In this document: positions 1 through 64,000 of the stretch, one piece after another | Layout of the letters: the number at the start of each line of letters is the position of its first letter | Numbering within the stretch: the first letter of the stretch is position 1 | Source of the DNA: Gottfriedia acidiceleris | GTDB lineage: Bacteria > Bacillota > Bacilli > Bacillales > Bacillaceae_G | Direction of reading: 5' to 3' | Assembly (NCBI RefSeq): GCF_002128425.1 | Contig: NZ_NESS01000001.1 | Span: 248,001-312,000 of the forward strand | DNA length: 64,000 nt | Notes under the pieces: model-generated | Databases searched by the model: none | The model's input: only the letters and a program-made list of their open reading frames with translations | Told to the model about the DNA's origin: nothing | Position numbers and translations under genes: made by a program

Positions 1-576
1 ATTTCGCCTACTTGCAAAAAAACTATTTACAGCGAGTCCCCCAATAAATGAAACTACTTGCGCTAGGATTGTAACTCCTACTATTTCAGTCGGATTTGAA
101 GAATGATAAGACATTCTAACTCCTATGACAGTTGTAGGAATTAAAGTGATTGCACTTGTATTTAAAGTTAAAAATGTAATCATATCATCACTTGCTTCAC
201 TACTATTTCTATTTAATACTTTTAATTGTTCCATCGCCTTTATACCTAATGGAGTTGCAGCATTACCTAAACCGAATAAATTGGCCACCATATTTGACAT
301 AATATAACCAAGTGCTGGATGGTCTTTAGGAATTCTCGGAAATAGGAATGATAGAAATGGTTGAAATAATTTCGAAAGAATTTTTAATAATCCTGATTCT
401 TCTGCTATTCGCATTAATCCTAACCAAAAAACAAGAACACTAACTAATCCAATTATAATAGTGATTGCTTGTTTTCCTCCGTCAAATACTGCTTTATTTA
501 CTTCATCCATTGTGCCGTTAATCATGGCAAAAATAAAACCAATTATTGTAAGAGCAACCCAAATGATATTAACCAT
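1..576 (-). CDS. spmA: Spore maturation protein A (SpmA), C-terminus cut by window edge
   Basis: The reverse strand stays open from an ATG at 576 to base 1 (192 codons). The translation starts MVNIIWVALTIIGF and is a multi-helix membrane protein with the nucleoside-recognition (Gate) type sequence typical of SpmA, including NMVANLFGLGNAATPLG. SpmA acts with SpmB in the developing spore and is needed for full core dehydration and heat resistance. It follows dacB with an 8-base overlap, as in the dacB-spmA-spmB operon of B. subtilis. A GGGAG ribosome site lies about 9 bases before the start. The C-terminal end and spmB lie outside the window. Confidence 0.9.
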   Translation of the reverse strand, partial: MVNIIWVALTIIGFIFAMINGTMDEVNKAVFDGGKQAITIIIGLVSVLVFWLGLMRIAEESGLLKILSKLFQPFLSFLFPRIPKDHPALGYIMSNMVANLFGLGNAATPLGIKAMEQLKVLNRNSSEASDDMITFLTLNTSAITLIPTTVIGVRMSYHSSNPTEIVGVTILAQVVSFIGGLAVNSFFASRRN

Positions 577-1723
577 CAGAGTGCTCTCCCATTAAGTTTA
601 ATAGAACTTGTTTTCCATTTTGGATTATTTCTTTCGTAAATACTTTGACTTTACTATCACTATAAAAAATATTTCTAAATCCAATTTGTTCACCTTCTAA
701 TTCAATAATCGCTTTACCAACAATTGCATTATTAGCGATTTTTTTCTTCGTCGGCTTTTGCATTTCAATCGTTATTCTTACTTGATCACGCTCTTTTTTT
801 TCTAATGGGTAGGAGAAGTCATTTTTCAAATAAACATGCCCTTTATATTTTTTATTTGTTACTTCCTTAATTCCACCTTTACTTAATACTTTCGTTAAAG
901 GATAGTTACTGAAACCATATTCGAATAGTGACATATGATCTTGCCAATCTTGCCCATCATCTAGCGTTACAACAATTAAATCCATTCCATTTTTAGAGGC
1001 AGTTGAAACAAGTGTTCTTCTTGCTTTTTTAGTAAATCCAGTTTTTCCTCCAGTACTATACTTGTACATAAAAGTTAGCAACTTGTTTTTATTCTTCCAA
1101 ACATAATCCCAAGATTCTGCCGTATTTGGGGCACGGTGTACTTTCGTACCTGCAATTTTTGCATATTTAGGATTTTGCATAGCGTATCTCGTTAATAACG
1201 CCATATCATAAGCAGATGAGTAATGCTCTTTCCCTTGCTGATCAAGGCCTGATGGATTGCTAAAATATGTATTACTCATTCCGATTTCTTTTGCCTTCTC
1301 GTTCATCATATAAACAAAACCTTCGATGCTACCTCCTACAGCTTCAGCAATTGCATTAGCCGCATCATTCCCAGACCTAAGCATTAAACCATAAACTACA
1401 TCTTCCAGCTTAATTTTTTGTCCAGGTTTTAAATAAATGGATGATCCTTCAGTTTGTACTGCTCTTGAACTAATTGTTATCGTATTTTGCATTTTACCGG
1501 ATTCTACTGCAAGGATTGCAGTCATTATTTTTGTAATGCTGGCGATTCTTTCAGAGTCATGCATTGCTTTACCATACAAGATTCGTCCAGTTTTTTGATC
1601 CATCAAAACTGCATTTCTAGCACTAACTCCTCCAAATGCTTCAACATTATTCGTCGGAATAATAATTCCGATTAAAAATAAGCCGATTATTCCTAATACT
1701 AGCCATTTTTTCATCTTTCGCAT
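569..1723 (-). CDS. dacB: D-alanyl-D-alanine carboxypeptidase DacB (PBP5*)
   Basis: Penicillin-binding protein of the S11 peptidase family that trims pentapeptide stems in spore cortex peptidoglycan. An N-terminal hydrophobic signal segment (residues ~8-25) is followed by the three active-site motifs: SITK (nucleophile Ser, ~62-65), SGN, and KTG in STGGKTGFTKKARR. The C-terminal domain after ~270 fits the PBP5 beta domain. DacF at 19073-20236 is a paralogue. The ATG at 1723 is chosen from nearby options (GTG 1732, ATG 1714). It lies directly upstream of spmA with overlapping ends, which supports dacB (mother-cell expressed) rather than dacA or dacF. Confidence 0.9.
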   Translation of the reverse strand: MRKMKKWLVLGIIGLFLIGIIIPTNNVEAFGGVSARNAVLMDQKTGRILYGKAMHDSERIASITKIMTAILAVESGKMQNTITISSRAVQTEGSSIYLKPGQKIKLEDVVYGLMLRSGNDAANAIAEAVGGSIEGFVYMMNEKAKEIGMSNTYFSNPSGLDQQGKEHYSSAYDMALLTRYAMQNPKYAKIAGTKVHRAPNTAESWDYVWKNKNKLLTFMYKYSTGGKTGFTKKARRTLVSTASKNGMDLIVVTLDDGQDWQDHMSLFEYGFSNYPLTKVLSKGGIKEVTNKKYKGHVYLKNDFSYPLEKKERDQVRITIEMQKPTKKKIANNAIVGKAIIELEGEQIGFRNIFYSDSKVKVFTKEIIQNGKQVLLNLMGEHSDG

Positions 1724-1794
1724 CAACTCCACAGTTAGTCCTAATTAGTACAAGTTTACGAATTACATTATAAAAAAATGACTTTTTTTAAGAA

Positions 1795-1843
1795 AAAAAG
1801 TGCTGAAATTGTTCAGATATACCACCTGAGCAATTTCAGCACC
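1795..1843 (-). terminator. Terminator of the superoxide dismutase gene
   Basis: Arms GTGCTGAAATTG at 1800-1811 and CAATTTCAGCAC at 1831-1842 pair, extended by a TCAG/CTGA segment. On the minus strand the stem is followed by a T-rich run, directly downstream of the gene ending at 1860. Confidence 0.85.
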
Positions 1844-1859
1844 TACTATTCCTCGCCAA

Positions 1860-2783
1860 TTAATAAAAGGGTTGCCATTTTAATTGACTAGCATATTCAT
1901 ATCGATAATTTACATCTGGCCAATTCACTATGTTCCAAAAATTTGTAATGTATGAGTCTTTATCAAATTTATACTGTAAATAATAAGCGTGCTCCCAAAC
2001 ATCTAAAACTAGCAATGGAATTGTATCCCATTGAGTAAAGAATTGATGTTTTTCAGTTTGAAGAATCTCCATACGATTAGCTCTTGGAACCCAAACTAAA
2101 ATCGCCCAGCCGACACCTTCCACTTTTTTAGCAGCTTGTGTAAAATGCTCTTTAAATTCTTCATAACTTCCGAAGTCATCTTCAATTTGTTTTAAAAGAG
2201 CTCCATGAGGTTGCCCTCCACCTGATTTACTTAAATTATTCCAAAATATAGTATGCAAATAATGTCCGGAACCATGAAATGCAAGCTCTCTTTCCCAATG
2301 CTTTAATAAATCATATTTCTTATTTTTTCGTGCCTTTTCTAATTCAATTTCAGCTTTATTTAATCCGTCTACATAGCTTTTATGGTGCTTATCATGATGT
2401 AGCATCATAATTTCTTTTGATATATATGGCTCGAGCGCATTATATGGATATGGTAAAGGTGGAAGCTCATGTTTACCAATCCCTATTCTCTCTTCGACTT
2501 CTATTACCCGATACGCATAGCTATCATCATATTCCTCTTCATTTAATATTGAAATTAATCGTTCTTGAATATCATCTACATCCATACTAATTTCATCTAA
2601 AAAGGAATTTTGATCTACATAATGTCCTTTTGTCCCCATTCTGTTTAACAATAATTTAACTTTATATTCTAATAGTTCTTTTTCTTGAATATGGTCAAAT
2701 CTTTCAGCTAGCAACTGTAATACATTCGCACACCAGACTTCTACCTCCTGAAAGTAAGTGACGAGTTCAGATTGATTTAACAT
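1860..2783 (-). CDS. Superoxide dismutase, Fe/Mn family, with N-terminal extension (SodF-like)
   Basis: Residues ~105-307 form a complete Fe/Mn superoxide dismutase: start of the domain HELPPLPYPYNALEPYIS, metal ligands in LHHDKHHKSY, GSGHYLHTIFW and LDVWEHAYY (Asp and His). It dismutates superoxide to hydrogen peroxide and oxygen. The ~100-residue acidic N-terminal extension is unlike SodA but matches the longer SodF-type enzymes of Bacillus. GGAGGTGT precedes two consecutive ATGs; the second (2783) has the better spacing. It is monocistronic with its own terminator, placed between dacB and an ArAE-family gene. Metal preference cannot be read from the sequence. Confidence 0.9.
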   Translation of the reverse strand: MLNQSELVTYFQEVEVWCANVLQLLAERFDHIQEKELLEYKVKLLLNRMGTKGHYVDQNSFLDEISMDVDDIQERLISILNEEEYDDSYAYRVIEVEERIGIGKHELPPLPYPYNALEPYISKEIMMLHHDKHHKSYVDGLNKAEIELEKARKNKKYDLLKHWERELAFHGSGHYLHTIFWNNLSKSGGGQPHGALLKQIEDDFGSYEEFKEHFTQAAKKVEGVGWAILVWVPRANRMEILQTEKHQFFTQWDTIPLLVLDVWEHAYYLQYKFDKDSYITNFWNIVNWPDVNYRYEYASQLKWQPFY

Positions 2784-2934
2784 CATACACCTCCATCAGA
2801 GAAAATAAATTTCTCTTCTACTTTCCATTGTATGATATTAAATTTATAGCTATTACCGGTATTCACGCGTTTTACTCGATTAATGGAATACACTTAGTTA
2901 AGATATTAATTCCACATGCTCTTATATAAAATAA

Positions 2935-3921
2935 TTAGTTCTGCTTCTCTAAAACATTCTGATTTTCCGAGTAAAACTCCATTTTTAATGAGATCACTTT
3001 TTCCAATTCATAAACAATCATCATTAAACTAGCTCTAGTCTCAAACTCATCTCTTGATTCAGGTAAAGGCATCTTTCTAAAATCATTCATCATATGACTA
3101 AATTCCCCTAATAATTCAATCCCAGTAGATTTTTCTTTTAAGTAAACACCTGTGTCCTCAAAAAATTCTGCGATAATTTTTGCATGTGGATAATTTAACT
3201 CAACCTTTTTTAATAAAGGGATGATTTGATTCGATATAATTTCAAATTGACGTTCTCTCATTTCAAAATAATTAATATAATACAAATTCGTTTTTATAAA
3301 ACTATTTTCAACTTGCCTATAAGCTAATGTTTTCGCTGTTTGTAAAAGTATTTTTGTTTCATAAATTAACTCATTTTGTGAATCTTCATCTTTACCCTTC
3401 ATTTTTAGCGCAATACCTAAAAGTAACATTTTAAAATTTTGCTCGATTTTCTTTTGAGATTCGATCATCTTTTTTTCAATACTTGGCATATATGTATTCA
3501 TTATTAAAGCAATTAAGATCCCAACTGCCAAAATTTCAATTTGATTAAATAAAAAAGAAATTGATTTATCAACACTCACATAAATTTGTAAAACAATCAC
3601 TGAGCTTGGAATGATTCCCTCTTGTAACTTTAATGTAACTAATAATGGGATTGTTAATAGAAAATAAATGACAACTGTTAATGGCGTATAGCTTAAAAAT
3701 TCAAACATCATCCATCCAATTAACATTGCAATAACTGATGCAACAAATCTTTGAATTGCAACAATAAATGATCTGCGTTTTGTATTTTGAATACTTAATA
3801 GTGTAACTACAGCCGCAGTACTGTAATTTTGTAAATGTAGAGCTTCTGCAATTAAAAGGGATATTCCACTTCCAATTGCTGTTTTGATTGTCCTTTGTCC
3901 AATTGAATACATTTGTTTCAT
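2935..3921 (-). CDS. Aromatic acid exporter family (ArAE) / DUF939 membrane protein, YqjA-like
   Basis: The N-terminal ~150 residues form hydrophobic helices (segments around SGISLLIAEAL, AVVTLLSIQ, VASVIAMLIGWMMF, VVIYFLLTIPLLV, AVGILIALIMN), followed by a charged, helical cytoplasmic domain of ~170 residues. This two-part design is that of the ArAE_1 plus DUF939 C-terminal family (B. subtilis YqjA). The function is unproven; related proteins are proposed aromatic-acid or small-molecule exporters. The ATG at 3921 is preferred because AGAAGAGGAC lies just upstream; a longer frame opens at 3999 without a convincing ribosome site. Confidence 0.75.
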   Translation of the reverse strand: MKQMYSIGQRTIKTAIGSGISLLIAEALHLQNYSTAAVVTLLSIQNTKRRSFIVAIQRFVASVIAMLIGWMMFEFLSYTPLTVVIYFLLTIPLLVTLKLQEGIIPSSVIVLQIYVSVDKSISFLFNQIEILAVGILIALIMNTYMPSIEKKMIESQKKIEQNFKMLLLGIALKMKGKDEDSQNELIYETKILLQTAKTLAYRQVENSFIKTNLYYINYFEMRERQFEIISNQIIPLLKKVELNYPHAKIIAEFFEDTGVYLKEKSTGIELLGEFSHMMNDFRKMPLPESRDEFETRASLMMIVYELEKVISLKMEFYSENQNVLEKQN

Positions 3922-4019
3922 TTTTTGTCCTCTTCTCTTACAAAGAAATTTCAATTGTATTGTAACGTATAGTTCATAATAATTTCTAGAAATATCCATT
4001 TTTTGATTTTTTGCACAAA

Positions 4020-4050
4020 ATGAAAAGACTAGAAAATTTCTAGTCTTTTT
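4020..4050. terminator. Bidirectional terminator
   Basis: AAAAGACTAG and CTAGTCTTTT form a hairpin with a short AT loop between two convergent-spaced minus-strand genes; it probably ends the scpAB-ypuI transcript coming from the right. Confidence 0.75.
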
Positions 4051-4095
4051 GTCTTATTGTCTTATTGTTACTATTTACATTTAACTATTTTCTAA

Positions 4096-4590
4096 TTACT
4101 GTTTGTATTGTTGCATAAGTTTTGTTGAATAATCTGTTTCATAATACTCAAGTTCTTCACGCATTTGTTGAAAAACTTTTTCTAATGACGAAAATAGATC
4201 TTGGACTGTACCTGGCACAGCTTTATAAAATGTAATTGCTTGATTACCAGTGTATGCTGCACGACTATTTTCATACCATGCATCGTTTTTAGGAGAGAAG
4301 AATTCTGCAATACATCTGTGATAAATTTTATGTAAAGTATCTTCGGCTGTTGCTTTATGGAACTGCCCACTTAAAATTTTCTCACAAACTTCTTTAGCAT
4401 CCTCACAATATACTGTAATTCTACGTAATGAAGAAAGTATTTTTTCTAAGTAGTTAGTATCCACTGCTTGGTTTTCATGTTGAAATGACGGTAAAGAATT
4501 CTTATTTAAAAACAAATTACACTCTAGACCAACAATCCCTAATTGATTACCTACAATTTTTAATTGATGCTCTACCATCTTATTCGACAT
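4096..4590 (-). CDS. ypuI: DUF3907 family protein (YpuI)
   Basis: A 164-residue soluble protein of unknown function. The stretch from ~85 to 130, with IYHRCIAEFFSPKNDAWYE followed by NSRAAYTGNQAITF, is the highly conserved core of YpuI/DUF3907 as I remember it, and the C-terminus EELEYYETDY also matches. Its position downstream of scpA-scpB and near dacB is the same as ypuI in B. subtilis. GGAGGG lies 6 bases before the ATG. No membrane segment or catalytic motif is visible. Confidence 0.8.
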   Translation of the reverse strand: MSNKMVEHQLKIVGNQLGIVGLECNLFLNKNSLPSFQHENQAVDTNYLEKILSSLRRITVYCEDAKEVCEKILSGQFHKATAEDTLHKIYHRCIAEFFSPKNDAWYENSRAAYTGNQAITFYKAVPGTVQDLFSSLEKVFQQMREELEYYETDYSTKLMQQYKQ

Positions 4591-4608
4591 TTTTTTCCCT
4601 CCGTTAAA

Positions 4609-5004
4609 TTAGATCGATATTTCTATTTTATCTGAATTTTGTTTAAGACTTCTCGCATATCCTACCAATTTATCAAAATCAACACCTTGTAACTCTTTTG
4701 AGAATTGATCTAATTCATTAATATATATTCGCTTTCTTCCTCGATAATCAGGATTTTTAATAATTAGAGCAAGTGCCACAATATCACGAAAATCTACTGA
4801 TTGATCGCCATTTTCATATAATCTAGTTGTCTTTAAATCACTTACTTCAGAAAGTTGTTCTTCAAAGAAACGAACATATAGGACAGAAGTTACAATTTTT
4901 TGGCCATTATATTCATATTCAACTTCAGAACGATTAAAAAAATCTTCCGAAGTATTTGGTTGAGCCTTTACTAATTCATACCCATGACAATTATAAATTA
5001 ACAA
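4609..5004 (-). CDS. Conserved hypothetical protein between scpB and ypuI
   Basis: A 131-residue protein with no family I can name. It is soluble, mixed alpha/beta, and acidic (many Glu/Asp), with no signal peptide or membrane helix. The GTG at 5013 overlaps the GGAGGG ribosome site, so the TTG at 5004, nine bases beyond GGAGG, is the more likely start. It sits 72 bases after scpB and 18 bases before ypuI on the same strand, so it is probably cotranscribed with them. I do not recall this gene at that position in B. subtilis. Confidence 0.65.
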   Translation of the reverse strand: MLIYNCHGYELVKAQPNTSEDFFNRSEVEYEYNGQKIVTSVLYVRFFEEQLSEVSDLKTTRLYENGDQSVDFRDIVALALIIKNPDYRGRKRIYINELDQFSKELQGVDFDKLVGYARSLKQNSDKIEISI

Positions 5005-5076
5005 TTCTTTCACCCTCCAAGATTTCCATAGTATTAGTTTAACATAGGATGATGATAGATTTGCAGAATTTTTTAA

Positions 5077-5658
5077 CTAATCTTGTTTTTCAAATTTGCT
5101 AAAAAATAAATCTGCTTCTTCCTCAACCTCTTCCATTTTTAAATCTTGTGGTAGTGGAGGTAATTCTTTAATGTTTTTTAGACCAAAATAATCTAAAAAC
5201 TCAGAAGTAGTACCATATAAAATTGCACGTCCAGTCCCTTCAGCCCGTCCAACTTCTTTAATTAAATATTTTGAGACAAGAGTTTGAAGTGGTTTTTCAG
5301 TCTTAACTCCACGAATATCTTCAATTTCTGTCCTCGTAATTGGTTGTTGATATGCAACAATCGCTAAAGTTTCTAATGCTGCTTGTGACAATGAAGAGTT
5401 TGATGGACTTTCAACTAACTTTTTGAAAAATTCTCCATGTTCTCTCTTTGATGTAAGTTTATATTTATTAGCTAATATTCTAATCTGTAAGCCTCTGTTA
5501 GGATTTTCATATTCTTTTTTTAGACTCTCAATTAATTCTATAACATCTGTTTGATTTAATTCTAAAGTCTCTGATAGCTCGACAATCGATATTCCTTCAT
5601 CGCCAGCTACAAATAAAAGTCCTTCTAGAACTCCTACTAAATTTTTTTCCTGTTCCAT
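5077..5658 (-). CDS. scpB: Segregation and condensation protein B
   Basis: Kleisin-interacting winged-helix (KITE) protein of the Smc-ScpAB condensin that organises and separates newly replicated origins. At 193 residues it has the normal length, with two winged-helix domains; ALETLAIVAYQQPITRTEIEDIRG is the family signature (reported here only by its parts: LAIVAYQQP, EIEDIRG). The acidic tail (MEEVEEEADLF) is usual in Bacillus. The ATG shares one base with the scpA stop codon (TAATG), so the two are translationally coupled. Confidence 0.95.
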   Translation of the reverse strand: MEQEKNLVGVLEGLLFVAGDEGISIVELSETLELNQTDVIELIESLKKEYENPNRGLQIRILANKYKLTSKREHGEFFKKLVESPSNSSLSQAALETLAIVAYQQPITRTEIEDIRGVKTEKPLQTLVSKYLIKEVGRAEGTGRAILYGTTSEFLDYFGLKNIKELPPLPQDLKMEEVEEEADLFFSKFEKQD

Positions 5659-6428
5659 TACAAGTACACCTCAGCTTGCTTATCTTCAAAAACCTCCCGT
5701 GATGTAAGAAAAATTTCTGAAAAATTTTGTTCCTGTTCTACTACAATGTCTTTTGTTTTCATTAACTCCAAAATCGCTAAAAAAGTAACTACAATACTTT
5801 CTTTATCATTATATGGAAATAAACTGATAAAATTAGTTCTCTTTTTTATACTTTTTAAGTAGTTAATAATTTCATCCATTCTTTTTTCAATCGATATTTC
5901 TTCACGAACAATTTTAGTTTGAAGTGGTTCTTGTAGCTTTTTACGTTTAAAGAGCTTTTGAAGTGCACCAAACATATCGTAAATCGTAACATCAGTCGGC
6001 ATGACAATATCTTCTGGTCTAGGTCCATATTCGGACAAATCGACTGGATTTCGGGTGAAAATCATCGCACGTTCTGATTCTTTTTCCTGAAATACGATTG
6101 CTGCTTCTTTAAATTGCTTATATATAATTAATCGATTCATTAATTCTTCTCTTGGGTCTTCTTCTAGTATTGCATCCCAATCAGCTTGCTCTTCATGATT
6201 AGGTAAAATACTCTTACTTTTCATCGCAAGTAATTCAGCTGCCATCACTAAATATTCACTTGCAATATCCAATTCTAATTCTTTCATTGTATGAATATAT
6301 GAAACATATTGATCTGTTATTTCAGATACAGGTATATCATAAATATCAATTTCAAATCGTTGAATTAAATGAAGTAATAAATCTAATGGCCCTTCAAATG
6401 CATCAATTTTAACTTCATATTGCTTCAC
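5658..6428 (-). CDS. scpA: Segregation and condensation protein A (kleisin)
   Basis: Kleisin subunit that bridges the Smc dimer and binds ScpB. The N-terminus carries the ScpA signature FEGPLDLLLHLIQ and the IDIYDIPVSEITDQY segment; the C-terminal winged helix (~180-256, ending TSREVFEDKQAEVYL) would contact an Smc head. Normal length of 256 residues. It is the first gene of the scpA-scpB pair, with DUF309/ypuF divergent on the other side, matching the B. subtilis arrangement. Confidence 0.95.
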   Translation of the reverse strand: MKQYEVKIDAFEGPLDLLLHLIQRFEIDIYDIPVSEITDQYVSYIHTMKELELDIASEYLVMAAELLAMKSKSILPNHEEQADWDAILEEDPREELMNRLIIYKQFKEAAIVFQEKESERAMIFTRNPVDLSEYGPRPEDIVMPTDVTIYDMFGALQKLFKRKKLQEPLQTKIVREEISIEKRMDEIINYLKSIKKRTNFISLFPYNDKESIVVTFLAILELMKTKDIVVEQEQNFSEIFLTSREVFEDKQAEVYL

Positions 6429-6637
6429 AAACTACTCACCAACTTACATTTAAAATAAAAATATACTCTATAACAGTATAAAGTATTATTTCATAAAACT
6501 ATATAACAGAAAAGGTTTTTTCATCGATGAAGTTACTTTCTTCCTAAATTTTTAGTTTTGCGCCTATACCATTTTCTATAAATTTTCATAAGATATCAGT
6601 GCAAGAAGAATTATTTTTTTGGTAAGGAGGTAATTTC

Positions 6638-6754
6638 ATGAGTAGAGGTGCTGTTTCTCCAGAGTTCGGCGGTTTCGGCCACGGCAGAGGCTTTGCTTTA
6701 ATCGTAGTATTATTTATTTTATTAATCATCGTTGGATGTGCTTTCGTCTGTTAA
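6638..6754 (+). CDS. YjcZ-family small sporulation peptide
   Basis: A 38-codon gene: a Gly-rich N-terminus (MSRGAVSPEFGGFGHGRG) followed by one hydrophobic helix (FALIVVLFILLIIVGCAFVC). This is the standard layout of the YjcZ/sporulation small-membrane-peptide family, expressed in sporulating cells and thought to insert in spore membranes. GTAAGGAGGT lies 7 bases upstream of the ATG, a near-perfect ribosome site, and a hairpin terminator follows at once, so it is a stand-alone gene. Confidence 0.85.
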   Translation: MSRGAVSPEFGGFGHGRGFALIVVLFILLIIVGCAFVC

Positions 6755-6780
6755 TTTAACCCCGTGAATAAACAAAACGT

Positions 6781-6818
6781 GAAAGTCTAGACATTTGTTC
6801 TAGGCTTTCTTCTTTTTA
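6781..6818 (+). terminator. Terminator of the YjcZ peptide gene
   Basis: GAAAGTCTAGA pairs with TCTAGGCTTTC (one G-T pair) around a 7-base loop, followed by a T-rich tail. Confidence 0.85.
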
Positions 6819-6865
6819 AATAATTCTATTTCTGATAAAATTTTAATAATAAAGAGGTGAAAAAC

Positions 6866-7369
6866 TTGGTCCATTACAATAAAAACGAACGATACATAAA
6901 ATATTTATGTCATTTTCATTTTGATCAAGATTTTTTTGAATGTCATGAAATTCTTGAGGAACAATGGAAACTTGAATTAAATCATCATTATAAAAAGGTT
7001 TGGTTAGGTTTAATCAGATTATCGGTAGTGTTATATCATTATAGAAGAAGAAACTTTACTGGTGCTAAAAAATTATTACGGCACGTCAATACCTTTTCGA
7101 ATGATTCTAATTTATTAGAAATGGCAGGAATTGATCAAATTCGCTTTCAACAAATGATTTCGGATTTACAGTTAAATCTTCAAAACGAAACGGCATTTCA
7201 CCCTTTCGATCTCCCAATAAATGACCAAGAACTGATTGAGAGATATCAAAATCAAAAAGAATATTACTCGTCTTTTACGGAAGATTTAATTAATAAACAT
7301 TCTACAAGAGATCGAACAGATGTTATTTCGGAACGATTAAAGCAATTAGAATTACGAAAAAAGATTTAG
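6866..7369 (+). CDS. ypuF: DUF309 family protein (YpuF)
   Basis: A 167-residue helical protein with the DUF309 core FFECHEILEEQWK near the N-terminus (HExxExxW type motif) and WLGLIRLSVVLYHYRRRN after it. Function is unknown; the family is small, soluble and conserved in Bacillus. The GTG at 6857 sits inside the AAAGAGGTG ribosome site, so the TTG at 6866, 6-7 bases downstream, is the better start. Divergent from scpA, exactly as in B. subtilis. A hairpin terminator follows. Confidence 0.8.
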   Translation: MVHYNKNERYIKYLCHFHFDQDFFECHEILEEQWKLELNHHYKKVWLGLIRLSVVLYHYRRRNFTGAKKLLRHVNTFSNDSNLLEMAGIDQIRFQQMISDLQLNLQNETAFHPFDLPINDQELIERYQNQKEYYSSFTEDLINKHSTRDRTDVISERLKQLELRKKI

Positions 7370-7378
7370 AGGTAAAAG

Positions 7379-7409
7379 AAAAGGTGCTAAAAAATTGAGC
7401 ACCTTTTTC
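7379..7409 (+). terminator. Terminator of ypuF
   Basis: AAAGGTGCT and AGCACCTTT form a hairpin with a 9-base loop followed by TTTC, eight bases after the ypuF stop. Confidence 0.8.
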
Positions 7410-7532
7410 ATTGTGTCGAAATTGAAGTTGAAAAGAAGGAATATACTCAAAACTGCTTATTGTTGTTTTGTACTTACTCATAACAATCTTTAGTGGAAAT
7501 ACACGACATCACTTATCACTTTTTTCTATAGT

Positions 7533-7566
7533 GCAAAAAAAAGTGCTCAAAAAAAATTGAGCACCA
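7533..7566 (-). terminator. Terminator of ribT
   Basis: GTGCTCAA at 7543-7550 pairs with TTGAGCAC at 7557-7564; read on the minus strand it is followed by eight T, just downstream of the ribT stop at 7570. Confidence 0.85.
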
Positions 7567-7569
7567 TTT

Positions 7570-7929
7570 CTATAATACTTTCAAACTAACATGACAATGT
7601 TCAATAAATGAAGCTACTTCTTGTGTTGTTACGATCGTATAATCTGTATACTGAGATCTAATAGCGTCGTAAAGTGAAGTTGCAATACCTTGATTTCGGA
7701 ATGAAGGGTTTACACTTAAATGTTTAATCATAATAACCTTATCTGGTAGTAGTTGTATTCCAATAATCCCAACAATATCGTCTAATTTCCAAAGGAACAA
7801 ATGATTATCTTCTTTAGTTTCATAATCTTTAATCGTATTTACTAAGCTCTTCACATTCTTTTCATTCGGCATAAACGAAAGCAGGCCCATTGCAATTTTC
7901 TCATATGTTTTCTTATACCTAATTAACAT
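7570..7929 (-). CDS. ribT: GNAT-type acetyltransferase RibT
   Basis: 119 residues matching B. subtilis RibT as remembered: N-terminus MLIRYKKTYEKIAMGLLSFM with PNEKNVK following, then the acetyl-CoA binding motif region HLSVNPSFRNQGIATSLY (R/Q-x-x-G-x-A). GNAT enzymes transfer an acyl group from acyl-CoA; the RibT substrate is not established. In B. subtilis it closes the ribDEAHT operon, but here no riboflavin gene stands beside it: it has its own ribosome site (GAGGGG) and terminator. Slightly shorter than the ~124 residues of the B. subtilis protein. Confidence 0.85.
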   Translation of the reverse strand: MLIRYKKTYEKIAMGLLSFMPNEKNVKSLVNTIKDYETKEDNHLFLWKLDDIVGIIGIQLLPDKVIMIKHLSVNPSFRNQGIATSLYDAIRSQYTDYTIVTTQEVASFIEHCHVSLKVL

Positions 7930-8272
7930 GTTAACCCCTCTTAAAAATTATTAAAACTCAAATTAACTTCTAAACCAATACATAATATATGATTGAATAT
8001 CCCTCTATAGTACGGCAATTATTAAAATTCGTTCCTAATATATCAATATTTCAAATATATAATTCTCACATTTTTCTGTCAAGTCAGAAAACAAGAGATA
8101 AGCAAAAACAGGATAAATGGTACAGGAGAAAGATTTAAAGGATAGATAAGGCTTTTAAGATTTAGAGTACTATGTGTTCCCCTTCCCATCTTAACTTATA
8201 GGCTTTTGTCACCAATTATATAAATTTGAATACAGTAAATTTTAGTTAGATTTAAATAAAAGGGTGATCATT
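7930..8272. other. Intergenic stretch where the riboflavin operon would be expected
   Basis: About 340 AT-rich bases between the divergent ribT and cupin genes. I see no open frame of note and no FMN riboswitch element. Promoters for both neighbours must lie here but none stands out. Confidence 0.5.
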
Positions 8273-8902
8273 GTGAGGTTGGATTTAGATTACACATCGC
8301 CAAGTATTCAATATACTTATGATATAAATAAAAACCATGCATTTGTGAAGGATAGTCAAAACTTTATAAATCAATTAAGTGTTAATGATTTGAATACTTT
8401 GGATAATTTGTCTTTATTGGATATTTTTTTAAGTGTAAATAATGTTGTAGAGCCACATTATCATCAAAATTCATCAGAATTAGTCTATTGTATTTCAGGA
8501 GCTGCAGTTGTATCGATTTTGAATCCTTATACAAAGCAACTTTTAAATTTTCCAATTACTCCTGGTCAAGTTGCAAACGTACCACAAGGCTGGTGGCATT
8601 ATGAAATTGCAACTGTGGACAATACTCATTTATTAGCAATATTTAATGCACCATCCCCCGACGTAATTTTATTCTCTGATTTAATGAAATTTACACCTTC
8701 GAATATCGTCTCACATACTTACTGTCTTGATGAAAACCAATGGAAAAATGCAACAGCAACTTTACAACCTTCTATATTTATAGGACCACCAAAAAACTGT
8801 AATCGACAAGTTCAAAACCAGCATGAATTTGCAAATCAGCAGAATCATACTAATTATCAAAACTCCTATTATAACCAAAGTTATTATCAACAGCGTTTTT
8901 AA
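8273..8902 (+). CDS. Cupin-domain protein
   Basis: Single-cupin protein of 209 residues. Cupin motif 1 is clear as VVEPHYHQNSSELVYCISG (HxH...E metal ligands, ~60-78) and motif 2 as PGQVANVPQGWWHYEIA (P-x-G-x2-H). It should bind one metal ion in a beta-barrel; substrate unknown. The C-terminal ~40 residues are low-complexity, rich in Asn, Gln and Tyr (ends YNQSYYQQRF), a composition often found in spore-coat-associated proteins, so a spore role is an inference. GTG at 8273 is preferred over GTG 8264 because AAAGGGTGA lies just before it. Confidence 0.75.
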   Translation: MRLDLDYTSPSIQYTYDINKNHAFVKDSQNFINQLSVNDLNTLDNLSLLDIFLSVNNVVEPHYHQNSSELVYCISGAAVVSILNPYTKQLLNFPITPGQVANVPQGWWHYEIATVDNTHLLAIFNAPSPDVILFSDLMKFTPSNIVSHTYCLDENQWKNATATLQPSIFIGPPKNCNRQVQNQHEFANQQNHTNYQNSYYNQSYYQQRF

Positions 8903-9118
8903 ATGCAAGATAAAAGGGAGACCAAGAAGTGCAATTAAATTTGGAAAACTGCAAAAAGGTATGAATCAAGTGTAAATAGATTAAAAGAGTCAAATTTATA
9001 GAAGAAGTAACATGAAATAGAATGTGAAACAATTAAAACTAGACATAAATCCAATTTAATGTTCAATAAATAGTTCGAGCTGTTTATCGAATAATTTCTT
9101 TGTTCAATCAACAATGAG

Positions 9119-9150
9119 CCACAGAGGAATTTTCTTTGTGGTTTTCTTTA
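9119..9150 (+). terminator. Probable terminator
   Basis: CCACAGAG pairs with CTTTGTGG around a short loop and is followed by TTTTCTTTATTT. It lies ~215 bases after the cupin gene, with no other gene between. Confidence 0.55.
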
Positions 9151-9383
9151 TTTGAGATCTAATTTTGACAGACCTATTTTGATTTTGAGTATTCCTTGTT
9201 CCAAACTTCTTGTATAACCTTTTGAAACCTAGTTTATTTTAGCCATTTCTTTCACTACTTTCTTTAATAAGAAAAACCACATTTTTATTCATGTCTGTTA
9301 TTCGACATGAAATATTATACAACATTACATCAAAAATAGAGTTCCAACTTTAGTTTTCAACTCACTTTATTAGGAATTAGCTA

Positions 9384-9924
9384 ATATTTAAATTAATACA
9401 AAAGTTATCGCTTTTTGTTCCATTGGAATAATATTAATTTTATTTATTATACTTCCGCTTACAGGGCATCTTTTTGGTCTAAACGAAAAGAAGAATCCAC
9501 AAATTTCTGTTGAACAACTTTATTGGAAAACAATTGAATCCAATGACAATTATTATGGAATAACTGGAATAAGCTTTAATATAGATGATCAGGAAAAGGT
9601 TTTTCTTGGAGCTGCTAGTTATGAAGATATCTTAAAAATAGTAAATTTTTCGATAAAAATAATTCAAAATTAACTTCAGAAAAAACTGATGATGCAATTA
9701 GAGTTTACATAAAATTTTATAACAAAACGTTTTTTGATATTTCAACAGAGAAGTAAGCTTATAATGGTAAAAAATCTACTTTTTACTTAAATAGTGCTTT
9801 AAAAGCAGAATTAATAAAATTATTAATTGAATTGAAAAATAATAATATGTATAAGAAATTTTATATTAAAGAAAATATATCCATGATATATTCTATAGTC
9901 GGGCTTGTATATGATATCCATTAA
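9384..9924 (+). pseudogene. Decayed gene of unknown function (frameshift, internal stop, lost start)
   Basis: The plus strand reads as protein from ~9384: hydrophobic anchor GIILILFIILPLTGHLFGL, then NPQISVEQLYWKTIESND and continuing, until a stop at ~9670. From ~9635 the coding character continues in another frame (DKNNSKLTSEKTDDAIRVYI), meets an in-frame TAA, and resumes (AYNGKKSTFYLNSALKAELI) to a stop at 9924. No ATG, GTG or TTG with a ribosome site precedes it; an in-frame stop lies nine bases before the readable part. It looks like a lipoprotein-like or membrane-anchored extracellular protein of about 170 residues, now inactive. Family not recognised. Confidence 0.6.
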
Positions 9925-10045
9925 ATTTTTTGACCTTAACAATTCTAGAATTTTAAGAATCATTACTAATAAATATGCTTTAGTCATGTGGTAAAATTTA
10001 CTAATTCTATATTCTTTGAATAAAAGGAAAAAAAATATTTATGTA

Positions 10046-10088
10046 AATAAAAAGTAGACTAACAGAAATGCTAGTCTACTTTTTATTG
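10046..10088. terminator. Bidirectional terminator (ppiB)
   Basis: AAAAAGTAGACTA and TAGTCTACTTTTT are perfect complements around a 9-base loop, with A/T runs on both sides. It ends ppiB on the minus strand. Confidence 0.9.
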
Positions 10089-10122
10089 ATTTTATCTAAA
10101 GTACTCGGTCAAACACTTAAAC

Positions 10123-10560
10123 CTATTCTTCGTCCCAAACCTTAACTTCTTGCATAACATCGCCATTACGCATTCTTAAAACTGTATCCATACCTTCGAT
10201 TACTTGACCGAAAACTGTATGTACTCCATCTAAATGTGGTTGTGGCTCGTGAACGATAAAGAATTGGCTACCACCAGTATCTTTTCCAGCATGTGCCATT
10301 GATAAAGCTCCAGCTTTATGTTTTAATGGGTTACCAACAGTTTCACATTTAATTTTGTATCCTGGGCCACCTGTTCCATTACCATTTGGATCTCCACCTT
10401 GAGATACAAATCCAGGAATTACACGGTGGAATGTTAATCCATTGTAGAAACCTTGGCGAATTAATTTTTCAAAGTTTTCAACTGTACCTGGTGCATGCTC
10501 TGGGAATAATTCGATTAGAATTTGTTCACCATTTTCAAACGTAATACTTGCTTTTTTCAT
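10123..10560 (-). CDS. ppiB: Peptidyl-prolyl cis-trans isomerase, cyclophilin type
   Basis: A 145-residue cytoplasmic cyclophilin. The family core is complete: [22 protein letters not shown] (catalytic Arg in FHRV), [20 protein letters not shown] and the loop with [16 protein letters not shown]. It speeds proline isomerisation during folding. No signal peptide. AAGGAGGA precedes the ATG by ~8 bases. It is divergent from ypuA and carries its own terminator; the ppiB-ypuA neighbourhood matches B. subtilis. Confidence 0.95.
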
Positions 10561-10747
10561 AATAAAAATCCTCCTTATGTATGTACAATTTCATAAGACT
10601 TTAATTGTCCTATATTTTTCATTACTGAATAAACTAGTAACGCTGATATTATCATACAAAAAACAAAAAGTAATGACAAGTTTTCGAAAAGTACTATAAT
10701 AGTGTTGTAAGATGTAAAATTTGGATTATTGTAAAGGGAGTGTCTCT

Positions 10748-11617
10748 TTGTTAAAACGAAAGTTATTAGCGTTCACCATATCAATGGGATTAATTGCTAT
10801 GCCATTATCGGTATTAGCTGATTCAGTTCCTGGTGATACGATTGTTACTCTTGGACAAAATTTGTCTGAAACGCAAAAGAAAGCATTATTAGCTGAAATG
10901 GGTGCACCATCTGATGCTAAAATTGTGACTGTTTCGAATCAAGAGGAGCATAAATATTTAGATGGTACTGTACCTAGTGCTCAAATCGGTACACGAGCTC
11001 TTTCATCTGCTATGATTACAATTGGTGAAAAAAATACAGGCATTGTTGTTCAATCAAATAATATTTCATGGGTTACTAACTCAATGTATACAAATGCTTT
11101 AATCACGGCTGGATTAAAGGATGCAAATATTGTTATTACTGCACCATTTGAAGTGTCTGGTACTGCTGCTTTAACTGGGATTATGAAGGCATATGAGCTA
11201 AGTTCAGGAGAAGTTATACCTGATGATGTTAAAAAAGTAGCAAATGAAGAAATGGTTAAAACTGCTAAACTTGGTGATTCAGTAGGTAATGAAAAAGCTG
11301 TACAACTAGTCACTAAAGTGAAAGAAGAGCTTGCTAAAAATCCAAACATGTCAACCGATGAATTAAAATCTTTAATTGATCGATTAGCAAAGGATCTTGG
11401 TATTACATTAACTGCTGATCAAAAGGCTAGTTTAATGGCTTTATTTGAAAAAATGAAAGATTTAAATATTAATTGGGATCAAGTAGGAAACCAATTAACA
11501 AAAGCAAAAAATAAAATCTCAGGATACTTAAATTCTGAAGAAGGTCAATCTTTTATTCAAAAACTGAAAGATTTCTTCTCCGCATTATTTGATGCGATTC
11601 TTTCATTCTTTAAATAA
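10748..11617 (+). CDS. ypuA: DUF1002 secreted protein (YpuA)
   Basis: Exported protein of 289 residues. Signal peptide MLKRKLLAFTISMGLIAMPL ends with a VLA-DS cleavage site near residue 24. The mature part contains the DUF1002 pattern: GDTIVTLGQNLSETQKKALL, the RALSSAMITI and SNNISWVTNSMY segments, then a helical region. Function unknown, probably at the cell surface. The TTG at 10748 has AAAGGGAG eight bases upstream, so the longer in-frame opening at 10721 is unlikely. A strong terminator follows. Confidence 0.85.
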   Translation: MLKRKLLAFTISMGLIAMPLSVLADSVPGDTIVTLGQNLSETQKKALLAEMGAPSDAKIVTVSNQEEHKYLDGTVPSAQIGTRALSSAMITIGEKNTGIVVQSNNISWVTNSMYTNALITAGLKDANIVITAPFEVSGTAALTGIMKAYELSSGEVIPDDVKKVANEEMVKTAKLGDSVGNEKAVQLVTKVKEELAKNPNMSTDELKSLIDRLAKDLGITLTADQKASLMALFEKMKDLNINWDQVGNQLTKAKNKISGYLNSEEGQSFIQKLKDFFSALFDAILSFFK

Positions 11618-11625
11618 TATTGTAA

Positions 11626-11662
11626 CAAACCCGGTTACTTAAAAAGGAACCGGGTTTCTTTC
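11626..11662 (+). terminator. Terminator of ypuA
   Basis: AAACCCGGTT pairs with AACCGGGTTT around a short loop, followed by CTTTCT. Confidence 0.9.
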
Positions 11663-11812
11663 TGTTGAAATAACAATTTATCAATTAATTGTTAGATTTA
11701 TCATATTTATTGACCTAAAGGACAGATTAGTTTTCATGAAAAAAGAATTTTTTGGGGATTCAACCGAATATATTAACATTCCTAAAGATTGTTAAATTGA
11801 GGAGTTGTAAGT

Positions 11813-12010
11813 ATGCTTTTTTTAGGGATTCTTTTACTAATAATTGGTTTATTAATGCTAATAAGCCCCTATACTTTTTACCTTATTACAGAAAGTTGGA
11901 AATCGCATTATGTTACAGAACCATCTTCTCTTTATGTGTGGAGTACACGTTTTGGAGGAATAATGTTCACTTTAGTTGGAAGTGGTGAGATAATTTCCTC
12001 ATTTATTTAA
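11813..12010 (+). CDS. Small two-helix membrane protein, DUF6199-like
   Basis: A 65-residue protein with two hydrophobic segments (LFLGILLLIIGLLMLISPY and FGGIMFTLVGSGEII) separated by a polar stretch, ESWKSHYVTEPSSLYVWSTR. The pattern ESWK...EPS.LY..STR is one I associate with the DUF6199 group of small membrane proteins, function unknown. TTGAGGAGTTG precedes the ATG. An overlapping longer frame at 11752 has no such site. Monocistronic. Confidence 0.7.
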   Translation: MLFLGILLLIIGLLMLISPYTFYLITESWKSHYVTEPSSLYVWSTRFGGIMFTLVGSGEIISSFI

Positions 12011-12094
12011 ATAATAAAAATTGACATGAACTAACGTATAGCATTATTTATTGAAAGAAAAACTAAGGCCATTTTTTTAACAGTGCCAAATTAA

Positions 12095-12148
12095 AAAGAG
12101 GGCGCCCATTTCTCAGTTAATCTAAATCCTGAGATTGCACCCTCTTTC
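12095..12148. terminator. Bidirectional terminator between DUF6199-like gene and spoVA operon
   Basis: Long imperfect hairpin: AAAGAGGG ... TTTCTCAG against CTGAGATT ... CCCTCTTT, with A- and T-rich flanks. It ends the spoVA transcript on the minus strand. Confidence 0.85.
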
Positions 12149-12199
12149 ATTTTACAATCATTTTGATCTACCTTTTCCTATATCCTTTAACTTGCCAAA

Positions 12200-13660
12200 T
12201 TAAATAGTAGCATCACCGATTGTTTTTCCACCTTTATTATGTTGTTTTTCACTAGCTTTTGTTCGAACAACTAGGTGCCAGAAAGCTCTGCCGTCAAATG
12301 GTATAAATGGCCAAAAGTAAGGTGTATTTAAAGTATTTAGACTTGCTAAAAACAGAATAAACAATGTCGAACCAATCATAAAGCCTTTAATACCTAATAT
12401 TGCTGTTAATATTAATATGAAAAATTTGGCCAGTTTATTTGCTAGTGCTAGCTCATAACTAGGTGTAGCATACGATCCAATCATTGACACAGCCGTATAT
12501 AATACTACTTCTGGCTGGAATAGGCCTACATCAATTGCGACTTGTCCAATTAATACCGCTGCAATAATACCCATTGATGTTGACACTGCATTTGGTGTAT
12601 GTATACTTGCCATTCTTAGGAATTCAATCCCCATATCAGCTATGATTAATTGCAAGTAAATCGGAATGTTACTTGTTTCTTTTGGACCAATATAACTTAA
12701 TGATTTAGGTAAGACCTCTGGGTAATTACATAATAGTAACCAAAATGGTAATAAAAAGACTGACATAAATATTCCAATATAACGAACCCATCGAAGAAAT
12801 GTTCCGACAGAAGGAGTCTGTCTGAATTCTTCAGCATGTTGCATATGGTGATAATATGTTGCAGGCGTAATGATTACACTTGGAGAAGTATCGACAATAA
12901 TACATACATGTCCTTCAAGAATATGGTTTGCAACAACGTCAGGTCTTTCCGAATATCTAACTAATGGAAATGGATTATATCCTTGTTTTAAAATAAATTC
13001 CTCTAATTTCTTATCTGACATTGTAAGGCCATCAACGTGAATACCTGTAATTCGATCTCGGACTTCTTTAACAAGTTCCGCGTGTGCTAAACCTTCTATA
13101 TACGATAAACATACATCTGTCTTTGAACTTTCACCTACTTGAAGAATTTCATTTCTTAAATTCTCGTCACGTATACGTCTTCTTATTAGACCAGTATTAT
13201 TAATAATGTTTTCAGTAAAGCCGTCTCGTGAACCACGTACTACTCGCTCGGTGTCTGGTTCTGTTGGACCACGACCAGGATAACTCCTTACATCTACTGC
13301 AAGTCCTTTATCTTCTCCATCAACTAATACTACAATCAAACCAGATAATACTTTCTTTATAACATCTTCAAATGTTAAAACAATCTCTACTGATTGATGG
13401 ACAATCGTATCCTCAATATTTTTAAACATTGATTTGTTTTTCTCGACTTTTTCTAGCCCAATTAAGTCATCTAAGAATCTCTGAATAAAACTTGTATCCG
13501 TTAATCCATTAACATAATATAGATTAACTTCAACTTTATTTACAAAAATCACACGTTTTCCAATATCAAAACTTACTCCATAACCTATTCGATCACTTAT
13601 TGTATGAGCATTTGTAACTAGTTTATTTGTAAGTTTTGTCGGCTCTTTTTTCGTAGTCAG
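12200..13660 (-). CDS. spoVAF: Stage V sporulation protein AF, apparent CTG start
   Basis: GerA-type A-subunit homologue of the inner spore membrane, made in the forespore with the dipicolinic-acid channel. Motifs [21 protein letters not shown] split around 80-100, [14 protein letters not shown], and the late membrane helices ([20 protein letters not shown] and following) are typical. The ATG-less frame extends 36 codons upstream of the GTG at 13552 (reading [14 protein letters not shown]...) to a CTG at 13660-13658, which overlaps the spoVAEa stop as CTGA and sits 7 bases after AGGAGTG. That gives 486 residues, the expected length; starting at 13552 would remove the conserved N-terminus. Confidence 0.9.
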
Positions 13661-14220
13661 TGGAGTTCACTCCTCTCGAGGATATATTCAATTGCTTTTC
13701 TTGTAATGGGTGAACCAATTTCAATATCATCTCTTCCACCCATTTTTCCAATATCTCCGATGCCTAAAATGAAAGGGATATTTAGTTGATCTAAATTATA
13801 AACGGTGTCTCCATTTATTCTTCCGATTTCAATATCAGGTACTCCATACTTATCAACACCGTATTCAGTTAAATTTCCTTCGTTATCAATACTTACATCC
13901 ACTTTTGTCCATTCTTGATGATGTGTATTTGATGCTACTGCTAATGCAGCAATAACTTCAATATGTTTATCACTCGCTACATATTTTAATGCTTTTTCTC
14001 CAGGACCTTCTCCCATAAAGCCACTGTCATCAAACAATACAAATACTGGTTCTTTTTGTGCTTGCATTATGATTTCAACCATTCTTTTTCCAGAAAACTT
14101 AGTGGGATTACCTTGCGATTGTGATATTGTGCATCCGCCAAATTGTTTTGCCAAATACTCAATACTCCGATGTGCATATACATCTCCGTCGGTTACGATA
14201 ATGATCCTTTTCTTTTTCAT
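13657..14220 (-). CDS. spoVAEA: Stage V sporulation protein AE, SpoVAEa type
   Basis: A soluble 187-residue protein with the SpoVAEa pattern: N-terminal [35 protein letters not shown] and C-terminal [19 protein letters not shown]. It belongs to the spoVA operon that moves calcium-dipicolinate into the spore; the exact role of this soluble subunit is not settled. It lies 3 bases after spoVAEb, and its stop codon overlaps the spoVAF start. Confidence 0.92.
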
Positions 14221-14223
14221 AAA

Positions 14224-14574
14224 TTAACCTTTTGGCTTAAAAATAAGAGCTATTATAAATGAAAATAAAATTGCTGCCGAGATTCCAGATGAAGTTAGGG
14301 AAAAAATCCCCATTCCAATACCAATGAAGCCGTGGTCATTTGCTTCTGCCATCGCTCCATGTAATAAAGAATGGCCAAAACTTGTAATTGGAACGGTTGC
14401 ACCTGCACCAGCAAATTTTATTAGCTTATCGTAAATACCAAACCCATCTAATATTGACCCAATTACGACAAATATGCACATCACATGCCCTGGAGTTAAT
14501 TTTGTGAAATCAAATAATAACTGGCCAACTACACAAATTAGACCTCCTACTATAAAAGCATTAACAAAATCCAT
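14224..14574 (-). CDS. spoVAEB: Stage V sporulation protein AE, SpoVAEb type (membrane)
   Basis: A 116-residue membrane protein with four predicted helices, paralogous to SpoVAC in the same operon: both contain the motif [16 protein letters not shown] followed by [20 protein letters not shown]. SpoVAC-SpoVAEb are the membrane core of the dipicolinate channel. It lies 11 bases after spoVAD. Confidence 0.93.
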
Positions 14575-14585
14575 CTGAACACCTC

Positions 14586-15593
14586 CTAACAGCTTTCGAA
14601 AACGACAGCATGTGAAATAGTTGGAATTGATTCTTTCTGTTGTATCATTGTTGGGCTTAAAAGAGCGCCCGTTGCTGCTACTAAAATTCGTTTATAAGTA
14701 CCTTTATTTAATTCTTCAAATAAATGACCATATGTTACGACCGCTGAACAAGCACATCCACTACCACCAGCAAAAACTTCCTGATTTTCTCGATCATAGA
14801 TTAACAATCCACAATCATTGTATTTTCCTGCCATATCGTATCCTTCTTCTCGAACAAGTTGTTCACAAATTGGTGCGCCTACAGCTGAAAGATCTCCAGT
14901 TACGATGTAATCATAATCATCAGGTGTCGTATTTGTATCCTTAAAGTGTTGTACGATTGTATAGGCTGCGGCTGGTGCCATCGCAGAACCCATGTCAAAT
15001 GGATCTGTCAACCCTAAATCCTGAACTGTACCAATTGTTGCGCATTTTACTTTAATTCTGCTTTTTTTATTTGAAAGGAGAACACTTCCTGCTCCAGTTA
15101 CTGTAAAAGTTGCAGAATCTGGTTTTTGTCCACCGTATTCTGTAGGATATCGATATTGTCTTTCGGCAGTAGCATTATGGCTACTTGTTGCTGCCAATGC
15201 CATTTTTGCGTAACCACTATCGATCAACTGTGCACCAAGTGCAGCCGTTTCCATTGAAGTTGAGCACGCTCCAAACATACATAAAAAAGGAAGTTGCAAT
15301 TCCCTTGCCATAAAGTTCGCAGTAACATTTTGATTTAATAAATCACCTGCTAAGAATACATCAATATCTTCTACGTTTTTGTTTGCCTTTTTTAGTGCAA
15401 CTGAAATTGCATTTCTCATTAATGCTCTTTCTGCTAATTCCCAATTATCTTCATTACAATGAAGGTCTTCATAGGCATAATCAAATTTGCCTGCTAACAG
15501 TCCCAAGTTTTCTCTCGGTCCTACAGCGGTTCCAGATGCTTGAACATAAACACCATTTTGAAACTCCCAAGTTTGTTTACCAACTAAAGCCAT
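14586..15593 (-). CDS. spoVAD: Stage V sporulation protein AD
   Basis: A 335-residue thiolase/ketosynthase-fold protein that binds dipicolinic acid and is essential for its uptake into the forespore. Clear segments: [20 protein letters not shown] near the N-terminus, [17 protein letters not shown] around the ketosynthase-like Cys, and [27 protein letters not shown] precedes the ATG. Between spoVAC and spoVAEb, the canonical order. Confidence 0.96.
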
Positions 15594-15606
15594 TTGTACT
15601 CACCTC

Positions 15607-16068
15607 CTAAAAGAATACTTTAAATGCGTATCGTATCATTCCTACGATGTATGCTGAAACAACTCCATAAACGATTACACAACCAGCTAGTTTAAACATA
15701 TTTGTTGCAACCCCTAAAACTAGCCCCTCACTTCTATGTTCCATAGCAGCACTCGTCATAGAGTTGGCAAAGCCTGTAACTGGAACAGCCGATCCTGCAC
15801 CAGCAAATTGTCCAATTTTGTCATATATACCTAACCCTGTAAGTAAGCTAGAAATTAAAACAAGTGTAGCTACAGTTGGATCACCTACATTTTTATCTGT
15901 AAAGTTAAAATAATTTATATAGATTTTCGTAATACACTCACCTAAAAAACAGATTAATCCCCCAACTAAAAACGCTTTAATACAATTTTTTAATACCGGC
16001 TTTTTTGGTTGGTATGGTTTTATATTCTCTTTATAATTAGCTTTTAATTTCCCACTCATTTCATCCAT
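15607..16068 (-). CDS. spoVAC: Stage V sporulation protein AC
   Basis: A 153-residue membrane protein with a basic N-terminal tail (YKENIKPYQPKKPVLKNCIK) and the LVGGLICFLGE and GQFAGAGSAVPVTGFANSM motifs of the SpoVAC/SpoVAEb family. SpoVAC is reported to act as a mechanosensitive channel releasing dipicolinate in germination. It follows spoVAB by 3 bases. Confidence 0.95.
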   Translation of the reverse strand: MDEMSGKLKANYKENIKPYQPKKPVLKNCIKAFLVGGLICFLGECITKIYINYFNFTDKNVGDPTVATLVLISSLLTGLGIYDKIGQFAGAGSAVPVTGFANSMTSAAMEHRSEGLVLGVATNMFKLAGCVIVYGVVSAYIVGMIRYAFKVFF

Positions 16069-16071
16069 CCT

Positions 16072-16488
16072 CTACTCTATAAAATAAATCCAATGAAATA
16101 ATGATCCAAAAACTTTACCTAGTGCGATTGCCATTAATAAGTACACTATTTTCTTTTGAATACCAATTCGTTTTGCTAAGATTGGAAAAACGTTTAAAAC
16201 CTCGGTTAATGCTGCAGCTAACATTCCAATAAATATCCCTGCTAATAGCCCGATAAAAACTGAAAATATACTCGGTAAATTAAAAACAGTATTTCGTAAA
16301 CTAATCCAGCAGCCAAAAATTGCTCCTAAAATAACAGCAAATTCATAAGCACGAATTTTTTTAATCGTTTTCGTTAACTGTGTTAGTCTCGGAATAATTC
16401 CAATTACCGATAAAAATGCTACAAAGCCAGTACCAACAGCAATACCTCCTGAAAAACCTACAAAAACGATAAACAATTGTCTAATCAT
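16072..16488 (-). CDS. spoVAB: Stage V sporulation protein AB
   Basis: A 138-residue hydrophobic protein with four or five membrane helices, beginning MIRQLFIVFVGFSGGIAVGT and containing IPRLTQLTKTIKKIRAYE, both typical of SpoVAB. Its start overlaps the end of spoVAA by 8 bases. Part of the forespore dipicolinate-uptake operon; separate biochemical role unknown. Confidence 0.93.
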   Translation of the reverse strand: MIRQLFIVFVGFSGGIAVGTGFVAFLSVIGIIPRLTQLTKTIKKIRAYEFAVILGAIFGCWISLRNTVFNLPSIFSVFIGLLAGIFIGMLAAALTEVLNVFPILAKRIGIQKKIVYLLMAIALGKVFGSLFHWIYFIE

Positions 16489-17104
16489 CGGTATTTACAC
16501 TTTTGTTTGGCTTTTTATTTTCGTTTATTAACACATATTCATCCATTGAGCGTTGATACTGGAACATTTCGACTTCAAGAGGACTCGGCTCTTCGTTTAA
16601 TCTAGTCTTAAACCATTGATTAAAAAATAAAATCATCCCAATTCCTAGCCCAAAAGAATAAGGTACTTGAAGTAATAAAGGTTTATGATTATGTTCTCCA
16701 GTAATCATATAGTAAATTCGTTGTTGAACTTGCTGCATGCTAACATCTTCATGAAAATAAATAATGGCTAATGAAGAACCTGTAAATAACAAAATCCAAA
16801 CGAAACAAAAAAGAAATATACGATCCTTTGAAATTTCATTTTTAAGTTCTATTATGCACATAGTCACTCCAACAAGCTCAAACGAAATTTCGGGTTCAAT
16901 TTCTTGAATTAATGGTAAAAGCTCTAGAATATCAATAACAGTATGTGTACCATCCTCCTTTTTAGATTCATGTACAATGATATTTTTAATTGGGGTTAAA
17001 TCAACATTAATCCCTTGTAATCGTGCAATCTCTCCTAGATGTACACTTTTACCTACTTGTACAACGATTCGATTAAATAATTTAATATATAACACCTTTT
17101 TCAT
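16481..17104 (-). CDS. spoVAA: Stage V sporulation protein AA
   Basis: First gene of the spoVA operon, 207 residues. A soluble N-terminal domain of ~95 residues (MKKVLYIKLFNRIVVQVGKS) is followed by two membrane helices (IFLFCFVWILLFTGSSLAII and FGLGIGMILFF) and a charged tail. This is the SpoVAA layout. GAGGGG precedes the ATG. The gene is separated from sigF by 281 bases, where a forespore promoter is expected. Confidence 0.9.
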   Translation of the reverse strand: MKKVLYIKLFNRIVVQVGKSVHLGEIARLQGINVDLTPIKNIIVHESKKEDGTHTVIDILELLPLIQEIEPEISFELVGVTMCIIELKNEISKDRIFLFCFVWILLFTGSSLAIIYFHEDVSMQQVQQRIYYMITGEHNHKPLLLQVPYSFGLGIGMILFFNQWFKTRLNEEPSPLEVEMFQYQRSMDEYVLINENKKPNKSVNTDD

Positions 17105-17146
17105 ACTTTCCCCTCTGTTTCAAAGCTTTATGAATTCAATTACAAC

Positions 17147-17176
17147 TAGTATGTGAAAACTTCCCAAAAATATAAG
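17147..17176 (-). promoter_or_regulatory. Candidate sigma-G type promoter of the spoVA operon
   Basis: On the minus strand CATACTA (17147-17153) fits the -10 pattern CATnnTA of forespore sigma factors, with an AT-rich TTATAT-like element ~14 bases upstream, ~45 bases before the spoVAA ATG. The -35 match is poor. Confidence 0.3.
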
Positions 17177-17330
17177 TAAAGGAAGATTGATATGAGTAGA
17201 TCGGTAAGTAAAAATAGGAAAAGTTGGGCGTCAACACGATTGAAGGAATCCATCTAGTTCGGGATTTCAGCTGTTTATAACTTTTGAAACCAGTAATTAC
17301 AAAAAAATTAAAACAACATAAAAAAAGCTG

Positions 17331-17370
17331 AAAAATCGTAATGTATTCACTACGATTCTTCAGCTTAATA
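17331..17370 (-). terminator. Terminator of the spoIIA operon
   Basis: AAGCTGAAAAATCGTA and TACGATTCTTCAGCTT form a long stem (one or two mismatches), followed on the minus strand by a run of T, right after the sigF stop. Confidence 0.9.
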
Positions 17371-17385
17371 ATGACTTAAGGGATT

Positions 17386-18141
17386 TTATTTAATTTTGTC
17401 TTTCATTTGTTGGAGAATCTTTTTCTCAAGTCTTGAAACTTGCACTTGAGAAATTCCTAATCGTTCAGCAACTTCTGATTGAGTTTGATCTTTATAATAT
17501 CTTAAATAGACAATTAATCGCTCTCGATCATCTAGTTGTTTTATCGCTTCTTTTAATGCAAATTTTTCAAACCAATTTGTTTCATGGTTATCTGCAATTT
17601 GATCCAACAATGTAATAGGATCACCATCATTTTCATACACCGTTTCATGAATTGATGATGGAGCTCTACTTGCTTCTTGAGCAAGTACAACATCCTCAGG
17701 TGTAATTTCCATATGAGTAGCAATCTCATTAATTGTAGGCATTCTTCCAAGCGTTTTACTTAATTCTTCTTTTGCTTTTCGAATCTTATTATTTGTTTCT
17801 TTTAATGAACGACTTACTTTAACCGTTCCGTCGTCTCGAATAAATCGTTGGATTTCTCCGATAATCATCGGAACAGCGTATGTAGAAAATCGTACATCAT
17901 AAGATAGATCAAATTTATCTACCGATTTCAATAAACCGATACAACCAATCTGAAATAAATCATCTGGTTCATATCCACGGTTAATAAAGCGCTGAACAAC
18001 TGACCATACCAGTCTCATGTTGTGCCCGACGATGCTGTCTCTAGCCAATTGATCTCCAGCCTGACTACGCTTAATTAACGCTTTTAATTCATGATCCTTT
18101 AACTGCGCACGGGGTTGATCTTGCTTGACTTCTACGTCCAT
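17386..18141 (-). CDS. sigF: RNA polymerase sporulation sigma factor F
   Basis: First forespore-specific sigma factor, 251 residues. Region 2 is shown by YEPDDLFQIGCIGLLKSVDK and the FSTYAVPMIIGEIQRFIRDD stretch; region 4 by ERLIVYLRYYKDQTQSEVAE and the HTH ISQVQVSRLEKKIL. It is held inactive by the anti-sigma factor encoded directly upstream until engulfment-linked dephosphorylation of SpoIIAA. Canonical third gene of the operon, 12 bases after spoIIAB. Confidence 0.97.
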   Translation of the reverse strand: MDVEVKQDQPRAQLKDHELKALIKRSQAGDQLARDSIVGHNMRLVWSVVQRFINRGYEPDDLFQIGCIGLLKSVDKFDLSYDVRFSTYAVPMIIGEIQRFIRDDGTVKVSRSLKETNNKIRKAKEELSKTLGRMPTINEIATHMEITPEDVVLAQEASRAPSSIHETVYENDGDPITLLDQIADNHETNWFEKFALKEAIKQLDDRERLIVYLRYYKDQTQSEVAERLGISQVQVSRLEKKILQQMKDKIK

Positions 18142-18153
18142 AGGCGATTCTCC

Positions 18154-18594
18154 TTAATTACTTAAAACATTGCTATTTGATAAGTACTTTTTAACCGTAA
18201 TCGTTGTACCAACATTAATAGTGGACACAACTTCGCATTGATCCATAAAATTCTCCATAATCGTAAATCCCATGCCAGATCTTTCTAAATCAGGTTTCGA
18301 AGTAAATAAAGGTTGCATTGCTTCATCTAAATCAACAATACCAATCCCTTCATCTCGAATTGTTAAAGTAACTGTCTGATCTTCAAGAAGAACTGAAATG
18401 TATACGATACCTTCTGGATTATTTTCATAACCATGAATAATCGCATTTGTAACGGCCTCAGATACTACAGTTTTAATTTCAGTTAATTCATCTAAAGTAG
18501 GATCTAGTTGGGTAATAAATGCAGCTACAGTTACACGAGCAAATGATTCATTTTGACTTAATGCAGAAAATTGAAGGTTCATTTCATTTCGCAT
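18154..18594 (-). CDS. spoIIAB: Anti-sigma F factor SpoIIAB (serine kinase)
   Basis: GHKL-fold kinase of 146 residues that binds sigma F and phosphorylates SpoIIAA. The N box is [18 protein letters not shown], the G1 box [13 protein letters not shown], and the G2 region [14 protein letters not shown]. Full length with no insertions. It shares one base with the spoIIAA stop codon, so translation is coupled. Confidence 0.97.
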
Positions 18595-18944
18595 TATGCC
18601 ACCCCCAATACATTAAGTCCATTTGACTCATCATCAGCTAAATGAACAATCTTAAATAAACCAGACATATCAAATAACCGTTTAATTGATGGAGAAATTG
18701 AACATACAACCATTTCTCCACCTTTATTTCGAATAACTTTATATCTACCTAAAATGACACCTAAACCAGAACTATCCATAAATGTTAAATGTTCAAGATT
18801 TAATAAAATATGTTTGATAGTCTGTGCTTCTAATACCTCATTTACTTGTAAACGTAAATCCTCAGCAGTGTGATGATCTAGTTCCCCTGCAAGTCTTACA
18901 CAAAGGATTGCATTTTTCACTTCAAGTTCAATATTAAGACTCAC
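18594..18944 (-). CDS. spoIIAA: Anti-anti-sigma F factor SpoIIAA
   Basis: STAS-domain protein of 116 residues that, when unphosphorylated, captures SpoIIAB and frees sigma F. The phosphorylation site is the Ser of [15 protein letters not shown]. Dephosphorylation is done by SpoIIE (outside the window). AAGGAGG precedes the ATG. First gene of spoIIAA-spoIIAB-sigF. Confidence 0.97.
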
Positions 18945-18974
18945 TACAATAACCTCCTTATTTGACGGTTATTG

Positions 18975-19004
18975 AAAGTTTCGTTAAAACTAAACCGAAT
19001 TCCT
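18975..19004 (-). promoter_or_regulatory. Candidate sigma-H promoter of spoIIAA-spoIIAB-sigF
   Basis: On the minus strand AGGAATT (18998-19004) matches the sigma-H -35 element and CGAAACTT (18975-18982/3) resembles the GAAT-type -10, about 15 bases apart and ~35 bases before the SpoIIAA ATG. Known regulation of this operon is by sigma H and Spo0A; no clear Spo0A box was picked out. Confidence 0.45.
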
Positions 19005-19072
19005 TCATGCATGACAAAACTAGTGGTAATACGCCAAATCTTTTAGTAATACTCGAAATTAGTCGGAAAAAA

Positions 19073-20236
19073 TCAGTTGAAACCGCCAACAGTACGCTTA
19101 AATAAATCATACCAATTAGCTTTACTTACTGTTTTATTAGCAACTAAATCTGTTTTAGATAAAACTTTACTTCCTTGTTTTAATACTAAAACTCCTACAA
19201 CTTGGCCTTTTTTAATTGGTGCTTGAAGATTTTTGTTAAGCTTAATATCTTTCGTAATTTTATTCATCGCTTCACCCTTCTTCAATACAACTGAAACTGG
19301 GCTTTTTGTAATAACATTTACATCTTTAGACTTACCTTTGCTAATATTAAGTCTTTCAATATTCTCACCTTGTTTAATTAATTGCTTTACTTGATATTGA
19401 TTAAATGCATAATCAAGCATATTTGTCATTTGTGCATTTCTTTCTTTTGAAGTTGGTGCACCCATAATCACGCTTACTACTCGCATGTTGTTCTTTTTAG
19501 CAGTTGCTGTTAAACAATATTTTGCTTCTGCAGTAAATCCAGTTTTCAATCCATCCGCTCCTGGATAAAAACGAACTAATTTATTCGTATTAACTAACCA
19601 AAATTGTTTTTCAGTATCTTTTCTCAAATAATCTTCATAAGTACCAGTGAACTTGGTGATCAATGGATATTTTAAAAGCTCTCTACCCATAATTGCCATA
19701 TCATACGCCGATGAATAATGACCAGGTGCAGGGAGCCCAGTTGGATTTTCAAAATGTGTATTTTTTAATCCTAACTGTTTTACTTTTTTATTCATTAAAG
19801 CGACAAATGCCTCTTCAGTCCCTGCAATTTTCTCTGCCATCGCGACTGAAGCATCATTTCCTGATGCAATTGCAATCCCTTTTAGCATTTCTTTTACTGT
19901 CATCTCTTCACCAGGTTCTAAAAAAATTTGTGATCCGCCCATTGACGCAGCATGTTCACTTGTCATTACTTTATCATCTAACTTGAGTTTTCCTTTATTG
20001 ATTTCTTCCATAATAATAAGCATAGTCATGATCTTAGTCATACTTGCTGGTGGAAGTTGTTTTCTAGCATCTTTTTCATATAAGATTTTTCCAGTATCTT
20101 GTTCAATAATTACGGAAGATAATGCATTTTTTGCCAAACTTACATCATTATTTTGTGTCTCTCTTGCATTTACTTTTGGTAGTGATAAAGAAAAGATCAT
20201 AACACTACTTAAAAGAGTGAGTAATACCTTTTTCAT
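19073..20236 (-). CDS. dacF: D-alanyl-D-alanine carboxypeptidase DacF
   Basis: S11-family penicillin-binding protein, 387 residues, made in the forespore and involved with DacB in setting cortex cross-linking. Signal peptide MKKVLLTLLSSVMIFSLSLP with cleavage near VNA-RE. Active-site motifs SMTK (in PPASMTKIMTML), SGN (IASGNDASVAM) and KTG (GLKTGFTAEAKY) are intact. It lies 128 bases before spoIIAA, the order seen in B. subtilis. Confidence 0.95.
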   Translation of the reverse strand: MKKVLLTLLSSVMIFSLSLPKVNARETQNNDVSLAKNALSSVIIEQDTGKILYEKDARKQLPPASMTKIMTMLIIMEEINKGKLKLDDKVMTSEHAASMGGSQIFLEPGEEMTVKEMLKGIAIASGNDASVAMAEKIAGTEEAFVALMNKKVKQLGLKNTHFENPTGLPAPGHYSSAYDMAIMGRELLKYPLITKFTGTYEDYLRKDTEKQFWLVNTNKLVRFYPGADGLKTGFTAEAKYCLTATAKKNNMRVVSVIMGAPTSKERNAQMTNMLDYAFNQYQVKQLIKQGENIERLNISKGKSKDVNVITKSPVSVVLKKGEAMNKITKDIKLNKNLQAPIKKGQVVGVLVLKQGSKVLSKTDLVANKTVSKANWYDLFKRTVGGFN

Positions 20237-20326
20237 CTATAACCCTCCATTCTTTTCATACATATTTTTTCCAAATATAAGTAGTTTAATCAATCACAAA
20301 AGAAAATATTAGAAAGAATGGAACTA

Positions 20327-20355
20327 TTTACATACATGAGAACATATGATATAAG
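20327..20355 (+). promoter_or_regulatory. Sigma-A promoter of the YtrA-type ABC operon
   Basis: TTTACA (20327-20332), a 17-base spacer and TATAAG (20350-20355) form a good vegetative promoter, with the repressor operator directly downstream. Confidence 0.75.
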
Positions 20356-20358
20356 TAA

Positions 20359-20401
20359 AGTGTATTAATCATACCCATACACTTAATACACTTCATACAC
20401 T
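20359..20401 (+). promoter_or_regulatory. YtrA-type operator with extra half-sites
   Basis: AGTGTA (20359-20364), exactly 13 bases, then TACACT (20378-20383). This AGTGTA-N13-TACACT spacing is the operator reported for B. subtilis YtrA. Two more TACACT half-sites follow at 20387-20392 and 20396-20401. The array covers the predicted transcription start, so binding would block the operon, consistent with autorepression by the GntR-family gene that follows. Confidence 0.8.
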
Positions 20402-20428
20402 TAAGAAAATATTTGAGGTGGTGATCTT

Positions 20429-20812
20429 TTGATTATTATTTTAGACCCAAGAAGCCATTTACCCCTTTGGGAGCAAATTGTTCTACAAACAAAAGAACAA
20501 ATGCTAAGAAAGATTTTAGTAAATGGAGATAAACTTCCTTCTGTACGTGAATTAGCAACCACATTGGTGATCAATCCAAATACTGTAAGTAGAGCCTATC
20601 AAGAACTAGAGCGTACTGGAGTCATTGAAACGATAAGGGGTAAAGGAACATTTGTAATTGGTTTAACGAAAGAAACTGTTTCAACAGATACCCTTTTAAA
20701 ATATAAAAATAAACTTTCAAATTTATTAATTGATTGTTTATCAGATGGCGTAAAAGAGGAAGAAATAATTAATTGGGTAAAAGAGTTTTATTCTAGTAAA
20801 GGAGCTGAATAG
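20429..20812 (+). CDS. GntR-family repressor, YtrA subfamily
   Basis: A 127-residue regulator: an N-terminal winged helix with the GntR signature GDKLPSVRELATTLVINPNT and SRAYQELERTGVI, and only a short helical tail (~45 residues), which defines the YtrA subfamily that controls ABC transporters. TTG start with GAGGTGGTGA upstream. It is the first gene of a three-gene operon (next gene begins 1 base after its stop), and the operator in front matches the YtrA consensus, so it probably represses its own operon. Inducer unknown; YtrA-type systems often respond to cell-wall antibiotics. Confidence 0.88.
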   Translation: MIIILDPRSHLPLWEQIVLQTKEQMLRKILVNGDKLPSVRELATTLVINPNTVSRAYQELERTGVIETIRGKGTFVIGLTKETVSTDTLLKYKNKLSNLLIDCLSDGVKEEEIINWVKEFYSSKGAE

Positions 20813-20813
20813 T

Positions 20814-21692
20814 TTGCTGAAAATCAATCAATTAAGTAAAAAACTCGATGAACATGAAGTGTTAAAAAATCTAAACTTTCAAATAGAAAAAGGTAAAATC
20901 ACTGGCCTAATCGGTAGAAATGGAGCTGGTAAAACGACTCTTTTAAGGACAATCGTTGGAATTCTATCTCCAGACGAAGGCTCAATACTAATTGACGATG
21001 TAGAGATTAACGAATCACCTATTACTAGAAGACAAATAGCATATATGAGTGATTCTACTAATTTCATTAATCAATATAGTGTGAAAGAACTTATTACGAT
21101 CTATGAAAATTCATATCCAAACTTTAATAAACACAAATTTCTAGAAGTATTAAATAAATATAATTTACCTAATACATCTCTACGTAAATATTCAAAAGGG
21201 ATGAAAACCTTAATCTATTTATTATTAACTTTTTCTACAGATGCAAAATATGTCATTTTAGACGAACCAACTAACGGTCTAGATCCAGTCGTTAAACGAA
21301 CTGTTTTGCAATTAATAATTGAATATGCAAGCACAAACTCAGTCGGAGTTATTATTTCATCTCATCATCTTGCCGAGCTCGAAAAAATAATTGATCAATA
21401 TTTATTTATTAAGGATGGAAGAATTAATTCAATTTCTACAATGGAAGAAAGTAAGAGTCAATTTTATAAATTACAAGTAGCATTTGAAAATGGCTTACCT
21501 AAACAATTTGAAGACGACCCTTCTATTTCAGTATTCTCAAAAACAGGCAAAGTAGCAATCATCATTATTAATGGAAATAAAAAAGAATATATTAAACGAA
21601 TGGAAAATGAAAATCCGCTTCTTTTAGAAGAACTTCCATTGACATTAGAGGATTTATTTTTCATAAACGATGGAGGGGAATTATATGTTTAG
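20814..21692 (+). CDS. ABC transporter ATP-binding protein
   Basis: A 292-residue ATPase. Walker A is GRNGAGKTT (~35-43), the signature is YSKGMKTLIYL, Walker B YVILDEPTNGLDP, and the switch His lies in IISSHHLAEL. The C-terminal ~80 residues are a regulatory tail as in YtrB/YhcH-type exporters. TTG start with AAAGGAG upstream. It would pair with the permease encoded next, with which it overlaps by 8 bases. Confidence 0.92.
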   Translation: MLKINQLSKKLDEHEVLKNLNFQIEKGKITGLIGRNGAGKTTLLRTIVGILSPDEGSILIDDVEINESPITRRQIAYMSDSTNFINQYSVKELITIYENSYPNFNKHKFLEVLNKYNLPNTSLRKYSKGMKTLIYLLLTFSTDAKYVILDEPTNGLDPVVKRTVLQLIIEYASTNSVGVIISSHHLAELEKIIDQYLFIKDGRINSISTMEESKSQFYKLQVAFENGLPKQFEDDPSISVFSKTGKVAIIIINGNKKEYIKRMENENPLLLEELPLTLEDLFFINDGGELYV

Positions 21693-22686
21693 TAAAGCAT
21701 TGTGGCTAATAAATTCTAAACAATCTAGACTTGCACTTATTTTATTATATCTTGTCTATCTGATCATTCTTCCATTTAGCTATTACAATAACACCGATGA
21801 ATTAAATCAAGCATTACTTACACATCCAAGTAATCCTTACCTATATATAACTGACTTTAGTATGCTAGCATTTATTTCACCGATCATTGTATTAATATTA
21901 AGTATCTTATTAATAGGAATTGGACGTAATACAGGAGGAATTGATTTTCAATTTTCTCTTCCTTACTCCCCAAGACAACTTTATCTATCAAAATGGATGT
22001 TTGGAATTGTTCATATATTTATGGCGACTGTTGGTTTAATTATTTTAACTCTATTAATCCATTACAATACTAATCTTCACAAGTATATTGATGCTTCATC
22101 ATTTGTGACTATTTTTTCTGTCATAACTCTTTTTACGATTGCTTTTTTTACAATTGGTCTAACGATTGGAACAATTACAGGTCATTATTTTTCTCAAACA
22201 CTTTTCACAATTTTTACGATTTTCTCACCTAGTATTATTTATTTTAGTGTCTATTCAAATTTAAAAGGCATCTTTAACTATGAACTACCTTACAATAGCT
22301 TCGAAAAAACGATTACTAGTTGGTCCATTCCATATCAAGCTGGCCCACTATCAATTTCAAAGGATTTTAATGAAGAAATCGTTCACTATCCAACTGTAGA
22401 CTACGGAAATTTAATGATCATTATCCTTTATATCGTTGCATTTTTAGTAATCGGTTTACTATGTTATAACAGGAAAGCGAATGTCAATAATGGCAAATTA
22501 TTCGTCTATAAAAAATTCGGTTTATTCGTAAATGTCTTCTTTGTATATCTTGCGGCAACATTAATCGCTTTACTAACATCAACAATTGCAAATGGAAATA
22601 ATACGATTATTTACGTGATTGGATTAATAATTGGTACCGTTGTAGGCTATTTCTTCTATAAACGATTAAATAAATTTTTTGATTAA
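21685..22686 (+). CDS. ABC-2 type transporter permease
   Basis: A 333-residue integral membrane protein with about eight hydrophobic segments, among them LILLYLVYLIILPF, ISPIIVLILSILLIGIG, TIAFFTIGLTIGTITG and VIGLIIGTVVGYFF. QFSLPYSPRQLYLSKW resembles the cytoplasmic coupling region of YtrC/YhcI-type permeases. The ATG at 21685 lies 7 bases after GGAGGGG; the upstream ATG at 21670 is less likely. Substrate unknown; the operon type suggests export or resistance. Confidence 0.85.
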   Translation: MFSKALWLINSKQSRLALILLYLVYLIILPFSYYNNTDELNQALLTHPSNPYLYITDFSMLAFISPIIVLILSILLIGIGRNTGGIDFQFSLPYSPRQLYLSKWMFGIVHIFMATVGLIILTLLIHYNTNLHKYIDASSFVTIFSVITLFTIAFFTIGLTIGTITGHYFSQTLFTIFTIFSPSIIYFSVYSNLKGIFNYELPYNSFEKTITSWSIPYQAGPLSISKDFNEEIVHYPTVDYGNLMIIILYIVAFLVIGLLCYNRKANVNNGKLFVYKKFGLFVNVFFVYLAATLIALLTSTIANGNNTIIYVIGLIIGTVVGYFFYKRLNKFFD

Positions 22687-22721
22687 TGTTTGTCTAAAAC
22701 TAAAATTCAAAAACCAACAAA

Positions 22722-22766
22722 ATAAAAAGCGCCGGTTCTCAATAAAAGAACCAGCGCTTTTTTTAT
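22722..22766. terminator. Bidirectional terminator between ABC operon and purine permease
   Basis: AAAAAGCGCCGGTTCT and AGAACCAGCGCTTTTT pair (one mismatch) around a 7-base loop; the two flanking operons converge here. Confidence 0.92.
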
Positions 22767-24061
22767 GAAATAAAGTTTAAGGCAAAACGAACAAAGAATA
22801 AGGCTGAAATAGCCACCATATATGGAGTGATTTCAGTTTTCTTACCTGCTGCCATTTTAACTAATGGATAAGCAATAAAACCGAATGCAATTCCGTCAAT
22901 AATACTATATGTTAAAGGGATGAATGCTAAAATTAAGAAGGCTGGTATTGCCTCTGTAGGATCATCCAATTGAATATCTGTAATGTGTTTAACCATCAAT
23001 GAACCGATGATGATTAAGATTGGTGCAATCGCTGATGTTGGAATGTATGCTATTAATGGCATAAAGAGTAAACATCCTAAAAATAAAAATCCAGTTACAA
23101 CAGAAGTAAGACCTGTTCTACCACCAGAACTAATACCTGCACTACCTTCTACAGCAATAACCGTTGGGCTAGTTCCAAGTAATCCGGATAAAATAATACC
23201 AAACGCAGTTCCTTGAACAACCTTTTGTTGCTTATGCTCTTGGTTCATCATGCTTAATTGACCATGAATAATACCGATTGATTCAAATAATACTACCATC
23301 GTTAACGAAAATACTGCAATCCAAAATGGAAAACTCAATAGATGAGTAAAGGTCAGTTGTCCGACAACTTCAGAAGCAGATTTCATTGTGATTTTTGTTG
23401 TATCATGTGCTTTTTCAATTCCACCATGTAAAATGAATGAAATGATTGTACCTAAAATAACCGTAATTAAAAAGTTTGCAGGTACATTTTTAATAAATAG
23501 ATAAATCGCAATACCTAGTGTAATAACTGTTGCTAATACATCTACGTTTGTAAAATTAGCAATCGATACAAACGTACTTTCATTTTTTACAACAATCCCA
23601 CCAGCTTGAAGACCGATAAACGTTAAGAAAAATCCAATTCCAACTGTAATTGCACTTTTTAGCGATAATGGAATCGCAGTTGTTAATTTCTTAATTAATT
23701 TTGTGAATGATAAAATTGATAATAAGATCCCACTTACAAATACAACAGCAAGTGCTTCTTTCCAATTCATTCCCATTTCTCCAACCATTGTATAAGTAAA
23801 CAATGCGTTGATGCCCATTCCTGGAACTAATACTAAAGGTGAATTACTCCATAATCCCATCATAACGCTTCCAAAGAAAGCTGACAGAATAGTAGCAATC
23901 ATTGCACCTTGGAACGGTATACCTGCATCATGCAAAATTGTACTATTAACGGACAAAATATAAACAAGTGTTAAAAATGAAACTGCACCTGCAATCAACT
24001 CCGTTTTAATGGTCGTACCGCTACCTTCAAGATTAAATTGTTTGTTCAATAAATTTTTCAA
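22763..24061 (-). CDS. NCS2/AzgA-family purine (hypoxanthine/guanine) permease
   Basis: A 432-residue, ~12-14-helix transporter. The AzgA-type motifs are visible: EGSGTTIKTELIAGAVSFLT near the start, LVLVPGMGINALFTYT, and TVIAVEGSAGISSGGRTGLT (the substrate-site region). In B. subtilis the close relatives are PbuG and PbuO, proton-linked importers of hypoxanthine and guanine. No purine riboswitch could be found in the leader (24062-24220), unlike pbuG of B. subtilis, so PbuO-like control or none is possible. Confidence 0.88.
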   Translation of the reverse strand: MKNLLNKQFNLEGSGTTIKTELIAGAVSFLTLVYILSVNSTILHDAGIPFQGAMIATILSAFFGSVMMGLWSNSPLVLVPGMGINALFTYTMVGEMGMNWKEALAVVFVSGILLSILSFTKLIKKLTTAIPLSLKSAITVGIGFFLTFIGLQAGGIVVKNESTFVSIANFTNVDVLATVITLGIAIYLFIKNVPANFLITVILGTIISFILHGGIEKAHDTTKITMKSASEVVGQLTFTHLLSFPFWIAVFSLTMVVLFESIGIIHGQLSMMNQEHKQQKVVQGTAFGIILSGLLGTSPTVIAVEGSAGISSGGRTGLTSVVTGFLFLGCLLFMPLIAYIPTSAIAPILIIIGSLMVKHITDIQLDDPTEAIPAFLILAFIPLTYSIIDGIAFGFIAYPLVKMAAGKKTEITPYMVAISALFFVRFALNFIS

Positions 24062-24220
24062 AGAAATTCCTCTCTTTTAGTGTCTCCCTCTCCCACCCAT
24101 GCAACAAGGCACGATTACAATTATACTAAATTTTATCCAATAATTAAACAAGAAAATAATTTTCTTTAGTATTTGGAATTACAAGTGCGCCTGAGATATT
24201 ATTTAGTGTTTAAATAAATA

Positions 24221-24520
24221 TTAGGCATTTCCATAATAATCAGCAAGATAGATAAAACCTTTTTTTCGAAGGATATAATTTTCTTCATTTAAAGAATAAC
24301 ATTTTGCATGTTCTTTTCTTAAGTATCCCCTATCCCCTTGATTATGTTCTTTGTCATCTACTATTTCAGACTTTATTGCTAAAATTGGATGACCATTAAA
24401 AAATATATAAGTTCTCAATGCAATAGATGGTGAAGTATGTAAAACAAAAAATAATATTATTGGAAACAATATTACAGGACCAAACATTAGAATTATTTCC
24501 TTCCAAGTTGTTTGTCTCAT
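24221..24520 (-). CDS. Small membrane-anchored protein of unknown function
   Basis: 99 residues: a short basic N-terminus, one strong membrane helix (IILMFGPVILFPIILFFVL), then an ~65-residue polar domain with LRKEHAKCYSLNEEN. No family recognised. GAGGGTG lies 6 bases before the ATG, which makes it a credible gene. It precedes two further small membrane genes on the same strand (going right to left it is the last). Confidence 0.6.
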   Translation of the reverse strand: MRQTTWKEIILMFGPVILFPIILFFVLHTSPSIALRTYIFFNGHPILAIKSEIVDDKEHNQGDRGYLRKEHAKCYSLNEENYILRKKGFIYLADYYGNA

Positions 24521-24596
24521 TTTTGCACCCTCATTCTTAAATATAACCTATTAATAATTCTTTTTTTAAATTAAGGTATTTGACTATATTAACATC

Positions 24597-24782
24597 TTAC
24601 TCGTAACGCAATGTGAAATTAATCTTGATTCTATAAATAGTAATAATTAACGAAATTATTAATAACCAAAAGTAAAAATCGAAATCATGTTCTGTCCATT
24701 TTGTAACTAACACTAAAGTAAATAGAATAATCAATCCTATACTTATCCATACATCTGTAAATATAATCTTTAATTTTTTCAT
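24597..24782 (-). CDS. Small two-helix membrane protein of unknown function
   Basis: 61 residues with two hydrophobic helices (VWISIGLIILFTLVLVT and FYFWLLIISLIITIYRI). The ATG at 24782 has AGAGGAAG upstream. The frame continues in the upstream direction to a TTG at 24908 (103 residues, overlapping the next gene), which I judge less likely. Function unknown. Confidence 0.55.
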   Translation of the reverse strand: MKKLKIIFTDVWISIGLIILFTLVLVTKWTEHDFDFYFWLLIISLIITIYRIKINFTLRYE

Positions 24783-24876
24783 GGTTGCTTCCTCTTTATT
24801 ATCATGCGATTTATTTTTAGGATTTTTAATGAAAAACTCCACTAATTTTTTATTATAAGATTTGAATAAGCTATTT

Positions 24877-25068
24877 TTAGATTTTTCTTTTTTCAATAGG
24901 TTTAGCAAAGATAATAGAGACTAAAAATCCTACAAATCCTCCACCAATAGAACCGGCCAATGCTGAGTTAACCTCGCCATGAAATAAGAAAACTCTTACA
25001 AAAAAATACGATATTGCAAATGAAATTGCGTATATCAAATATACATAAATGCTCTTTTTAGAAATCAT
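24877..25068 (-). CDS. Small two-helix membrane protein of unknown function
   Basis: 63 residues: helix 1 VYLIYAISFAISYFFVRVFLF, Gly-rich linker, helix 2 SIGGGFVGFLVSIIFAKPI, and a basic tail. GGAGG stands 5 bases before the ATG at 25068. It may be cotranscribed with the two small membrane genes that follow it. No family recognised. Confidence 0.55.
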   Translation of the reverse strand: MISKKSIYVYLIYAISFAISYFFVRVFLFHGEVNSALAGSIGGGFVGFLVSIIFAKPIEKRKI

Positions 25069-25253
25069 ATATTCCTCCATCAATCTTTTGAGTGCTAATT
25101 AATTTATTCAACGTTTATTTTAATACACCTTTAATTATTGAATTTTTAAAAATAAGAGCTGGTGATCAAACCTGCTATTGATAAATTAAGTTTTTTACAG
25201 TTTCATAAATCGTTTTTTTATTGAACACTAATTACAAAAATAATAAAAAAGAA

Positions 25254-25290
25254 GAGGATTAAGCTCTAAATACAACAGGGCTTAATCCAC
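25254..25290 (-). terminator. Terminator of the decayed gene
   Basis: GGATTAAGC pairs with GCTTAATCC around a 15-base loop; on the minus strand a TCTTCTTTTTTATT tract follows. Confidence 0.6.
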
Positions 25291-25295
25291 TCTAG

Positions 25296-25475
25296 TTAAT
25301 AAAAGTAATTAAATTCAATTGATTTTAACTGAAAAAGTGGTTTTGATTTGTTTCCTGCAAGTTCTTTTTCGATAGTAGTGACAATTTGTCCTTTTTTTTG
25401 TGAGGGAATGTATAATCCTCCATCTCTTACTCTTGATCCATTTCGGGCAATTAACTTTGTACCATGAAAATAGTC
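25296..25475 (-). pseudogene. Remnant of a small unrecognised gene
   Basis: One minus-strand frame reads FHGTKLIARNGSRVRDGG then LYIPSQKKGQIVTTIEKE and further to a stop at 25296, with good protein character, but has stops immediately upstream and no start codon or ribosome site. A terminator follows in the right orientation. It looks like the 3' end of a lost gene. The open 85-codon frame over the same bases in another register is not protein-like. Confidence 0.45.
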
Positions 25476-25510
25476 TTATTGCTATTTTTAAATAATTTTT
25501 AACAAAATAG

Positions 25511-25539
25511 TTGAATTTAATATTAATAAGGAGTAAGAT
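25511..25539 (+). promoter_or_regulatory. Promoter of the MarR-nitroreductase cluster
   Basis: TTGAAT (25511-25516), 17 bases, TAAGAT (25534-25539), directly abutting a palindromic operator. Confidence 0.6.
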
Positions 25540-25572
25540 GTTTGATGTATCAAACATTGATATATCAAACAT
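25538..25572 (+). promoter_or_regulatory. MarR-type operator
   Basis: Perfect palindrome ATGTTTGATGTATCAAACAT (25538-25557) followed by a TGATATATCA palindrome (25559-25568) and a third ATCAAACAT half-site (25564-25572). It overlaps the -10 and start region, 30 bases before the MarR gene, so autorepression is likely. Confidence 0.75.
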
Positions 25573-25602
25573 CTATTTCTTATCATTAAAGGAGGTATAA
25601 TA

Positions 25603-26031
25603 TTGGGTAATTCATACACTATAGGATCCTTAATTTTATATAAATTACACTTTCTTAACAAAGAAATTAATTCGAAATTTCCAGGATGTACAGGTGTTAG
25701 TCAATCTAGACTAGAATTGTTACAACAACTTTATCAAGAAGATGAATTAAGTCAACAAGAACTTCAAAAAATACTTGATATTGATAATGCTGCAATAACT
25801 CGACACTTAAAACAACTTGAATCAAGTGAAATGGTTGTTCGTCGTAAAAAAACAAGTGATAACAGGGTTACACTTGTAAAGCTTACTGAATACGGTCGGC
25901 AAAAAATTAGCTTATTTCAAAAAGAAAAAGACCTATTTGTAACATCTATGTTAGAAGATTTTAACGAAGAAGAAAGAAATCTATTACTTGTTATGCTAGA
26001 CCGTTTAGAGAATAATATACAGAAAATATAA
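25603..26031 (+). CDS. MarR-family transcriptional regulator
   Basis: 142 residues, winged-helix: recognition region LSQQELQKILDIDNAAITRH, wing RRKKTSDNRVTLVKLTEYGR. One Cys (Cys28 in KFPGCTG), so a redox-sensing role is possible but unproven. TTG start with AAAGGAGGT eight bases upstream. It heads a group with a nitroreductase, an ABM monooxygenase and a DUF1304 protein, which recalls quinone/electrophile responses such as MhqR or YodB regulons in B. subtilis. The palindrome just upstream is the probable binding site. Confidence 0.88.
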   Translation: MGNSYTIGSLILYKLHFLNKEINSKFPGCTGVSQSRLELLQQLYQEDELSQQELQKILDIDNAAITRHLKQLESSEMVVRRKKTSDNRVTLVKLTEYGRQKISLFQKEKDLFVTSMLEDFNEEERNLLLVMLDRLENNIQKI

Positions 26032-26049
26032 AAGGAGTAAATTTATCCT

Positions 26050-26688
26050 ATGATATCAACACAACTTACAAACAATTTTAAAGAAATTCTAGAAGGACGA
26101 AGAGCAATCCGTAAATATGATCCTTCTGTAAAAATTAGTAAAGAAGAAATGACTGAAATACTAACGGAAGCAACGTTAGCTCCTTCTTCAGTCAATATGC
26201 AACCATGGCGATTTTTGGTTATAGATAGTAACCAAGGGAAATCAACGCTTTCAACACTCGCTCGTTTCAATCAATCACAAGTAGATACATCTTCAGCAAT
26301 GATTGCTATATTTGGTGATTTAAATAACTTTGAATATGGAGAAGAAATTTATAGCAAAGCAGTTGAACTTGGTTATATGCCTAAAGAAGTTAAAGAAAGA
26401 CAAATGAGTGCTCTTACAGCTCATTTCTCAACATTAGATTACCAGCTTAATAAAGAAACTGTCTTAATTGACGGTGGACTAGTAGCTATGCAATTAATGC
26501 TTGTGGCTCGTGCTCATGGATATGATACTTGCCCAATCGGTGGTTTTGAAAAAGATAAAATCGCAGAAGCATTTGGTTTGGATAAAGACCGTTATGTTCC
26601 AATTATGCTTGTTTCAATTGGAAAAGCTGCTGATAAAGGATATAAATCCGTTCGACTACCAATAAACAAGATTGCACATTGGAAGTAA
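26050..26688 (+). CDS. Nitroreductase family protein
   Basis: A 212-residue FMN-dependent oxidoreductase. N-terminal GRRAIRKYDPSVKISKEEM with the FMN-contacting Arg residues, then EATLAPSSVNMQPWRFLVID (the conserved AP-S-N-QPW motif), and the C-terminal region GFEKDKIAEAFGL. Such enzymes reduce nitro-aromatics or quinones with NAD(P)H. It follows the MarR gene by 18 bases and is likely controlled by it; the context favours a detoxifying quinone reductase like MhqN. Confidence 0.88.
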   Translation: MISTQLTNNFKEILEGRRAIRKYDPSVKISKEEMTEILTEATLAPSSVNMQPWRFLVIDSNQGKSTLSTLARFNQSQVDTSSAMIAIFGDLNNFEYGEEIYSKAVELGYMPKEVKERQMSALTAHFSTLDYQLNKETVLIDGGLVAMQLMLVARAHGYDTCPIGGFEKDKIAEAFGLDKDRYVPIMLVSIGKAADKGYKSVRLPINKIAHWK

Positions 26689-26770
26689 TAAAATTAATGA
26701 AAAGGTTGAATTCAAGAACAATGAACCTTTTCACTAAATTAATAATATATTGAAAGTTGAGGAAATTATT

Positions 26771-27067
26771 GTGATTATTATTCATGCTGAATTTCATATT
26801 ACAAAAACAAAGGAAGAAAATTTCTTAAAAGAAATAAGTGAACTTATTAAAAATTCAAGACAAGAAAATGGAAATATCTCTTACAATTTATATAAAGAAA
26901 TAGAAAAAGATTATGTATTTACCATGGTAGAAGTATGGAAAGATATGGAAGCAGTTGAAATGCATAATACAAGTGAACATTTTAAATCTTTTGTTTCCAA
27001 AGCCAAGGATTACTTAGTGGCACCACTTAAAGTAAAAGTATTTGATGGGCACCTTTTAAATGATTAA
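26771..27067 (+). CDS. Putative quinol monooxygenase (ABM domain)
   Basis: 98 residues with the antibiotic-biosynthesis monooxygenase fold: N-terminal beta strand HAEFHITKTKEENFL, NISYNLYKEIEKDYVFTMVEVW and EMHNTSEHFKSFV, the H-x-x-S-x-H-F pattern of YgiN-like proteins. GTG at 26771 is preferred (TTGAGGAAA upstream) over TTG 26750. It lies 82 bases after the nitroreductase; quinone metabolism is the shared theme. Confidence 0.8.
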   Translation: MIIIHAEFHITKTKEENFLKEISELIKNSRQENGNISYNLYKEIEKDYVFTMVEVWKDMEAVEMHNTSEHFKSFVSKAKDYLVAPLKVKVFDGHLLND

Positions 27068-27179
27068 CTAACTTCTTAACAATTAAATTTAATTAATTTT
27101 TATTATAGATAAATCAATTAAAAACAGTAAGCTCAAAAAAAGTAAATTAAAAAATGTTTATTTGATAAGGAAGATATAT

Positions 27180-27551
27180 ATGAAAGTATTAGCAACGCTT
27201 TTCACTTTATTTGTGGCAGTTGAACACATATATATTATGTTTTTAGAAATGTTTTTTTCAACAAGTAAGCTAGCACAAAAAACATTTAAAATGACTGAAG
27301 AATTCCTTCAAAATTCAAGAGTTAAAACATTATTTGCTAATCAGGGGTTATATAATGGTTTCTTAGCAGCAGGTTTGCTTTTTGGGTTATATTTTTTCCC
27401 TGCCCCATATAATACTATGATTCAGCTATATTTCTTAGTTTGCATTATAATCGCTGCCTTGTTCGGCGCTATTACAGCAAATATAGGAATTTTGTTTAAA
27501 CAAGGGTTACCTGCTATTTTGGCTGTAGTTTTCATATTATTCACGTATTAA
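27180..27551 (+). CDS. DUF1304 family membrane protein
   Basis: 123 residues with four hydrophobic helices. FVAVEHIYIMFLEMFF is the DUF1304 signature (His...LEM). Function unknown; members often lie next to MarR regulators or oxidoreductases. ATAAGGAAG precedes the ATG at 27180. It closes the MarR-headed cluster, 112 bases after the monooxygenase. Confidence 0.8.
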   Translation: MKVLATLFTLFVAVEHIYIMFLEMFFSTSKLAQKTFKMTEEFLQNSRVKTLFANQGLYNGFLAAGLLFGLYFFPAPYNTMIQLYFLVCIIIAALFGAITANIGILFKQGLPAILAVVFILFTY

Positions 27552-27945
27552 ATTTTCTATTTCCTAGTAAGAATTTAAAGTATTTGATAGGAATTGAACA
27601 GTGCTGATTATAAAACTCTTAATCCAAGTCATTTTATTAAACGCAACTTTATGTCGTTTTTATAAGGTTGCGTTTAAAATTAAGTCCTAGATACATTTTG
27701 ATATCCTCATATAAAATTCAACCTCAATTTAATTATTCCTCCCAATTCATGTTCAATAAAAAAATCAATAAACTACTACAGTTACAAATCATAATATTAA
27801 AAAAATCAGCGTAAAAATTAGTCTGATATTAATGAAATGGATTGAAACAAAAGGTTCTCAACTGCTATTTGCCCCGTTGAAACCGAGCATCTGTAAGTAA
27901 AATAAAAAAGCTATTCTCATGCTAAGAGAATAGCTTTTAAATAAT
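27552..27945. other. Intergenic stretch without a gene
   Basis: About 390 bases. AAACGCAAC (27638-27646) pairs with GTTGCGTTT (27668-27676) as a hairpin that may end the DUF1304 transcript, and AAAAGCTATTCTC/GAGAATAGCTTTT (27905-27938) ends pdp. I see nothing else. Confidence 0.5.
27903..27940. terminator. Terminator of pdp operon
   Basis: AAAAGCTATTCTC and GAGAATAGCTTTT are perfect complements around a 7-base loop, 6 bases beyond the pdp stop on the minus strand. Confidence 0.9.
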
Positions 27946-29253
27946 TTAAGCTTCCATAATTAAATCGTAAACTAATGTAGGTTCTTCTACTTTTTCAGAA
28001 GAAATTTTAATGTTTTCTAGTAAGTCTTTTTCAACTTCACTAATATCTTCTGTGCTTGAATATACAGTAACTAATGAATCACCTTTTTTAACTGCTTCGC
28101 CTACTTTTTTGTTTAGCATTAATCCAACAGCTAAGTCAATAACTGATTCTTTTGTTGCGCGTCCTGCACCTAATTTCATAGCAGCCGTTCCAACAGCATC
28201 CGCAACAATTTGTGATACATAACCGTCTTTTTCAGCTACTACTTCTTTTACATATTTTGCTTGAGGTAATTTTGATGGATCATTGACAACTGAACCGTCT
28301 CCACCTTGAGCTTCTAAAAATGCTTTAAATACTTCTAATGCTTTACCATTTTTCATATTTTCTAGAAGTTTAGCTCTTGCTTCTTCTAATGTTTCAGCTT
28401 TTTTAGCTAATACAACCATTTGGCTACCTAACACTAAGCATAATTCTTCTAAATCTTTTGGACCTTCACCTTTAAGTGTATCGATTGCTTCTTTCACTTC
28501 TAATGCATTTCCAATCGCAAATCCTAACGGCTGGCTCATATCAGAAATAACTGCAACAGTTTGTCTTCCAACATTGTTTCCAATCTTAACCATCGCTTTT
28601 GCTAAATCGCGTGCATCGTCGATATCTTTCATAAATGCACCTGCACCTGTTTTAACATCTAAAACAATTGCGTCTGCTCCAGCAGCGATTTTTTTACTCA
28701 TAATTGAACTTGAGATTAATGGGATTGAGTTAACAGTTGCTGTTACATCACGTAGTGCATATAACTTTTTATCAGCAGGTGTTAAATCTCCTGTTTGTCC
28801 GATAACAGCTAATTTAATATCATTTACTTGTTTAGTAAATTCTTCTTCTGTTAATTCAACATGGAAACCTTTTACAGCTTCTAATTTATCAATTGTACCA
28901 CCAGTGTGACCTAAACCACGTCCGCTCATTTTGGCAACTGGAATATCTAAAGAAGCTACTAATGGACCTAATACAAGTGTAGTTGTATCACCTACTCCAC
29001 CAGTTGAATGCTTATCAACCTTTATTCCTTCAATATTAGAAAGGTCAATTGTATCACCAGAGTTTACCATAGCCATTGTTAGATCACTGTATTCTTTTTC
29101 AGTCATTCCCTTTAAGAAAACTGCCATAGCGAAAGCACTCATTTGATAATCAGGTACACTACCATCTGTGAAACCTTGGATTACAAAATTAACCTCTTCT
29201 GTTGTTAATGTTTTTCCGTCACGTTTTTTTTCGATTAAATCTACCATTCTCAT
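27946..29253 (-). CDS. pdp: Pyrimidine-nucleoside phosphorylase
   Basis: A 435-residue enzyme that splits uridine, deoxyuridine and thymidine with phosphate to base and (deoxy)ribose-1-phosphate. Start [20 protein letters not shown]; phosphate/Lys site [31 protein letters not shown] and the C-terminal domain. The ATG at 29253 follows AAGAGGCG. Third gene of deoB-punA-pdp, a nucleoside salvage operon whose sugar-phosphate product is handled by DeoB. Confidence 0.95.
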
Positions 29254-29347
29254 TTTTGGAACGCCTCTTTCTAATTTGTATATATTACTTCTAATGAAAA
29301 GTGACTTCCACATAATGTAGAAGTCCTTTTATATTTCGTTAACATTA

Positions 29348-30166
29348 TTAACCGATTTTACGAATAATCTCTTTTACTAATGATAAAAATGAAGCTCTTA
29401 CTTTTTGTGTTGTTTCAATAACTTCTTCATGGTTTAAAGGTTGATCTAAAATTCCAGCTGCCATGTTAGAAATACATGAAATACCAAGTACTCTTAATTC
29501 AGCATGGCGTGCAACGATTACTTCTGATACAGTTGACATCCCTACAGCATCAGCACCTAATGTTCTAAACATGCGAATTTCCGCTGGTGTTTCATAAGAT
29601 GGTCCTGTTAATGCAGCGTAAACACCTTCTTGAAGTTTTACAGCAACTTCACTTGCAGCTTTTTTTGCAAGATCTCTTAATTCACGGTCATACGGATAAG
29701 ACATATCTACAAAACGAACACCTAGCTCTGGATTATTAGGTCCAATTAGTGGACTAGTTCCAGTAAAATTAATATGGTCTGTAATTAACATCAAATCTCC
29801 AGGTTCGAATGAAGTATTAACTCCACCTGCAGCATTTGTTACGATTAATTTTTCAACACCTAGTTCTTTCATGATGCGTACAGGGAATGTTACTTTTTCC
29901 ATGCTATAGCCTTCGTAGTAGTGAACTCTTCCTTGCATTGCTACTACTTCAATACCGTGTATCGTTCCAAAAACTAGTTGTCCTTCATGCCCTTCTACTG
30001 TTGATGTTGGGTATTCAGGAATCGTATGATACGGTATTTTTTCTTGGTTTTCTATTTCATCTACAAGAACTCCTAAACCTGATCCTAATATCAATCCAAT
30101 TTTAGGCTGTCTGTCAACTTTACTTTTAATAAAATCTGCGGCTTTATCGATATTTTCTTTATTCAT
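29348..30166 (-). CDS. punA: Purine-nucleoside phosphorylase (guanosine/inosine type)
   Basis: 272 residues of the trimeric PNP class: GLILGSGLGVLVDEIENQ, STVEGHEGQLVFG, MQGRVHYYEGY, TNAAGGVNTSFEPGDLMLI and GPSYETPAEIRMFR. It cleaves inosine and guanosine by phosphorolysis. The equivalent B. subtilis gene is pupG. ATG at 30166 follows AGGTGGAG. Middle gene of the salvage operon, 14 bases after deoB. Confidence 0.95.
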   Translation of the reverse strand: MNKENIDKAADFIKSKVDRQPKIGLILGSGLGVLVDEIENQEKIPYHTIPEYPTSTVEGHEGQLVFGTIHGIEVVAMQGRVHYYEGYSMEKVTFPVRIMKELGVEKLIVTNAAGGVNTSFEPGDLMLITDHINFTGTSPLIGPNNPELGVRFVDMSYPYDRELRDLAKKAASEVAVKLQEGVYAALTGPSYETPAEIRMFRTLGADAVGMSTVSEVIVARHAELRVLGISCISNMAAGILDQPLNHEEVIETTQKVRASFLSLVKEIIRKIG

Positions 30167-30179
30167 ATGTAACTCCACC

Positions 30180-31361
30180 TTATCTCAATTTTTCAAAAAA
30201 ACTTGATCCATGTGATGGCATTGCAACTTTAAAGTTTTCTGCAATGGTTGCTCCAATATCAGCAAAAGTTTTTGGTATTTCTAATTCTTTACCTTCTGAA
30301 AACTGTTTACTATAAACTAATAACGGAACATATTCTCTTGTATGATCTGTACCAGTATAGGTTGGATCATTTCCATGATCAGCAGTAATCATCAATAAAT
30401 CATCTTCTTTTAATAATTCAAATACTTCAGGTAATCTTGCATCGTATTCTTCTAATGCTTTACCGTAACCTAGTGGATCTCTTCTATGACCGTATACAGC
30501 ATCGAAATCAACTAAATTTAAGAAGCTTAAACCAGTGAAGTCCATTTTTAATGTTTCAACTAATTTATCCATACCATCCATATTTGAAACAGTACGTAAT
30601 GCTTTCGTAATTCCTTCACCATCGAAGATATCAGCAATTTTACCAATTGAAATCACATCAAAATTCGCATCTTTTAACTCATTCATAACTGTACGTCCAA
30701 ATGGTTTTAATGCATAGTCATGACGATTTGGTGTACGTTTAAAGTTTCCAGGCTCACCTACAAATGGTCTCGCGATAACACGACCGATCATGTATGGATC
30801 ATCTAATGTTAATTTACGTGCAATTTCACAATAACGATACAAATCCTCTAAAGGAACAACTTCTTCATGAGCTGCAATTTGTAAAACAGAATCAGCAGAC
30901 GTATAAACGATTAAATCGCCTGTTTTCATATGCTGTTCACCAAGTTCTACTAAAATCTCCGTTCCAGAAGCAGGTTTATTACCAATTATTTTACGGTCAA
31001 AATGAGTTTCTAATTGGCTTATTAATTCTTTAGGAAATCCATCTGCAAAAACTTTAAATGGCTTATCAATGTGAAGACCCATGATTTCCCAATGTCCAGT
31101 CATTGTGTCTTTTCCAACTGATGACTCTTCCATTTTTGTATAATAAGCAAGTGGCTTATCGGCCTTTGGAACCCCTTTCAATTCTCTTATATTACTTAAT
31201 CCTAGTTTTGCCATGTTCGGCATATGTAATCCATTCATTTCTTCTGCAATATGGCCAAGTGTATCTGAACCAACATCATTAAATTTTTCTGCATCAGGAG
31301 CTTCCCCAATCCCTACAGAATCCATAACAACGAGGAACACTCTATTAAATTTTCTATTCAT
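30180..31361 (-). CDS. deoB: Phosphopentomutase
   Basis: 393 residues of the alkaline-phosphatase superfamily; converts (deoxy)ribose-1-phosphate to the 5-phosphate. Metal and active-site segments: [14 protein letters not shown] (Asp), [12 protein letters not shown] (phospho-Thr), [19 protein letters not shown] (Asp-His). Called drm in B. subtilis. First gene of the operon; a sigma-A promoter with an operator-like palindrome lies ~60 bases upstream. Confidence 0.96.
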
Positions 31362-31409
31362 TTGTTTTCCTCCTAACTCATCGAAACAAATTGAAACCTA
31401 AATGATAGC

Positions 31410-31423
31410 GTCAGATGTCTGAC
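31410..31423 (-). promoter_or_regulatory. Operator-like palindrome before deoB
   Basis: Perfect 14-base palindrome GTCAGATGTCTGAC located at the predicted transcription start. The GTC...GAC pattern recalls FadR-type GntR operators, but the regulator is not known. Confidence 0.5.
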
Positions 31424-31429
31424 AACTAA

Positions 31430-31458
31430 AGTATACTTATTGTCCTAATTCTTTTCAA
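31430..31458 (-). promoter_or_regulatory. Sigma-A promoter of deoB-punA-pdp
   Basis: On the minus strand TTGAAA (31453-31458), 17-base spacer, TATACT (31430-31435). Confidence 0.8.
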
Positions 31459-31607
31459 GAATTATATTTTCCAATTTGTGTCTATTGATACTATAATTCC
31501 CCAGAATACTGCTAATTTGACAAAAAATAATTCATAATTATATTCTTTTTTCTAGTCGCTAATAAAAATGATATGCTAAAACCCTCTCTTGCATACTGTA
31601 TAGAAAA

Positions 31608-31643
31608 ATAAAAAGCCCAAGCTTTATTAGCTGGGCCTTTTAG
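31608..31643 (-). terminator. Terminator of terC
   Basis: AAAAGCCCA and TGGGCCTTTT flank an AGCT-containing loop just after the terC stop; A-rich on the left, so T-rich on the minus strand. Confidence 0.8.
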
Positions 31644-31647
31644 TGTA

Positions 31648-32346
31648 TTAAGCTGTTTGATTTTCTGAATTTGCAACTTGCTGTTTTTGTGCTCTTTTAG
31701 CAACTATTGTACCAGCTACAATTACGATTGCAGTCATGACAATTTTGAACGCTAAAGCAATTGTATTATTTTCAAAAACATCCTTAATCATCTTTTCATG
31801 AGTAATCATACCAGCTGCAGTCCAAGCTAAAATAGCTGAACCAATTGTTGTAATAATTGGGTATTTGTTCATAATTTTCATTAATAAAGAGCTTCCACCA
31901 ACAATAATTGGAATTGAAATTAAAATACCAATTACGATTGCAACTATGCTACCATGTGATACACCAGCTAATGCTAAAACATTATCAAGACTCATTAACG
32001 CATCAGCAATGATGATCGTTCTAACTGCTCCCCATAATGTTGCACCACTTTTAACTTCGCCGTGTCCAGAGTCATCGACTAATAATTTAAAAGCAATCCA
32101 TAATAACATTAAACCACCGACTGCATAAATAAAAGGAATTTTTAATAAATACACGATTACTGCTGCAAATAATACGCGTAGTCCAATTGCCCCTAATGTA
32201 CCAAATAATACTGCTTTTTTCTTTTGGTCTGCTGGTAAGTTTTTCGCTGCTAATGCGATTAAAATAGCATTGTCACCACTTAATAACAGGTCGATAAAAA
32301 TTACATTCAATAGTACGCCAATACTTAATCCGTCAAATAAATCCAT
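31648..32346 (-). CDS. TerC-family membrane protein, probable manganese exporter
   Basis: 232 residues, about seven membrane helices. The TerC signature acidic residues are in IDLLLSGDNAILIAL and in DALMSLDNVLALAGV, the two metal-site motifs. In B. subtilis TerC proteins (MeeF, MeeY) are reported to export Mn2+, often to metallate secreted enzymes. Here the leader carries a yybP-ykoY riboswitch, which senses Mn2+, giving direct support for a manganese role. Monocistronic. Confidence 0.9.
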   Translation of the reverse strand: MDLFDGLSIGVLLNVIFIDLLLSGDNAILIALAAKNLPADQKKKAVLFGTLGAIGLRVLFAAVIVYLLKIPFIYAVGGLMLLWIAFKLLVDDSGHGEVKSGATLWGAVRTIIIADALMSLDNVLALAGVSHGSIVAIVIGILISIPIIVGGSSLLMKIMNKYPIITTIGSAILAWTAAGMITHEKMIKDVFENNTIALAFKIVMTAIVIVAGTIVAKRAQKQQVANSENQTA

Positions 32347-32397
32347 GACTCTTCCCCCTTATGAAACTACTATTTTTAATTAAACAACCTGTACTTT

Positions 32398-32565
32398 GTG
32401 ACTACAAAATAAAAAGACCTTTGCCAATAGTTGTAGTTCTACGGCAAAGGTCTTGCTGAGCATACATAAAGTATGCCAACAAAGCCGATGAGAATTTCTT
32501 CTCATGTAATGACGACTTTGTTTCAGGATCTCTCCTGACGCTACTCCCCTTTGGAGTATTCGATT
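32398..32565 (-). ncRNA. yybP-ykoY manganese riboswitch upstream of terC
   Basis: On the minus strand the aptamer elements appear in order: CAAAGGGGAGTAGCG (near 32540-32556), GTCGTCATTACATG, CGGCTTTGTTGGCATAC, then GACCTTTGCC. These are the conserved blocks of the yybP-ykoY class. The expression platform is a terminator, GACCTTTGCC/GGCAAAGGTC (32416-32425 with 32443-32452), followed by TTTTTATTTT; its 5' arm overlaps the aptamer closing helix, so Mn2+ binding should prevent termination and switch terC on. Confidence 0.92.
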
Positions 32566-32703
32566 GTTTATTAATAATATAATAGTATTCTAGCTAGTCC
32601 ATTATGTCAATAGATTTTTAATTCGTTTTTAATTATTAGTTTTATTTTTTTTATGGTCTAATTATAAATTTTTATGATTACTTTATCAATGTAAATAATT
32701 AAC

Positions 32704-33450
32704 TTATTGCTTTGTCAAAATTTTAGGTCCATTACTTGTTATCGCTAAAGTATGTTCATATTGTGCTGAATTTTTTCCATCTCTTGTTCTTGCTGTCCAG
32801 CTATTTGAATCCATTGTTGAATGCCATGATCCTAAATTAATCATCGGTTCAATCGTAATGACCATCCCTTCACGCAGTCTTAAGCCTTTACCTGCCATGC
32901 CGAAATGAGGAATATATGGTTCTTCATGAAGAGTTGGTCCTATGCCATGTCCTGTAAAATCACGCACTACAGAATAACCTAATGATTCTGCATAAGATTG
33001 AATCGCAAAGCCAATATCACCAATACGATTTCCTACTACAGCCTGCTCTATACCTTTATATAAGCATTCTTCAGTAACTTTTAATAAGTCTTTGTTTTCT
33101 TTAGAAATATTTCCAACACCGTATGTCCATGCTGAATCAGCAAGCGCGCCATTTAAATTTACTACCATATCAATCGTTACAATATCTCCATCTTTTAATG
33201 GTTTTTTACGAGGAAATCCGTGGCAAATCTCGTCATTAATTGATGCGCAAGTTGCATATTTATATCCTCGGTAACCTTTTTGCTCAGGTTTCGCTCCATT
33301 TTCAGCTAAAAACTTTTCTACAAATTGATCGATTTCCCAACTCGTAATCCCTGGTTTAATCATTTTTGCAATTTCCTTATGTGTAGCAGCTAATAATTTG
33401 CCTGCTTCATTCATTAAGTTAATTTCACGTTCAGTCTTAATCGTAATCAT
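32704..33450 (-). CDS. map: Methionine aminopeptidase, type I
   Basis: 248 residues. Dinuclear metal ligands are visible: Asp in VTIDMVVNLNG, Asp in LADSAWTYG, His in DFTGHGIGPTLHEE, Glu in ITIEPMIN and Glu in SAQYEHTLAI. It removes the initiator Met. This is not next to rpl/adk genes, where the main Bacillus map lies, so it is probably the second copy (MapB/YflG type). Confidence 0.93.
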   Translation of the reverse strand: MITIKTEREINLMNEAGKLLAATHKEIAKMIKPGITSWEIDQFVEKFLAENGAKPEQKGYRGYKYATCASINDEICHGFPRKKPLKDGDIVTIDMVVNLNGALADSAWTYGVGNISKENKDLLKVTEECLYKGIEQAVVGNRIGDIGFAIQSYAESLGYSVVRDFTGHGIGPTLHEEPYIPHFGMAGKGLRLREGMVITIEPMINLGSWHSTMDSNSWTARTRDGKNSAQYEHTLAITSNGPKILTKQ

Positions 33451-33556
33451 TTATTTCATCCTTTCAAATCGGCTTAATTCAGTAAGTACATGATTAATTT
33501 AATATATTATGCTTTTCACAATATAACAATCATTTTCCAAGAAAAAAGAGCTTAAT

Positions 33557-34483
33557 TTAAGCTCTTGGGTGAAACTCCTTATAAACATCCTTAAGTCTAT
33601 TTTTTGTAACATGTGTATAAATTTGAGTTGTAGAAATATCTGCATGTCCTAGCATTTCTTGAACTGATCTTAAATCAGCGCCATTTTCTAATAAATGCGT
33701 TGCAAATGAATGACGCAATGTATGTGGAGTTAATTCATGTTGAATATTTGCTTTTTCAGCTTGTTTTTTTAAGTTTTTCCAAAATCCTTGTCTTGACATT
33801 CTATTTCCATGATGATTTAGGAAAAATGCATCATTATTTTTTTTACCGATTAATTCTTTTCTTGCTAATTTTAAATAATTTTCAATTGATTCAATCGCAA
33901 GTTTACCTAAAGGAATAATTCTTTCCTTACTTCCTTTACCTAAACAACGTACAAATCCCATTGTTAAATTAATGTCGGATAGATTTAATGATAATAACTC
34001 GGACACTCGCATGCCAGTAGCATATAACAATTCTAACATTGCCTTATCCCTTAAACCAAATGTAGAATGATCAGGTACTTCTAATAAAGCCTCTACTTCC
34101 TGTAGTGATAAAACCTTTGGAAGTGCTTTTGGCGCTTTTGGAATTTCTATTAATAGTGAAGGATCGTCTTTCATCCCATCCACCTCACGAATTAAAAATT
34201 GATGAAATGAGCGAATTGTTGCTAATTGACGAGCCATTGTTCGAGCCGTTAAATCTCGTTCTTTTAAATATTTTAAATAACTAACAATATGTAACCTAGT
34301 TATATTTGAAAGACCATTTATATTTTCAACAACGTCCAAATATTTTCCGTAGCTTTCTAAATCCTTACCATATGATAGAATTGTATTTTTAGATAAACCT
34401 TTTTCAACTTGGATAAAATGGATAAAATCCTCAGCTGCAAAATCAAATTCTTTTTTAATAGGTGTTTTATCAGTCGTTGTCAC
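33557..34483 (-). CDS. xerD: Site-specific tyrosine recombinase XerD
   Basis: 308 residues. An N-terminal SAM-like core-binding domain ([20 protein letters not shown]) and a catalytic domain with Arg in [13 protein letters not shown], Lys in [31 protein letters not shown] split as H-x-x-R, and [15 protein letters not shown] with the nucleophile Tyr. With XerC/CodV it resolves chromosome dimers at dif. GTG start 9 bases after GGGGAG. Its position next to yqzK and fur matches B. subtilis. Confidence 0.95.
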
Positions 34484-34489
34484 ATTTCA

Positions 34490-34708
34490 TTACTCCCCGT
34501 TTTGATAAAACCGTACCAATTGGTTAAAAGCACCATCCTTTTGATGATTGTCCACCTTTAACATTGAGCCTTCTGGTCGGTCATATCGATGCATATTTTC
34601 ATATTCAGAATGAATCCATTGAATAGCAAAATAAAATAAAATTGTACATGTAATGAATAAGATTGCAACTTTTATTACATTAAAAACAATACTTGCTCTT
34701 TTTTTCAT
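34490..34708 (-). CDS. yqzK: DUF4227 family protein (YqzK)
   Basis: 72 residues: basic start MKKRASIVFNVIKV, one membrane helix (AILFITCTILFYFAIQWI), then a polar tail beginning SEYENMHRYDRPEG, the DUF4227 pattern. Function unknown. ATG at 34708 follows AAAGGTGGTGG. It lies between fur and xerD, as in B. subtilis, and the xerD ribosome site overlaps its stop codon. Confidence 0.85.
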   Translation of the reverse strand: MKKRASIVFNVIKVAILFITCTILFYFAIQWIHSEYENMHRYDRPEGSMLKVDNHQKDGAFNQLVRFYQNGE

Positions 34709-34888
34709 ATGACCACCACCTTTTGCTAGAAGTAAAGACATCATTACTACATACTATGCAAAAATAGGACAAATCATACTTCAATAAATAGTAAAAATCA
34801 ACATTAATCATTACCAGTCTATTTTTTAGAACATGAAAAAGAGCAGACTCTTTTTATTGAACTGCTCCGTCTTTTTAAGAATCAAAAA

Positions 34889-34921
34889 TAAAATGATTTT
34901 AATTAAATTAAAATCATTTTA
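34889..34921 (-). terminator. AT-only inverted repeat after fur, probable terminator
   Basis: Perfect 15-base arms (AAAATGATTTTAATT and its complement) with a 1-base centre, immediately after the fur stop. It has almost no GC, so termination would be weak; a second hairpin with GAGCAG/CTGCTC arms lies at ~34852-34878. Confidence 0.5.
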
Positions 34922-35371
34922 CTACTCTTCGTTTTGATCATGGCAACGATGACATACACCATGAAATGATAATCGATGATCTTTAATTTTAAAATTCCAA
35001 CGTTCTTCAACTGTCTTTTCAACTTCACTTAATAGATTTTCATGAATTTCATCTACTGCTCCGCAAATCGTGCATATTAAATGATGGTGAAAATGTTGTG
35101 CACCTTCATGTCTTAAGTCGTATCTTGAAACGCCATCACCAAAATTTATTTTATCAACAATTGTTAACTCAGTTAGTAATTCTAACGTACGATAAACAGT
35201 AGCAAGTCCAATTTCTGGCGATTTTTCTTTCACTAGGAGGTAAACATCTTCTGCACTTAGGTGATCTTCTTCGTTTTCTAATAAAACACGAACAGTGGAT
35301 TCCCGTTGTGGTGTTAATTTGTATCCTGCTAAATGTAGTTGTTTCTTTATTCGTTCAACTCGTTCTTCCAT
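34922..35371 (-). CDS. fur: Ferric uptake regulator
   Basis: 149 residues. N-terminal winged helix LTPQRESTVRVLLENEEDHL, the metal site region HEGAQHFHHHLICTICGAVD with the first CxxC, and the second CxxC in HGVCHRCHDQ for structural zinc. It represses iron-uptake genes with Fe2+. ATG at 35371 follows GAGGGAG; the GTG at 35380 is inside the ribosome site. The Fur rather than PerR or Zur assignment rests on position (spoIIM-fur-yqzK-xerD) as well as the CxxC pairs. Confidence 0.93.
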   Translation of the reverse strand: MEERVERIKKQLHLAGYKLTPQRESTVRVLLENEEDHLSAEDVYLLVKEKSPEIGLATVYRTLELLTELTIVDKINFGDGVSRYDLRHEGAQHFHHHLICTICGAVDEIHENLLSEVEKTVEERWNFKIKDHRLSFHGVCHRCHDQNEE

Positions 35372-35438
35372 TCTTTTCACTCCCTCGCCACTTGATAATA
35401 ATTATAACAAAGAAAGAGAAAGTGTCAAAAATTATTTG

Positions 35439-36089
35439 TTAATTTTTTGAAACAATTATTTCTGAGATGGCTTTTAAAAAATAAGTTGAACCATATGCCT
35501 CAATAATACTTGCAATACTTAAGCAAACAGCAACAAGTCCAAAAACAATAGAATACGAGACTAACTGTTTCATAATTGGTTCATTATCATTTTTAATAAA
35601 CTGTTTACGAAGCATTCGAATAGAAAGCTGAACTGCTAAAACTGTTAATAGTATATATAATGGTAATACGATAACATTTTGTGGAAAAACAGAAGAAAAT
35701 GCTAATAAAATACCATGCCAACCTAATTGATTGACTAAAAATCCAACTGTAAATCCAACTACCAACCCTTTCATAAATAATAAAATAAGAATGATTGGTA
35801 ATCCGATGATTGAAATACCTAAAATCCAAATCAATGCTAAAAACTTCAAATGAGTAGAATAGCTAGAAAGAAACACTTCATTTCCGCTAATATAATCCCC
35901 ATTATTAACTTGTCCAAAAAAATGTGTAATAAAGGATAGAATATCCTGCTTTTGACTCACATTCATACTATTTACGATGACTGCTCCAAATACTACACCA
36001 AAAAGTAAGATCACACTAACAAAAATATAGAGTGACAAATAATCTTTAACATGTTTTTTCATCGTTGATTTGACTGAGCTTCTTGTCAT
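35439..36089 (-). CDS. spoIIM: Stage II sporulation protein M
   Basis: 216 residues, about five membrane helices, starting MTRSSVKSTMKKHVKDYLSL. With SpoIID and SpoIIP it drives engulfment of the forespore by peptidoglycan remodelling. Motif LSFITHFFGQV and the late helices fit SpoIIM. ATG at 36089 is 9 bases after AGGAG; a longer frame to 36137 lacks support. Position between nudF and fur is as in B. subtilis. Confidence 0.93.
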   Translation of the reverse strand: MTRSSVKSTMKKHVKDYLSLYIFVSVILLFGVVFGAVIVNSMNVSQKQDILSFITHFFGQVNNGDYISGNEVFLSSYSTHLKFLALIWILGISIIGLPIILILLFMKGLVVGFTVGFLVNQLGWHGILLAFSSVFPQNVIVLPLYILLTVLAVQLSIRMLRKQFIKNDNEPIMKQLVSYSIVFGLVAVCLSIASIIEAYGSTYFLKAISEIIVSKN

Positions 36090-36186
36090 GATATCATCTC
36101 CTGGACTATATTCTCTCTTCATTTTATGAATGGACAATTAATTTATTCTATTAATTTATAAAAGTTGAAAAATTAACTAAAATATA

Positions 36187-36232
36187 AAAAAGCTGTTAAA
36201 GTCTGACACGGACTTAAACAGCTTTGTTTTAA
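36187..36232. terminator. Terminator of the alpha/beta hydrolase gene
   Basis: AAAGCTGTT-AAGTC pairs with GACTT-AACAGCTTT around a 7-base loop, with T runs on both strands. Confidence 0.85.
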
Positions 36233-37110
36233 TTTAATAATTCAATTTGTTTTTTTATGATTTGACCGATCGATTTTGCAGTTTCTTCATTATTTCCATA
36301 AATAGTTGAATGTGTGTAGCCTTCTAATGTTTGACGGTTACCTTGATTCGTTGTTTTACAATATTCATTATGATATTTTTCAACTTTATGTAGTAATTCC
36401 TTTTTTTTCTTCAGGTTAAGCTGTAAGCCACTTTGATTAGAGGCTGTTAATACAAGTAAAGGAATATTCATTTTTATTTTCAATGAGTCCTCTATCCGTA
36501 AGTTACTATAATTTAAATTTTTCCATTCACTGACAACAGTCTTCCAATGCATATAGCTCTTAATGGAGCTAATAATTTCGAACTGATTATCTGGAGCAGT
36601 TTTTATTATTTTATTAATTAGTTTATTTGGAATTGCCTTAGTAAGATTAAATTGATTCGCTCTCTTCATCATTAACGCAAATTGATATAGTAATTTATCA
36701 TATAATTTCTGCTCATGATCCTCTAATGTCGGATGTGTAGGATCGAGTAAAATCATTGATTGAATAGCATTCGGAAAAAGCCGAGATAATTGGAATACAA
36801 TATATGCCCCTAGAGAATGTCCTACAGCAATTAATGGATTTTTAACTTTTAATGCTAATAAAACATCGTAGCATTCAAAAGCTTGTTGCTCTGTTGACCG
36901 TTCTGACGTCCATATTCCACTTTTTCCATAACCTAAGCGATCGTATGTTATAACTTTTGCATATTTACTCAATTCTTCTTGTAAATACTTCCATTGATGA
37001 AGAGTATGCATCATTCCACATTCTAAAAGAACTGTAACTTTGCCCTCTCCTTTTACTCGAACGTGATATGTGCCAAGTTCACCAGAAACAAACAATATTC
37101 TCACCTTCAT
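36229..37110 (-). CDS. Alpha/beta hydrolase
   Basis: About 290 residues of the alpha/beta hydrolase fold. Oxyanion region LLECGMMHTLHQW, VITYDRLGYGKSG, nucleophile elbow AVGHSLGAYIVF (Ser ~99), acid and His near the C-terminus (GYTHSTIYG). Substrate unknown. The start is uncertain: ATG at 37110 has no good ribosome site, while TTG at 37095 has AAGGTGA just before it. A longer linker from 135 to 230 forms a helical cap. Unlinked functionally to its neighbours. Confidence 0.8.
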   Translation of the reverse strand: MKVRILFVSGELGTYHVRVKGEGKVTVLLECGMMHTLHQWKYLQEELSKYAKVITYDRLGYGKSGIWTSERSTEQQAFECYDVLLALKVKNPLIAVGHSLGAYIVFQLSRLFPNAIQSMILLDPTHPTLEDHEQKLYDKLLYQFALMMKRANQFNLTKAIPNKLINKIIKTAPDNQFEIISSIKSYMHWKTVVSEWKNLNYSNLRIEDSLKIKMNIPLLVLTASNQSGLQLNLKKKKELLHKVEKYHNEYCKTTNQGNRQTLEGYTHSTIYGNNEETAKSIGQIIKKQIELLN

Positions 37111-37219
37111 CGTCTTTGATTAGTTGTCTTATTTTATTCATTTTTCCTAATTTCTATTTTATCTTTAATTTATGCTTAATAAAAATGCTGTTTTTCGATA
37201 AATACATTAAGAACGTCAA

Positions 37220-37250
37220 AAAAAAGACGTTAAAAAAATTAACGTCTTTA
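37220..37250. terminator. Terminator of the DUF975 gene
   Basis: AAAGACGTTAA and TTAACGTCTTT flank a 5-base A loop right after the gene. Confidence 0.85.
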
Positions 37251-37263
37251 ATCGTTATAGATT

Positions 37264-37950
37264 TTAAATTGTTTCTTTTTTTCCTTCGTAAGCTTCTTTT
37301 ACTTCTTCATAAAATTGAGCCTGAGAAGCATAAAAGTAAGGAGCTACATAAAACAAAGCAAGACCAAAAGTAATGATAACTAATAGACCCCAACCGATGA
37401 ATGAAAGTCCTAATAAAAAGAATTTCCATTTATATCCATCCATCATTCTTCTACTTAATGTAATCGCATCTAGGGCATTCATTTCTGGATAATCTTTTAA
37501 AATATATCCAACTTGTGAATAAGAGATCCCTTTAATAATTCCAGGAACTATTAGTAAAAGCGTCCATAGTACTGTAAATAAAGTTACTAAAAATCCAACT
37601 ATTATTGCTCTTATAAATTGATGTCCACTTTTAAAATAGTAAAATAAGTCCGATATGCTTTTTTCCTCATCACGAATCAACTTTAAAAAGTAAACAATTA
37701 AACCATATGCCAGTAAAGTATTTAAAATTGCATTAATAATTTCGATTACTGTTTGGATTCCACCAGGGATTAAATCTTGTTGATCCAAATCTAAAAATAT
37801 ACTTCCTGTATAATGATGATTGACTGACCCATTAAGTAACATATAAATAAGTCCTTGTATTACCCCAAAAATTACTAGCGTTAAAATCGCTTTTCCCCAA
37901 TTACCAGATAAACGATTTTTAGCTGTTTTTTTTATTGATGAAATTCTCAT
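37264..37950 (-). CDS. DUF975 family membrane protein
   Basis: 228 residues with six hydrophobic segments. The N-terminus (KKTAKNRLSGNWGKAILTLV) and IPGIIKGISYSQVGYILKDY followed by ALDAITLSRRMMDGYKW are hallmarks of DUF975. Function unknown. GAGGATGAG precedes the ATG. Own terminator. Confidence 0.85.
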   Translation of the reverse strand: MRISSIKKTAKNRLSGNWGKAILTLVIFGVIQGLIYMLLNGSVNHHYTGSIFLDLDQQDLIPGGIQTVIEIINAILNTLLAYGLIVYFLKLIRDEEKSISDLFYYFKSGHQFIRAIIVGFLVTLFTVLWTLLLIVPGIIKGISYSQVGYILKDYPEMNALDAITLSRRMMDGYKWKFFLLGLSFIGWGLLVIITFGLALFYVAPYFYASQAQFYEEVKEAYEGKKETI

Positions 37951-38028
37951 CTACTCATCCTCTCAAAAAAAGTCACTTTATTTTAACATGTTTATTACCA
38001 TATTTTGAGAATTATTTTTAATTTTATT

Positions 38029-38574
38029 TTAATTTTGTTGTAATAATTGTAAATATTGGACTGCAAAACATGTTTTCGCATCATGGATTGAACCTTTTTT
38101 TAGCTCTTCTAGACACTCATCTAATGTTAGCTCAAAAATTTCGACAAATTCATCTTCGTCTAAAGCCGCACTATTTTCTAATTTCTTCAAACCTTTTGCT
38201 ACATATATATGTATATACTCGTCTGCAAATCCTGGTGAGGTATAAAAAGATTGTATGTGTTCCCACTCAGCTGCTTCATATCCAGTCTCTTCTTCTAGCT
38301 CTCGTTTAGCCGTTACAAGTGGCTCTTCGCCTTTTTCTAATTTTCCAGCTGGAATTTCTAAAAGACTTCTTTCTAGTGCTTTTCGATACTGCTCGACAAA
38401 TACGATCTTGCCTTCGTTTGTAATTGGAATAACTGCTACTGCGCCGGGATGCTTTACGATTTCACGTGTACTTGTATTTCCATTCGGTAATTCTACCTGT
38501 TGATGATAAAGAGATATAACTCTTCCTGCGAATATTTTTTCTTCTGCTAGTGTTTTTTCTTCAAATTTTTTCAT
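38029..38574 (-). CDS. nudF: ADP-ribose pyrophosphatase (Nudix hydrolase)
   Basis: 181 residues. Nudix box GKLEKGEEPLVTAKRELEEE-TGYEA is complete (G-x5-E-x7-REUxEExGU). Other family segments: AEEKIFAGRVISLYHQQVEL and VFVEQYRKALERSLLEIPAG. It splits ADP-ribose into AMP and ribose-5-phosphate. ATG at 38574 is preferred, with AAGGTGATG upstream. Same position as B. subtilis nudF (yqkG), next to mciZ and the yqkF-type reductase. Confidence 0.93.
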   Translation of the reverse strand: MKKFEEKTLAEEKIFAGRVISLYHQQVELPNGNTSTREIVKHPGAVAVIPITNEGKIVFVEQYRKALERSLLEIPAGKLEKGEEPLVTAKRELEEETGYEAAEWEHIQSFYTSPGFADEYIHIYVAKGLKKLENSAALDEDEFVEIFELTLDECLEELKKGSIHDAKTCFAVQYLQLLQQN

Positions 38575-38664
38575 TTTTTTCATCACCTTGTTCTAATTAA
38601 TATGGTTGTCACATACATTTTATCATTTATTTCATTAAAATACTTTCTGAAATGAGGTAGTCTG

Positions 38665-38814
38665 ATGAAAATGTGTATGACGGAAAACTCTGTTGTCCTT
38701 GTAGGCTCCAAAACAGAAATTTTAAAAAGCCTTGAAGTTATTAGTATGCAATATAAAACCGTCCAAGAATGGATTCAAAACTCTAATGGCAAGTTTCTCT
38801 ATGTTGTAAAATAA
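38665..38814 (+). CDS. mciZ: Mother-cell inhibitor of FtsZ, MciZ
   Basis: A 49-codon gene. The protein starts MKMCMTENSVVLVGSKTEIL and continues to YKTVQEWIQ; as I recall it, B. subtilis MciZ (40 residues) has the same VVLVG...EI...L...Y..V..WI pattern. MciZ caps FtsZ filaments in the mother cell after asymmetric division and blocks a second septum. GAGGTAG lies 7 bases before the ATG. CATACATT at 38612-38619 resembles a sigma-E -10 element at a suitable distance, but no good -35 was found. It is divergent from nudF. The C-terminus is about nine residues longer than in B. subtilis. Confidence 0.85.
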   Translation: MKMCMTENSVVLVGSKTEILKSLEVISMQYKTVQEWIQNSNGKFLYVVK

Positions 38815-38851
38815 TTCTGTTTTCCCTACAATTAAATTTGGAGGGATTTAT

Positions 38852-39763
38852 ATGAAAAAACGTAAGATTGGTTCTACTTTATTAGAAATATCCGAAATTG
38901 GTTTAGGTTGTATGTCTCTTGGGACTGAAGAGAATGAGGCGATTTCAACAATTCATGCTGCAATCGATGCTGGAATTAATTACTTTGATACTGCTGATTT
39001 ATATGATTTCGGTAAAAATGAAGAAATCGTTGGAAAAGCTTTAAAAGGTCGTAGAGATCAAGTGATTATTGCAACGAAGGTCGGAAACCGTTGGAATAAC
39101 TCAAACGATAATAAATGGTATTGGGATCCATCAAGAGCATATATTAAAGAAGCTGTGAAAGACAGTTTACGTAGATTAAAAACAGACTATATTGATTATT
39201 ACCAACTTCACGGTGGAACAATCGAGGATCAATACGAAGAAACTGTTTGTACTTTTGATGAACTAGTAAAAGAAGGCTTAATTCGCCATTATGGAATCTC
39301 TTCAATTCGTCCGAATGTTATTAATCGATTTGTAAATGATTCATCTATACAAGGTGTTATGATGCAATATAATGTTCTAGAGCGTAGACCTGAAGAATTC
39401 TTTCCGCTTTTCGAAAAAAATAATATTTCTGTCATTGCACGTGGTTCCGTAGCAAAAGGACTATTAACAAGCAAATGGGAAAAAAAATTATCTAATAAGG
39501 GTTATATGTCATATTCAGAACATGAATGTAACGAAACAATTCACAAACTTAGCAGGCTTCTTGATGAAGAACAATCTTTACATAGTTTAGCTTTACAATA
39601 TGTTCTTTCTCATAAAGTAGTTTCATCATTAGCGGTTGGAGCTAGAAATAAGGAACAATTATTAGAGAATATTAACGCTTATTTTGCAAAACCATTAAAT
39701 TCACAACAAATTGCCCAAATAAAAGAAATTTCACATCTTACGAATTATGAGGAACATCGTTAA
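38852..39763 (+). CDS. yqkF: Aldo/keto reductase, YqkF-like
   Basis: 303 residues, (beta/alpha)8 NADPH-dependent oxidoreductase. The catalytic tetrad is seen as Asp and Tyr in FDTADLYDFGKNEE, Lys in IATKVGNRW and His in YYQLHGGT. The C-terminal cofactor region is SLAVGARNKEQLLENI. GGAGGG lies 7 bases before the ATG. It follows mciZ by 37 bases and has the B. subtilis yqkF position. Substrate unknown. Confidence 0.88.
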   Translation: MKKRKIGSTLLEISEIGLGCMSLGTEENEAISTIHAAIDAGINYFDTADLYDFGKNEEIVGKALKGRRDQVIIATKVGNRWNNSNDNKWYWDPSRAYIKEAVKDSLRRLKTDYIDYYQLHGGTIEDQYEETVCTFDELVKEGLIRHYGISSIRPNVINRFVNDSSIQGVMMQYNVLERRPEEFFPLFEKNNISVIARGSVAKGLLTSKWEKKLSNKGYMSYSEHECNETIHKLSRLLDEEQSLHSLALQYVLSHKVVSSLAVGARNKEQLLENINAYFAKPLNSQQIAQIKEISHLTNYEEHR

Positions 39764-39766
39764 GCC

Positions 39767-39795
39767 ACTCCTTCCTTTGGAAGGAGTCTTATTTC
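39767..39795 (+). terminator. Terminator of the aldo/keto reductase gene
   Basis: ACTCCTTCC and GGAAGGAGT flank a TTT loop, followed by CTTATTTC; also read into by the convergent gene. Confidence 0.85.
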
Positions 39796-40286
39796 TTCCA
39801 TTTACTTGCTTTTCTATCAATTTCATCTAAAAATTCTTTTCGACCTCTTTTATATTCTGATTTGTTTTTAGCAAGTTCTTTTTTTAATTTTATATATTCC
39901 ATTGCTTGATCAGTATGCGCGATCATATATTCCCTAAATACAATATTTCGTTCAACCGCAGCATTTCCTTTTGCATATACTTGAATATGAAAACTACAAT
40001 AATCATCACATTTTACAAAAAATCTTCTGTCTTGCTTAGATTGATCCCCCATTTGTTCGTAACCTAACGTTTTTAGTACATCACTATATTCATCAAACTT
40101 TTTTAAACATTCTACTACAATCATTAAATCAATAATTGGCATCGCAAACATATTCGGAATTGAAGTACTCCCTATATGGTAAATCGCTGCTTTCTCTGGT
40201 AATAATAGATCAATTGCCTTTTTTTCTGACTGAAAATCCTCTTCCCAGGAAGTACGATAAGGTACAATTTTAATATTCTTTTCCAT
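39789..40286 (-). CDS. GrpB family protein (nucleotidyltransferase-like fold)
   Basis: 165 residues. The GrpB/DUF1948 pattern is visible: IVPYRTSWEEDFQSEKKAI, IYHIGSTSIPNMFAMPIIDL (the GSTS and P-x-x-D pair of the nucleotidyltransferase fold), and LKKELAKNKSEYKRGRKEFL. Function not established. ATG at 40286 with TAGGTG upstream. A short open frame with a good ribosome site overlaps its start from the upstream side. Confidence 0.85.
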   Translation of the reverse strand: MEKNIKIVPYRTSWEEDFQSEKKAIDLLLPEKAAIYHIGSTSIPNMFAMPIIDLMIVVECLKKFDEYSDVLKTLGYEQMGDQSKQDRRFFVKCDDYCSFHIQVYAKGNAAVERNIVFREYMIAHTDQAMEYIKLKKELAKNKSEYKRGRKEFLDEIDRKASKWKK

Positions 40287-40404
40287 TGTGAACACCTACA
40301 CTTTTTTTCATTAACTTCCTTTTTATAGCATTCGTTAAAGGACACTTAATTATTGAAAAAGATATTTGGGGTAATAGAGTTTGAAAATAGACTTTTTCTC
40401 TCAT
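40270..40404 (-). CDS. Possible short upstream peptide overlapping the grpB-like start
   Basis: A 44-codon frame beginning MREKVYFQTLLPQISFSIIK, with AGGAGAA 5 bases before its ATG, ending inside the first codons of the GrpB-like gene in another register. It may be a leader peptide or chance. No family recognised. Confidence 0.25.
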   Translation of the reverse strand: MREKVYFQTLLPQISFSIIKCPLTNAIKRKLMKKSVGVHNGKEY

Positions 40405-40580
40405 GACATTTCTCCTATTTCCTAATCCCTAAATTCAAACTAATCCAAATTATACCCCCTAATCCCATTTACCCTATTCACACTAAAAATGTTCAAAAAT
40501 CATTATTAAATACTAAATTAAATTTTGGTTAAAATACTCACAATTTCTTCTTTAATTGGTTTCTTTGAATTATAATTATT

Positions 40581-40611
40581 TTAGTTACTAAGATATTTAG
40601 TTACGTTAACT
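40581..40611 (+). promoter_or_regulatory. Probable MarR operator before the drug-exporter operon
   Basis: Two TTAGTTAC copies 16 bases apart (40581-40588, 40597-40604) and an AGTTA-CGT-TAACT palindrome (40599-40611), just downstream of a TATAAT (40571-40576). The layout suits autorepression by the MarR gene. Confidence 0.45.
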
Positions 40612-40647
40612 TTTTTAGTACTGCCTATATATTAAGGAGAGAATGAA

Positions 40648-41124
40648 ATGTCAGAAAACCCGATCGTCCGAAGTGAATTTATTCCGTCTCTAATAATGGA
40701 ATTTAGAAAATTTAGCACTTCAATCGTTCTATTTAATGAAGGGCTTGCCTCTAACCTTCATTTAAATGCGACTGATTTACGATGTCGAGAATTACTTTGC
40801 CACACTGGTCCTATTACAGCTGGAAAGTTAGCTCAATTAACACATCTAACGACAGGTGCTATAACAGGTGTGATTGACCGACTCGAAAAAGTCAATCTCG
40901 TTGAACGAATTCAAGATCCAAATGATCGTAGACGAGTAATTATTCAACCAGTGTATGATCGTGATGATGAATTAGCAGAGCTTTTTAAACCATTATCTGA
41001 CTCTCTTTCTAATATTTTTAACCAGTATGACGATAAAGAGTTAACATTATTATTTAAATTTTGGAATGATATTAATGAGTTAATTCCAAAAGAGACTAAA
41101 GAATTAACTAAGGGGGAAACTTGA
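40648..41124 (+). CDS. MarR-family transcriptional regulator
   Basis: 158 residues; winged helix with LATDLRCRELLCHTGPITAG-type helix pair, recognition region LTHLTTGAITGVIDRLEKVN and wing IQDPNDRRRVIIQPVYD. Its stop codon overlaps the ATG of the exporter gene (TGATG), so the two are coupled. Probable local repressor of the exporter, released by toxic compounds. AAGGAGAG upstream of the ATG. Confidence 0.9.
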   Translation: MSENPIVRSEFIPSLIMEFRKFSTSIVLFNEGLASNLHLNATDLRCRELLCHTGPITAGKLAQLTHLTTGAITGVIDRLEKVNLVERIQDPNDRRRVIIQPVYDRDDELAELFKPLSDSLSNIFNQYDDKELTLLFKFWNDINELIPKETKELTKGET

Positions 41125-42641
41125 TGGTTTCAAAAGAAAGCAAGGTTGGCTTTGTCGTAGCAGGTCTATTATTAGGAATGCTGATGGCGGCTATGGATAA
41201 CACAATTGTTTCAGCTTCAATGCCGACAATTGTTGGAGAACTAGGTGGTTTAGACCAATTTATTTGGGTAACCTCAGCCTATTTGGTTGCTACAATGGCG
41301 AGTATGCCGATATTTGGTAAGTTATCAGATATGTATGGACGTAAACGATTTTATTTATTAGGACTTTTAATTTTCTTAATTGGTTCTGCATTATGTGGAA
41401 CAGCAAACAGTATCGTTCAATTAAGTGTTTATCGTGCGATTCAAGGAATTGGTGGAGGTTCACTAATGCCAATTGCCTTTACAATTATTTTTGATATTTT
41501 CCCACCTGAAAAACGTGGAAAAATGACTGGTTTATTTGGTGCAGTTTTTGGTCTTTCTAGTGTATTTGGGCCACTTTTAGGAGCATATATTACTGATCAA
41601 ATTGATTGGCGTTGGATTTTCTACATTAACTTACCTTTAGGTATTATTTCCTTATATTTAATTTCTCAGTTTTATAAAGAAAATCTGCAGCTTAGAAAGC
41701 TTAAGATTGACTGGTTTGGTGCAATTACACTTGTTGGTTCAGTTGTCAGTTTAATGTTTGCGCTTGAACTTGGTGGAAATGAATATGATTGGAATTCTGG
41801 TCAAATTATTTCCTTATTTGCAATCTTTGCAGTACTGTTTATCGCATTTATTCTAATTGAAAGAAAAGTCGAAGAGCCAATTATTTCATTTAGCTTATTT
41901 AAAAAGCAACTATTTGCGGCAACTCAAGGTGTTGCATTTTTCTACGGTTCTGCTTTTATTATTACGACTGTATTAATCCCACTTTTTGTTCAATCAGTTT
42001 ATGGTGGTACAGCTACAAATTCTGGTATCATTCTTATTCCAATGATGCTTGGTTCAGTTGTAGGTAGCCAAGTTGCAGGTCAATCAGTACGTAGATTTAG
42101 TTATCGAAGTATTATGTTAGTTTCAGTTGTTTTATTCTTTATTGGAATGTATTTATTAAGCACATTAGATACAAATACAGCCAGGTCAACAGTAACGTTT
42201 TACATGATTATCGCTGGTCTTGGAATGGGTTGTTCCTTCTCATTATTAAGTATGGCAACTCAACATAAAATCGAACCACAAAAACGAGGTATCGCTACTT
42301 CAACAAATACGTTCTTTAGAACATTAGGTATGACAATTGGTGTAACGATTTTTGGTACAATTCAAAACCACGTTTTTAAAGATAAATTAAGTGATTTACT
42401 AGGTAATTTAGGTGCATTTGGCGGAAAAATTGACTCACGTGCATTATTATCCGCTGATGCAAGAGCTAAAATTCCACCAGAAGTACTTCATAAAATCTCT
42501 GAAGCAATGGCACATTCTGTTGCAACTACTTTTAAATGGACACTAATTCCGATTACTTTAGGATTTATCGCGATTATATTAATGGGTAAAGAAAAGTTAA
42601 CTTTTGAAGTAAAAGAAAATAGAGCGAAAAAGGCGCAATAA
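41124..42641 (+). CDS. DHA2-family (EmrB/QacA type) multidrug MFS transporter
   Basis: 505 residues, 14 membrane helices. Motif A appears as FGKLSDMYGRKRFYLLG, motif D1 as AAMDNTIVSASMPTIVGELG, motif C as VFGLSSVFGPLLGAYI. Asp in the first helix (MDNTIVS) is the proton/drug residue of DHA2 exporters. Proton-driven efflux of hydrophobic or cationic compounds is expected. The ATG follows AGGGGGAAACT. A strong terminator closes the two-gene operon. Confidence 0.92.
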   Translation: MVSKESKVGFVVAGLLLGMLMAAMDNTIVSASMPTIVGELGGLDQFIWVTSAYLVATMASMPIFGKLSDMYGRKRFYLLGLLIFLIGSALCGTANSIVQLSVYRAIQGIGGGSLMPIAFTIIFDIFPPEKRGKMTGLFGAVFGLSSVFGPLLGAYITDQIDWRWIFYINLPLGIISLYLISQFYKENLQLRKLKIDWFGAITLVGSVVSLMFALELGGNEYDWNSGQIISLFAIFAVLFIAFILIERKVEEPIISFSLFKKQLFAATQGVAFFYGSAFIITTVLIPLFVQSVYGGTATNSGIILIPMMLGSVVGSQVAGQSVRRFSYRSIMLVSVVLFFIGMYLLSTLDTNTARSTVTFYMIIAGLGMGCSFSLLSMATQHKIEPQKRGIATSTNTFFRTLGMTIGVTIFGTIQNHVFKDKLSDLLGNLGAFGGKIDSRALLSADARAKIPPEVLHKISEAMAHSVATTFKWTLIPITLGFIAIILMGKEKLTFEVKENRAKKAQ

Positions 42642-42687
42642 AAATAAGCCAAATCCGATTTAAGTTGGATTTGGCTTATTTTTTTCT
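42642..42687. terminator. Terminator of the MarR-MFS operon
   Basis: AAATAAGCCAAATCC and GGATTTGGCTTATTT are perfect complements with a 10-base loop and a T tail. Confidence 0.95.
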
Positions 42688-42815
42688 TTAAAAAACTAAT
42701 TATTTTTACATTTTTCAACATTTATTTACTTTTATTTATTATTTTAATCATTCGAACTTTAAATTTGTCATCTATTCTTATAGAGTAATAGATTTATATG
42801 AGGAGATGATCAAAA

Positions 42816-43895
42816 ATGAATGGGAAAAAATTAATTTTAGCAGCAATGACATCACTAATGGTATATTCAGGAGTTAGTCAAGTTTCAGCACAAACACTTT
42901 CTGAGAACAAGAATTCGCTAAAGTCATTTGGTCCAAAAGGATTTGACCTTCAAGCGCACCGTGGAGGACTAGGACTTACAGTTGAGTCAACTTTAGCTTC
43001 ATTCTCTCATGCACTTGAACTCGGCGTAAGTACTCTTGAGCTAGATGTACAAATAACTGAGGATCATCAAGCTGTCATTACACACGACCGTAAGATTACA
43101 GGTAACAAATGCTCTGACACTAAACCAGCATTCGTTGGCGATACTGAGTACCCATACGTTGGCAAATACATAAAAGATTTAACGCTAGCTCAAGTAAGGA
43201 CGCTTGATTGTGGTTCAAAAGGTCTACCTCAATTCCCTGGTCAGCAACTGAGTCCCGGTGCTCACATGCCACTATTAACTGAAATATTTGATCTTGTAAA
43301 GCAATACAAAGCTAAAAAAGTGTGGATGAATATTGAAACAAAAGTAGAAGCTGGAGCACCTGAACAGACAGCTCCTCGCGAGGAATTCGTTCAAATTGTT
43401 GCCAAACAAGTTCGTGAAGCCGGCATGCTAAACCAAGTGTCAATCCAAAGTTTTGACTGGGGTGCGCTCAAGCGTATGCATGAAGTTGAACCTCGATTAC
43501 CTCTTGTTGCGCTAACGAACGGACCTGAATTTCTACAACCTGGCAAACCCGGTAAATCCCCTTGGTTAGGTGGAATTGATATTGATGACTTTGATGGGAA
43601 TCTCGTTGCTGCTGCTCATTCATTAGGCGTAGACGCAATCTCTCCAGTACATGGTTTCCCACAAGATGGCAAAATAACTGACGCGAACTATTCGCCTTAT
43701 ATTACTAAAAGTATGGTTCAAGAAGCTCACCAGTTTGGTATGAAAGTTATTCCATGGACAGTTGACGACCAATCAACTATGCAAAAGTTGATTGATGATG
43801 GAGTTGATGGAATCATTACTGATTACCCTGACCGACTACGTGATGTGATGACTCAGAATCATTTTAAGTTACCTAAAAGCTACTCTGATAAGTAA
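42816..43895 (+). CDS. Secreted glycerophosphodiester phosphodiesterase
   Basis: 359 residues. Signal peptide MNGKKLILAAMTSLMVYSGV with cleavage after VSA. GDPD domain: HRGGLGLTVESTLASF (catalytic His-Arg), ELDVQITEDHQAVITHDRKI (Glu-Leu-Asp metal ligands and His), and IPWTVDDQSTMQKLIDDGVD-type end. It hydrolyses deacylated phospholipids to glycerol-3-phosphate and an alcohol outside the cell. GAGGAGATGA precedes the ATG. Its bases are visibly richer in G and C than the neighbours, and its type with a long insertion (CSDTKPAFVGDTEYPYVG) is more common in Gram-negatives, so transfer is possible. Confidence 0.9.
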   Translation: MNGKKLILAAMTSLMVYSGVSQVSAQTLSENKNSLKSFGPKGFDLQAHRGGLGLTVESTLASFSHALELGVSTLELDVQITEDHQAVITHDRKITGNKCSDTKPAFVGDTEYPYVGKYIKDLTLAQVRTLDCGSKGLPQFPGQQLSPGAHMPLLTEIFDLVKQYKAKKVWMNIETKVEAGAPEQTAPREEFVQIVAKQVREAGMLNQVSIQSFDWGALKRMHEVEPRLPLVALTNGPEFLQPGKPGKSPWLGGIDIDDFDGNLVAAAHSLGVDAISPVHGFPQDGKITDANYSPYITKSMVQEAHQFGMKVIPWTVDDQSTMQKLIDDGVDGIITDYPDRLRDVMTQNHFKLPKSYSDK

Positions 43896-43989
43896 TCCAC
43901 GGATTTCTTATAAATACTCTATTAATCTCTCAATATACAATTTGTGATAATATTTAAAGAAATTCTCATATAAAAAATAAATTCCTGTT

Positions 43990-44060
43990 AGAACTAAAGG
44001 CTGTCTATTTAGACAGCCTTTAGTGAATCAAATACAACTAAAACCTGCTTTAGTTGTATA
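43990..44060. terminator. Two consecutive hairpins after the glycerophosphodiesterase gene
   Basis: First, CTAAAGGCTGTCTA/TAGACAGCCTTTAG (43993-44023), nearly loopless; second, ATACAACTAAA/TTTAGTTGTAT (44032-44059). Neither has a clean T tail. They probably separate the gene from hcp. Confidence 0.55.
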
Positions 44061-44209
44061 GAATAGTCTGAGTTATATTCGTCCTCAAACTATCCCCTCC
44101 TACCTTTTTTCTTAAATAATCAAATTCCATCATAATTAAACTAATGTAAAAGTTTGTTCAATAAAATAGTTAAGTATTCAACCATAGATCAATTTCCTTA
44201 GAAATATCC

Positions 44210-44225
44210 TGTGATTTAAGTCACA
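44210..44225 (+). promoter_or_regulatory. FNR box of hcp
   Basis: TGTGATTTAAGTCACA, a perfect TGTGA-N6-TCACA site. A TATAAT -10 lies at 44247-44252, so the box is centred at about -41.5, the class II activating position. Confidence 0.9.
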
Positions 44226-44281
44226 AATAATGATTATATCCTGCCCTATAATAAGGTTAGTAAAAGTTAGGGGGATGAATG

Positions 44282-45571
44282 ATGTTTTGTAACCAATGTG
44301 AACAAACTCCGAATGGCGGTTGTAAGATTGTCGGTGTATGTGGAAAAGATGAAACAATTGCAAGTTTACAAGATACTATCGTTTATGGATTAAAGGGAAT
44401 TGCAGCTTACCGCACACATGCAGCTCAATTAGGGTATACTGATCCATTTGTTGATCAAGTAACACATGAAGCTTTATATATGACTTTAACAAATTCTAAT
44501 TTTAACTTACAAGAACACATTGATATGGCTATGAAAGTAGGTCAGGCAGCCATTCGGGTAATGGAGCTATTAGATGAAGCTCATACAAAGCATTTTGGAA
44601 TTCCTGAACCTGTACAAGTTACTTCTAATAAAATCGAAGGAAAATGCATTGTAGTGACTGGTCACAATTTATTTGCATTAGAAGAATTGTTAAAACAGTC
44701 AGAGGGTAAAGGTATAAATATTTACACCCACTCAGAAATGTTACCAGCTCACGGTTATCCAGCATTGAAAAAATATACACATTTAAAAGGGAACATCGGA
44801 AAAGCTTGGTTTGATCAACGTCGGTTATTTGAAAAATTCCCTGGAGCAATTTTAGCAACCACAAACTGTGTGATGCCAATAAAGGGAAGTTATGCAGATC
44901 GTTTCTACTCATATGAAGTAGCTGGATTAGAAGGTGTAACAAAGATTATAGGGGAAGATTTTTCCCCATTAATTCAACGTGCATTAGATCTACCAGAAGC
45001 AAATATGGAATCAAAAGAAGTAATGACAACTGGTTACCATCACGAAACAGTTTTGTCTATAGCTCCTGAAATTGTAGAAGCTGTAAAAAATGGGAAAATT
45101 CAACGGTTCTTTGTTGTAGCAGGATGTGACGCCCCAGGAAAAGGTGGAGAATATTATCGTGAACTTGTCACTTCTTTACCAAATGATACAGTAATTTTAA
45201 CAACATCTTGCGGTAAATTCTGTTTTAATGATGTAGATTACGGTACAATAACTGGTACTAGCATTCCTAGATTTATAGATTTAGGGCAATGCAATAATTC
45301 AATTTCCACAATTAAAATTGCGGCCGCTTTAGCAAAAAGCTTTCATTGTAGTGTCAATGAATTGCCAGTTAGCATTATACTTTCTTGGTTTGAACAAAAA
45401 GCTGTAGCCATATTATTAGGGCTATTTAGTATTGGCATCCAAGATATTCGAATCGGACCAAAAGCACCTGACTTTATTAATGAAGGAGTTTTAAAAGTAT
45501 TAGTTGATGCATTTGGCTTAAAATTAATTACTAATGCAAAAGAAGATTTGAATACTATTTTACAAGGATAA
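44282..45571 (+). CDS. hcp: Hydroxylamine reductase / hybrid cluster protein, short type
   Basis: 429 residues. N-terminal cluster CNQCEQTPNGGCKIVGVC (C-x2-C-x7-C-x5-C, the [4Fe-4S] pattern), and hybrid-cluster ligands in NCVMP, VAGCDAPGKGG, TTSCGKFCFND and the Glu of DLGQCNN-type region. Hcp reduces hydroxylamine and is reported as an NO reductase under nitrosative stress. It lacks ~110 residues after the N-terminal cluster compared with the ~550-residue enzymes, fitting the short class III. AGGGGG is 7 bases from the ATG at 44282. The FNR box makes it anaerobically induced. Confidence 0.93.
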   Translation: MFCNQCEQTPNGGCKIVGVCGKDETIASLQDTIVYGLKGIAAYRTHAAQLGYTDPFVDQVTHEALYMTLTNSNFNLQEHIDMAMKVGQAAIRVMELLDEAHTKHFGIPEPVQVTSNKIEGKCIVVTGHNLFALEELLKQSEGKGINIYTHSEMLPAHGYPALKKYTHLKGNIGKAWFDQRRLFEKFPGAILATTNCVMPIKGSYADRFYSYEVAGLEGVTKIIGEDFSPLIQRALDLPEANMESKEVMTTGYHHETVLSIAPEIVEAVKNGKIQRFFVVAGCDAPGKGGEYYRELVTSLPNDTVILTTSCGKFCFNDVDYGTITGTSIPRFIDLGQCNNSISTIKIAAALAKSFHCSVNELPVSIILSWFEQKAVAILLGLFSIGIQDIRIGPKAPDFINEGVLKVLVDAFGLKLITNAKEDLNTILQG

Positions 45572-45766
45572 TTTCCTAAATGAACAAAGAACTTCTCTTA
45601 CATGGGAAGTTTTTTTTATGTTTATTTCTGTTTCAATGTTCTTATTTCTACTATAAATAAATGAATAAGATGAACAACTGAGCTCAAAGTATCGATCATC
45701 TCGTTTTTCCCGTATTGATTGAATTGTTGCTAAAATGTAATTATCTGTAACGCCAGAACATATCAT
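45560..45766 (-). CDS. Doubtful small frame antisense to the hcp 3' end
   Basis: 68 codons beginning MICSGVTDNYILATIQSIRE, with AAGGAAG five bases before the ATG. The first ~30 residues look protein-like, but the rest runs through the hcp terminator region. May be a remnant or chance. Confidence 0.2.
   Translation of the reverse strand: MICSGVTDNYILATIQSIREKRDDRYFELSCSSYSFIYSRNKNIETEINIKKTSHVREVLCSFRKLSL
45585..45618 (+). terminator. Terminator of hcp
   Basis: AACTTCTC and GGGAAGTT flank a 6-base loop, followed by TTTTTT. Confidence 0.8.
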
Positions 45767-45934
45767 CTTCCTTAAGTCATTCCCTTCTATAGCGATTTAG
45801 CCTACTACCACATCAAACTTTTCTTATTCTATATCCTTAGAGTTCTATGCTTTTGAATAGCATGGTATTATAGTAATAAATGTTTTCTTGATAAATACAA
45901 TGGTGTTCAACTTTAACGGAGCGGAGATACTTTG

Positions 45935-46651
45935 ATGGAAAAAAATATCAAAAGAAAAAGTGACCTTTCAATCGTTTCTGAAGACTTGGCTTCCTTATTA
46001 CAGTCAATCGGAACGACTCGTTCAGTAAAAAAAGGTACCTTCTTATTTCAAGAAGGAGAAGATGCGAAAGAATTGTATATAATTAAATCAGGAATGATCC
46101 AAATAAGTAAGCTAACTATATACGGTGATGAATTAAATCTTCGCATTTGTAAAAAAGACGACTTAATTGGAGAATTAACTCTCTTTTCAGAGAATCCGAA
46201 CTATATGCTTAGCGCTTACGCTTTAGAAGCAGCAGAAGTGCAGGTTATCCCTAAAGATATCTTAGAAAAAAAACTAATTAACGATGCTCCATTGACATTT
46301 GAATTTATGAAATGGATTTCTACTCACCTTAGAAAAAATCAATCAAAGATTCGTGACTTAGTATTAAATGGTAAAAAAGGCGCACTTTATTCTACACTCA
46401 TCCGTATATCAAACTCTTATGGAGAGTTACAAGAAAACGGAATTCTTCTTAATATTCACCTTACCAATCAAGACCTGGCTAAGTTTTGTGCTGCTACTAG
46501 AGAAAGTGTTAATCGGATGTTAAGCCATTTAAAGAAAAATAATGTTATTAGTTATTCTTTCGATGGAAAAATTATCATCAAAGACTTACAATTTCTTAAA
46601 AATGAAATTGGCTGTGATAACTGTCCAAAAGATATTTGTAACATAGATTAG
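45935..46651 (+). CDS. fnr: Anaerobic regulator Fnr (Bacillus type, C-terminal Fe-S)
   Basis: 238 residues, Crp/Fnr family. Cyclic-nucleotide-like beta barrel (GTFLFQEGEDAKELYIIKSG), dimer helix, and HTH with NQDLAKFCAATRESVNRMLS. The C-terminus CDNCPKDIC has Cys at 227, 230 and 235, the same positions reported for the [4Fe-4S] ligands of B. subtilis Fnr. It senses oxygen and activates anaerobic genes. ATG at 45935 follows GGAGCGGAG. It stands between hcp and narK, both of which have FNR boxes; no clear FNR box is seen before fnr itself. Confidence 0.94.
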   Translation: MEKNIKRKSDLSIVSEDLASLLQSIGTTRSVKKGTFLFQEGEDAKELYIIKSGMIQISKLTIYGDELNLRICKKDDLIGELTLFSENPNYMLSAYALEAAEVQVIPKDILEKKLINDAPLTFEFMKWISTHLRKNQSKIRDLVLNGKKGALYSTLIRISNSYGELQENGILLNIHLTNQDLAKFCAATRESVNRMLSHLKKNNVISYSFDGKIIIKDLQFLKNEIGCDNCPKDICNID

Positions 46652-46791
46652 TACTCTTAGTACTCTATAAGACTATTTATAAATTAAGTTATTGCATGTG
46701 TCTTTATATGAATTTATTAAAATCGTTTTATTAAATAGCCTTAACTTAGGTTCAAATGTTTTAAATAAATTATTCATCCTAGCCTCATTTG

Positions 46792-46807
46792 TGTGATATA
46801 CTTCACA
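46792..46807 (+). promoter_or_regulatory. FNR box of narK
   Basis: TGTGATATACTTCACA, a perfect TGTGA-N6-TCACA site; a GATAAT -10 at 46827-46832 places it near -40. narK is 75 bases downstream. Confidence 0.88.
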
Positions 46808-46881
46808 ACATTTCTTTCGATGGATTGATAATATTTACTTAGTAAATTTTATTATTGATCCATTGAAAGGGGCATCATTAT

Positions 46882-48069
46882 ATGCAAGGTTCTAAAATTC
46901 AATTACCTCTTCAAACATCAAGTCTCATCGTGGGGTTCATGGTGTGGGTACTCATTTCTTCACTAATGCCAAATATTCGGCAAGATATTGAATTAACAAA
47001 TGGTCAAGTCGCACTAGCCACGGCCATCCCTGTAATCTTAGGAAGCATTCTACGTATTCCAATCGGGTATTACACAAATCGATTTGGAGCCAGACCCATT
47101 TTCACAAGCTGTTTTCTTGCTCTTTTATTTCCTGTATTCTTCATTAGTCATGCCGATTGTCTTTTAGATTTAGTTATCGGAGGATTGTTCGTTGGAATAG
47201 GTGGGGCAACCTTTTCAATCGGAGTAACTTCACTGCCAAAGTATTACCCTTCACATAAACATGGTTTTGTGAATGGAATCTATGGATCTGGTAATATTGG
47301 TACAGCCATTACTACTTTTTCTGCACCTGTTTTGGCTAAATCATTTGGCTGGGAAACAACGGTCAGATTTTATTTAGTATTATTAATTGTGTTTGCCCTA
47401 TTAAACTTTCTGTTCGGTGATAAAAGTGAGAAGAAAGTAAATGTTCCGATTATAAAGCAGGTAAAAGAGGTTTATCGTAATTCAACTTTATGGGCACTTA
47501 ATTTATTCTATTTCATTACTTTCGGATCATTTGTTGCATTTACAATCTATTTACCAAATTTCTTAGTTAATAATTTTAATTTAAGTCCTGTTGACGCTGG
47601 TATACGTACAGCTGGATTCATTGCTCTAGCAACATTTTTCCGACCAATCGGTGGCCTTCTTTCAGATAAATACAATGCTTTCAATATATTATTGTTTGTC
47701 TTTGGGGGGCTAACATTCTCAGGAGTTCTATTATCTTTTTCGCCTACTATTAAACTATACACAGTAGGAGTTTTATTAGTAGCAGTTTGTGCAGGGATCG
47801 GAAACGGTATAATTTTTAAATTAGTACCACTCTACTTTACAAAACAAGCCGGAATTGTAAATGGTTTAGTTGCTGCTATGGGAGGTTTAGGTGGGTTCTT
47901 TCCTCCATTAGTTTTAACATCTGTGTTTAGCTTGACAGGACATTATGCGATTGGATTTATGGCATTATCTGAGTTTGCGCTTCTCAGTTTTGTTATTGTT
48001 GTATGGATGACTTACCGTGAAAAATTGAAAATGGAATATAAAATACTAGAAAATATATCTAAGCAATGA
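46882..48069 (+). CDS. narK: Nitrate/nitrite transporter NarK
   Basis: 395 residues, 12-helix MFS of the NNP family. Family motifs: LATAIPVILGSILRIPIGYY (with the conserved Arg), FVGIGGATFSIGVTSLPKYY and NGIYGSGNIGTAITTFSAPV (the Gly-rich nitrate signature), and AAMGGLGGFFPPLVL in the second half. It carries nitrate in and/or nitrite out. AAAGGGGC precedes the ATG. Coupled to fnr in position; its own FNR promoter. Confidence 0.93.
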   Translation: MQGSKIQLPLQTSSLIVGFMVWVLISSLMPNIRQDIELTNGQVALATAIPVILGSILRIPIGYYTNRFGARPIFTSCFLALLFPVFFISHADCLLDLVIGGLFVGIGGATFSIGVTSLPKYYPSHKHGFVNGIYGSGNIGTAITTFSAPVLAKSFGWETTVRFYLVLLIVFALLNFLFGDKSEKKVNVPIIKQVKEVYRNSTLWALNLFYFITFGSFVAFTIYLPNFLVNNFNLSPVDAGIRTAGFIALATFFRPIGGLLSDKYNAFNILLFVFGGLTFSGVLLSFSPTIKLYTVGVLLVAVCAGIGNGIIFKLVPLYFTKQAGIVNGLVAAMGGLGGFFPPLVLTSVFSLTGHYAIGFMALSEFALLSFVIVVWMTYREKLKMEYKILENISKQ

Positions 48070-48202
48070 TGGTAACAAGTGAACAGGGAGTAATTCAAAA
48101 AGTAAATCTTTTGTTGATTAAAGGAACGGTGGTCTAATTACTGTAGACCACTTTCTTTTTTGTGTGATTAACTATGCTTGTCATACTATTCCCACACTTA
48201 CC

Positions 48203-48218
48203 TGTAATAAATGTCACA
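48203..48218 (+). promoter_or_regulatory. FNR-like box of the unknown 178-residue gene
   Basis: TGTAATAAATGTCACA, one mismatch from TGTGA-N6-TCACA. TATAAT at 48240-48245 puts its centre at about -41.5. Confidence 0.75.
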
Positions 48219-48295
48219 TGAGATTTCTACCGTTTCTTCTATAATAATAGATGAATCGAACGTTAGTGATAAAGTCACAGGAGGAGAAACTGATC

Positions 48296-48832
48296 ATGTT
48301 AACTGTTAAATTACATGCTATTAGCCCTGATAAATCTATCGAACATACCCTTCATATGAATGGGTTTAGAATACAAGACGGAACGTATTTTTACACAAAC
48401 AGTAACATTAAATTAGAAGGTGTCGTAGATTCCAACAAAGGATCTTTAAAAATTAATTTTTCTCCACAATTAAATCTAAAACAATATACAATCGTACACG
48501 ATATTATTAAAAATCTTATTCTAGTTCTTAATGCTAAATATAATGATTCTCAAAGTTTATTAGGCTACTTAATTAATGGAGAAGGAGCTTACATCATTAC
48601 AAATTGGAATTATTGGGTCTCCTTTCTTCAAAAAGCGAAACTACATAGTTTAGAAGGAAAAAAAGTACGAGTATTCGATGAAACAAAGAAAGAAATTGCC
48701 TCTGGTATGTTTATAAGCTACATAATGGATGAACAAACATCATCTATTTCAGAATGTACTTTGATTACACATTTTGGTGAGAGATCCTTTAAAGGAAGCA
48801 ATTTATTAATTGAAGCAACAAACGAGTGGTAA
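48296..48832 (+). CDS. Unknown protein, predicted FNR regulon member (possibly ArfM-like)
   Basis: 178 residues, beginning MLTVKLHAISPDKSIEHTLH. No domain I can name; no membrane helix, no Cys cluster. The C-terminal ~55 residues (LEGKKVRVFDETKKEIASGM) read like an SH3-like beta barrel. AGGAGGAG precedes the ATG. Its promoter carries an FNR-like box, and it stands between narK and the molybdoenzyme operon. In B. subtilis the FNR-dependent regulator arfM, of similar size, lies in the narK-fnr-narGHJI region, so an ArfM homologue is a reasonable guess from context, not from sequence. Confidence 0.75.
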   Translation: MLTVKLHAISPDKSIEHTLHMNGFRIQDGTYFYTNSNIKLEGVVDSNKGSLKINFSPQLNLKQYTIVHDIIKNLILVLNAKYNDSQSLLGYLINGEGAYIITNWNYWVSFLQKAKLHSLEGKKVRVFDETKKEIASGMFISYIMDEQTSSISECTLITHFGERSFKGSNLLIEATNEW

Positions 48833-48881
48833 CTTAAAAACTTAATCTATTTTAAACATAATATAACTAGTAAAATCATAA

Positions 48882-48924
48882 GTAAAAATCCCCCAGTTTT
48901 TTTAAACCCAGGGATTTTTATTAT
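48882..48924. terminator. Terminator between the unknown gene and the Rieske operon
   Basis: AAAAATCCC and GGGATTTTT arms around a loop, T-rich on both strands; serves both convergent units. Confidence 0.8.
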
Positions 48925-48959
48925 TACTTCCATGCATACATTCTATCTGTTAACCTTGA

Positions 48960-49154
48960 TTATTTTTGATATTCTTGCTTTCTCCATTTTAAGTAAGTTA
49001 GAAAGCAAACTATAGAAGAAAGAACGCCTATAACAGTAAATAGCTTAACATGTTCATATTTTTCTCCATAAAAAGACTCGATCGTCCATTGAAGCATCAC
49101 CACGTTAACAAATAGGGTTATAAATATGATTATCCAATATTTTTTATGAACCAT
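48960..49154 (-). CDS. Small two-helix membrane protein, last gene of the molybdoenzyme operon
   Basis: 64 residues with helices YWIIIFITLFVNVVMLQWTI and LFTVIGVLSSIVCFLTYL and a basic end. Its start overlaps the Rieske stop by 11 bases, which shows coupling to the operon. No known family. It may be an assembly or anchoring subunit. Confidence 0.7.
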   Translation of the reverse strand: MVHKKYWIIIFITLFVNVVMLQWTIESFYGEKYEHVKLFTVIGVLSSIVCFLTYLKWRKQEYQK

Positions 49155-49677
49155 GACGAACTTTCCTTCCTACTGCGTAAACAACATCATTTATTACTTC
49201 TAATTCTATCAGTGGTAATTCACGCTGAGGTGGGCCAGCTAGAGGCTGACCATTATTCACGCTAAAAAATCCACGGTGACAAGGACACAATAGCTTTGAT
49301 TCTTCCTTATCATAAAAAACAGGACATTGTAAATGAGTGCATTTATTATTATAAGCTTTTAGTTTACCATCTTTTGTGTGTACTAGTATCGCAGGTTCAT
49401 CAGCTGTTGGATAGTTAAAGTTCATTGAACTATCTTTTGGTAATTCTTTTAATCTTATAATCTTTTTTCTGTTCGAATCATCTTTCTTATTATTGAGGGC
49501 AATAGCTGAAAATGGAACAGTTGCTAATCCTAGAGTAACGGAAGCACCTACAACGGACTTTAGAAAAGATCTTCTATTTAATTTTAAATCTTCATTCCTG
49601 TTTAAGTTATCGATTAAGTTAATCATATCATCTTTTGTTTCTATTACATTTCGTTTCCCTTTACTATCTTGAGGCAT
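49144..49677 (-). CDS. Rieske [2Fe-2S] protein with Tat-type signal anchor
   Basis: 177 residues. Twin-arginine motif NRRSFLK (Arg35-Arg36) and hydrophobic segment SVVGASVTLGLATVPFSAIA, preceded by an unusually long ~34-residue N-tail. Rieske box CTHLQC...CPCHRGFF: both Cys-His ligand pairs and both extra Cys for the stabilising disulfide are present, as in high-potential bc1/b6f Rieske proteins. The domain should lie outside the membrane. It stands 33 bases after the 16-Cys ferredoxin gene and would pass electrons in the same complex. Confidence 0.9.
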   Translation of the reverse strand: MPQDSKGKRNVIETKDDMINLIDNLNRNEDLKLNRRSFLKSVVGASVTLGLATVPFSAIALNNKKDDSNRKKIIRLKELPKDSSMNFNYPTADEPAILVHTKDGKLKAYNNKCTHLQCPVFYDKEESKLLCPCHRGFFSVNNGQPLAGPPQRELPLIELEVINDVVYAVGRKVRHGS

Positions 49678-49710
49678 AGGTACGTCTCCTTTCGCCTTAC
49701 ATGATCTTAC

Positions 49711-50250
49711 TTACGTATACACTCCAAAGAATTCTGGAACGTATTCCCACTTATTTCCTTCTTGTGGTTTTTTACCTTCAACTAGGTTCATCTGAGATCT
49801 TTTTCTACGCAGCTGCTGCATTTCATCAAAATCAATAAAACGAATCGCATCACTAGGACATACAGAAGCACACATTGGTGCAATATCGTATTTTGAGCGA
49901 TCGTAGCACATGTCACATTTGTACATTTTATTTTCTTTAAAATCGAACTTAGGAATACCAAACGGACATCCAAAAGTACAATTCCTGCAACCTATGCATT
50001 TCTCTTCCATAGCTGAAAGAACTACACCTTCTTCAGTTATTTGAATGGCATTCGCGGGACAAACACGTGCACACGCTGGATCTTTACATTGCATACAAAG
50101 CATCGGAAAGGTTTGACGACTTTCCATGAAATCAACATATTCTACATAGTTTCTTTCTCTTGCGTCATGATCACCGCATTCTCGGCAAGCTGCTTGACAT
50201 GAACGACATCCAATACATCGCTCAAATTCTAAATACATGATTTTATTCAT
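49711..50250 (-). CDS. Four-cluster [4Fe-4S] ferredoxin-type electron-transfer subunit (DmsB/NrfC-like)
   Basis: 179 residues with 16 Cys in four groups: CIGCRSCQAAC, CMQCKDPACARVC, CIGCRNCTFGC and CDMC...CASVC. This is the small electron-transfer subunit found with molybdopterin oxidoreductases of the DMSO-reductase superfamily. No signal peptide, so cytoplasmic side. ATG at 50250 with GGAGTCGGG upstream is preferred over the longer frame to 50289. It follows the catalytic gene by 22 bases. Confidence 0.9.
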   Translation of the reverse strand: MNKIMYLEFERCIGCRSCQAACRECGDHDARERNYVEYVDFMESRQTFPMLCMQCKDPACARVCPANAIQITEEGVVLSAMEEKCIGCRNCTFGCPFGIPKFDFKENKMYKCDMCYDRSKYDIAPMCASVCPSDAIRFIDFDEMQQLRRKRSQMNLVEGKKPQEGNKWEYVPEFFGVYT

Positions 50251-50272
50251 CAATCCCGACTCCTTGCTAAAG

Positions 50273-52399
50273 TTATTTATATTTCTCAATCTTCAGTGAG
50301 CATACTTTAAATTCTGGCATTCTCGAAATCGGATCTAAACATGGATTGGTTAATTGATTGACCGCTAATTCTTTTCCCCAATGATATGGAACAAATACCG
50401 TATCCCTTCTCGTTGCTTTTGTTAATTTCGTTTTAACTATCATTTGGGAACGTGGTGTTATTAACTTTACAAGCTCGCCATCTTCTAATCCATATTGGCT
50501 TGCAAGTGCCGGATGCATCTCAGCAAATGGCTCAGGACATTGTTCCATAAGAAACTTGACTCTTCTTGTTTGAGCACCAGATAAATAGTGAAACACTACC
50601 CTTCCTGTAGTTAAGAACAAAGGATACTCCTTCGTTGGAATTTCACCTGCTTCCTTCCATTCTACAATTGGTAGGTTTGCTTTACCGTCTGGCGTTCCAA
50701 ACTGGTCTATAAACATCGTTGGAGTGCCCGGATGGTCTTCGGAAGGACAAGGCCAAAATACTCCGTCTTCATTATCAATTCGATCCCATGTTATTCCGTA
50801 ATAGTCTGCTTTCCCACCTTTAGTGGCTAATCGAAACTCTTCAAAAACTTCTTTGGCATTTTGATATGAAAAATATTTACCTTTGCCCATTCGTTCTGCA
50901 ATTAAGCTCACAATCTTCCAATCTGGCTTTGATTCACCTAAAGGTTCTCTTACTTTACGGATTCGGATTACTCGACCTTCGAGGTTTGTTGTTGTTCCTT
51001 CATCCTCTGCCCAAGTAGTAGCTGGTAATACTACATCAGCAAACTCTGCTGTTTCAGATAAGAAGAAATCACTGACAACTAGAAAATCCAGCTTCCTAAA
51101 CCCGTTCCAAATATGTTCAAGATTCGGTGCAGAGACTGCTGGGTTACTACAAATAACATGCATACCACGAATGTTACCTTTCTGAATTTCATCGAACATT
51201 TCATATGCAGAAACACCTGGCTTTGGCATTTCGCTTGGATCGATTCCCCATACTTTTGATACATACTTCACTGCTTCTTTATCTGTAAGCTTTCTATATC
51301 CTGGTAAAAGGTCGGCTTTTTGCCCGTGCTCTCTTCCTCCTTGACCATTTCCCTGACCCGTAAAAGTAGCAACACCAGAAGCAAATTTACCTATTTGTCC
51401 CCTAAGCAGTGCCATCGATGTATAAAGTGAAACGTTATCTACACCTTTTGACTGTTGTTCTACACCTCTCGCAAACATAACAACTGATTTTTGAGATAGT
51501 CCATAAATATGAGCAGCTTTTACGATTTTTCCAACCGACACGCCTGTTATCTTTGAAGTAAATTCAGGTTTGAACTTTTCAACTGTTTTCTTAAGTTCTT
51601 CAAAATTATTACATCTCTCATTTACATAGACTTGATCTACGTAGTCATTTTTAATGAGTAGATGAAGTATTCCGTTCGCCAATGCAGAATCTGTACCTGG
51701 CTTAAGATCCAAATGTACATCTGCAACACGCGCTGTTGGAGTCTCCCGTGGATCTGCCACAATCAGTTTAGCTCCCTTGTCCTTTGCTCTCCACAACCAT
51801 TGGATGCTCGTTGGATGACACTCAGCGGTATTTGAACCAGCAATAAAGAAACAGTCTGTATGTTCTAATTCAGTCCACGGAAGGGTTGAACCTCTGTCAG
51901 TTCCGAGTGTCTTAATGAATCCCCCTGCTGCAGAGCTCATACAGAATCGACCATTGTAGTCGATAAACCTGGTACCAAGACCAACTCTCGCATATTTACC
52001 TACTAAATAGCATTTCTCATTAGTCATAGATACTCCACCAAAAACAGATAAAGCATCTCTTCCACTTTCTTTTTGTATTCGCTTAAAGTTTTCTTCAATA
52101 AGGTCTAGCGCTTCATTCCAAGTAGCTTTAACAAATTCTCCGTTTTTCTTAATAAGTGGAGTAAGGATTCGTTCATCGTGCTCAACAGTTTGGTATGCGG
52201 TTACCCCTTTTGGGCACATTTTTCCTTTTGTAACTGGCCAGTCATACCTTGGCTCTACCCCAACTACTTTTCCTGACTTCTCATTCACACGAATATGCAT
52301 TCCACATTGCATTCCACAATAACAACAATGGGTAGTAATTAACTTTTCTCCCGGTTTATGAAGGTTTTTAACACCTTCTTTGACAATGTATTGGCTCAT
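50273..52399 (-). CDS. Molybdopterin oxidoreductase, nitrate-reductase-like catalytic subunit (NarB/NasA family)
   Basis: 708 residues binding one [4Fe-4S] and Mo-bisMGD. Cluster Cys25, 28, 32 and 62 (HCCYCGMQC ... GKMC). The Mo ligand is Cys153 in GRFCMSSAAGG, the Cys type of NapA/NasA/NarB nitrate reductases rather than the Ser/Asp or Sec types. Other segments: AGSNTAECHP, GQGNGQGGREHGQ, and the C-terminal beta-barrel domain ending PFAEMHPALASQYGL... to FVPYHWG. No Tat signal, so cytoplasmic. Nitrate is the best substrate guess, given narK nearby; formate or another oxyanion cannot be excluded. Starts by an ATGA overlap with the membrane gene. Confidence 0.88.
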   Translation of the reverse strand: MSQYIVKEGVKNLHKPGEKLITTHCCYCGMQCGMHIRVNEKSGKVVGVEPRYDWPVTKGKMCPKGVTAYQTVEHDERILTPLIKKNGEFVKATWNEALDLIEENFKRIQKESGRDALSVFGGVSMTNEKCYLVGKYARVGLGTRFIDYNGRFCMSSAAGGFIKTLGTDRGSTLPWTELEHTDCFFIAGSNTAECHPTSIQWLWRAKDKGAKLIVADPRETPTARVADVHLDLKPGTDSALANGILHLLIKNDYVDQVYVNERCNNFEELKKTVEKFKPEFTSKITGVSVGKIVKAAHIYGLSQKSVVMFARGVEQQSKGVDNVSLYTSMALLRGQIGKFASGVATFTGQGNGQGGREHGQKADLLPGYRKLTDKEAVKYVSKVWGIDPSEMPKPGVSAYEMFDEIQKGNIRGMHVICSNPAVSAPNLEHIWNGFRKLDFLVVSDFFLSETAEFADVVLPATTWAEDEGTTTNLEGRVIRIRKVREPLGESKPDWKIVSLIAERMGKGKYFSYQNAKEVFEEFRLATKGGKADYYGITWDRIDNEDGVFWPCPSEDHPGTPTMFIDQFGTPDGKANLPIVEWKEAGEIPTKEYPLFLTTGRVVFHYLSGAQTRRVKFLMEQCPEPFAEMHPALASQYGLEDGELVKLITPRSQMIVKTKLTKATRRDTVFVPYHWGKELAVNQLTNPCLDPISRMPEFKVCSLKIEKYK

Positions 52400-53574
52400 T
52401 CTTCATGATCCCCTTTGTTATATAAATTAATATTTTCTTGTACTTCCTCTGGAAAACGATAATAATCATCTGATCTGTTTTTACTAAAACCAGACATTTG
52501 AATTCCATTTAATGTAGATATAGGATCACCACTTTTAAGATGTGGCTTTGAATTTAGCTGCTTCATGACTCTGATTCTTCTTCGACATGGTAAACAGTAG
52601 TCTGAGAGATAACTTCTATCTTCAAGTTGTAAATCAAAGCTTTGGGCAGCTAATATATCTTTTACATCGCTAATTTGATCATCAGAACTATAGAGTTTCC
52701 CACATCTTTTACAAGGCCTTGTATACACCATAAGTTCTTGTTGATAGTTCATTGGTACTGCTGTTGCTAATGGACGGATTGGTAAATGAAATAACTTTCC
52801 GAATGGAAAATAGATAAGTAAAATAACAACTGTCAATTGGTGAATAAGTGTTAAGTAATGGTGCAACCAACCATCTAAAAGTGAATATGAAACAGTTAAT
52901 ATGAGTCCTGACACTGTTACAGCTAGCAATAAATATAAAGGTAATAAATCAAATTCAGCACGTTGTGTCACTTTTACATCTTGACTCACTATTCTTCTTG
53001 CGATTGCCATGATTACACCAATAAGTACCATAACAGCTGTAATGTTTAATCCGTTGTAAACCATTTCAGCGAATATACCGTGTGCTGCCATTGAAATGGT
53101 ATCAACACCCATAACGACAATTGTGTAGGTATTTGGATCTACAAGTTCAAAGTGCATCCAGCCAAATGTCAAACCAAAGGTGATTGCAAAGGAACCAATG
53201 CATCCCCAAGAAATTAGTAAATGTTGTACACCTCTGTAAATACCTCTTTTAAAAATAAATTTCTGTAAGAAAATATTTTCAAATGCTGTTTTGGCGATAG
53301 ATGTTAAATTCCGTTTTTTTCTTGAATTTTGTTTTAAATTTTTCAAACTACGCTTTATGACCTGGTTTGTTGCTGGCCTGATAAGCCATGCAGACATCCT
53401 AATCGTTAGGCCTACTGCAAAAATGAGCGAAGAAATAAAATAACCCATTAATGCCATATCGAAGTGTAAAAACCGGTCCGTTCCAACCCACGTTGTAAAG
53501 AGTAGAAGCAAAATAATAAAAAATGAATACATACTGCTTTTTGAGTAAAATGAGCGCTCGAGGGAATTTCTCAT
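52396..53574 (-). CDS. NarI/HdrE-like cytochrome b membrane subunit with C-terminal CxxC pairs
   Basis: 392 residues. About six membrane helices from 20 to 290; His residues on the helices (GVQHLLISWG, MAAHGIFAEM, WLHHYLTLIHQLTVV) could ligate b hemes as in NarI/DsrM-type quinol oxidases. The ~100-residue cytoplasmic tail has CKRC and, ~40 residues later, CLPC, a possible metal or Fe-S site. First gene of the five-gene operon; GGAGG lies 11 bases before the ATG at 53574. It would exchange electrons with menaquinone. Confidence 0.82.
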   Translation of the reverse strand: MRNSLERSFYSKSSMYSFFIILLLLFTTWVGTDRFLHFDMALMGYFISSLIFAVGLTIRMSAWLIRPATNQVIKRSLKNLKQNSRKKRNLTSIAKTAFENIFLQKFIFKRGIYRGVQHLLISWGCIGSFAITFGLTFGWMHFELVDPNTYTIVVMGVDTISMAAHGIFAEMVYNGLNITAVMVLIGVIMAIARRIVSQDVKVTQRAEFDLLPLYLLLAVTVSGLILTVSYSLLDGWLHHYLTLIHQLTVVILLIYFPFGKLFHLPIRPLATAVPMNYQQELMVYTRPCKRCGKLYSSDDQISDVKDILAAQSFDLQLEDRSYLSDYCLPCRRRIRVMKQLNSKPHLKSGDPISTLNGIQMSGFSKNRSDDYYRFPEEVQENINLYNKGDHEE

Positions 53575-53667
53575 ATCATGTTCAACCTCCATGTGAATTT
53601 TTTAACATCGAAGTGTCTGTTTAATTGATAAAATTGGATACATGATGAAGTCTTCTTCTTTGTCATA

Positions 53668-53710
53668 ATTGTACAGAAAGACTAATTCCAAGACTGTGAA
53701 ATACATCACA
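53668..53710 (-). promoter_or_regulatory. FNR box and promoter of the molybdoenzyme operon
   Basis: TGTGAAATACATCACA (53695-53710) is a perfect TGTGA-N6-TCACA site. On the minus strand TACAAT (53668-53673) is the -10, putting the box centre at about -41.5; the operon start is ~87 bases further. Confidence 0.9.
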
Positions 53711-53818
53711 CAACTGGCTCTTAAAATTTGTAAAATGCGGGGTCAATTTGTTAGCTGATTGGGAGATTATCGATCCATTTAAATGTTATAAGGGATAAGG
53801 ATTGAAATATACAAAAAT

Positions 53819-53850
53819 AGCGACTTCAATTAGCAGAAGTCGCTTTTCTA
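53819..53850 (+). terminator. Orphan terminator-like hairpin
   Basis: AGCGACTTC and GAAGTCGCT flank an 8-base loop and TTTTCT follows. No plus-strand gene lies upstream of it, so it may outlive a lost gene. Confidence 0.5.
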
Positions 53851-54070
53851 TAATGAACATATAAATGGGCAGTATGTGCAAAAACAAAAAAACTAGTATT
53901 GCACCCTTATTATCTCATCCTGAAACACTTTAAGGGTTTTCTGTTATCTGTTTCATTTAAAGACTTATAATTGAAGTGTAATAGATTAATTATGTTTGAG
54001 ATTAATTTCTATATAGACCTATTATATTATAGAACTTGAAATAAAGGCTTTGTTATAAAAAATTGTTGCT

Positions 54071-54109
54071 AATCTTATTGAACTAACTGATTCGTTAGTT
54101 CAACAAGAT
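54071..54109. repeat. Large inverted repeat around GAACTAAC/GTTAGTTC
   Basis: AATCTT-A-TTGAACTAAC, six bases, GTTAGTTCAA-C-AAGATT: arms of ~16 bases with one mismatch. Part of it (GATTCGTTAGTT) resembles the palindrome at 57791-57812. Confidence 0.5.
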
Positions 54110-54167
54110 TTCTACAAATTCATTCATGGTATCCATAATGCAAGTTCCTAAATATATCTTAAAAAAG

Positions 54168-54223
54168 TGGAATTAAAAAAGCTCTATTACATTAATAAAA
54201 AATTAATCGTAATAAAGAGCAAT
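54168..54223 (-). terminator. Terminator of the collagen-like protein gene
   Basis: GCTCTATTACATTAA and TTAATCGTAATAAAGAGC arms (few mismatches) with a T-rich minus-strand flank, ~90 bases after the stop. Confidence 0.65.
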
Positions 54224-54308
54224 TTAACTACCTACTTATTTCTTCTATTATACTTTCATCATCCTGGTAATAAAAACAGTTAATCCTTTATTCCATCTAA
54301 AAATTATG

Positions 54309-56483
54309 TTATGGATTAACATCTACACCAAATGGACCATCTCCTGTTCCTATAAAAGTTTCAGCAGAGTTAGAAGGTCCACTATATACTCCTAAATTGT
54401 CAGCATTCTCGTCAGCCACGTAAATTTTGTTTGTATTTGGATTAATACCTACACCACGTGGGCCAAGACCTGTATTTAAAGTAGCAATAACTGTATTACT
54501 ATTTCCATCGATTACTGAAACAGTAAAAGCGGTTTGGTTTGCTACATATATACGGTTTGAATTTTTATTTACACCTAAAGCAATAGGTACTGTACCAACT
54601 GCAACTGTTGTTAAAACAGTATTCGTATTTCCATCGATTACTGTAACATCATTGCTACCTGAATTTGCAGTGTAAATTCGATTCGTGTTTGGATTTACTC
54701 CTACATCTTCTGGTGCAGTACCAACTGTAATGGTAGTTATGACTGAATTTAAGTTTCCATCAATTACACTGACATTATCACTAAACTTGTTTGCAACGTA
54801 AATTTCATTCGTATTCGTATTGACTTTAATACCAGATGGTCCATCACCTACTGTCAGTGTCGTAATTAATAAATTTGTACTTCCATCAATTACTGTAACA
54901 TTATCTGACCCTTGATTCGAAACGTATAGTCGGTTTGTAATAGGATTTACAGCTACTTCATCTGGACCAGTTCCTACTGGGATTGTAGCTATAACTGTAT
55001 TTGTATCTCCATCAATTACTGAGACATTATCACTTGCAAAATTAGCCACGTAAATTCTGTTCGTAACTGGATTTACGGCTACACCTCTTGGGGTTGTTCC
55101 TACCGGTACTGTAGCAATGACAGAATTTGTATTTCCATCTATGACTGATACATCGTTACTATTTGTGTTAGATACATAAATTCGATTAATTGTTGGTGCG
55201 AACGCTGGTCCAGTTGCTCCTGTCGCTCCATCTACTCCTGTTGCTCCTGTTGCTCCTGTTGCCCCATCTGCTCCTGTCGCTCCCGTTGCTCCATCTGCTC
55301 CTGTCGCTCCCGTTGCTCCATCTGCTCCTGTCGCTCCCGTTGCTCCATCTGCTCCTGTCGCTCCCGTTGCTCCATCTGCTCCTGTTGCTCCATTTGCTCC
55401 TGTCGCTCCCGTTGCTCCTGTTGCTCCATTTGCTCCTGTCGCTCCCGTTGCTCCATCTGCTCCATCTGCTCCTGTCGCTCCCGTTGCTCCATCTGCTCCG
55501 GTTGCTCCTGTTGCTCCATCTGCTCCTGTTGCTCCTGTTGCTCCTGTTGCCCCATCTGCTCCTGTCGCTCCCGTTGCTCCATCTGCTCCTGTCGCTCCTG
55601 TTGCTCCATCTGCTCCTATTGCTCCTGTTGCTCCTGTCGCTCCTGTCGCTCCCGTTGCTCCATCTGCTCCTGTCGCTCCTGTTGCTCCATCTGCTCCGGT
55701 TGCTCCGGTTGCTCCGGTTGCTCCGGTTGCTCCGGTTGCTCCTGTCGCTCCTGTTGCTCCATCTGCTCCTGTTGCTCCTGTTGCCCCATCTGTTCCTGTC
55801 GCTCCCGTTGCTCCATCTGCTCCTGTCGCTCCCGTTGCTCCATCTGCTCCTGTCGCTCCCGTTGCTCCATCTGCTCCTGTCGCTCCTGTTGCTCCATCTG
55901 CTCCGGTTGCTCCGGTTGCTCCTGTCGCTCCTGTTGCTCCATCTGCTCCATCTGCTCCCGTTGCTCCATCTGCTCCTGTCGCTCCCGTTGCTCCATCTGC
56001 TCCTGTCGCTCCCGTTGCTCCATCTGCTCCTGTCGCTCCCGTTGCTCCATCTGCTCCTGTCGCTCCCGTTGCTCCATCTGCTCCTGTCGCTCCCGTTGCT
56101 CCATCTGCTCCTGTCGCTCCCGTTGCTCCATCTGCTCCTGTCGCTCCCGTTGCTCCATCTGCTCCTGTTGCTCCATCTGCTCCTGTCGCTCCTGTTGCTC
56201 CATCTGCTCCTGTCGCTCCCGTTGCTCCTGTTGCTCCTGTTGCTCCATCTGCTCCTGTCGCTCCCGTTGCTCCTGTTGCTCCATCTGCTCCTGTCGCTCC
56301 TGTTGCTCCATCTGCTCCTGTCGCTCCTGTTGCTCCTGTTAATCCTGTTGCTCCGGTTGCTCCATCTGCTCCTGTTGCTCCTGTTGGACCTGTGATCCCT
56401 GTCGGCCCTGGAGGAGCTGGTGGAAATGGACCAGTTGGGCCTGGTGGGGTTGGTTGCCCTGGTGGGCCTGGTGGAAATGGCAA
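54309..56483 (-). CDS. Exosporium-type collagen-like protein with seven-repeat YVTN beta-propeller
   Basis: 724 residues in three parts. Residues 1-~35 are Pro/Gly rich ([20 protein letters not shown]). Residues ~30-420 are collagen-like Gly-X-Y repeats, almost all GAT, GAD and GPT, in GADGATGAT-type units. The last ~300 residues have seven repeats of ~42 residues (RIYVSN...DVSVIDG...VIATVPVG...GVAVNP), which fits one seven-bladed YVTN propeller in place of the usual BclA C-terminal head. Bacillus collagen-like proteins of this kind form spore surface filaments. The TTG start is 7 bases after GGAGGTG. Repeat number is probably variable. Confidence 0.9.
55210..56400. repeat. Tandem repeat region coding GAT/GAD collagen triplets
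   Basis: About 1.2 kb of 9-base based repeats (units such as GCTCCTGTC, GCTCCCGTT, GCTCCATCT) that combine into 18- and 27-base higher-order units. All reading frames stay open here because of the repeat. Confidence 0.95.
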
Positions 56484-57022
56484 ATAGATACACCTCCATA
56501 AAATTATTGTCGTACTGTTTATATTATTTAATAGAGTACAAGCCTGTTTGGATTTTAATACTATTACTATTAATTTTTGTAAAAAAACTCTATATACTAG
56601 ATTTCATTTTTATAAAATATAGTATTTTTGATTTTTAGTAATAGTTTGTACAGTATTTTTTAGATTTTTTTGTGCGATGTAGTAGTTAAATTCCATGTCC
56701 CTCTCCAATCCTTCGTTTACTCATCTACAATTTGTACGTTCTATGCCATCTTCATCGTTGCTATAACACTATCGCCAATTTTAAGTGTAGCGTGTCCCTG
56801 TTTTCCTAAAATATTTTGAATAGTAAATCCGTCTTTCCTGCCATATAGAGCAAAAAAATAGACTACCGAAGTAGCCTATCTTTGTACAACTAATACATGC
56901 GCTAGCTGAATAAGGAATAATATCTTCTACCTTCATAGGTTAGTACGTTTTTATACTACCAGTTCAGTTCATTTCATTAACTAAGAGTTCTAAAAACTTA
57001 CCCGATATATCTTTTTTAGAAT
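56484..57022. other. Intergenic stretch before the collagen-like gene
   Basis: About 540 bases. It contains the promoter region of the collagen-like gene (no clear sigma-K elements picked out) and a terminator with a TTCG loop at 56852-56880. A minus-strand frame at 56741-56855 (ending GHATLKIGDSVIATMKMA) has some protein character but no start; it may be a gene remnant. Confidence 0.4.
56852..56880 (-). terminator. Terminator with UUCG tetraloop after the SDR gene
   Basis: On the minus strand ATAGGCTAC-TTCG-GTAGTCTAT followed by seven T. Confidence 0.9.
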
Positions 57023-57665
57023 TTAAGAGTAAATATAGATTCTATTGGGAGCATCCTCTGGACTACTATCTGCATCATAAGCCCCCAATTGAAGTTTGTA
57101 CCTTACCTGGATGAATAGCAGTTACTGAGATTGGTTTATCCTCTAACTCTTGATTTAAACAAAGTGTAAGCATATTTTGTGCTGCTTTAGCGATCCTATA
57201 TGAGTAAGAAAACTTCCCTTTTGGAAATTCATCTCTGCCCATTTTAGATAACGAACCTAAACGTGATGAAATATTAATAATCCGTGGATTTGTAGACTCA
57301 CTTAAAAAACTTAATGTTGCTTGAACAGTTCTAACTACCCCTAAACAATGAACATTGTATAGATTCATTAATTCTTTTGTGGTTACATTCTCAATTTCAT
57401 ATGTTTCTCCTGGAATACCTGCATTATTTATTACAATATCAAGACTGTTGGTGTAAAAACTTAGTCGAGAAGCTATACCTTTAACACTTTCATATTTACT
57501 AATATCAGCGTATATGGGATGACATTTTTCTTTAAACAATTCTATAAGGAAAGTTAGAGATTCCTTACTTCTTACAACTGGAAAAACCGTATGACCATTT
57601 TTATGAAATACTCGTACTAATTCTAATCCTAATCCTCGATTTCCTCCCGTAATCAATATATTCAT
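57023..57665 (-). pseudogene. Short-chain dehydrogenase/reductase, frameshifted near its C-terminus
   Basis: The intact part (57075-57665, 196 residues) has the SDR motifs: ITGGNRGLGLELVRVF (TGxxxGxG), NNAGIPGE, catalytic Ser in NISSRLGSL, and YSYRIAKAAQN (Y-x3-K). The frame ends early at HPGKVQTSIGGL, just after a run of five G (57082-57086). Shifting the frame there gives AYDADSSPEDAPNRIYIYS to a stop at 57023, which is what SDR C-termini look like after TSIGG. So a one-base change in the G run has probably truncated it. GGAAGG precedes the ATG at 57665. Substrate unknown; a truncated but active enzyme is possible. Confidence 0.7.
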
Positions 57666-57790
57666 TAAAATTCCTTCCTTTAAGATTAACATCATAGCCT
57701 AATACATTCGTCTGAATATTATACTTTTTCATATTTAACTATCCTTACATTCAATTCAATAAAAAAATCGACTTTGCCAATCGTGTCGTT

Positions 57791-57812
57791 CAATTAACGA
57801 ATTCGTTAGTTG
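57791..57812. promoter_or_regulatory. Palindromic operator-like site upstream of the SDR gene
   Basis: CAATTAACGAATTCGTTAGTTG is a near-perfect 22-base palindrome (core TAACGAATTCGTTA) ~125 bases upstream of the SDR start. TetR-family operators often look like this; no TetR gene is seen nearby. Confidence 0.5.
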
Positions 57813-57821
57813 CAGAATCCA

Positions 57822-57997
57822 TTACTTTATAGCAATGTAAATTTCAATCTCTCCGTTAAGATCGATTGCTAATTTCAACAGTCCTCACCCTTTCAGAATC
57901 CCATTCTTTAATGATTTCATAAATATATTTATATACATTCTTCGTATCATACATAAAATCGGTAAATTTTACCAATTTTCACTTTAAGTAATTCCAT
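57822..57997 (-). pseudogene. Fragmented gene remnant of unknown type
   Basis: Three minus-strand pieces in different frames read in succession: MELLKVKIGKIYRFYV, then YDTKNVYKYIYEIIKEWDSE with RVRTVEISNR, then DLNGEIEIYIAIK and a stop at 57822. Together they suggest a small protein broken by two frameshifts. Not recognised. Confidence 0.35.
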
Positions 57998-58105
57998 ATA
58001 TTTACTGAGTATTCCTGCCTAATAAAAATTGCCACAAATGTGAACAAGGAAATCTTAGTTAGAAGTTGAATTTATAAAATTAAAAGTAATATAGGAGAAT
58101 AAAAA

Positions 58106-59113
58106 ATGAGTGATAAATTCAAGAAAATAATAGATTGGGTCGAGGATATAAAAGTAAGAAATCAAAGTTCGGCTTCAGCTTTAATAATTATGAAAGATAA
58201 TAATATCGTACTTGAAAATTATAATGGGTTTCACAGTAATACTGATCTTTCTAAACCAGTATCTGCAACATCTCAGTTTAATGTTGCTTCTGCAAGAAAA
58301 AGTTATTTAGGATTAGCAGTTGCATTTGCGCTATACGAAGGTAAAATTAAAAACCTTGATGATTTTGCTATTGAATATTTTGATGATTTTGATGAAGAAT
58401 TACTAGGAAAAACAACTATTAGACATTTAGTTACACATTCACATGGTTTAAGTGAGACTGATGAAGGATCTATTTTTAGAGAATTTGAACCAGGTCAAGG
58501 GTGGGCTTATAGAGGAATTAACGTATTAATGATGACAAATTTAATAAAAAAACTTTATGGCAAAAGCTTTCCAGAATTATTAAAAGAAAGAGTCTTTACA
58601 CCACTAGGATTTAAGGAAACAAGTTGGGAAACAAGAGGAAATAAGAATTTAGTAAAAGTAATTGATAATCCTAACAAAGAAGCTATATTTAAATTAGGAG
58701 ATTCAAAGGATGGTTCCGAGTCTAACCTTCATGTTTCCACTAGAGAATTTACATTCTGGGGTAATCTTCATTTGAACAAAGGAAAAATAAATGGAAAGCA
58801 AATAGTCCCTACAGAAGTTATTGAAATAGCTACTCAAGTTCAAAATCTTAATTATAAAAATCAAGATTTACCACAAAATGGGTTATTTTGGTATGTTCAA
58901 GATACATCAAGCAAAAATAGCGAGATTGGTGATAGAGTACCACAAGGATCTTATCAAATTTTAGGTATAACAGGTCCAACTGTTCTAGTAATTCCTAAAT
59001 ATAATGTGGTTGTTGCTAAAATGTATAACAAAAAATATAACTATGGTGGAGATAATTACCTCTATTATTTAAGGGAATTTAGTAATTTGATAGTTGATAC
59101 AATTGCGGAATAG
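58106..59113 (+). CDS. Serine hydrolase of the beta-lactamase (class C/esterase) family
   Basis: 335 residues. Active-site SxxK is SARK (in FNVASARKSYLG), the second motif YRG (GWAYRGINV) takes the place of YxN, and the HxG-type third motif lies near GITGPTVLVI. HLVTHSHGLSE is the common helix in this family. No signal peptide, so it acts in the cytoplasm; substrate unknown, probably an esterase or peptidase rather than antibiotic resistance. ATAGGAGAA precedes the ATG. It ends with a strong terminator. Confidence 0.85.
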   Translation: MSDKFKKIIDWVEDIKVRNQSSASALIIMKDNNIVLENYNGFHSNTDLSKPVSATSQFNVASARKSYLGLAVAFALYEGKIKNLDDFAIEYFDDFDEELLGKTTIRHLVTHSHGLSETDEGSIFREFEPGQGWAYRGINVLMMTNLIKKLYGKSFPELLKERVFTPLGFKETSWETRGNKNLVKVIDNPNKEAIFKLGDSKDGSESNLHVSTREFTFWGNLHLNKGKINGKQIVPTEVIEIATQVQNLNYKNQDLPQNGLFWYVQDTSSKNSEIGDRVPQGSYQILGITGPTVLVIPKYNVVVAKMYNKKYNYGGDNYLYYLREFSNLIVDTIAE

Positions 59114-59155
59114 TACAAAATTATGAACTAACTCATGTTTAGTTGTACAAGATGA

Positions 59156-59192
59156 ACAAAAAAATCCTTCCAAAATGGAAGGATTTTTTTAA
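59156..59192. terminator. Terminator of the serine hydrolase gene
   Basis: AAAAAATCCTTCC and GGAAGGATTTTTT are perfect complements with a 5-base loop. Confidence 0.95.
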
Positions 59193-59230
59193 GTTACTTT
59201 AATCCATGAAAGTCATATTTCATAAAGAAC

Positions 59231-59257
59231 TTGACTGCCAAATCGGCAGTCTTTTCT
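59231..59257. terminator. Hairpin at the nfrA end
   Basis: GACTGCC and GGCAGTC flank AAATC, with TTTT on the plus side; it sits just past the nfrA stop. Confidence 0.6.
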
Positions 59258-60005
59258 ATTTGAGATCCAGTTTATTTTTTTGCACAAAGTCTTTCATATA
59301 CACTCTTTTTTGTCTTTCAAGCATAACTGCCATTTGTTCTGTCCATCGGTCTTTTCTTTTACCGCCGGTTCTTTGTTCATAATAACTTGAAACTACTTCA
59401 TCGAACTCTTTTAATTGCTTTACATAGACTTCTTTATCTTGCTGATATTCGTTCTCATGGTAAATATGTTCGTACGGTAATCTCGGTTTACGGTCTGTAA
59501 TTTTTTTCGGATATCCCACTGCAATCCCAAACAAAGGTAAAACTCGCTCAGGCGTTTTTAACAATGTTTTCACTTCTTCAAGGTTATTTCGGATTCCTCC
59601 AATATAACAAATTCCCAGCCCCATAGATTCTGCTGCAATTACAGCATTTTGTGCGGCTAAAGATGCATCAATCAATGCAACCATAAAATTTTCAGTGCTT
59701 TCTATTGATGGAAGGACACTTTTCATTTCATTTTCTCCTATAACGGAATGGCGGTAGAGATCAGCGCAAAATACGAAAAAATGACCATTTTTCTCAACAT
59801 ACTCCTGGTTACCAGCTAGCTCGGCTAACTTTTTCTTACGAAGTTTATCTTTTACACCGATGATTGAGTATGCTTGCATATAACTAGAAGTTGCGGCTGA
59901 TTGAGCACAGGAAACAATCGTTTTTATTTGTTCATCCGATAGAGACTTATCCTCAAAATCACGGATAGAACGGTGTTCAAGTATAATCGATATTACATCA
60001 TTCAT
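59256..60005 (-). CDS. nfrA: NADPH-dependent FMN oxidoreductase NfrA
   Basis: 249 residues, NfsA/Frp-type flavin enzyme. EHRSIRDFEDKSLSDEQIKT at the start carries the FMN-phosphate Arg; SAATSSYMQAYSIIGVKD is the family's S-S-x-x-Q motif; MGLGICYIGGIRNN and the C-terminal RTGGKRKDRW complete it. It reduces flavins, nitro compounds and quinones with NADPH. In B. subtilis it is stress-induced. A 17-base inverted repeat lies 45-92 bases upstream. Confidence 0.9.
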   Translation of the reverse strand: MNDVISIILEHRSIRDFEDKSLSDEQIKTIVSCAQSAATSSYMQAYSIIGVKDKLRKKKLAELAGNQEYVEKNGHFFVFCADLYRHSVIGENEMKSVLPSIESTENFMVALIDASLAAQNAVIAAESMGLGICYIGGIRNNLEEVKTLLKTPERVLPLFGIAVGYPKKITDRKPRLPYEHIYHENEYQQDKEVYVKQLKEFDEVVSSYYEQRTGGKRKDRWTEQMAVMLERQKRVYMKDFVQKNKLDLK

Positions 60006-60049
60006 GGAATAATACTTCCTTTCTGAATTGCAATGTATATTAGGCTCAC

Positions 60050-60097
60050 CTCTTTTATATCAGTAACTTTTTTCTAATATTTACTGATATAAAAGAG
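60050..60097. repeat. Perfect 17-base inverted repeat upstream of nfrA
   Basis: CTCTTTTATATCAGTAA (60050-60066), 14-base loop, TTACTGATATAAAAGAG (60081-60097). No T tail, so operator or leader structure rather than terminator. Confidence 0.8.
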
Positions 60098-60671
60098 AAG
60101 TATCTATGTAGATTTGTTGGTTTGTGCAAAGACACTGTTTACTGCGATTAATAAGATTAAAACAGTAATAAGTAGCACTCTACTAATAATTATCATAATT
60201 AATCTGTCCCAAACAACATTTTTTAATAATTGATGGGTACTTAATTGAGAGATTGTGAAGAAATGTATTTACACTTAAGCATGCGTGAGTTCAATAAGCA
60301 TCTTTCAATTTTATAGTTGTATTCCTAATTGTTAATTTTGCTTAAGTTTTTTCTCATTAACTTTATTTTCAATTAAATCCCAAATGATCTTGGTTAGTAT
60401 AAAAATAGGAAAAAATTGAAATGACATAATTTTTAATTCTACCTTTCTGCCTTTCGTTTTCGTTTCTTCAATAGGAAGCTCAATCTATATTTAGATCTAA
60501 TGAATTATAAAAAAATCCTCTTCTTATTCTACTAATCAGCCATTTACTTGAAAAAGAAAAAAGCTCTACCGGAGCAGCTTAAAGGTTGTTCAAATCATCA
60601 ATTTACTTTAACAGAGTTAAAAATAAAAAAACTAATACAAGAAAAAAGCCCCTACAAAATTGGGACTTTTT
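60098..60671. other. Intergenic stretch between nfrA and the meta-cleavage operon
   Basis: About 570 bases. Apart from a possible short minus-strand peptide (60332-60427) and the operon terminator (60642-60672), I see nothing. Confidence 0.4.
60332..60427 (-). CDS. Possible 31-residue peptide or gene fragment
   Basis: Reads MSFQFFPIFILTKIIWDLIE then NKVNEKKLKQN. The frame is protein-like for ~17 codons upstream as well (LPIEETKTKGRKVELKI) but without a start, so it may be the end of a decayed gene. AAAGGTAG lies ~12 bases before the ATG. Confidence 0.25.
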   Translation of the reverse strand: MSFQFFPIFILTKIIWDLIENKVNEKKLKQN

Positions 60672-60674
60672 TTA
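60642..60674 (-). terminator. Terminator of the meta-cleavage operon
   Basis: AAAAAAGCCCC and GGGACTTTTTTT flank a 9-base loop, just after the tautomerase stop. Confidence 0.85.
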
Positions 60675-60854
60675 CTCATCTTTTGCAACTCCACCAACGG
60701 ACCAATTTTCTTTTTGGAGTTCGTTTATTAAGATTCTTACTTGTGTTGGCTGAACATCCAATGTACGACAAACAACTTCATTAATTTCTCTCATTAATTG
60801 TTTTTTTAATTCTGGACTTCTACCTTCTATTAATTGAACTTGGATGATTGGCAT
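60672..60854 (-). CDS. 4-oxalocrotonate (2-hydroxymuconate) tautomerase
   Basis: 60 residues, the usual size. MPIIQVQLIEGRSPELKKQL has Pro after the initiator Met (the catalytic base once Met is removed), Arg12 and Arg40-region (TQVRILINEL), and the C-terminal WSVGG. It isomerises 2-hydroxymuconate to the oxo form in catechol meta-cleavage. Six bases after the upstream decarboxylase/hydratase gene, so same operon. Confidence 0.93.
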   Translation of the reverse strand: MPIIQVQLIEGRSPELKKQLMREINEVVCRTLDVQPTQVRILINELQKENWSVGGVAKDE

Positions 60855-60860
60855 TTTGTA

Positions 60861-61631
60861 TTACCTCGTTACTTGTAATGACATTGTCTCGATTCCATCA
60901 AAACGTGCTTCTACCGTATCTCCTTCTTCAACATGGATCGCTTCGGTAATACCACCAGTTAAGATAATCATTCCTGGTTCAATTTGTTCACCGTTTTTAC
61001 TTAGCATCTGCACTAACTTTACGACAGATTCTACAGGATGATCTAGTACATCAGAGCTTACACCACTTTGTACTTTTACGCCATTTTTATATAATTCAAC
61101 ATTAATTTCATCCCAAGCAGTATATGTAGGTGAATATTGTTGTTTACCAATGATAAATTTTGATGAAGATGCATTATCTGCTACTACATCTGTTAGTGTA
61201 AATGAGAAGTTTTTATATCGACTATCGATGACTTCTAATGCTGTTACAATATACTCTGTTGCATCCCATACATCTTTTGCTGTTACATCTTGTCCGAATA
61301 ATGGCTTGTTTATCATAAATGCGATTTCTGGTTCAACCCTCGGGTGGATTGATCCTTCCATCTTTAATTCATTTTCTTCTAATTCCATCGATTTTGTTAA
61401 GCGTCCATAAATCGGCTCTTCAACATTAACAGATTTTTGTTTAGCAATACTTGTTAATCCCATTTTCCAACCAATTAATGGATCACCATTTTTAATCGCA
61501 TGATCAATGCTTAATTTTTGAATTTCATAAGCATTATTAACGTTTAATTCTGGATGTTCAATCGTAATTTTATCCATTTCTAGACCGTTTTTTTGGTGCA
61601 TATATATTTTATTTGCGATTTCTGTCATCAT
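60861..61631 (-). CDS. 4-oxalocrotonate decarboxylase / 2-keto-4-pentenoate hydratase family
   Basis: 256 residues of the hydratase/decarboxylase family (DmpH/DmpE). Metal-binding HPRVEPEIAFMINKPL (Glu ligands), GWKMGLTSIAKQKS and VVADNASSSKFIIGK are seen. A second member of the family lies at the right edge. By position beside the tautomerase, this one is more likely the decarboxylase making 2-hydroxypentadienoate from 4-oxalocrotonate, with the other as the hydratase; sequence alone does not settle it. Confidence 0.85.
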   Translation of the reverse strand: MMTEIANKIYMHQKNGLEMDKITIEHPELNVNNAYEIQKLSIDHAIKNGDPLIGWKMGLTSIAKQKSVNVEEPIYGRLTKSMELEENELKMEGSIHPRVEPEIAFMINKPLFGQDVTAKDVWDATEYIVTALEVIDSRYKNFSFTLTDVVADNASSSKFIIGKQQYSPTYTAWDEINVELYKNGVKVQSGVSSDVLDHPVESVVKLVQMLSKNGEQIEPGMIILTGGITEAIHVEEGDTVEARFDGIETMSLQVTR

Positions 61632-61650
61632 AATTTTCGTTCGTCTCCTC

Positions 61651-62670
61651 TCAAAAAACAGACAATTTTTTATTTGCTAACATACAAGCAACTTCTTGAA
61701 TCATGTCTTCTTGACCACCGACTACTTTTAGTTTTCCTAATTCAATTAAGATATCTCTTGCATCAACATTCCATTTTTTAGCTGCTCGATTTGCATGTAA
61801 TAGAAAACTAGAATACACTCCTGCATAGCCTAAAATTAGACTACCTTTTGTAATCTCTTGTGGTGTTTGTAAAATTGGTGCAACAATGTCCTCTGCTAAG
61901 TCCATCATTTTATAGAAATCAATTCCTGTCTTAATTCCTAATCGCTCTAATACACCAATTAACACTTCAGTTTGTGTATTTCCCGCACCTGCACCTAAGC
62001 ATCGTGCACTTCCATCAATTCTTGTAGCTCCTTCTTCAATTGCTACTAGTGTATTTGCCATCGCTAGAGAAAGATTATTATGTGCATGGAATCCAACCTC
62101 AATATTAAGAGACTGACGTAAAGCAGCAATACGTTCTTTTACTTCATGGGGAAGAAACGCTCCTGCAGAGTCAACCATATATACGACATCCGCACCATAG
62201 CTTTCCATCAATTTGGCTTGTTCTACTAATTTTTCAACTGGTGCCATATGGGACATCATTAAAAATCCGACAGTTTCTAATCCAAGCTCTTTGGACATAG
62301 AAATATGTTGTTTCGAAACATCAGCTTCAGTAACATGTGTAGCTATACGAGCCATTTTTGCTCCGATATTTGCTGCCGTTTTCAATTCTTTCACCGTTCC
62401 AATTCCAGGTAATAGTAAAACAGCAATCTTTGAATGATTACATGAATTTACCGCTGCTTCGATCAATTCAAATTCATTTGTTGTTGATAAACCATATTGT
62501 AATGAAGAACCACCTAATCCATCTCCATGTGATACTTCAATAAAAGGCATTTTTGCATCATCAAGTGCCTTTGCAATTCGAACGACTTGATCTACTGTAT
62601 ATGAATGGGCAATTGCATGGCTTCCATCTCGAAGTGCTACTTCTGTTACAATGACATTTTTATCAATCAT
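61651..62670 (-). CDS. 4-hydroxy-2-oxovalerate aldolase
   Basis: 339 residues, DmpG/HMG-CoA-lyase-like TIM barrel. VTEVALRDGSHAIAHSY holds the catalytic Arg and metal Asp, EVGFHAHNNLSLAMAN the metal His pair, and GAGAGNTQTEVLIGVLERLG the C-terminal domain start. It splits 4-hydroxy-2-oxovalerate to pyruvate and acetaldehyde, which is channelled to the partner dehydrogenase encoded just upstream (18 bases). Confidence 0.95.
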   Translation of the reverse strand: MIDKNVIVTEVALRDGSHAIAHSYTVDQVVRIAKALDDAKMPFIEVSHGDGLGGSSLQYGLSTTNEFELIEAAVNSCNHSKIAVLLLPGIGTVKELKTAANIGAKMARIATHVTEADVSKQHISMSKELGLETVGFLMMSHMAPVEKLVEQAKLMESYGADVVYMVDSAGAFLPHEVKERIAALRQSLNIEVGFHAHNNLSLAMANTLVAIEEGATRIDGSARCLGAGAGNTQTEVLIGVLERLGIKTGIDFYKMMDLAEDIVAPILQTPQEITKGSLILGYAGVYSSFLLHANRAAKKWNVDARDILIELGKLKVVGGQEDMIQEVACMLANKKLSVF

Positions 62671-62688
62671 TCCACTCCCTCACTTTCT

Positions 62689-63570
62689 TTAAACTGTTTT
62701 TACCACTTCATATTGCGCAATCTCTTCTGCTACTTTTACTGCTGATGCAGTCATTATATCTAAGTTCCCTGCATAGCTAGGTAAGTAGTCACCAGACCCT
62801 TGAACTTCTAAATAAACTGTTACAGTTGAACCATCTATAATTGGATCCATTCTTAAACGATATCCCGGAACATACTCTTGAACCTTTTTCACCATTTGTT
62901 TAACAGATTGGACCATGCTTTCATGATTAAAATCTTCATTCGTAACCTTACAATAAACTGTATCTCTCATCATAATTGGTGGTTCTGCTGGATTTAAAAT
63001 AATGATAGCTTTTCCTTTTTTAGCTCCACCAATCTCTTCAAGTCCTCGAGCCGTTGTGACAGTAAACTCATCGATATTAGCACGTGTACCAGGACCAGCA
63101 CTTTTTGAGCTGATTGTTGCAACGATTTCTGCGTAGTCAACTTCTGCAATTTGACAAATTGAATGAACAATCGGTATTGTTGCTTGCCCTCCACAAGTTA
63201 TTAAATTGACATTTTCTTCTACTATATGTGAACCTAAATTTACTGGGGGTACAACAAATGGCCCAATTGCAGCCGGCGTTAAATCGATGACGCGCTTCTT
63301 TAATTCCCCAAGTACTTTTGCATGATGAAAATGAGCTTTTGCAGAAGTTGCATCAAACAATAGATCAGCCAGTTCATTTCGTTCAATGAATCCCCTAATA
63401 CCATTATCGATTACTTCTATTCCCAATTCCTTTGCACGGTTTAACCCATCCGATTCTGGATCAATTCCAATCATCGTTGTTAATTCTAGAAATGGATTAT
63501 TTTGTAATTTCATCATTAAATCTGTTCCAATATTCCCCGAACCAATGATTCCGACTTTTAACTTATTCAT
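62689..63570 (-). CDS. Acetaldehyde dehydrogenase (acylating)
   Basis: 293 residues, DmpF type. Rossmann start [20 protein letters not shown], catalytic Cys in [17 protein letters not shown], and [17 protein letters not shown]. It oxidises acetaldehyde to acetyl-CoA with NAD+ and CoA in a bifunctional complex with the aldolase. ATG at 63570 follows CGAGGTGA; the longer frame to 63609 overlaps the hydratase gene. Confidence 0.95.
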
Positions 63571-63583
63571 ATATTCACCTCGT

Positions 63584-64000
63584 TTATTTAAATGAAATCG
63601 AGACTTCACCTAATAATGGAAATTTCGCCGTAAACAGATCACCTGCATTTGCATTAATTGCAGCTGATAAAGCTCCTGATAAAATAATTTCTCCTGCATT
63701 TAGTGAGATGCCAAATTCACTTAATTTATTGGCTAACCATGCTACACAATGAATTGGGTTTCCTAACACTGCTTCTCCCTTACCTGAATTCATCAATTCT
63801 TCGTTACGATACAATTCCATCGTAACATTCGGTAAGTCGATTTCCTTTACATCGAAACGTTCATTACCAAGTACAAATAAACATGATGAAGCGTTATCGG
63901 CTACTGTATCCTCTAATCGAATTTTCCAATTTTCGATTCTACTATCAACTACCTCCAATGCAGGTACAATATAATCAGTTGCATTAACTACATCTTCAAA
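63584..64000 (-). CDS. 2-keto-4-pentenoate hydratase, N-terminus beyond the window
   Basis: 139 codons read from the right edge to a stop at 63584. The part seen has the family pattern: [37 protein letters not shown] and [19 protein letters not shown]. It adds water to 2-hydroxypentadienoate, feeding the aldolase. It stands upstream of the dehydrogenase by 13 bases. Start codon and any earlier pathway genes (ring-cleavage dioxygenase, semialdehyde dehydrogenase) lie outside. Confidence 0.88.

Follow-up and report, generated by a model that had tools for sequence, protein, structure and literature searches.

A five-gene operon lies within the 64,000-nucleotide stretch of Gottfriedia acidiceleris DNA that was analysed (the window), and it is likely to encode a menaquinol:nitrate oxidoreductase for anaerobic respiration. 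Its catalytic subunit is of an enzyme kind otherwise described for nitrate as a nutrient, here probably used to respire nitrate. What the DNA itself offers for this reading are the subunit types, cofactor-ligand residues, synteny, Fnr-type sites and the kinship of the catalytic subunit moB with NasC. They support the nitrate-respiring complex proposed in an earlier sequence-only reading, for which we infer both ‘nitrate’ and ‘respiration’. The five genes are a conserved unit, and the complex is carried by many bacilli.

A conserved five-gene unit

The five coupled open reading frames reported earlier on the minus strand were found again, cybA and moB overlapping by 4 bases and rieD and smE by 11, while fesC and rieD each have a ribosome-binding site. 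Two starts had to be moved: that of cybA, formerly 53592, is probably the ATG at 53574, with GGAGG directly before it, and that of fesC was corrected to the ATG at 50250. The operon and its surroundings comprise:

52396..53592 (likely start 53574), minus strand: cybA, membrane cytochrome b resembling HdrE, DsrM and NarI, its C-terminal domain holding four Cys (family profiles, alignment)
50273..52399, minus strand: moB, catalytic subunit of the Mo-bisMGD type with Cys ligand and NasC as sister group, without Tat motif (profiles, residues, tree)
49711..50250, minus strand: fesC, DmsB/FdhB-like electron-transfer subunit, four [4Fe-4S] (profiles, Cys pattern)
49144..49677, minus strand: rieD, Rieske [2Fe-2S] protein of bc type with Tat targeting, probably anchored in the membrane (profiles, motifs)
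48960..49154, minus strand: smE, small protein predicted to have two membrane helices, DUF6755 at the counterpart position in Deinococcus (synteny, helix prediction)
53695..53710, minus strand: perfect Fnr-type box upstream of cybA, TGTGATGTATTTCACA (pattern scan)
48251..48832, plus strand: orf193, convergent gene, present near the operon in 51/80 loci (best 80 of 375)
46882..48069, plus strand: narK, nitrate/nitrite transporter (profile, identity comparison)
46792..46807, plus strand: Fnr-type box upstream of narK (pattern scan)
45932..46651, plus strand: fnr, Crp/Fnr regulator whose C-terminal Cys cluster, CDNCPKDIC, we take to be of the Bacillus type (profiles, motif)
44279..45571, plus strand: hcp, hybrid-cluster protein, with an Fnr box at 44210-44225 (profile, box scan)

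Synteny, which the sequence-only reading had proposed to examine for all five proteins together, is conserved in 80 loci, the best of 375 stretches in which a relative is encoded. These loci are related, not independent; cybA adjoins moB in 79 of the 80, and the synteny is far beyond chance. The same gene order occurs on a Deinococcus plasmid, accompanied by a transporter that matches the NarU and NarK models best, in both cases under the cut-offs. Within the genus of the source strain, the distribution is patchy (5/13 genomes). In a sample of 398 genomes of the phylum, its own included, the cytochrome was found in 2 at E < 1e-100, and 13 showed weak matches to other HdrE-like proteins. The helices of smE agree with the small membrane protein announced before; a Pfam search with smE itself gave no match above cut-off. 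Rfam gave nothing at gathering threshold. As for orf193, family-profile and structure-relative searches returned neither a family nor a solved relative, and no match worth naming.

The catalytic subunit and its redox partners

The description of moB as a Cys-ligated Mo-bisMGD subunit without Tat signal is confirmed: the Cys ligand aligns, together with NasC-like nitrate-reductase active-site motifs, and a Tat motif was found in 0/84 sequences. Cys-Met is kept in 83/83 moB and TGQGNGQGGREHG in 80/83, the other three having one residue changed. Where the aligned formate dehydrogenases (FDHs) have His (Gln in the YjgC-like group) and Arg, moB displays Met and Thr. It scores 904 bits with the NasC model NF047855 without reaching the cut-off of 1100, as do the 53 complex-type moB of 50 genomes (859-946 bits). 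The FDH model TIGR01591 gives a lower score, 669.6 bits, which passes its cut-off of 666.25 by 3 bits. The NarG model gives 64.5 bits (cut-off 1084) and the NapA models 312-315 bits against 904-931. In a tree of 38 of the 111 aligned catalytic subunits, moB makes up a separate group (100/97) next to NasC, the two being joined at 100/100. Thus moB falls inside neither the FDHs nor assimilatory NasC, the two placements that the sequence-only reading had named as contrary to its proposal; the tree is rooted at midpoint, for drawing only. Twelve loci (split, partial, duplicate or selenocysteine) were left out before alignment, two selenocysteine entries being restored as named rows. One row labelled FDH fell with the Rhizobium NasA row on long branches, and that part of the tree was therefore set aside.

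The NarI/HdrE-like character claimed for cybA is upheld by profile matches to QmoC, DsrM, TmcC and NarI, all below cut-offs. Its His124, His251 and His269 and four C-terminal Cys are found in 80/80 aligned sequences, and the position equated with NarI H66 holds Ser or Ala in 80/80; hhalign of cybA against NarI supports only the H187/H205 pairing, and weakly. With three invariant heme-ligand His for the four of NarI, the outer heme of cybA would be without one ligand. We rejected this loss as unique to the complex, since 11/11 readable distant relatives (18 compared) do not have the fourth His either. The positively charged loops and the C-terminal domain of cybA are predicted inside, the side expected for fesC.

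The supposed 16-Cys ferredoxin is indeed of the four-cluster type, but the count was wrong, as there are 17 Cys in fesC; the Cys suffice for four [4Fe-4S] in 84/87 sequences, the other 3 being fragments. The ‘Tat-type high-potential’ Rieske protein retains the first half of its description. The twin-arginine motif of rieD is present in 83/84 sequences (the remaining one was read from a start lying too far upstream), and the two disulfide Cys are there in 84/84. bc1 Rieske proteins carry Ser and Tyr that raise the potential; rieD has Gly and Phe there in 84/84, so that ‘high-potential’ is probably too strong.

Regulation, genomic context and alternative readings

On the sequence side, the FNR control predicted for the operon fits a perfect box before cybA that is conserved among group-I loci. 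The boxes of cybA, narK and hcp are three of the 23 that the pattern finds across the genome of 4.77 Mb, for 2 with the reversed pattern; the genome's own nirB has one 24 bases upstream. The scan took 54 of the 61 group-I and all 19 group-II loci, seven group-I loci without a placed cybA start being left out. In group I, the box before cybA is perfect in 48/54 and present with at most one mismatch in 54/54 (reversed control 0/54). In group II, a histidine kinase, a response regulator and a GAF protein occur in 19/19 in place of the Fnr box. One of each was profile-scanned: the NreA-like GAF protein reached 89 bits for a cut-off of 175, and the kinase and regulator matched MctS/MctR best, so ‘NreABC-like’ is our own label.

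The sequence-only reading had drawn nitrate or a related N-oxide from the neighbours narK, fnr and hcp. Here narK and fnr are the better evidence. The window NarK, at 216 bits under the NarK-model cut-off of 312, is 65-69% identical to the NarK beside narGHJI in 5/8 NarG loci. Evidence from hcp is weak because, within the stretches examined, it lies near the operon in just 3 of the best 80 of 375 loci plus the window; it was rejected as general support. Intact moaA and moeA are present in the genome. A narGHJI operon elsewhere, raised earlier as a possible explanation of nitrate respiration, was looked for and none was found in the source genome. NarG occurs in 17 of 81 carrier genomes and is absent from 64, NapA occurs in 12, and 56, the source genome included, have neither. 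In the carriers Gottfriedia acidiceleris and Mesobacillus selenatarsenatis SF-1, NasC above cut-off is missing as well as NarG and NapA. While nirB lies within 3 kb of 22/24 true NasC genes, this is the case for 0/53 complex-type moB, 4/53 having it at 12-23 kb. A table in PMC11944866 lists Anaerobacillus alkalilacustris, which has the complex, NapA and NasC, as a species that does not use nitrate; on another species the text and the table of that paper disagree.

The respiratory nitrate reading is drawn from the NasC motifs of moB and its lack of the FDH His and Arg, the tree, the synteny, the Fnr boxes, that of nirB included, the group-II two-component sets, the kinship of NarK, the scarcity of NarG and NapA, the distance of nirB and the intact moaA and moeA. 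Counting against it are the TIGR01591 pass, the sub-cut-off scores of the NreA-like protein, NarK and the Deinococcus transporter, the MctS/MctR best matches, the A. alkalilacustris entry, the patchy presence in the genus and the few moB with nirB at 12-23 kb.

Could the complex instead be an assimilatory nitrate reductase fed by menaquinol, not by NADH or ferredoxin, for nitrogen supply at low oxygen? It is among assimilatory NasC that moB has its closest relatives, and of the 50 carriers (among the 81) covered by the NasC and nirB counts, 28 are without a NasC above cut-off. Moreover, a linked hcp/Rieske ‘alternative’ assimilatory NasC system has been proposed for B. bataviensis in a passage of PMC3475470, with neighbours differing there from those of this complex. 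However, complex loci carry Fnr-type sites or a linked two-component set, 22/50 carriers have a separate NasC, mostly adjoining nirB, and 20/50 have no nirB above cut-off; we consider assimilation unlikely. That the complex reduces another oxyanion, such as selenate, chlorate or iodate, or is of mixed specificity, appears quite improbable with moB active-site motifs as in NasC, an adjoining NarK of narGHJI type and an NreA-like protein in group II, even if the names of some carriers refer to the reduction of selenate or arsenate and substrates change within the wider FDH/NasC/Nap/Aio group, according to part of PMC7331816.

A menaquinone-reducing formate dehydrogenase is hardly credible. The TIGR01591 score and the best-scoring solved relatives of moB, which are FDHs, speak for it; yet moB has Met for the FDH His after the ligand and Thr for the FDH Arg, groups with NasC and has NarK adjoining, and the genome's only other PF00384 protein is itself an FDH (821 bits). 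FDH identity was thus rejected on residues and tree. AioA is exported by hitch-hiking on AioB, and moB might in the same way follow the Tat signal of the Rieske protein and work outside the membrane. A Tat motif in rieD with none in moB, and similar rieD scores with bc and AioB Rieske profiles, would agree with this. The nearby narK gene, on the other hand, implies nitrate import, the charged loops and C-terminal domain of cybA would face inside, towards fesC, and NasC is given as cytoplasmic in a table of PMC10100899, which makes export very improbable.

Proposed electron path and known systems

In the preferred reading of a respiratory nitrate reductase, cybA and the exported Rieske protein would jointly oxidise menaquinol on the outside of the membrane, a role that we infer for the latter. 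As the outer heme would be one ligand short, electrons may there be accepted first by the Rieske cluster. They would then pass through the heme of the inner side (His124/His269), reach the four [4Fe-4S] of fesC and go on to that of moB, and moB would reduce in the cytoplasm the nitrate imported by NarK. Protons released outside and consumed inside would form a redox loop as in NarGHI, and in the source strain nitrite would go to NirB, its gene also having an Fnr-type box. More speculatively, and with considerable doubt, the Rieske protein could form, with an HdrE-like cytochrome that is one-sided, a module for quinol oxidation that splits the two menaquinol electrons as bc1 does, a Q-cycle-like step yielding more energy than NarGHI, in a fourth dissimilatory nitrate reductase architecture derived from the NasC line and shared by Bacillales and Deinococcus.

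Passages of two large surveys hold NasC/NasA to be exclusively assimilatory (PMC7331816, PMC10100899), and the nitrate reductases counted as dissimilatory in a 2024 paper (PMC10949509) are Nap, Nar and Nxr. Both rules would fail if the complex respires nitrate, and of the 81 carriers examined, 56 would then escape surveys that count narG and napA. The Rieske protein makes the coupling to quinol oxidation in a nitrate reductase directly testable. The composition of the complex was not found described in the literature searched (titles, abstract openings and selected passages, subscription papers lying mostly outside).

Bacillus NasC (NF047855) shares the Cys ligand and active-site motifs and is the sister group, whereas moB is here partnered by a membrane cytochrome, a four-[4Fe-4S] subunit and a Rieske protein, in loci with Fnr-type sites and no nirB within 3 kb. 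The complex would be expected to follow the logic of NarGHI, being quinol-fed and cytoplasm-facing, with a b-heme membrane subunit, a four-cluster subunit and adjoining NarK and Fnr; here the catalytic subunit is not NarG, there are three heme-ligand His and not four, and a Rieske protein is added. In profile searches none of the five genes matched the NarJ family. HdrE/DsrM/QmoC/TmcC are the best-scoring models for cybA, which differs by its four-Cys C-terminal domain; these cytochromes are described for heterodisulfide or sulfur complexes. With arsenite oxidase AioBA the distinction is in moB, which has a Cys ligand where the AioBA catalytic subunit is without amino-acid Mo ligand, and in rieD, which at 49 bits stays under the cut-off (95.65) of the arsenite oxidase Rieske model TIGR02694.

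A nitrate reductase depending on a Rieske-containing complex is presented in PMC7931247, the Nar1 and bcc-aa3 supercomplex of Streptomyces coelicolor; Nar1 is of NarGHI type there, and the Rieske protein is part of the separate oxidase supercomplex. The archaeal Nar systems invoked earlier for Rieske plus cytochrome b partners are comparable for that pair and not beyond it. In the haloarchaeal pNar of Haloferax mediterranei (narB, narC, narG, narH), a Rieske protein and cytochrome b are thought to feed the nitrate reductase, and a Q-cycle is proposed in part of PMC2483277; its NarG-type subunit works outside and NarC is a 486-aa cytochrome b, whereas here a NasC-like moB without Tat motif stands with the HdrE/NarI-like cybA.

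Conserved gene order and its spread

The complex is encoded by five genes, cybA (an HdrE/NarI-like cytochrome), moB (the Mo-bisMGD catalytic subunit), fesC, rieD (a Rieske protein) and smE, with the following neighbours and Fnr-type candidate sites.

53592 to 48960, minus strand: cybA, moB, fesC, rieD and smE, in this order, with overlaps or short gaps
start 44279, plus strand: hcp
start 45932, plus strand: fnr
start 46882, plus strand: narK
48251-48832, plus strand: orf193, for which neither family nor structure searches gave a match
53695-53710: Fnr-type box upstream of cybA, a perfect palindrome
beginning 90 bases before the narK start: Fnr-type box
beginning 69 bases before the hcp start: Fnr-type box

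The window moB shares 96% identity with its counterpart in the Gottfriedia acidiceleris locus L004. Searching the genome collection for moB relatives yielded 375 stretches; among the best 80 of these 375, cybA lies upstream of moB in 79 (the exception, L061, begins inside moB), fesC is present in all 80 (cut at contig ends in two and split in one), rieD in 78 (the other two contigs end earlier) and smE in 64, its shortness making detection unreliable. In 51 of these 80 loci the operon is also close to orf193, whose product may serve in assembly or regulation. The unusual five-gene composition put forward in the sequence-only reading is borne out by this joint synteny search: the operon is conserved and its order recurs, identical, on a Deinococcus plasmid. 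There, a DUF6755 protein occupies the smE position and is followed by a transporter whose top models are NarU (281 bits) and NarK (277 bits), both below cut-offs, and which had no match to the window NarK in a similarity search.

Carriers are mainly Bacillaceae (including Gottfriedia, Mesobacillus, Evansella, Anaerobacillus, Salipaludibacillus, Neobacillus and Robertmurraya), together with Exiguobacterium and some Paenibacillaceae. They fall into group I (L003-L063, moB identity at least 73%) and group II (L064-L082, 62-64%), and a third variant accompanies group I in two genomes of the window's genus (L090, L091). In the plasmid collection cybA occurs only in four Deinococcus records, and in a phylum sample of 398 genomes in two, the window's own among them.

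Some loci show peculiarities. The record of L039 is entitled Chryseobacterium sp. ISL-80, with Mesobacillus-like operon order and scores, and is possibly a mislabelled genome. In Exiguobacterium L041 and L047 the cytochrome matches are divided between two frames, of which the second (about 40 bits) immediately precedes moB, and the C-terminal part may here form a gene of its own. L098 has moB split into two frames, with the neighbour genes present. The group II locus L064 carries two extra small genes between smE and narK (12433-12747 and 12734-13012), lacking a family match above cut-off, with kin in 13 and 19 loci.

The catalytic subunit and its partners

The moB protein matches the Molybdopterin and Molydop_binding families (Pfam, NCBIfam), and both its Mo-ligand motif, DYNGRFCMSSAA, and its second motif, TGQGNGQGGREHGQK, are close to those of NasC. 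It passes a formate dehydrogenase model cut-off by 3 bits and its top-scoring solved relatives are formate dehydrogenases, but we give active-site residues and phylogeny more weight than these scores. After the Cys/Sec ligand moB has Met (Cys-Met in 83/83 moB fetched) whereas aligned formate dehydrogenases have His or Gln, and in the second motif it has Thr where they have Arg; we take these positions to be those of the catalytic His141 and Arg333. In a 38-row tree, group I, group II, L090 and Deinococcus form one group (100/97), the position of Deinococcus inside it being weakly supported (85/64). Its neighbour is NasC with Nonomuraea (97/91), and both are jointly separate from formate dehydrogenases (100/100). 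The nitrate assignment of the sequence-only reading withstood this tree, moB standing beside NasC and outside the formate dehydrogenases. Besides moB, the window's genome encodes a single PF00384 protein, a formate dehydrogenase by 821 bits.

Among the partners, fesC matches 4Fe-4S models and rieD a Rieske model (Pfam, NCBIfam). In 84 of 87 sequences FesC contains 17 Cys, sufficient for four [4Fe-4S] clusters; the remaining three sequences are fragments. RieD retains the cluster ligands as well as the two disulfide Cys, and carries Gly and Phe (84/84) at the positions of the bc1 Ser and Tyr, residues that affect potential; among solved structures, bc1 Rieske proteins and AioB are its best matches.

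CybA matches QmoC, DsrM, TmcC and NarI models, every one below cut-off. His124, His251, His269 and four Cys of the C-terminal domain are invariant (80/80). His251 and His269, spaced by 18, align with NarI His187 and His205 (at a probability of just 37%). A predicted helix begins with His124 and is preceded by a strongly positive loop (15 K+R), which should place this His at the inner side, matching NarI His56, while Ser or Ala occupies the position of NarI His66. On this reading, the inner heme would be complete and the outer one a ligand short. Among 18 distant HdrE/DsrM-like relatives, the 11 readable by pattern all show the cybA ligand pattern.

Regulation, neighbour genes and nitrate

The window's genome contains 23 perfect Fnr-type sites against 2 for the reversed pattern used as control. 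Upstream of cybA in group I, 48/54 loci have a perfect box, all 54 have a box with no more than one mismatch, and the reversed pattern is found in 0/54; over all 400-base tiles of the loci, cybA sites included, 111/3756 contain a perfect box and 213/3756 a box with no more than one mismatch. Group II has no perfect box at this place (0/19) and a single-mismatch box in 2/19. Within the stretch examined, all 19 group II loci encode a GAF protein along with a histidine kinase and a response regulator, whose gene order was read in L064 and L077. The one GAF protein scanned has the nitrate sensor NreA as its nearest match (89 bits, cut-off 175), and the kinase and regulator (one of each scanned) have MctS and MctR.

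A NarK-like gene, as assigned by clustering, lies near the operon in 42/81 loci, and the window NarK shares 65-69% identity with narGHJI-adjacent NarK in five of the eight NarG-bearing genomes examined. A YwiC gene, which in B. subtilis accompanies narK and fnr, is nearby in 24/81 loci, and moaE, moeA, mobB and moaA in 13, 12, 11 and 9. In 33/81 loci the neighbourhood includes an Mrp/ApbC-like ATPase gene; in L051 (Mesobacillus selenatarsenatis SF-1; 11974-12723) and L034 such a gene lies between fesC and rieD, and its place within the L051 operon suggests that the complex has its own carrier of Fe-S clusters. Between hcp and fnr, window positions 45563-45796 weakly resemble moaA (22.6 bits, no NCBIfam match); since moaA occupies the corresponding place in L004-L006 (401 bits in L006), this segment may be a moaA remnant, and an intact moaA lies elsewhere in the genome (C1:609279). 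Upstream of the operon, 54309-56483 encodes a 724-aa collagen-like protein in which one set of repeats is followed by others that, by eye, resemble a YVTN beta-propeller; its place is taken by an Mrp-like ATPase gene and YwiC in L004-L008, joined in L004-L007 by a radical SAM gene.

Is the complex respiratory or assimilatory? Of 81 carriers (80 plus the window's genome), 17 have a NarG and 12 a NapA that scores above cut-off; 56 have neither (49/62 in group I, 7/19 in group II), absence in draft genomes being possibly an assembly gap. In the 50 carriers for which NasC was assessed as well, a separate NasC is present in 22, and NarG, NapA and NasC are all absent from 18. A nirB gene lies within 3 kb of true NasC in 22/24 cases versus 0/53 for complex moB, from which it is 12-23 kb away in 4/53; it is above cut-off in 30/50 carriers, and in the window's genome an Fnr box stands 24 bases ahead of the nirB frame. 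The name of Bacillus sp. DNRA2 (L069), a group II carrier without NarG and NapA, suggests nitrate ammonification. Against respiration we count Anaerobacillus alkalilacustris, which is listed as a nitrate non-user in a published table (PMC11944866) and whose genome has the complex, NapA and NasC. A. arseniciselenatis, tabulated as nitrate-positive, also has NarG and NapA.

Proposed electron path and known systems

Judging from the anatomy of the complex, menaquinol would most likely be oxidised on the outer face, electrons passing across the membrane through the cytochrome to fesC and then moB, where nitrate would be reduced inside, giving a NarGHI-like redox loop. The Rieske protein would sit on the outer side, beside the cytochrome whose outer heme seems one ligand short, a pairing for which we know of no bacterial precedent. 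It could be the first electron acceptor of a linear chain or, in the manner of a Q-cycle, accept one of the two electrons. The complex resembles haloarchaeal Nar in pairing a Rieske protein with a cytochrome, and for that system a Q-cycle has been proposed (PMC2483277).

No description of the five-gene complex was found in the portions of the publications examined. According to the available passages of two accounts, NasC/NasA enzymes are regarded as exclusively assimilatory (PMC7331816, PMC10100899), function only with oxygen (PMC10100899) and belong to a clade in which no member has four-[4Fe-4S] or membrane-anchor subunits (PMC7331816). Heylen and Keltjens drew attention to a B. bataviensis nasC that is linked to hcp and to a gene for a Rieske protein, and proposed that this might be an alternative system for assimilation; the available text of their account names neither cytochrome nor four-cluster subunit (PMC3475470). 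We classify the complex as a new, putative respiratory nitrate reductase variant, neither NarGHI nor NasC.
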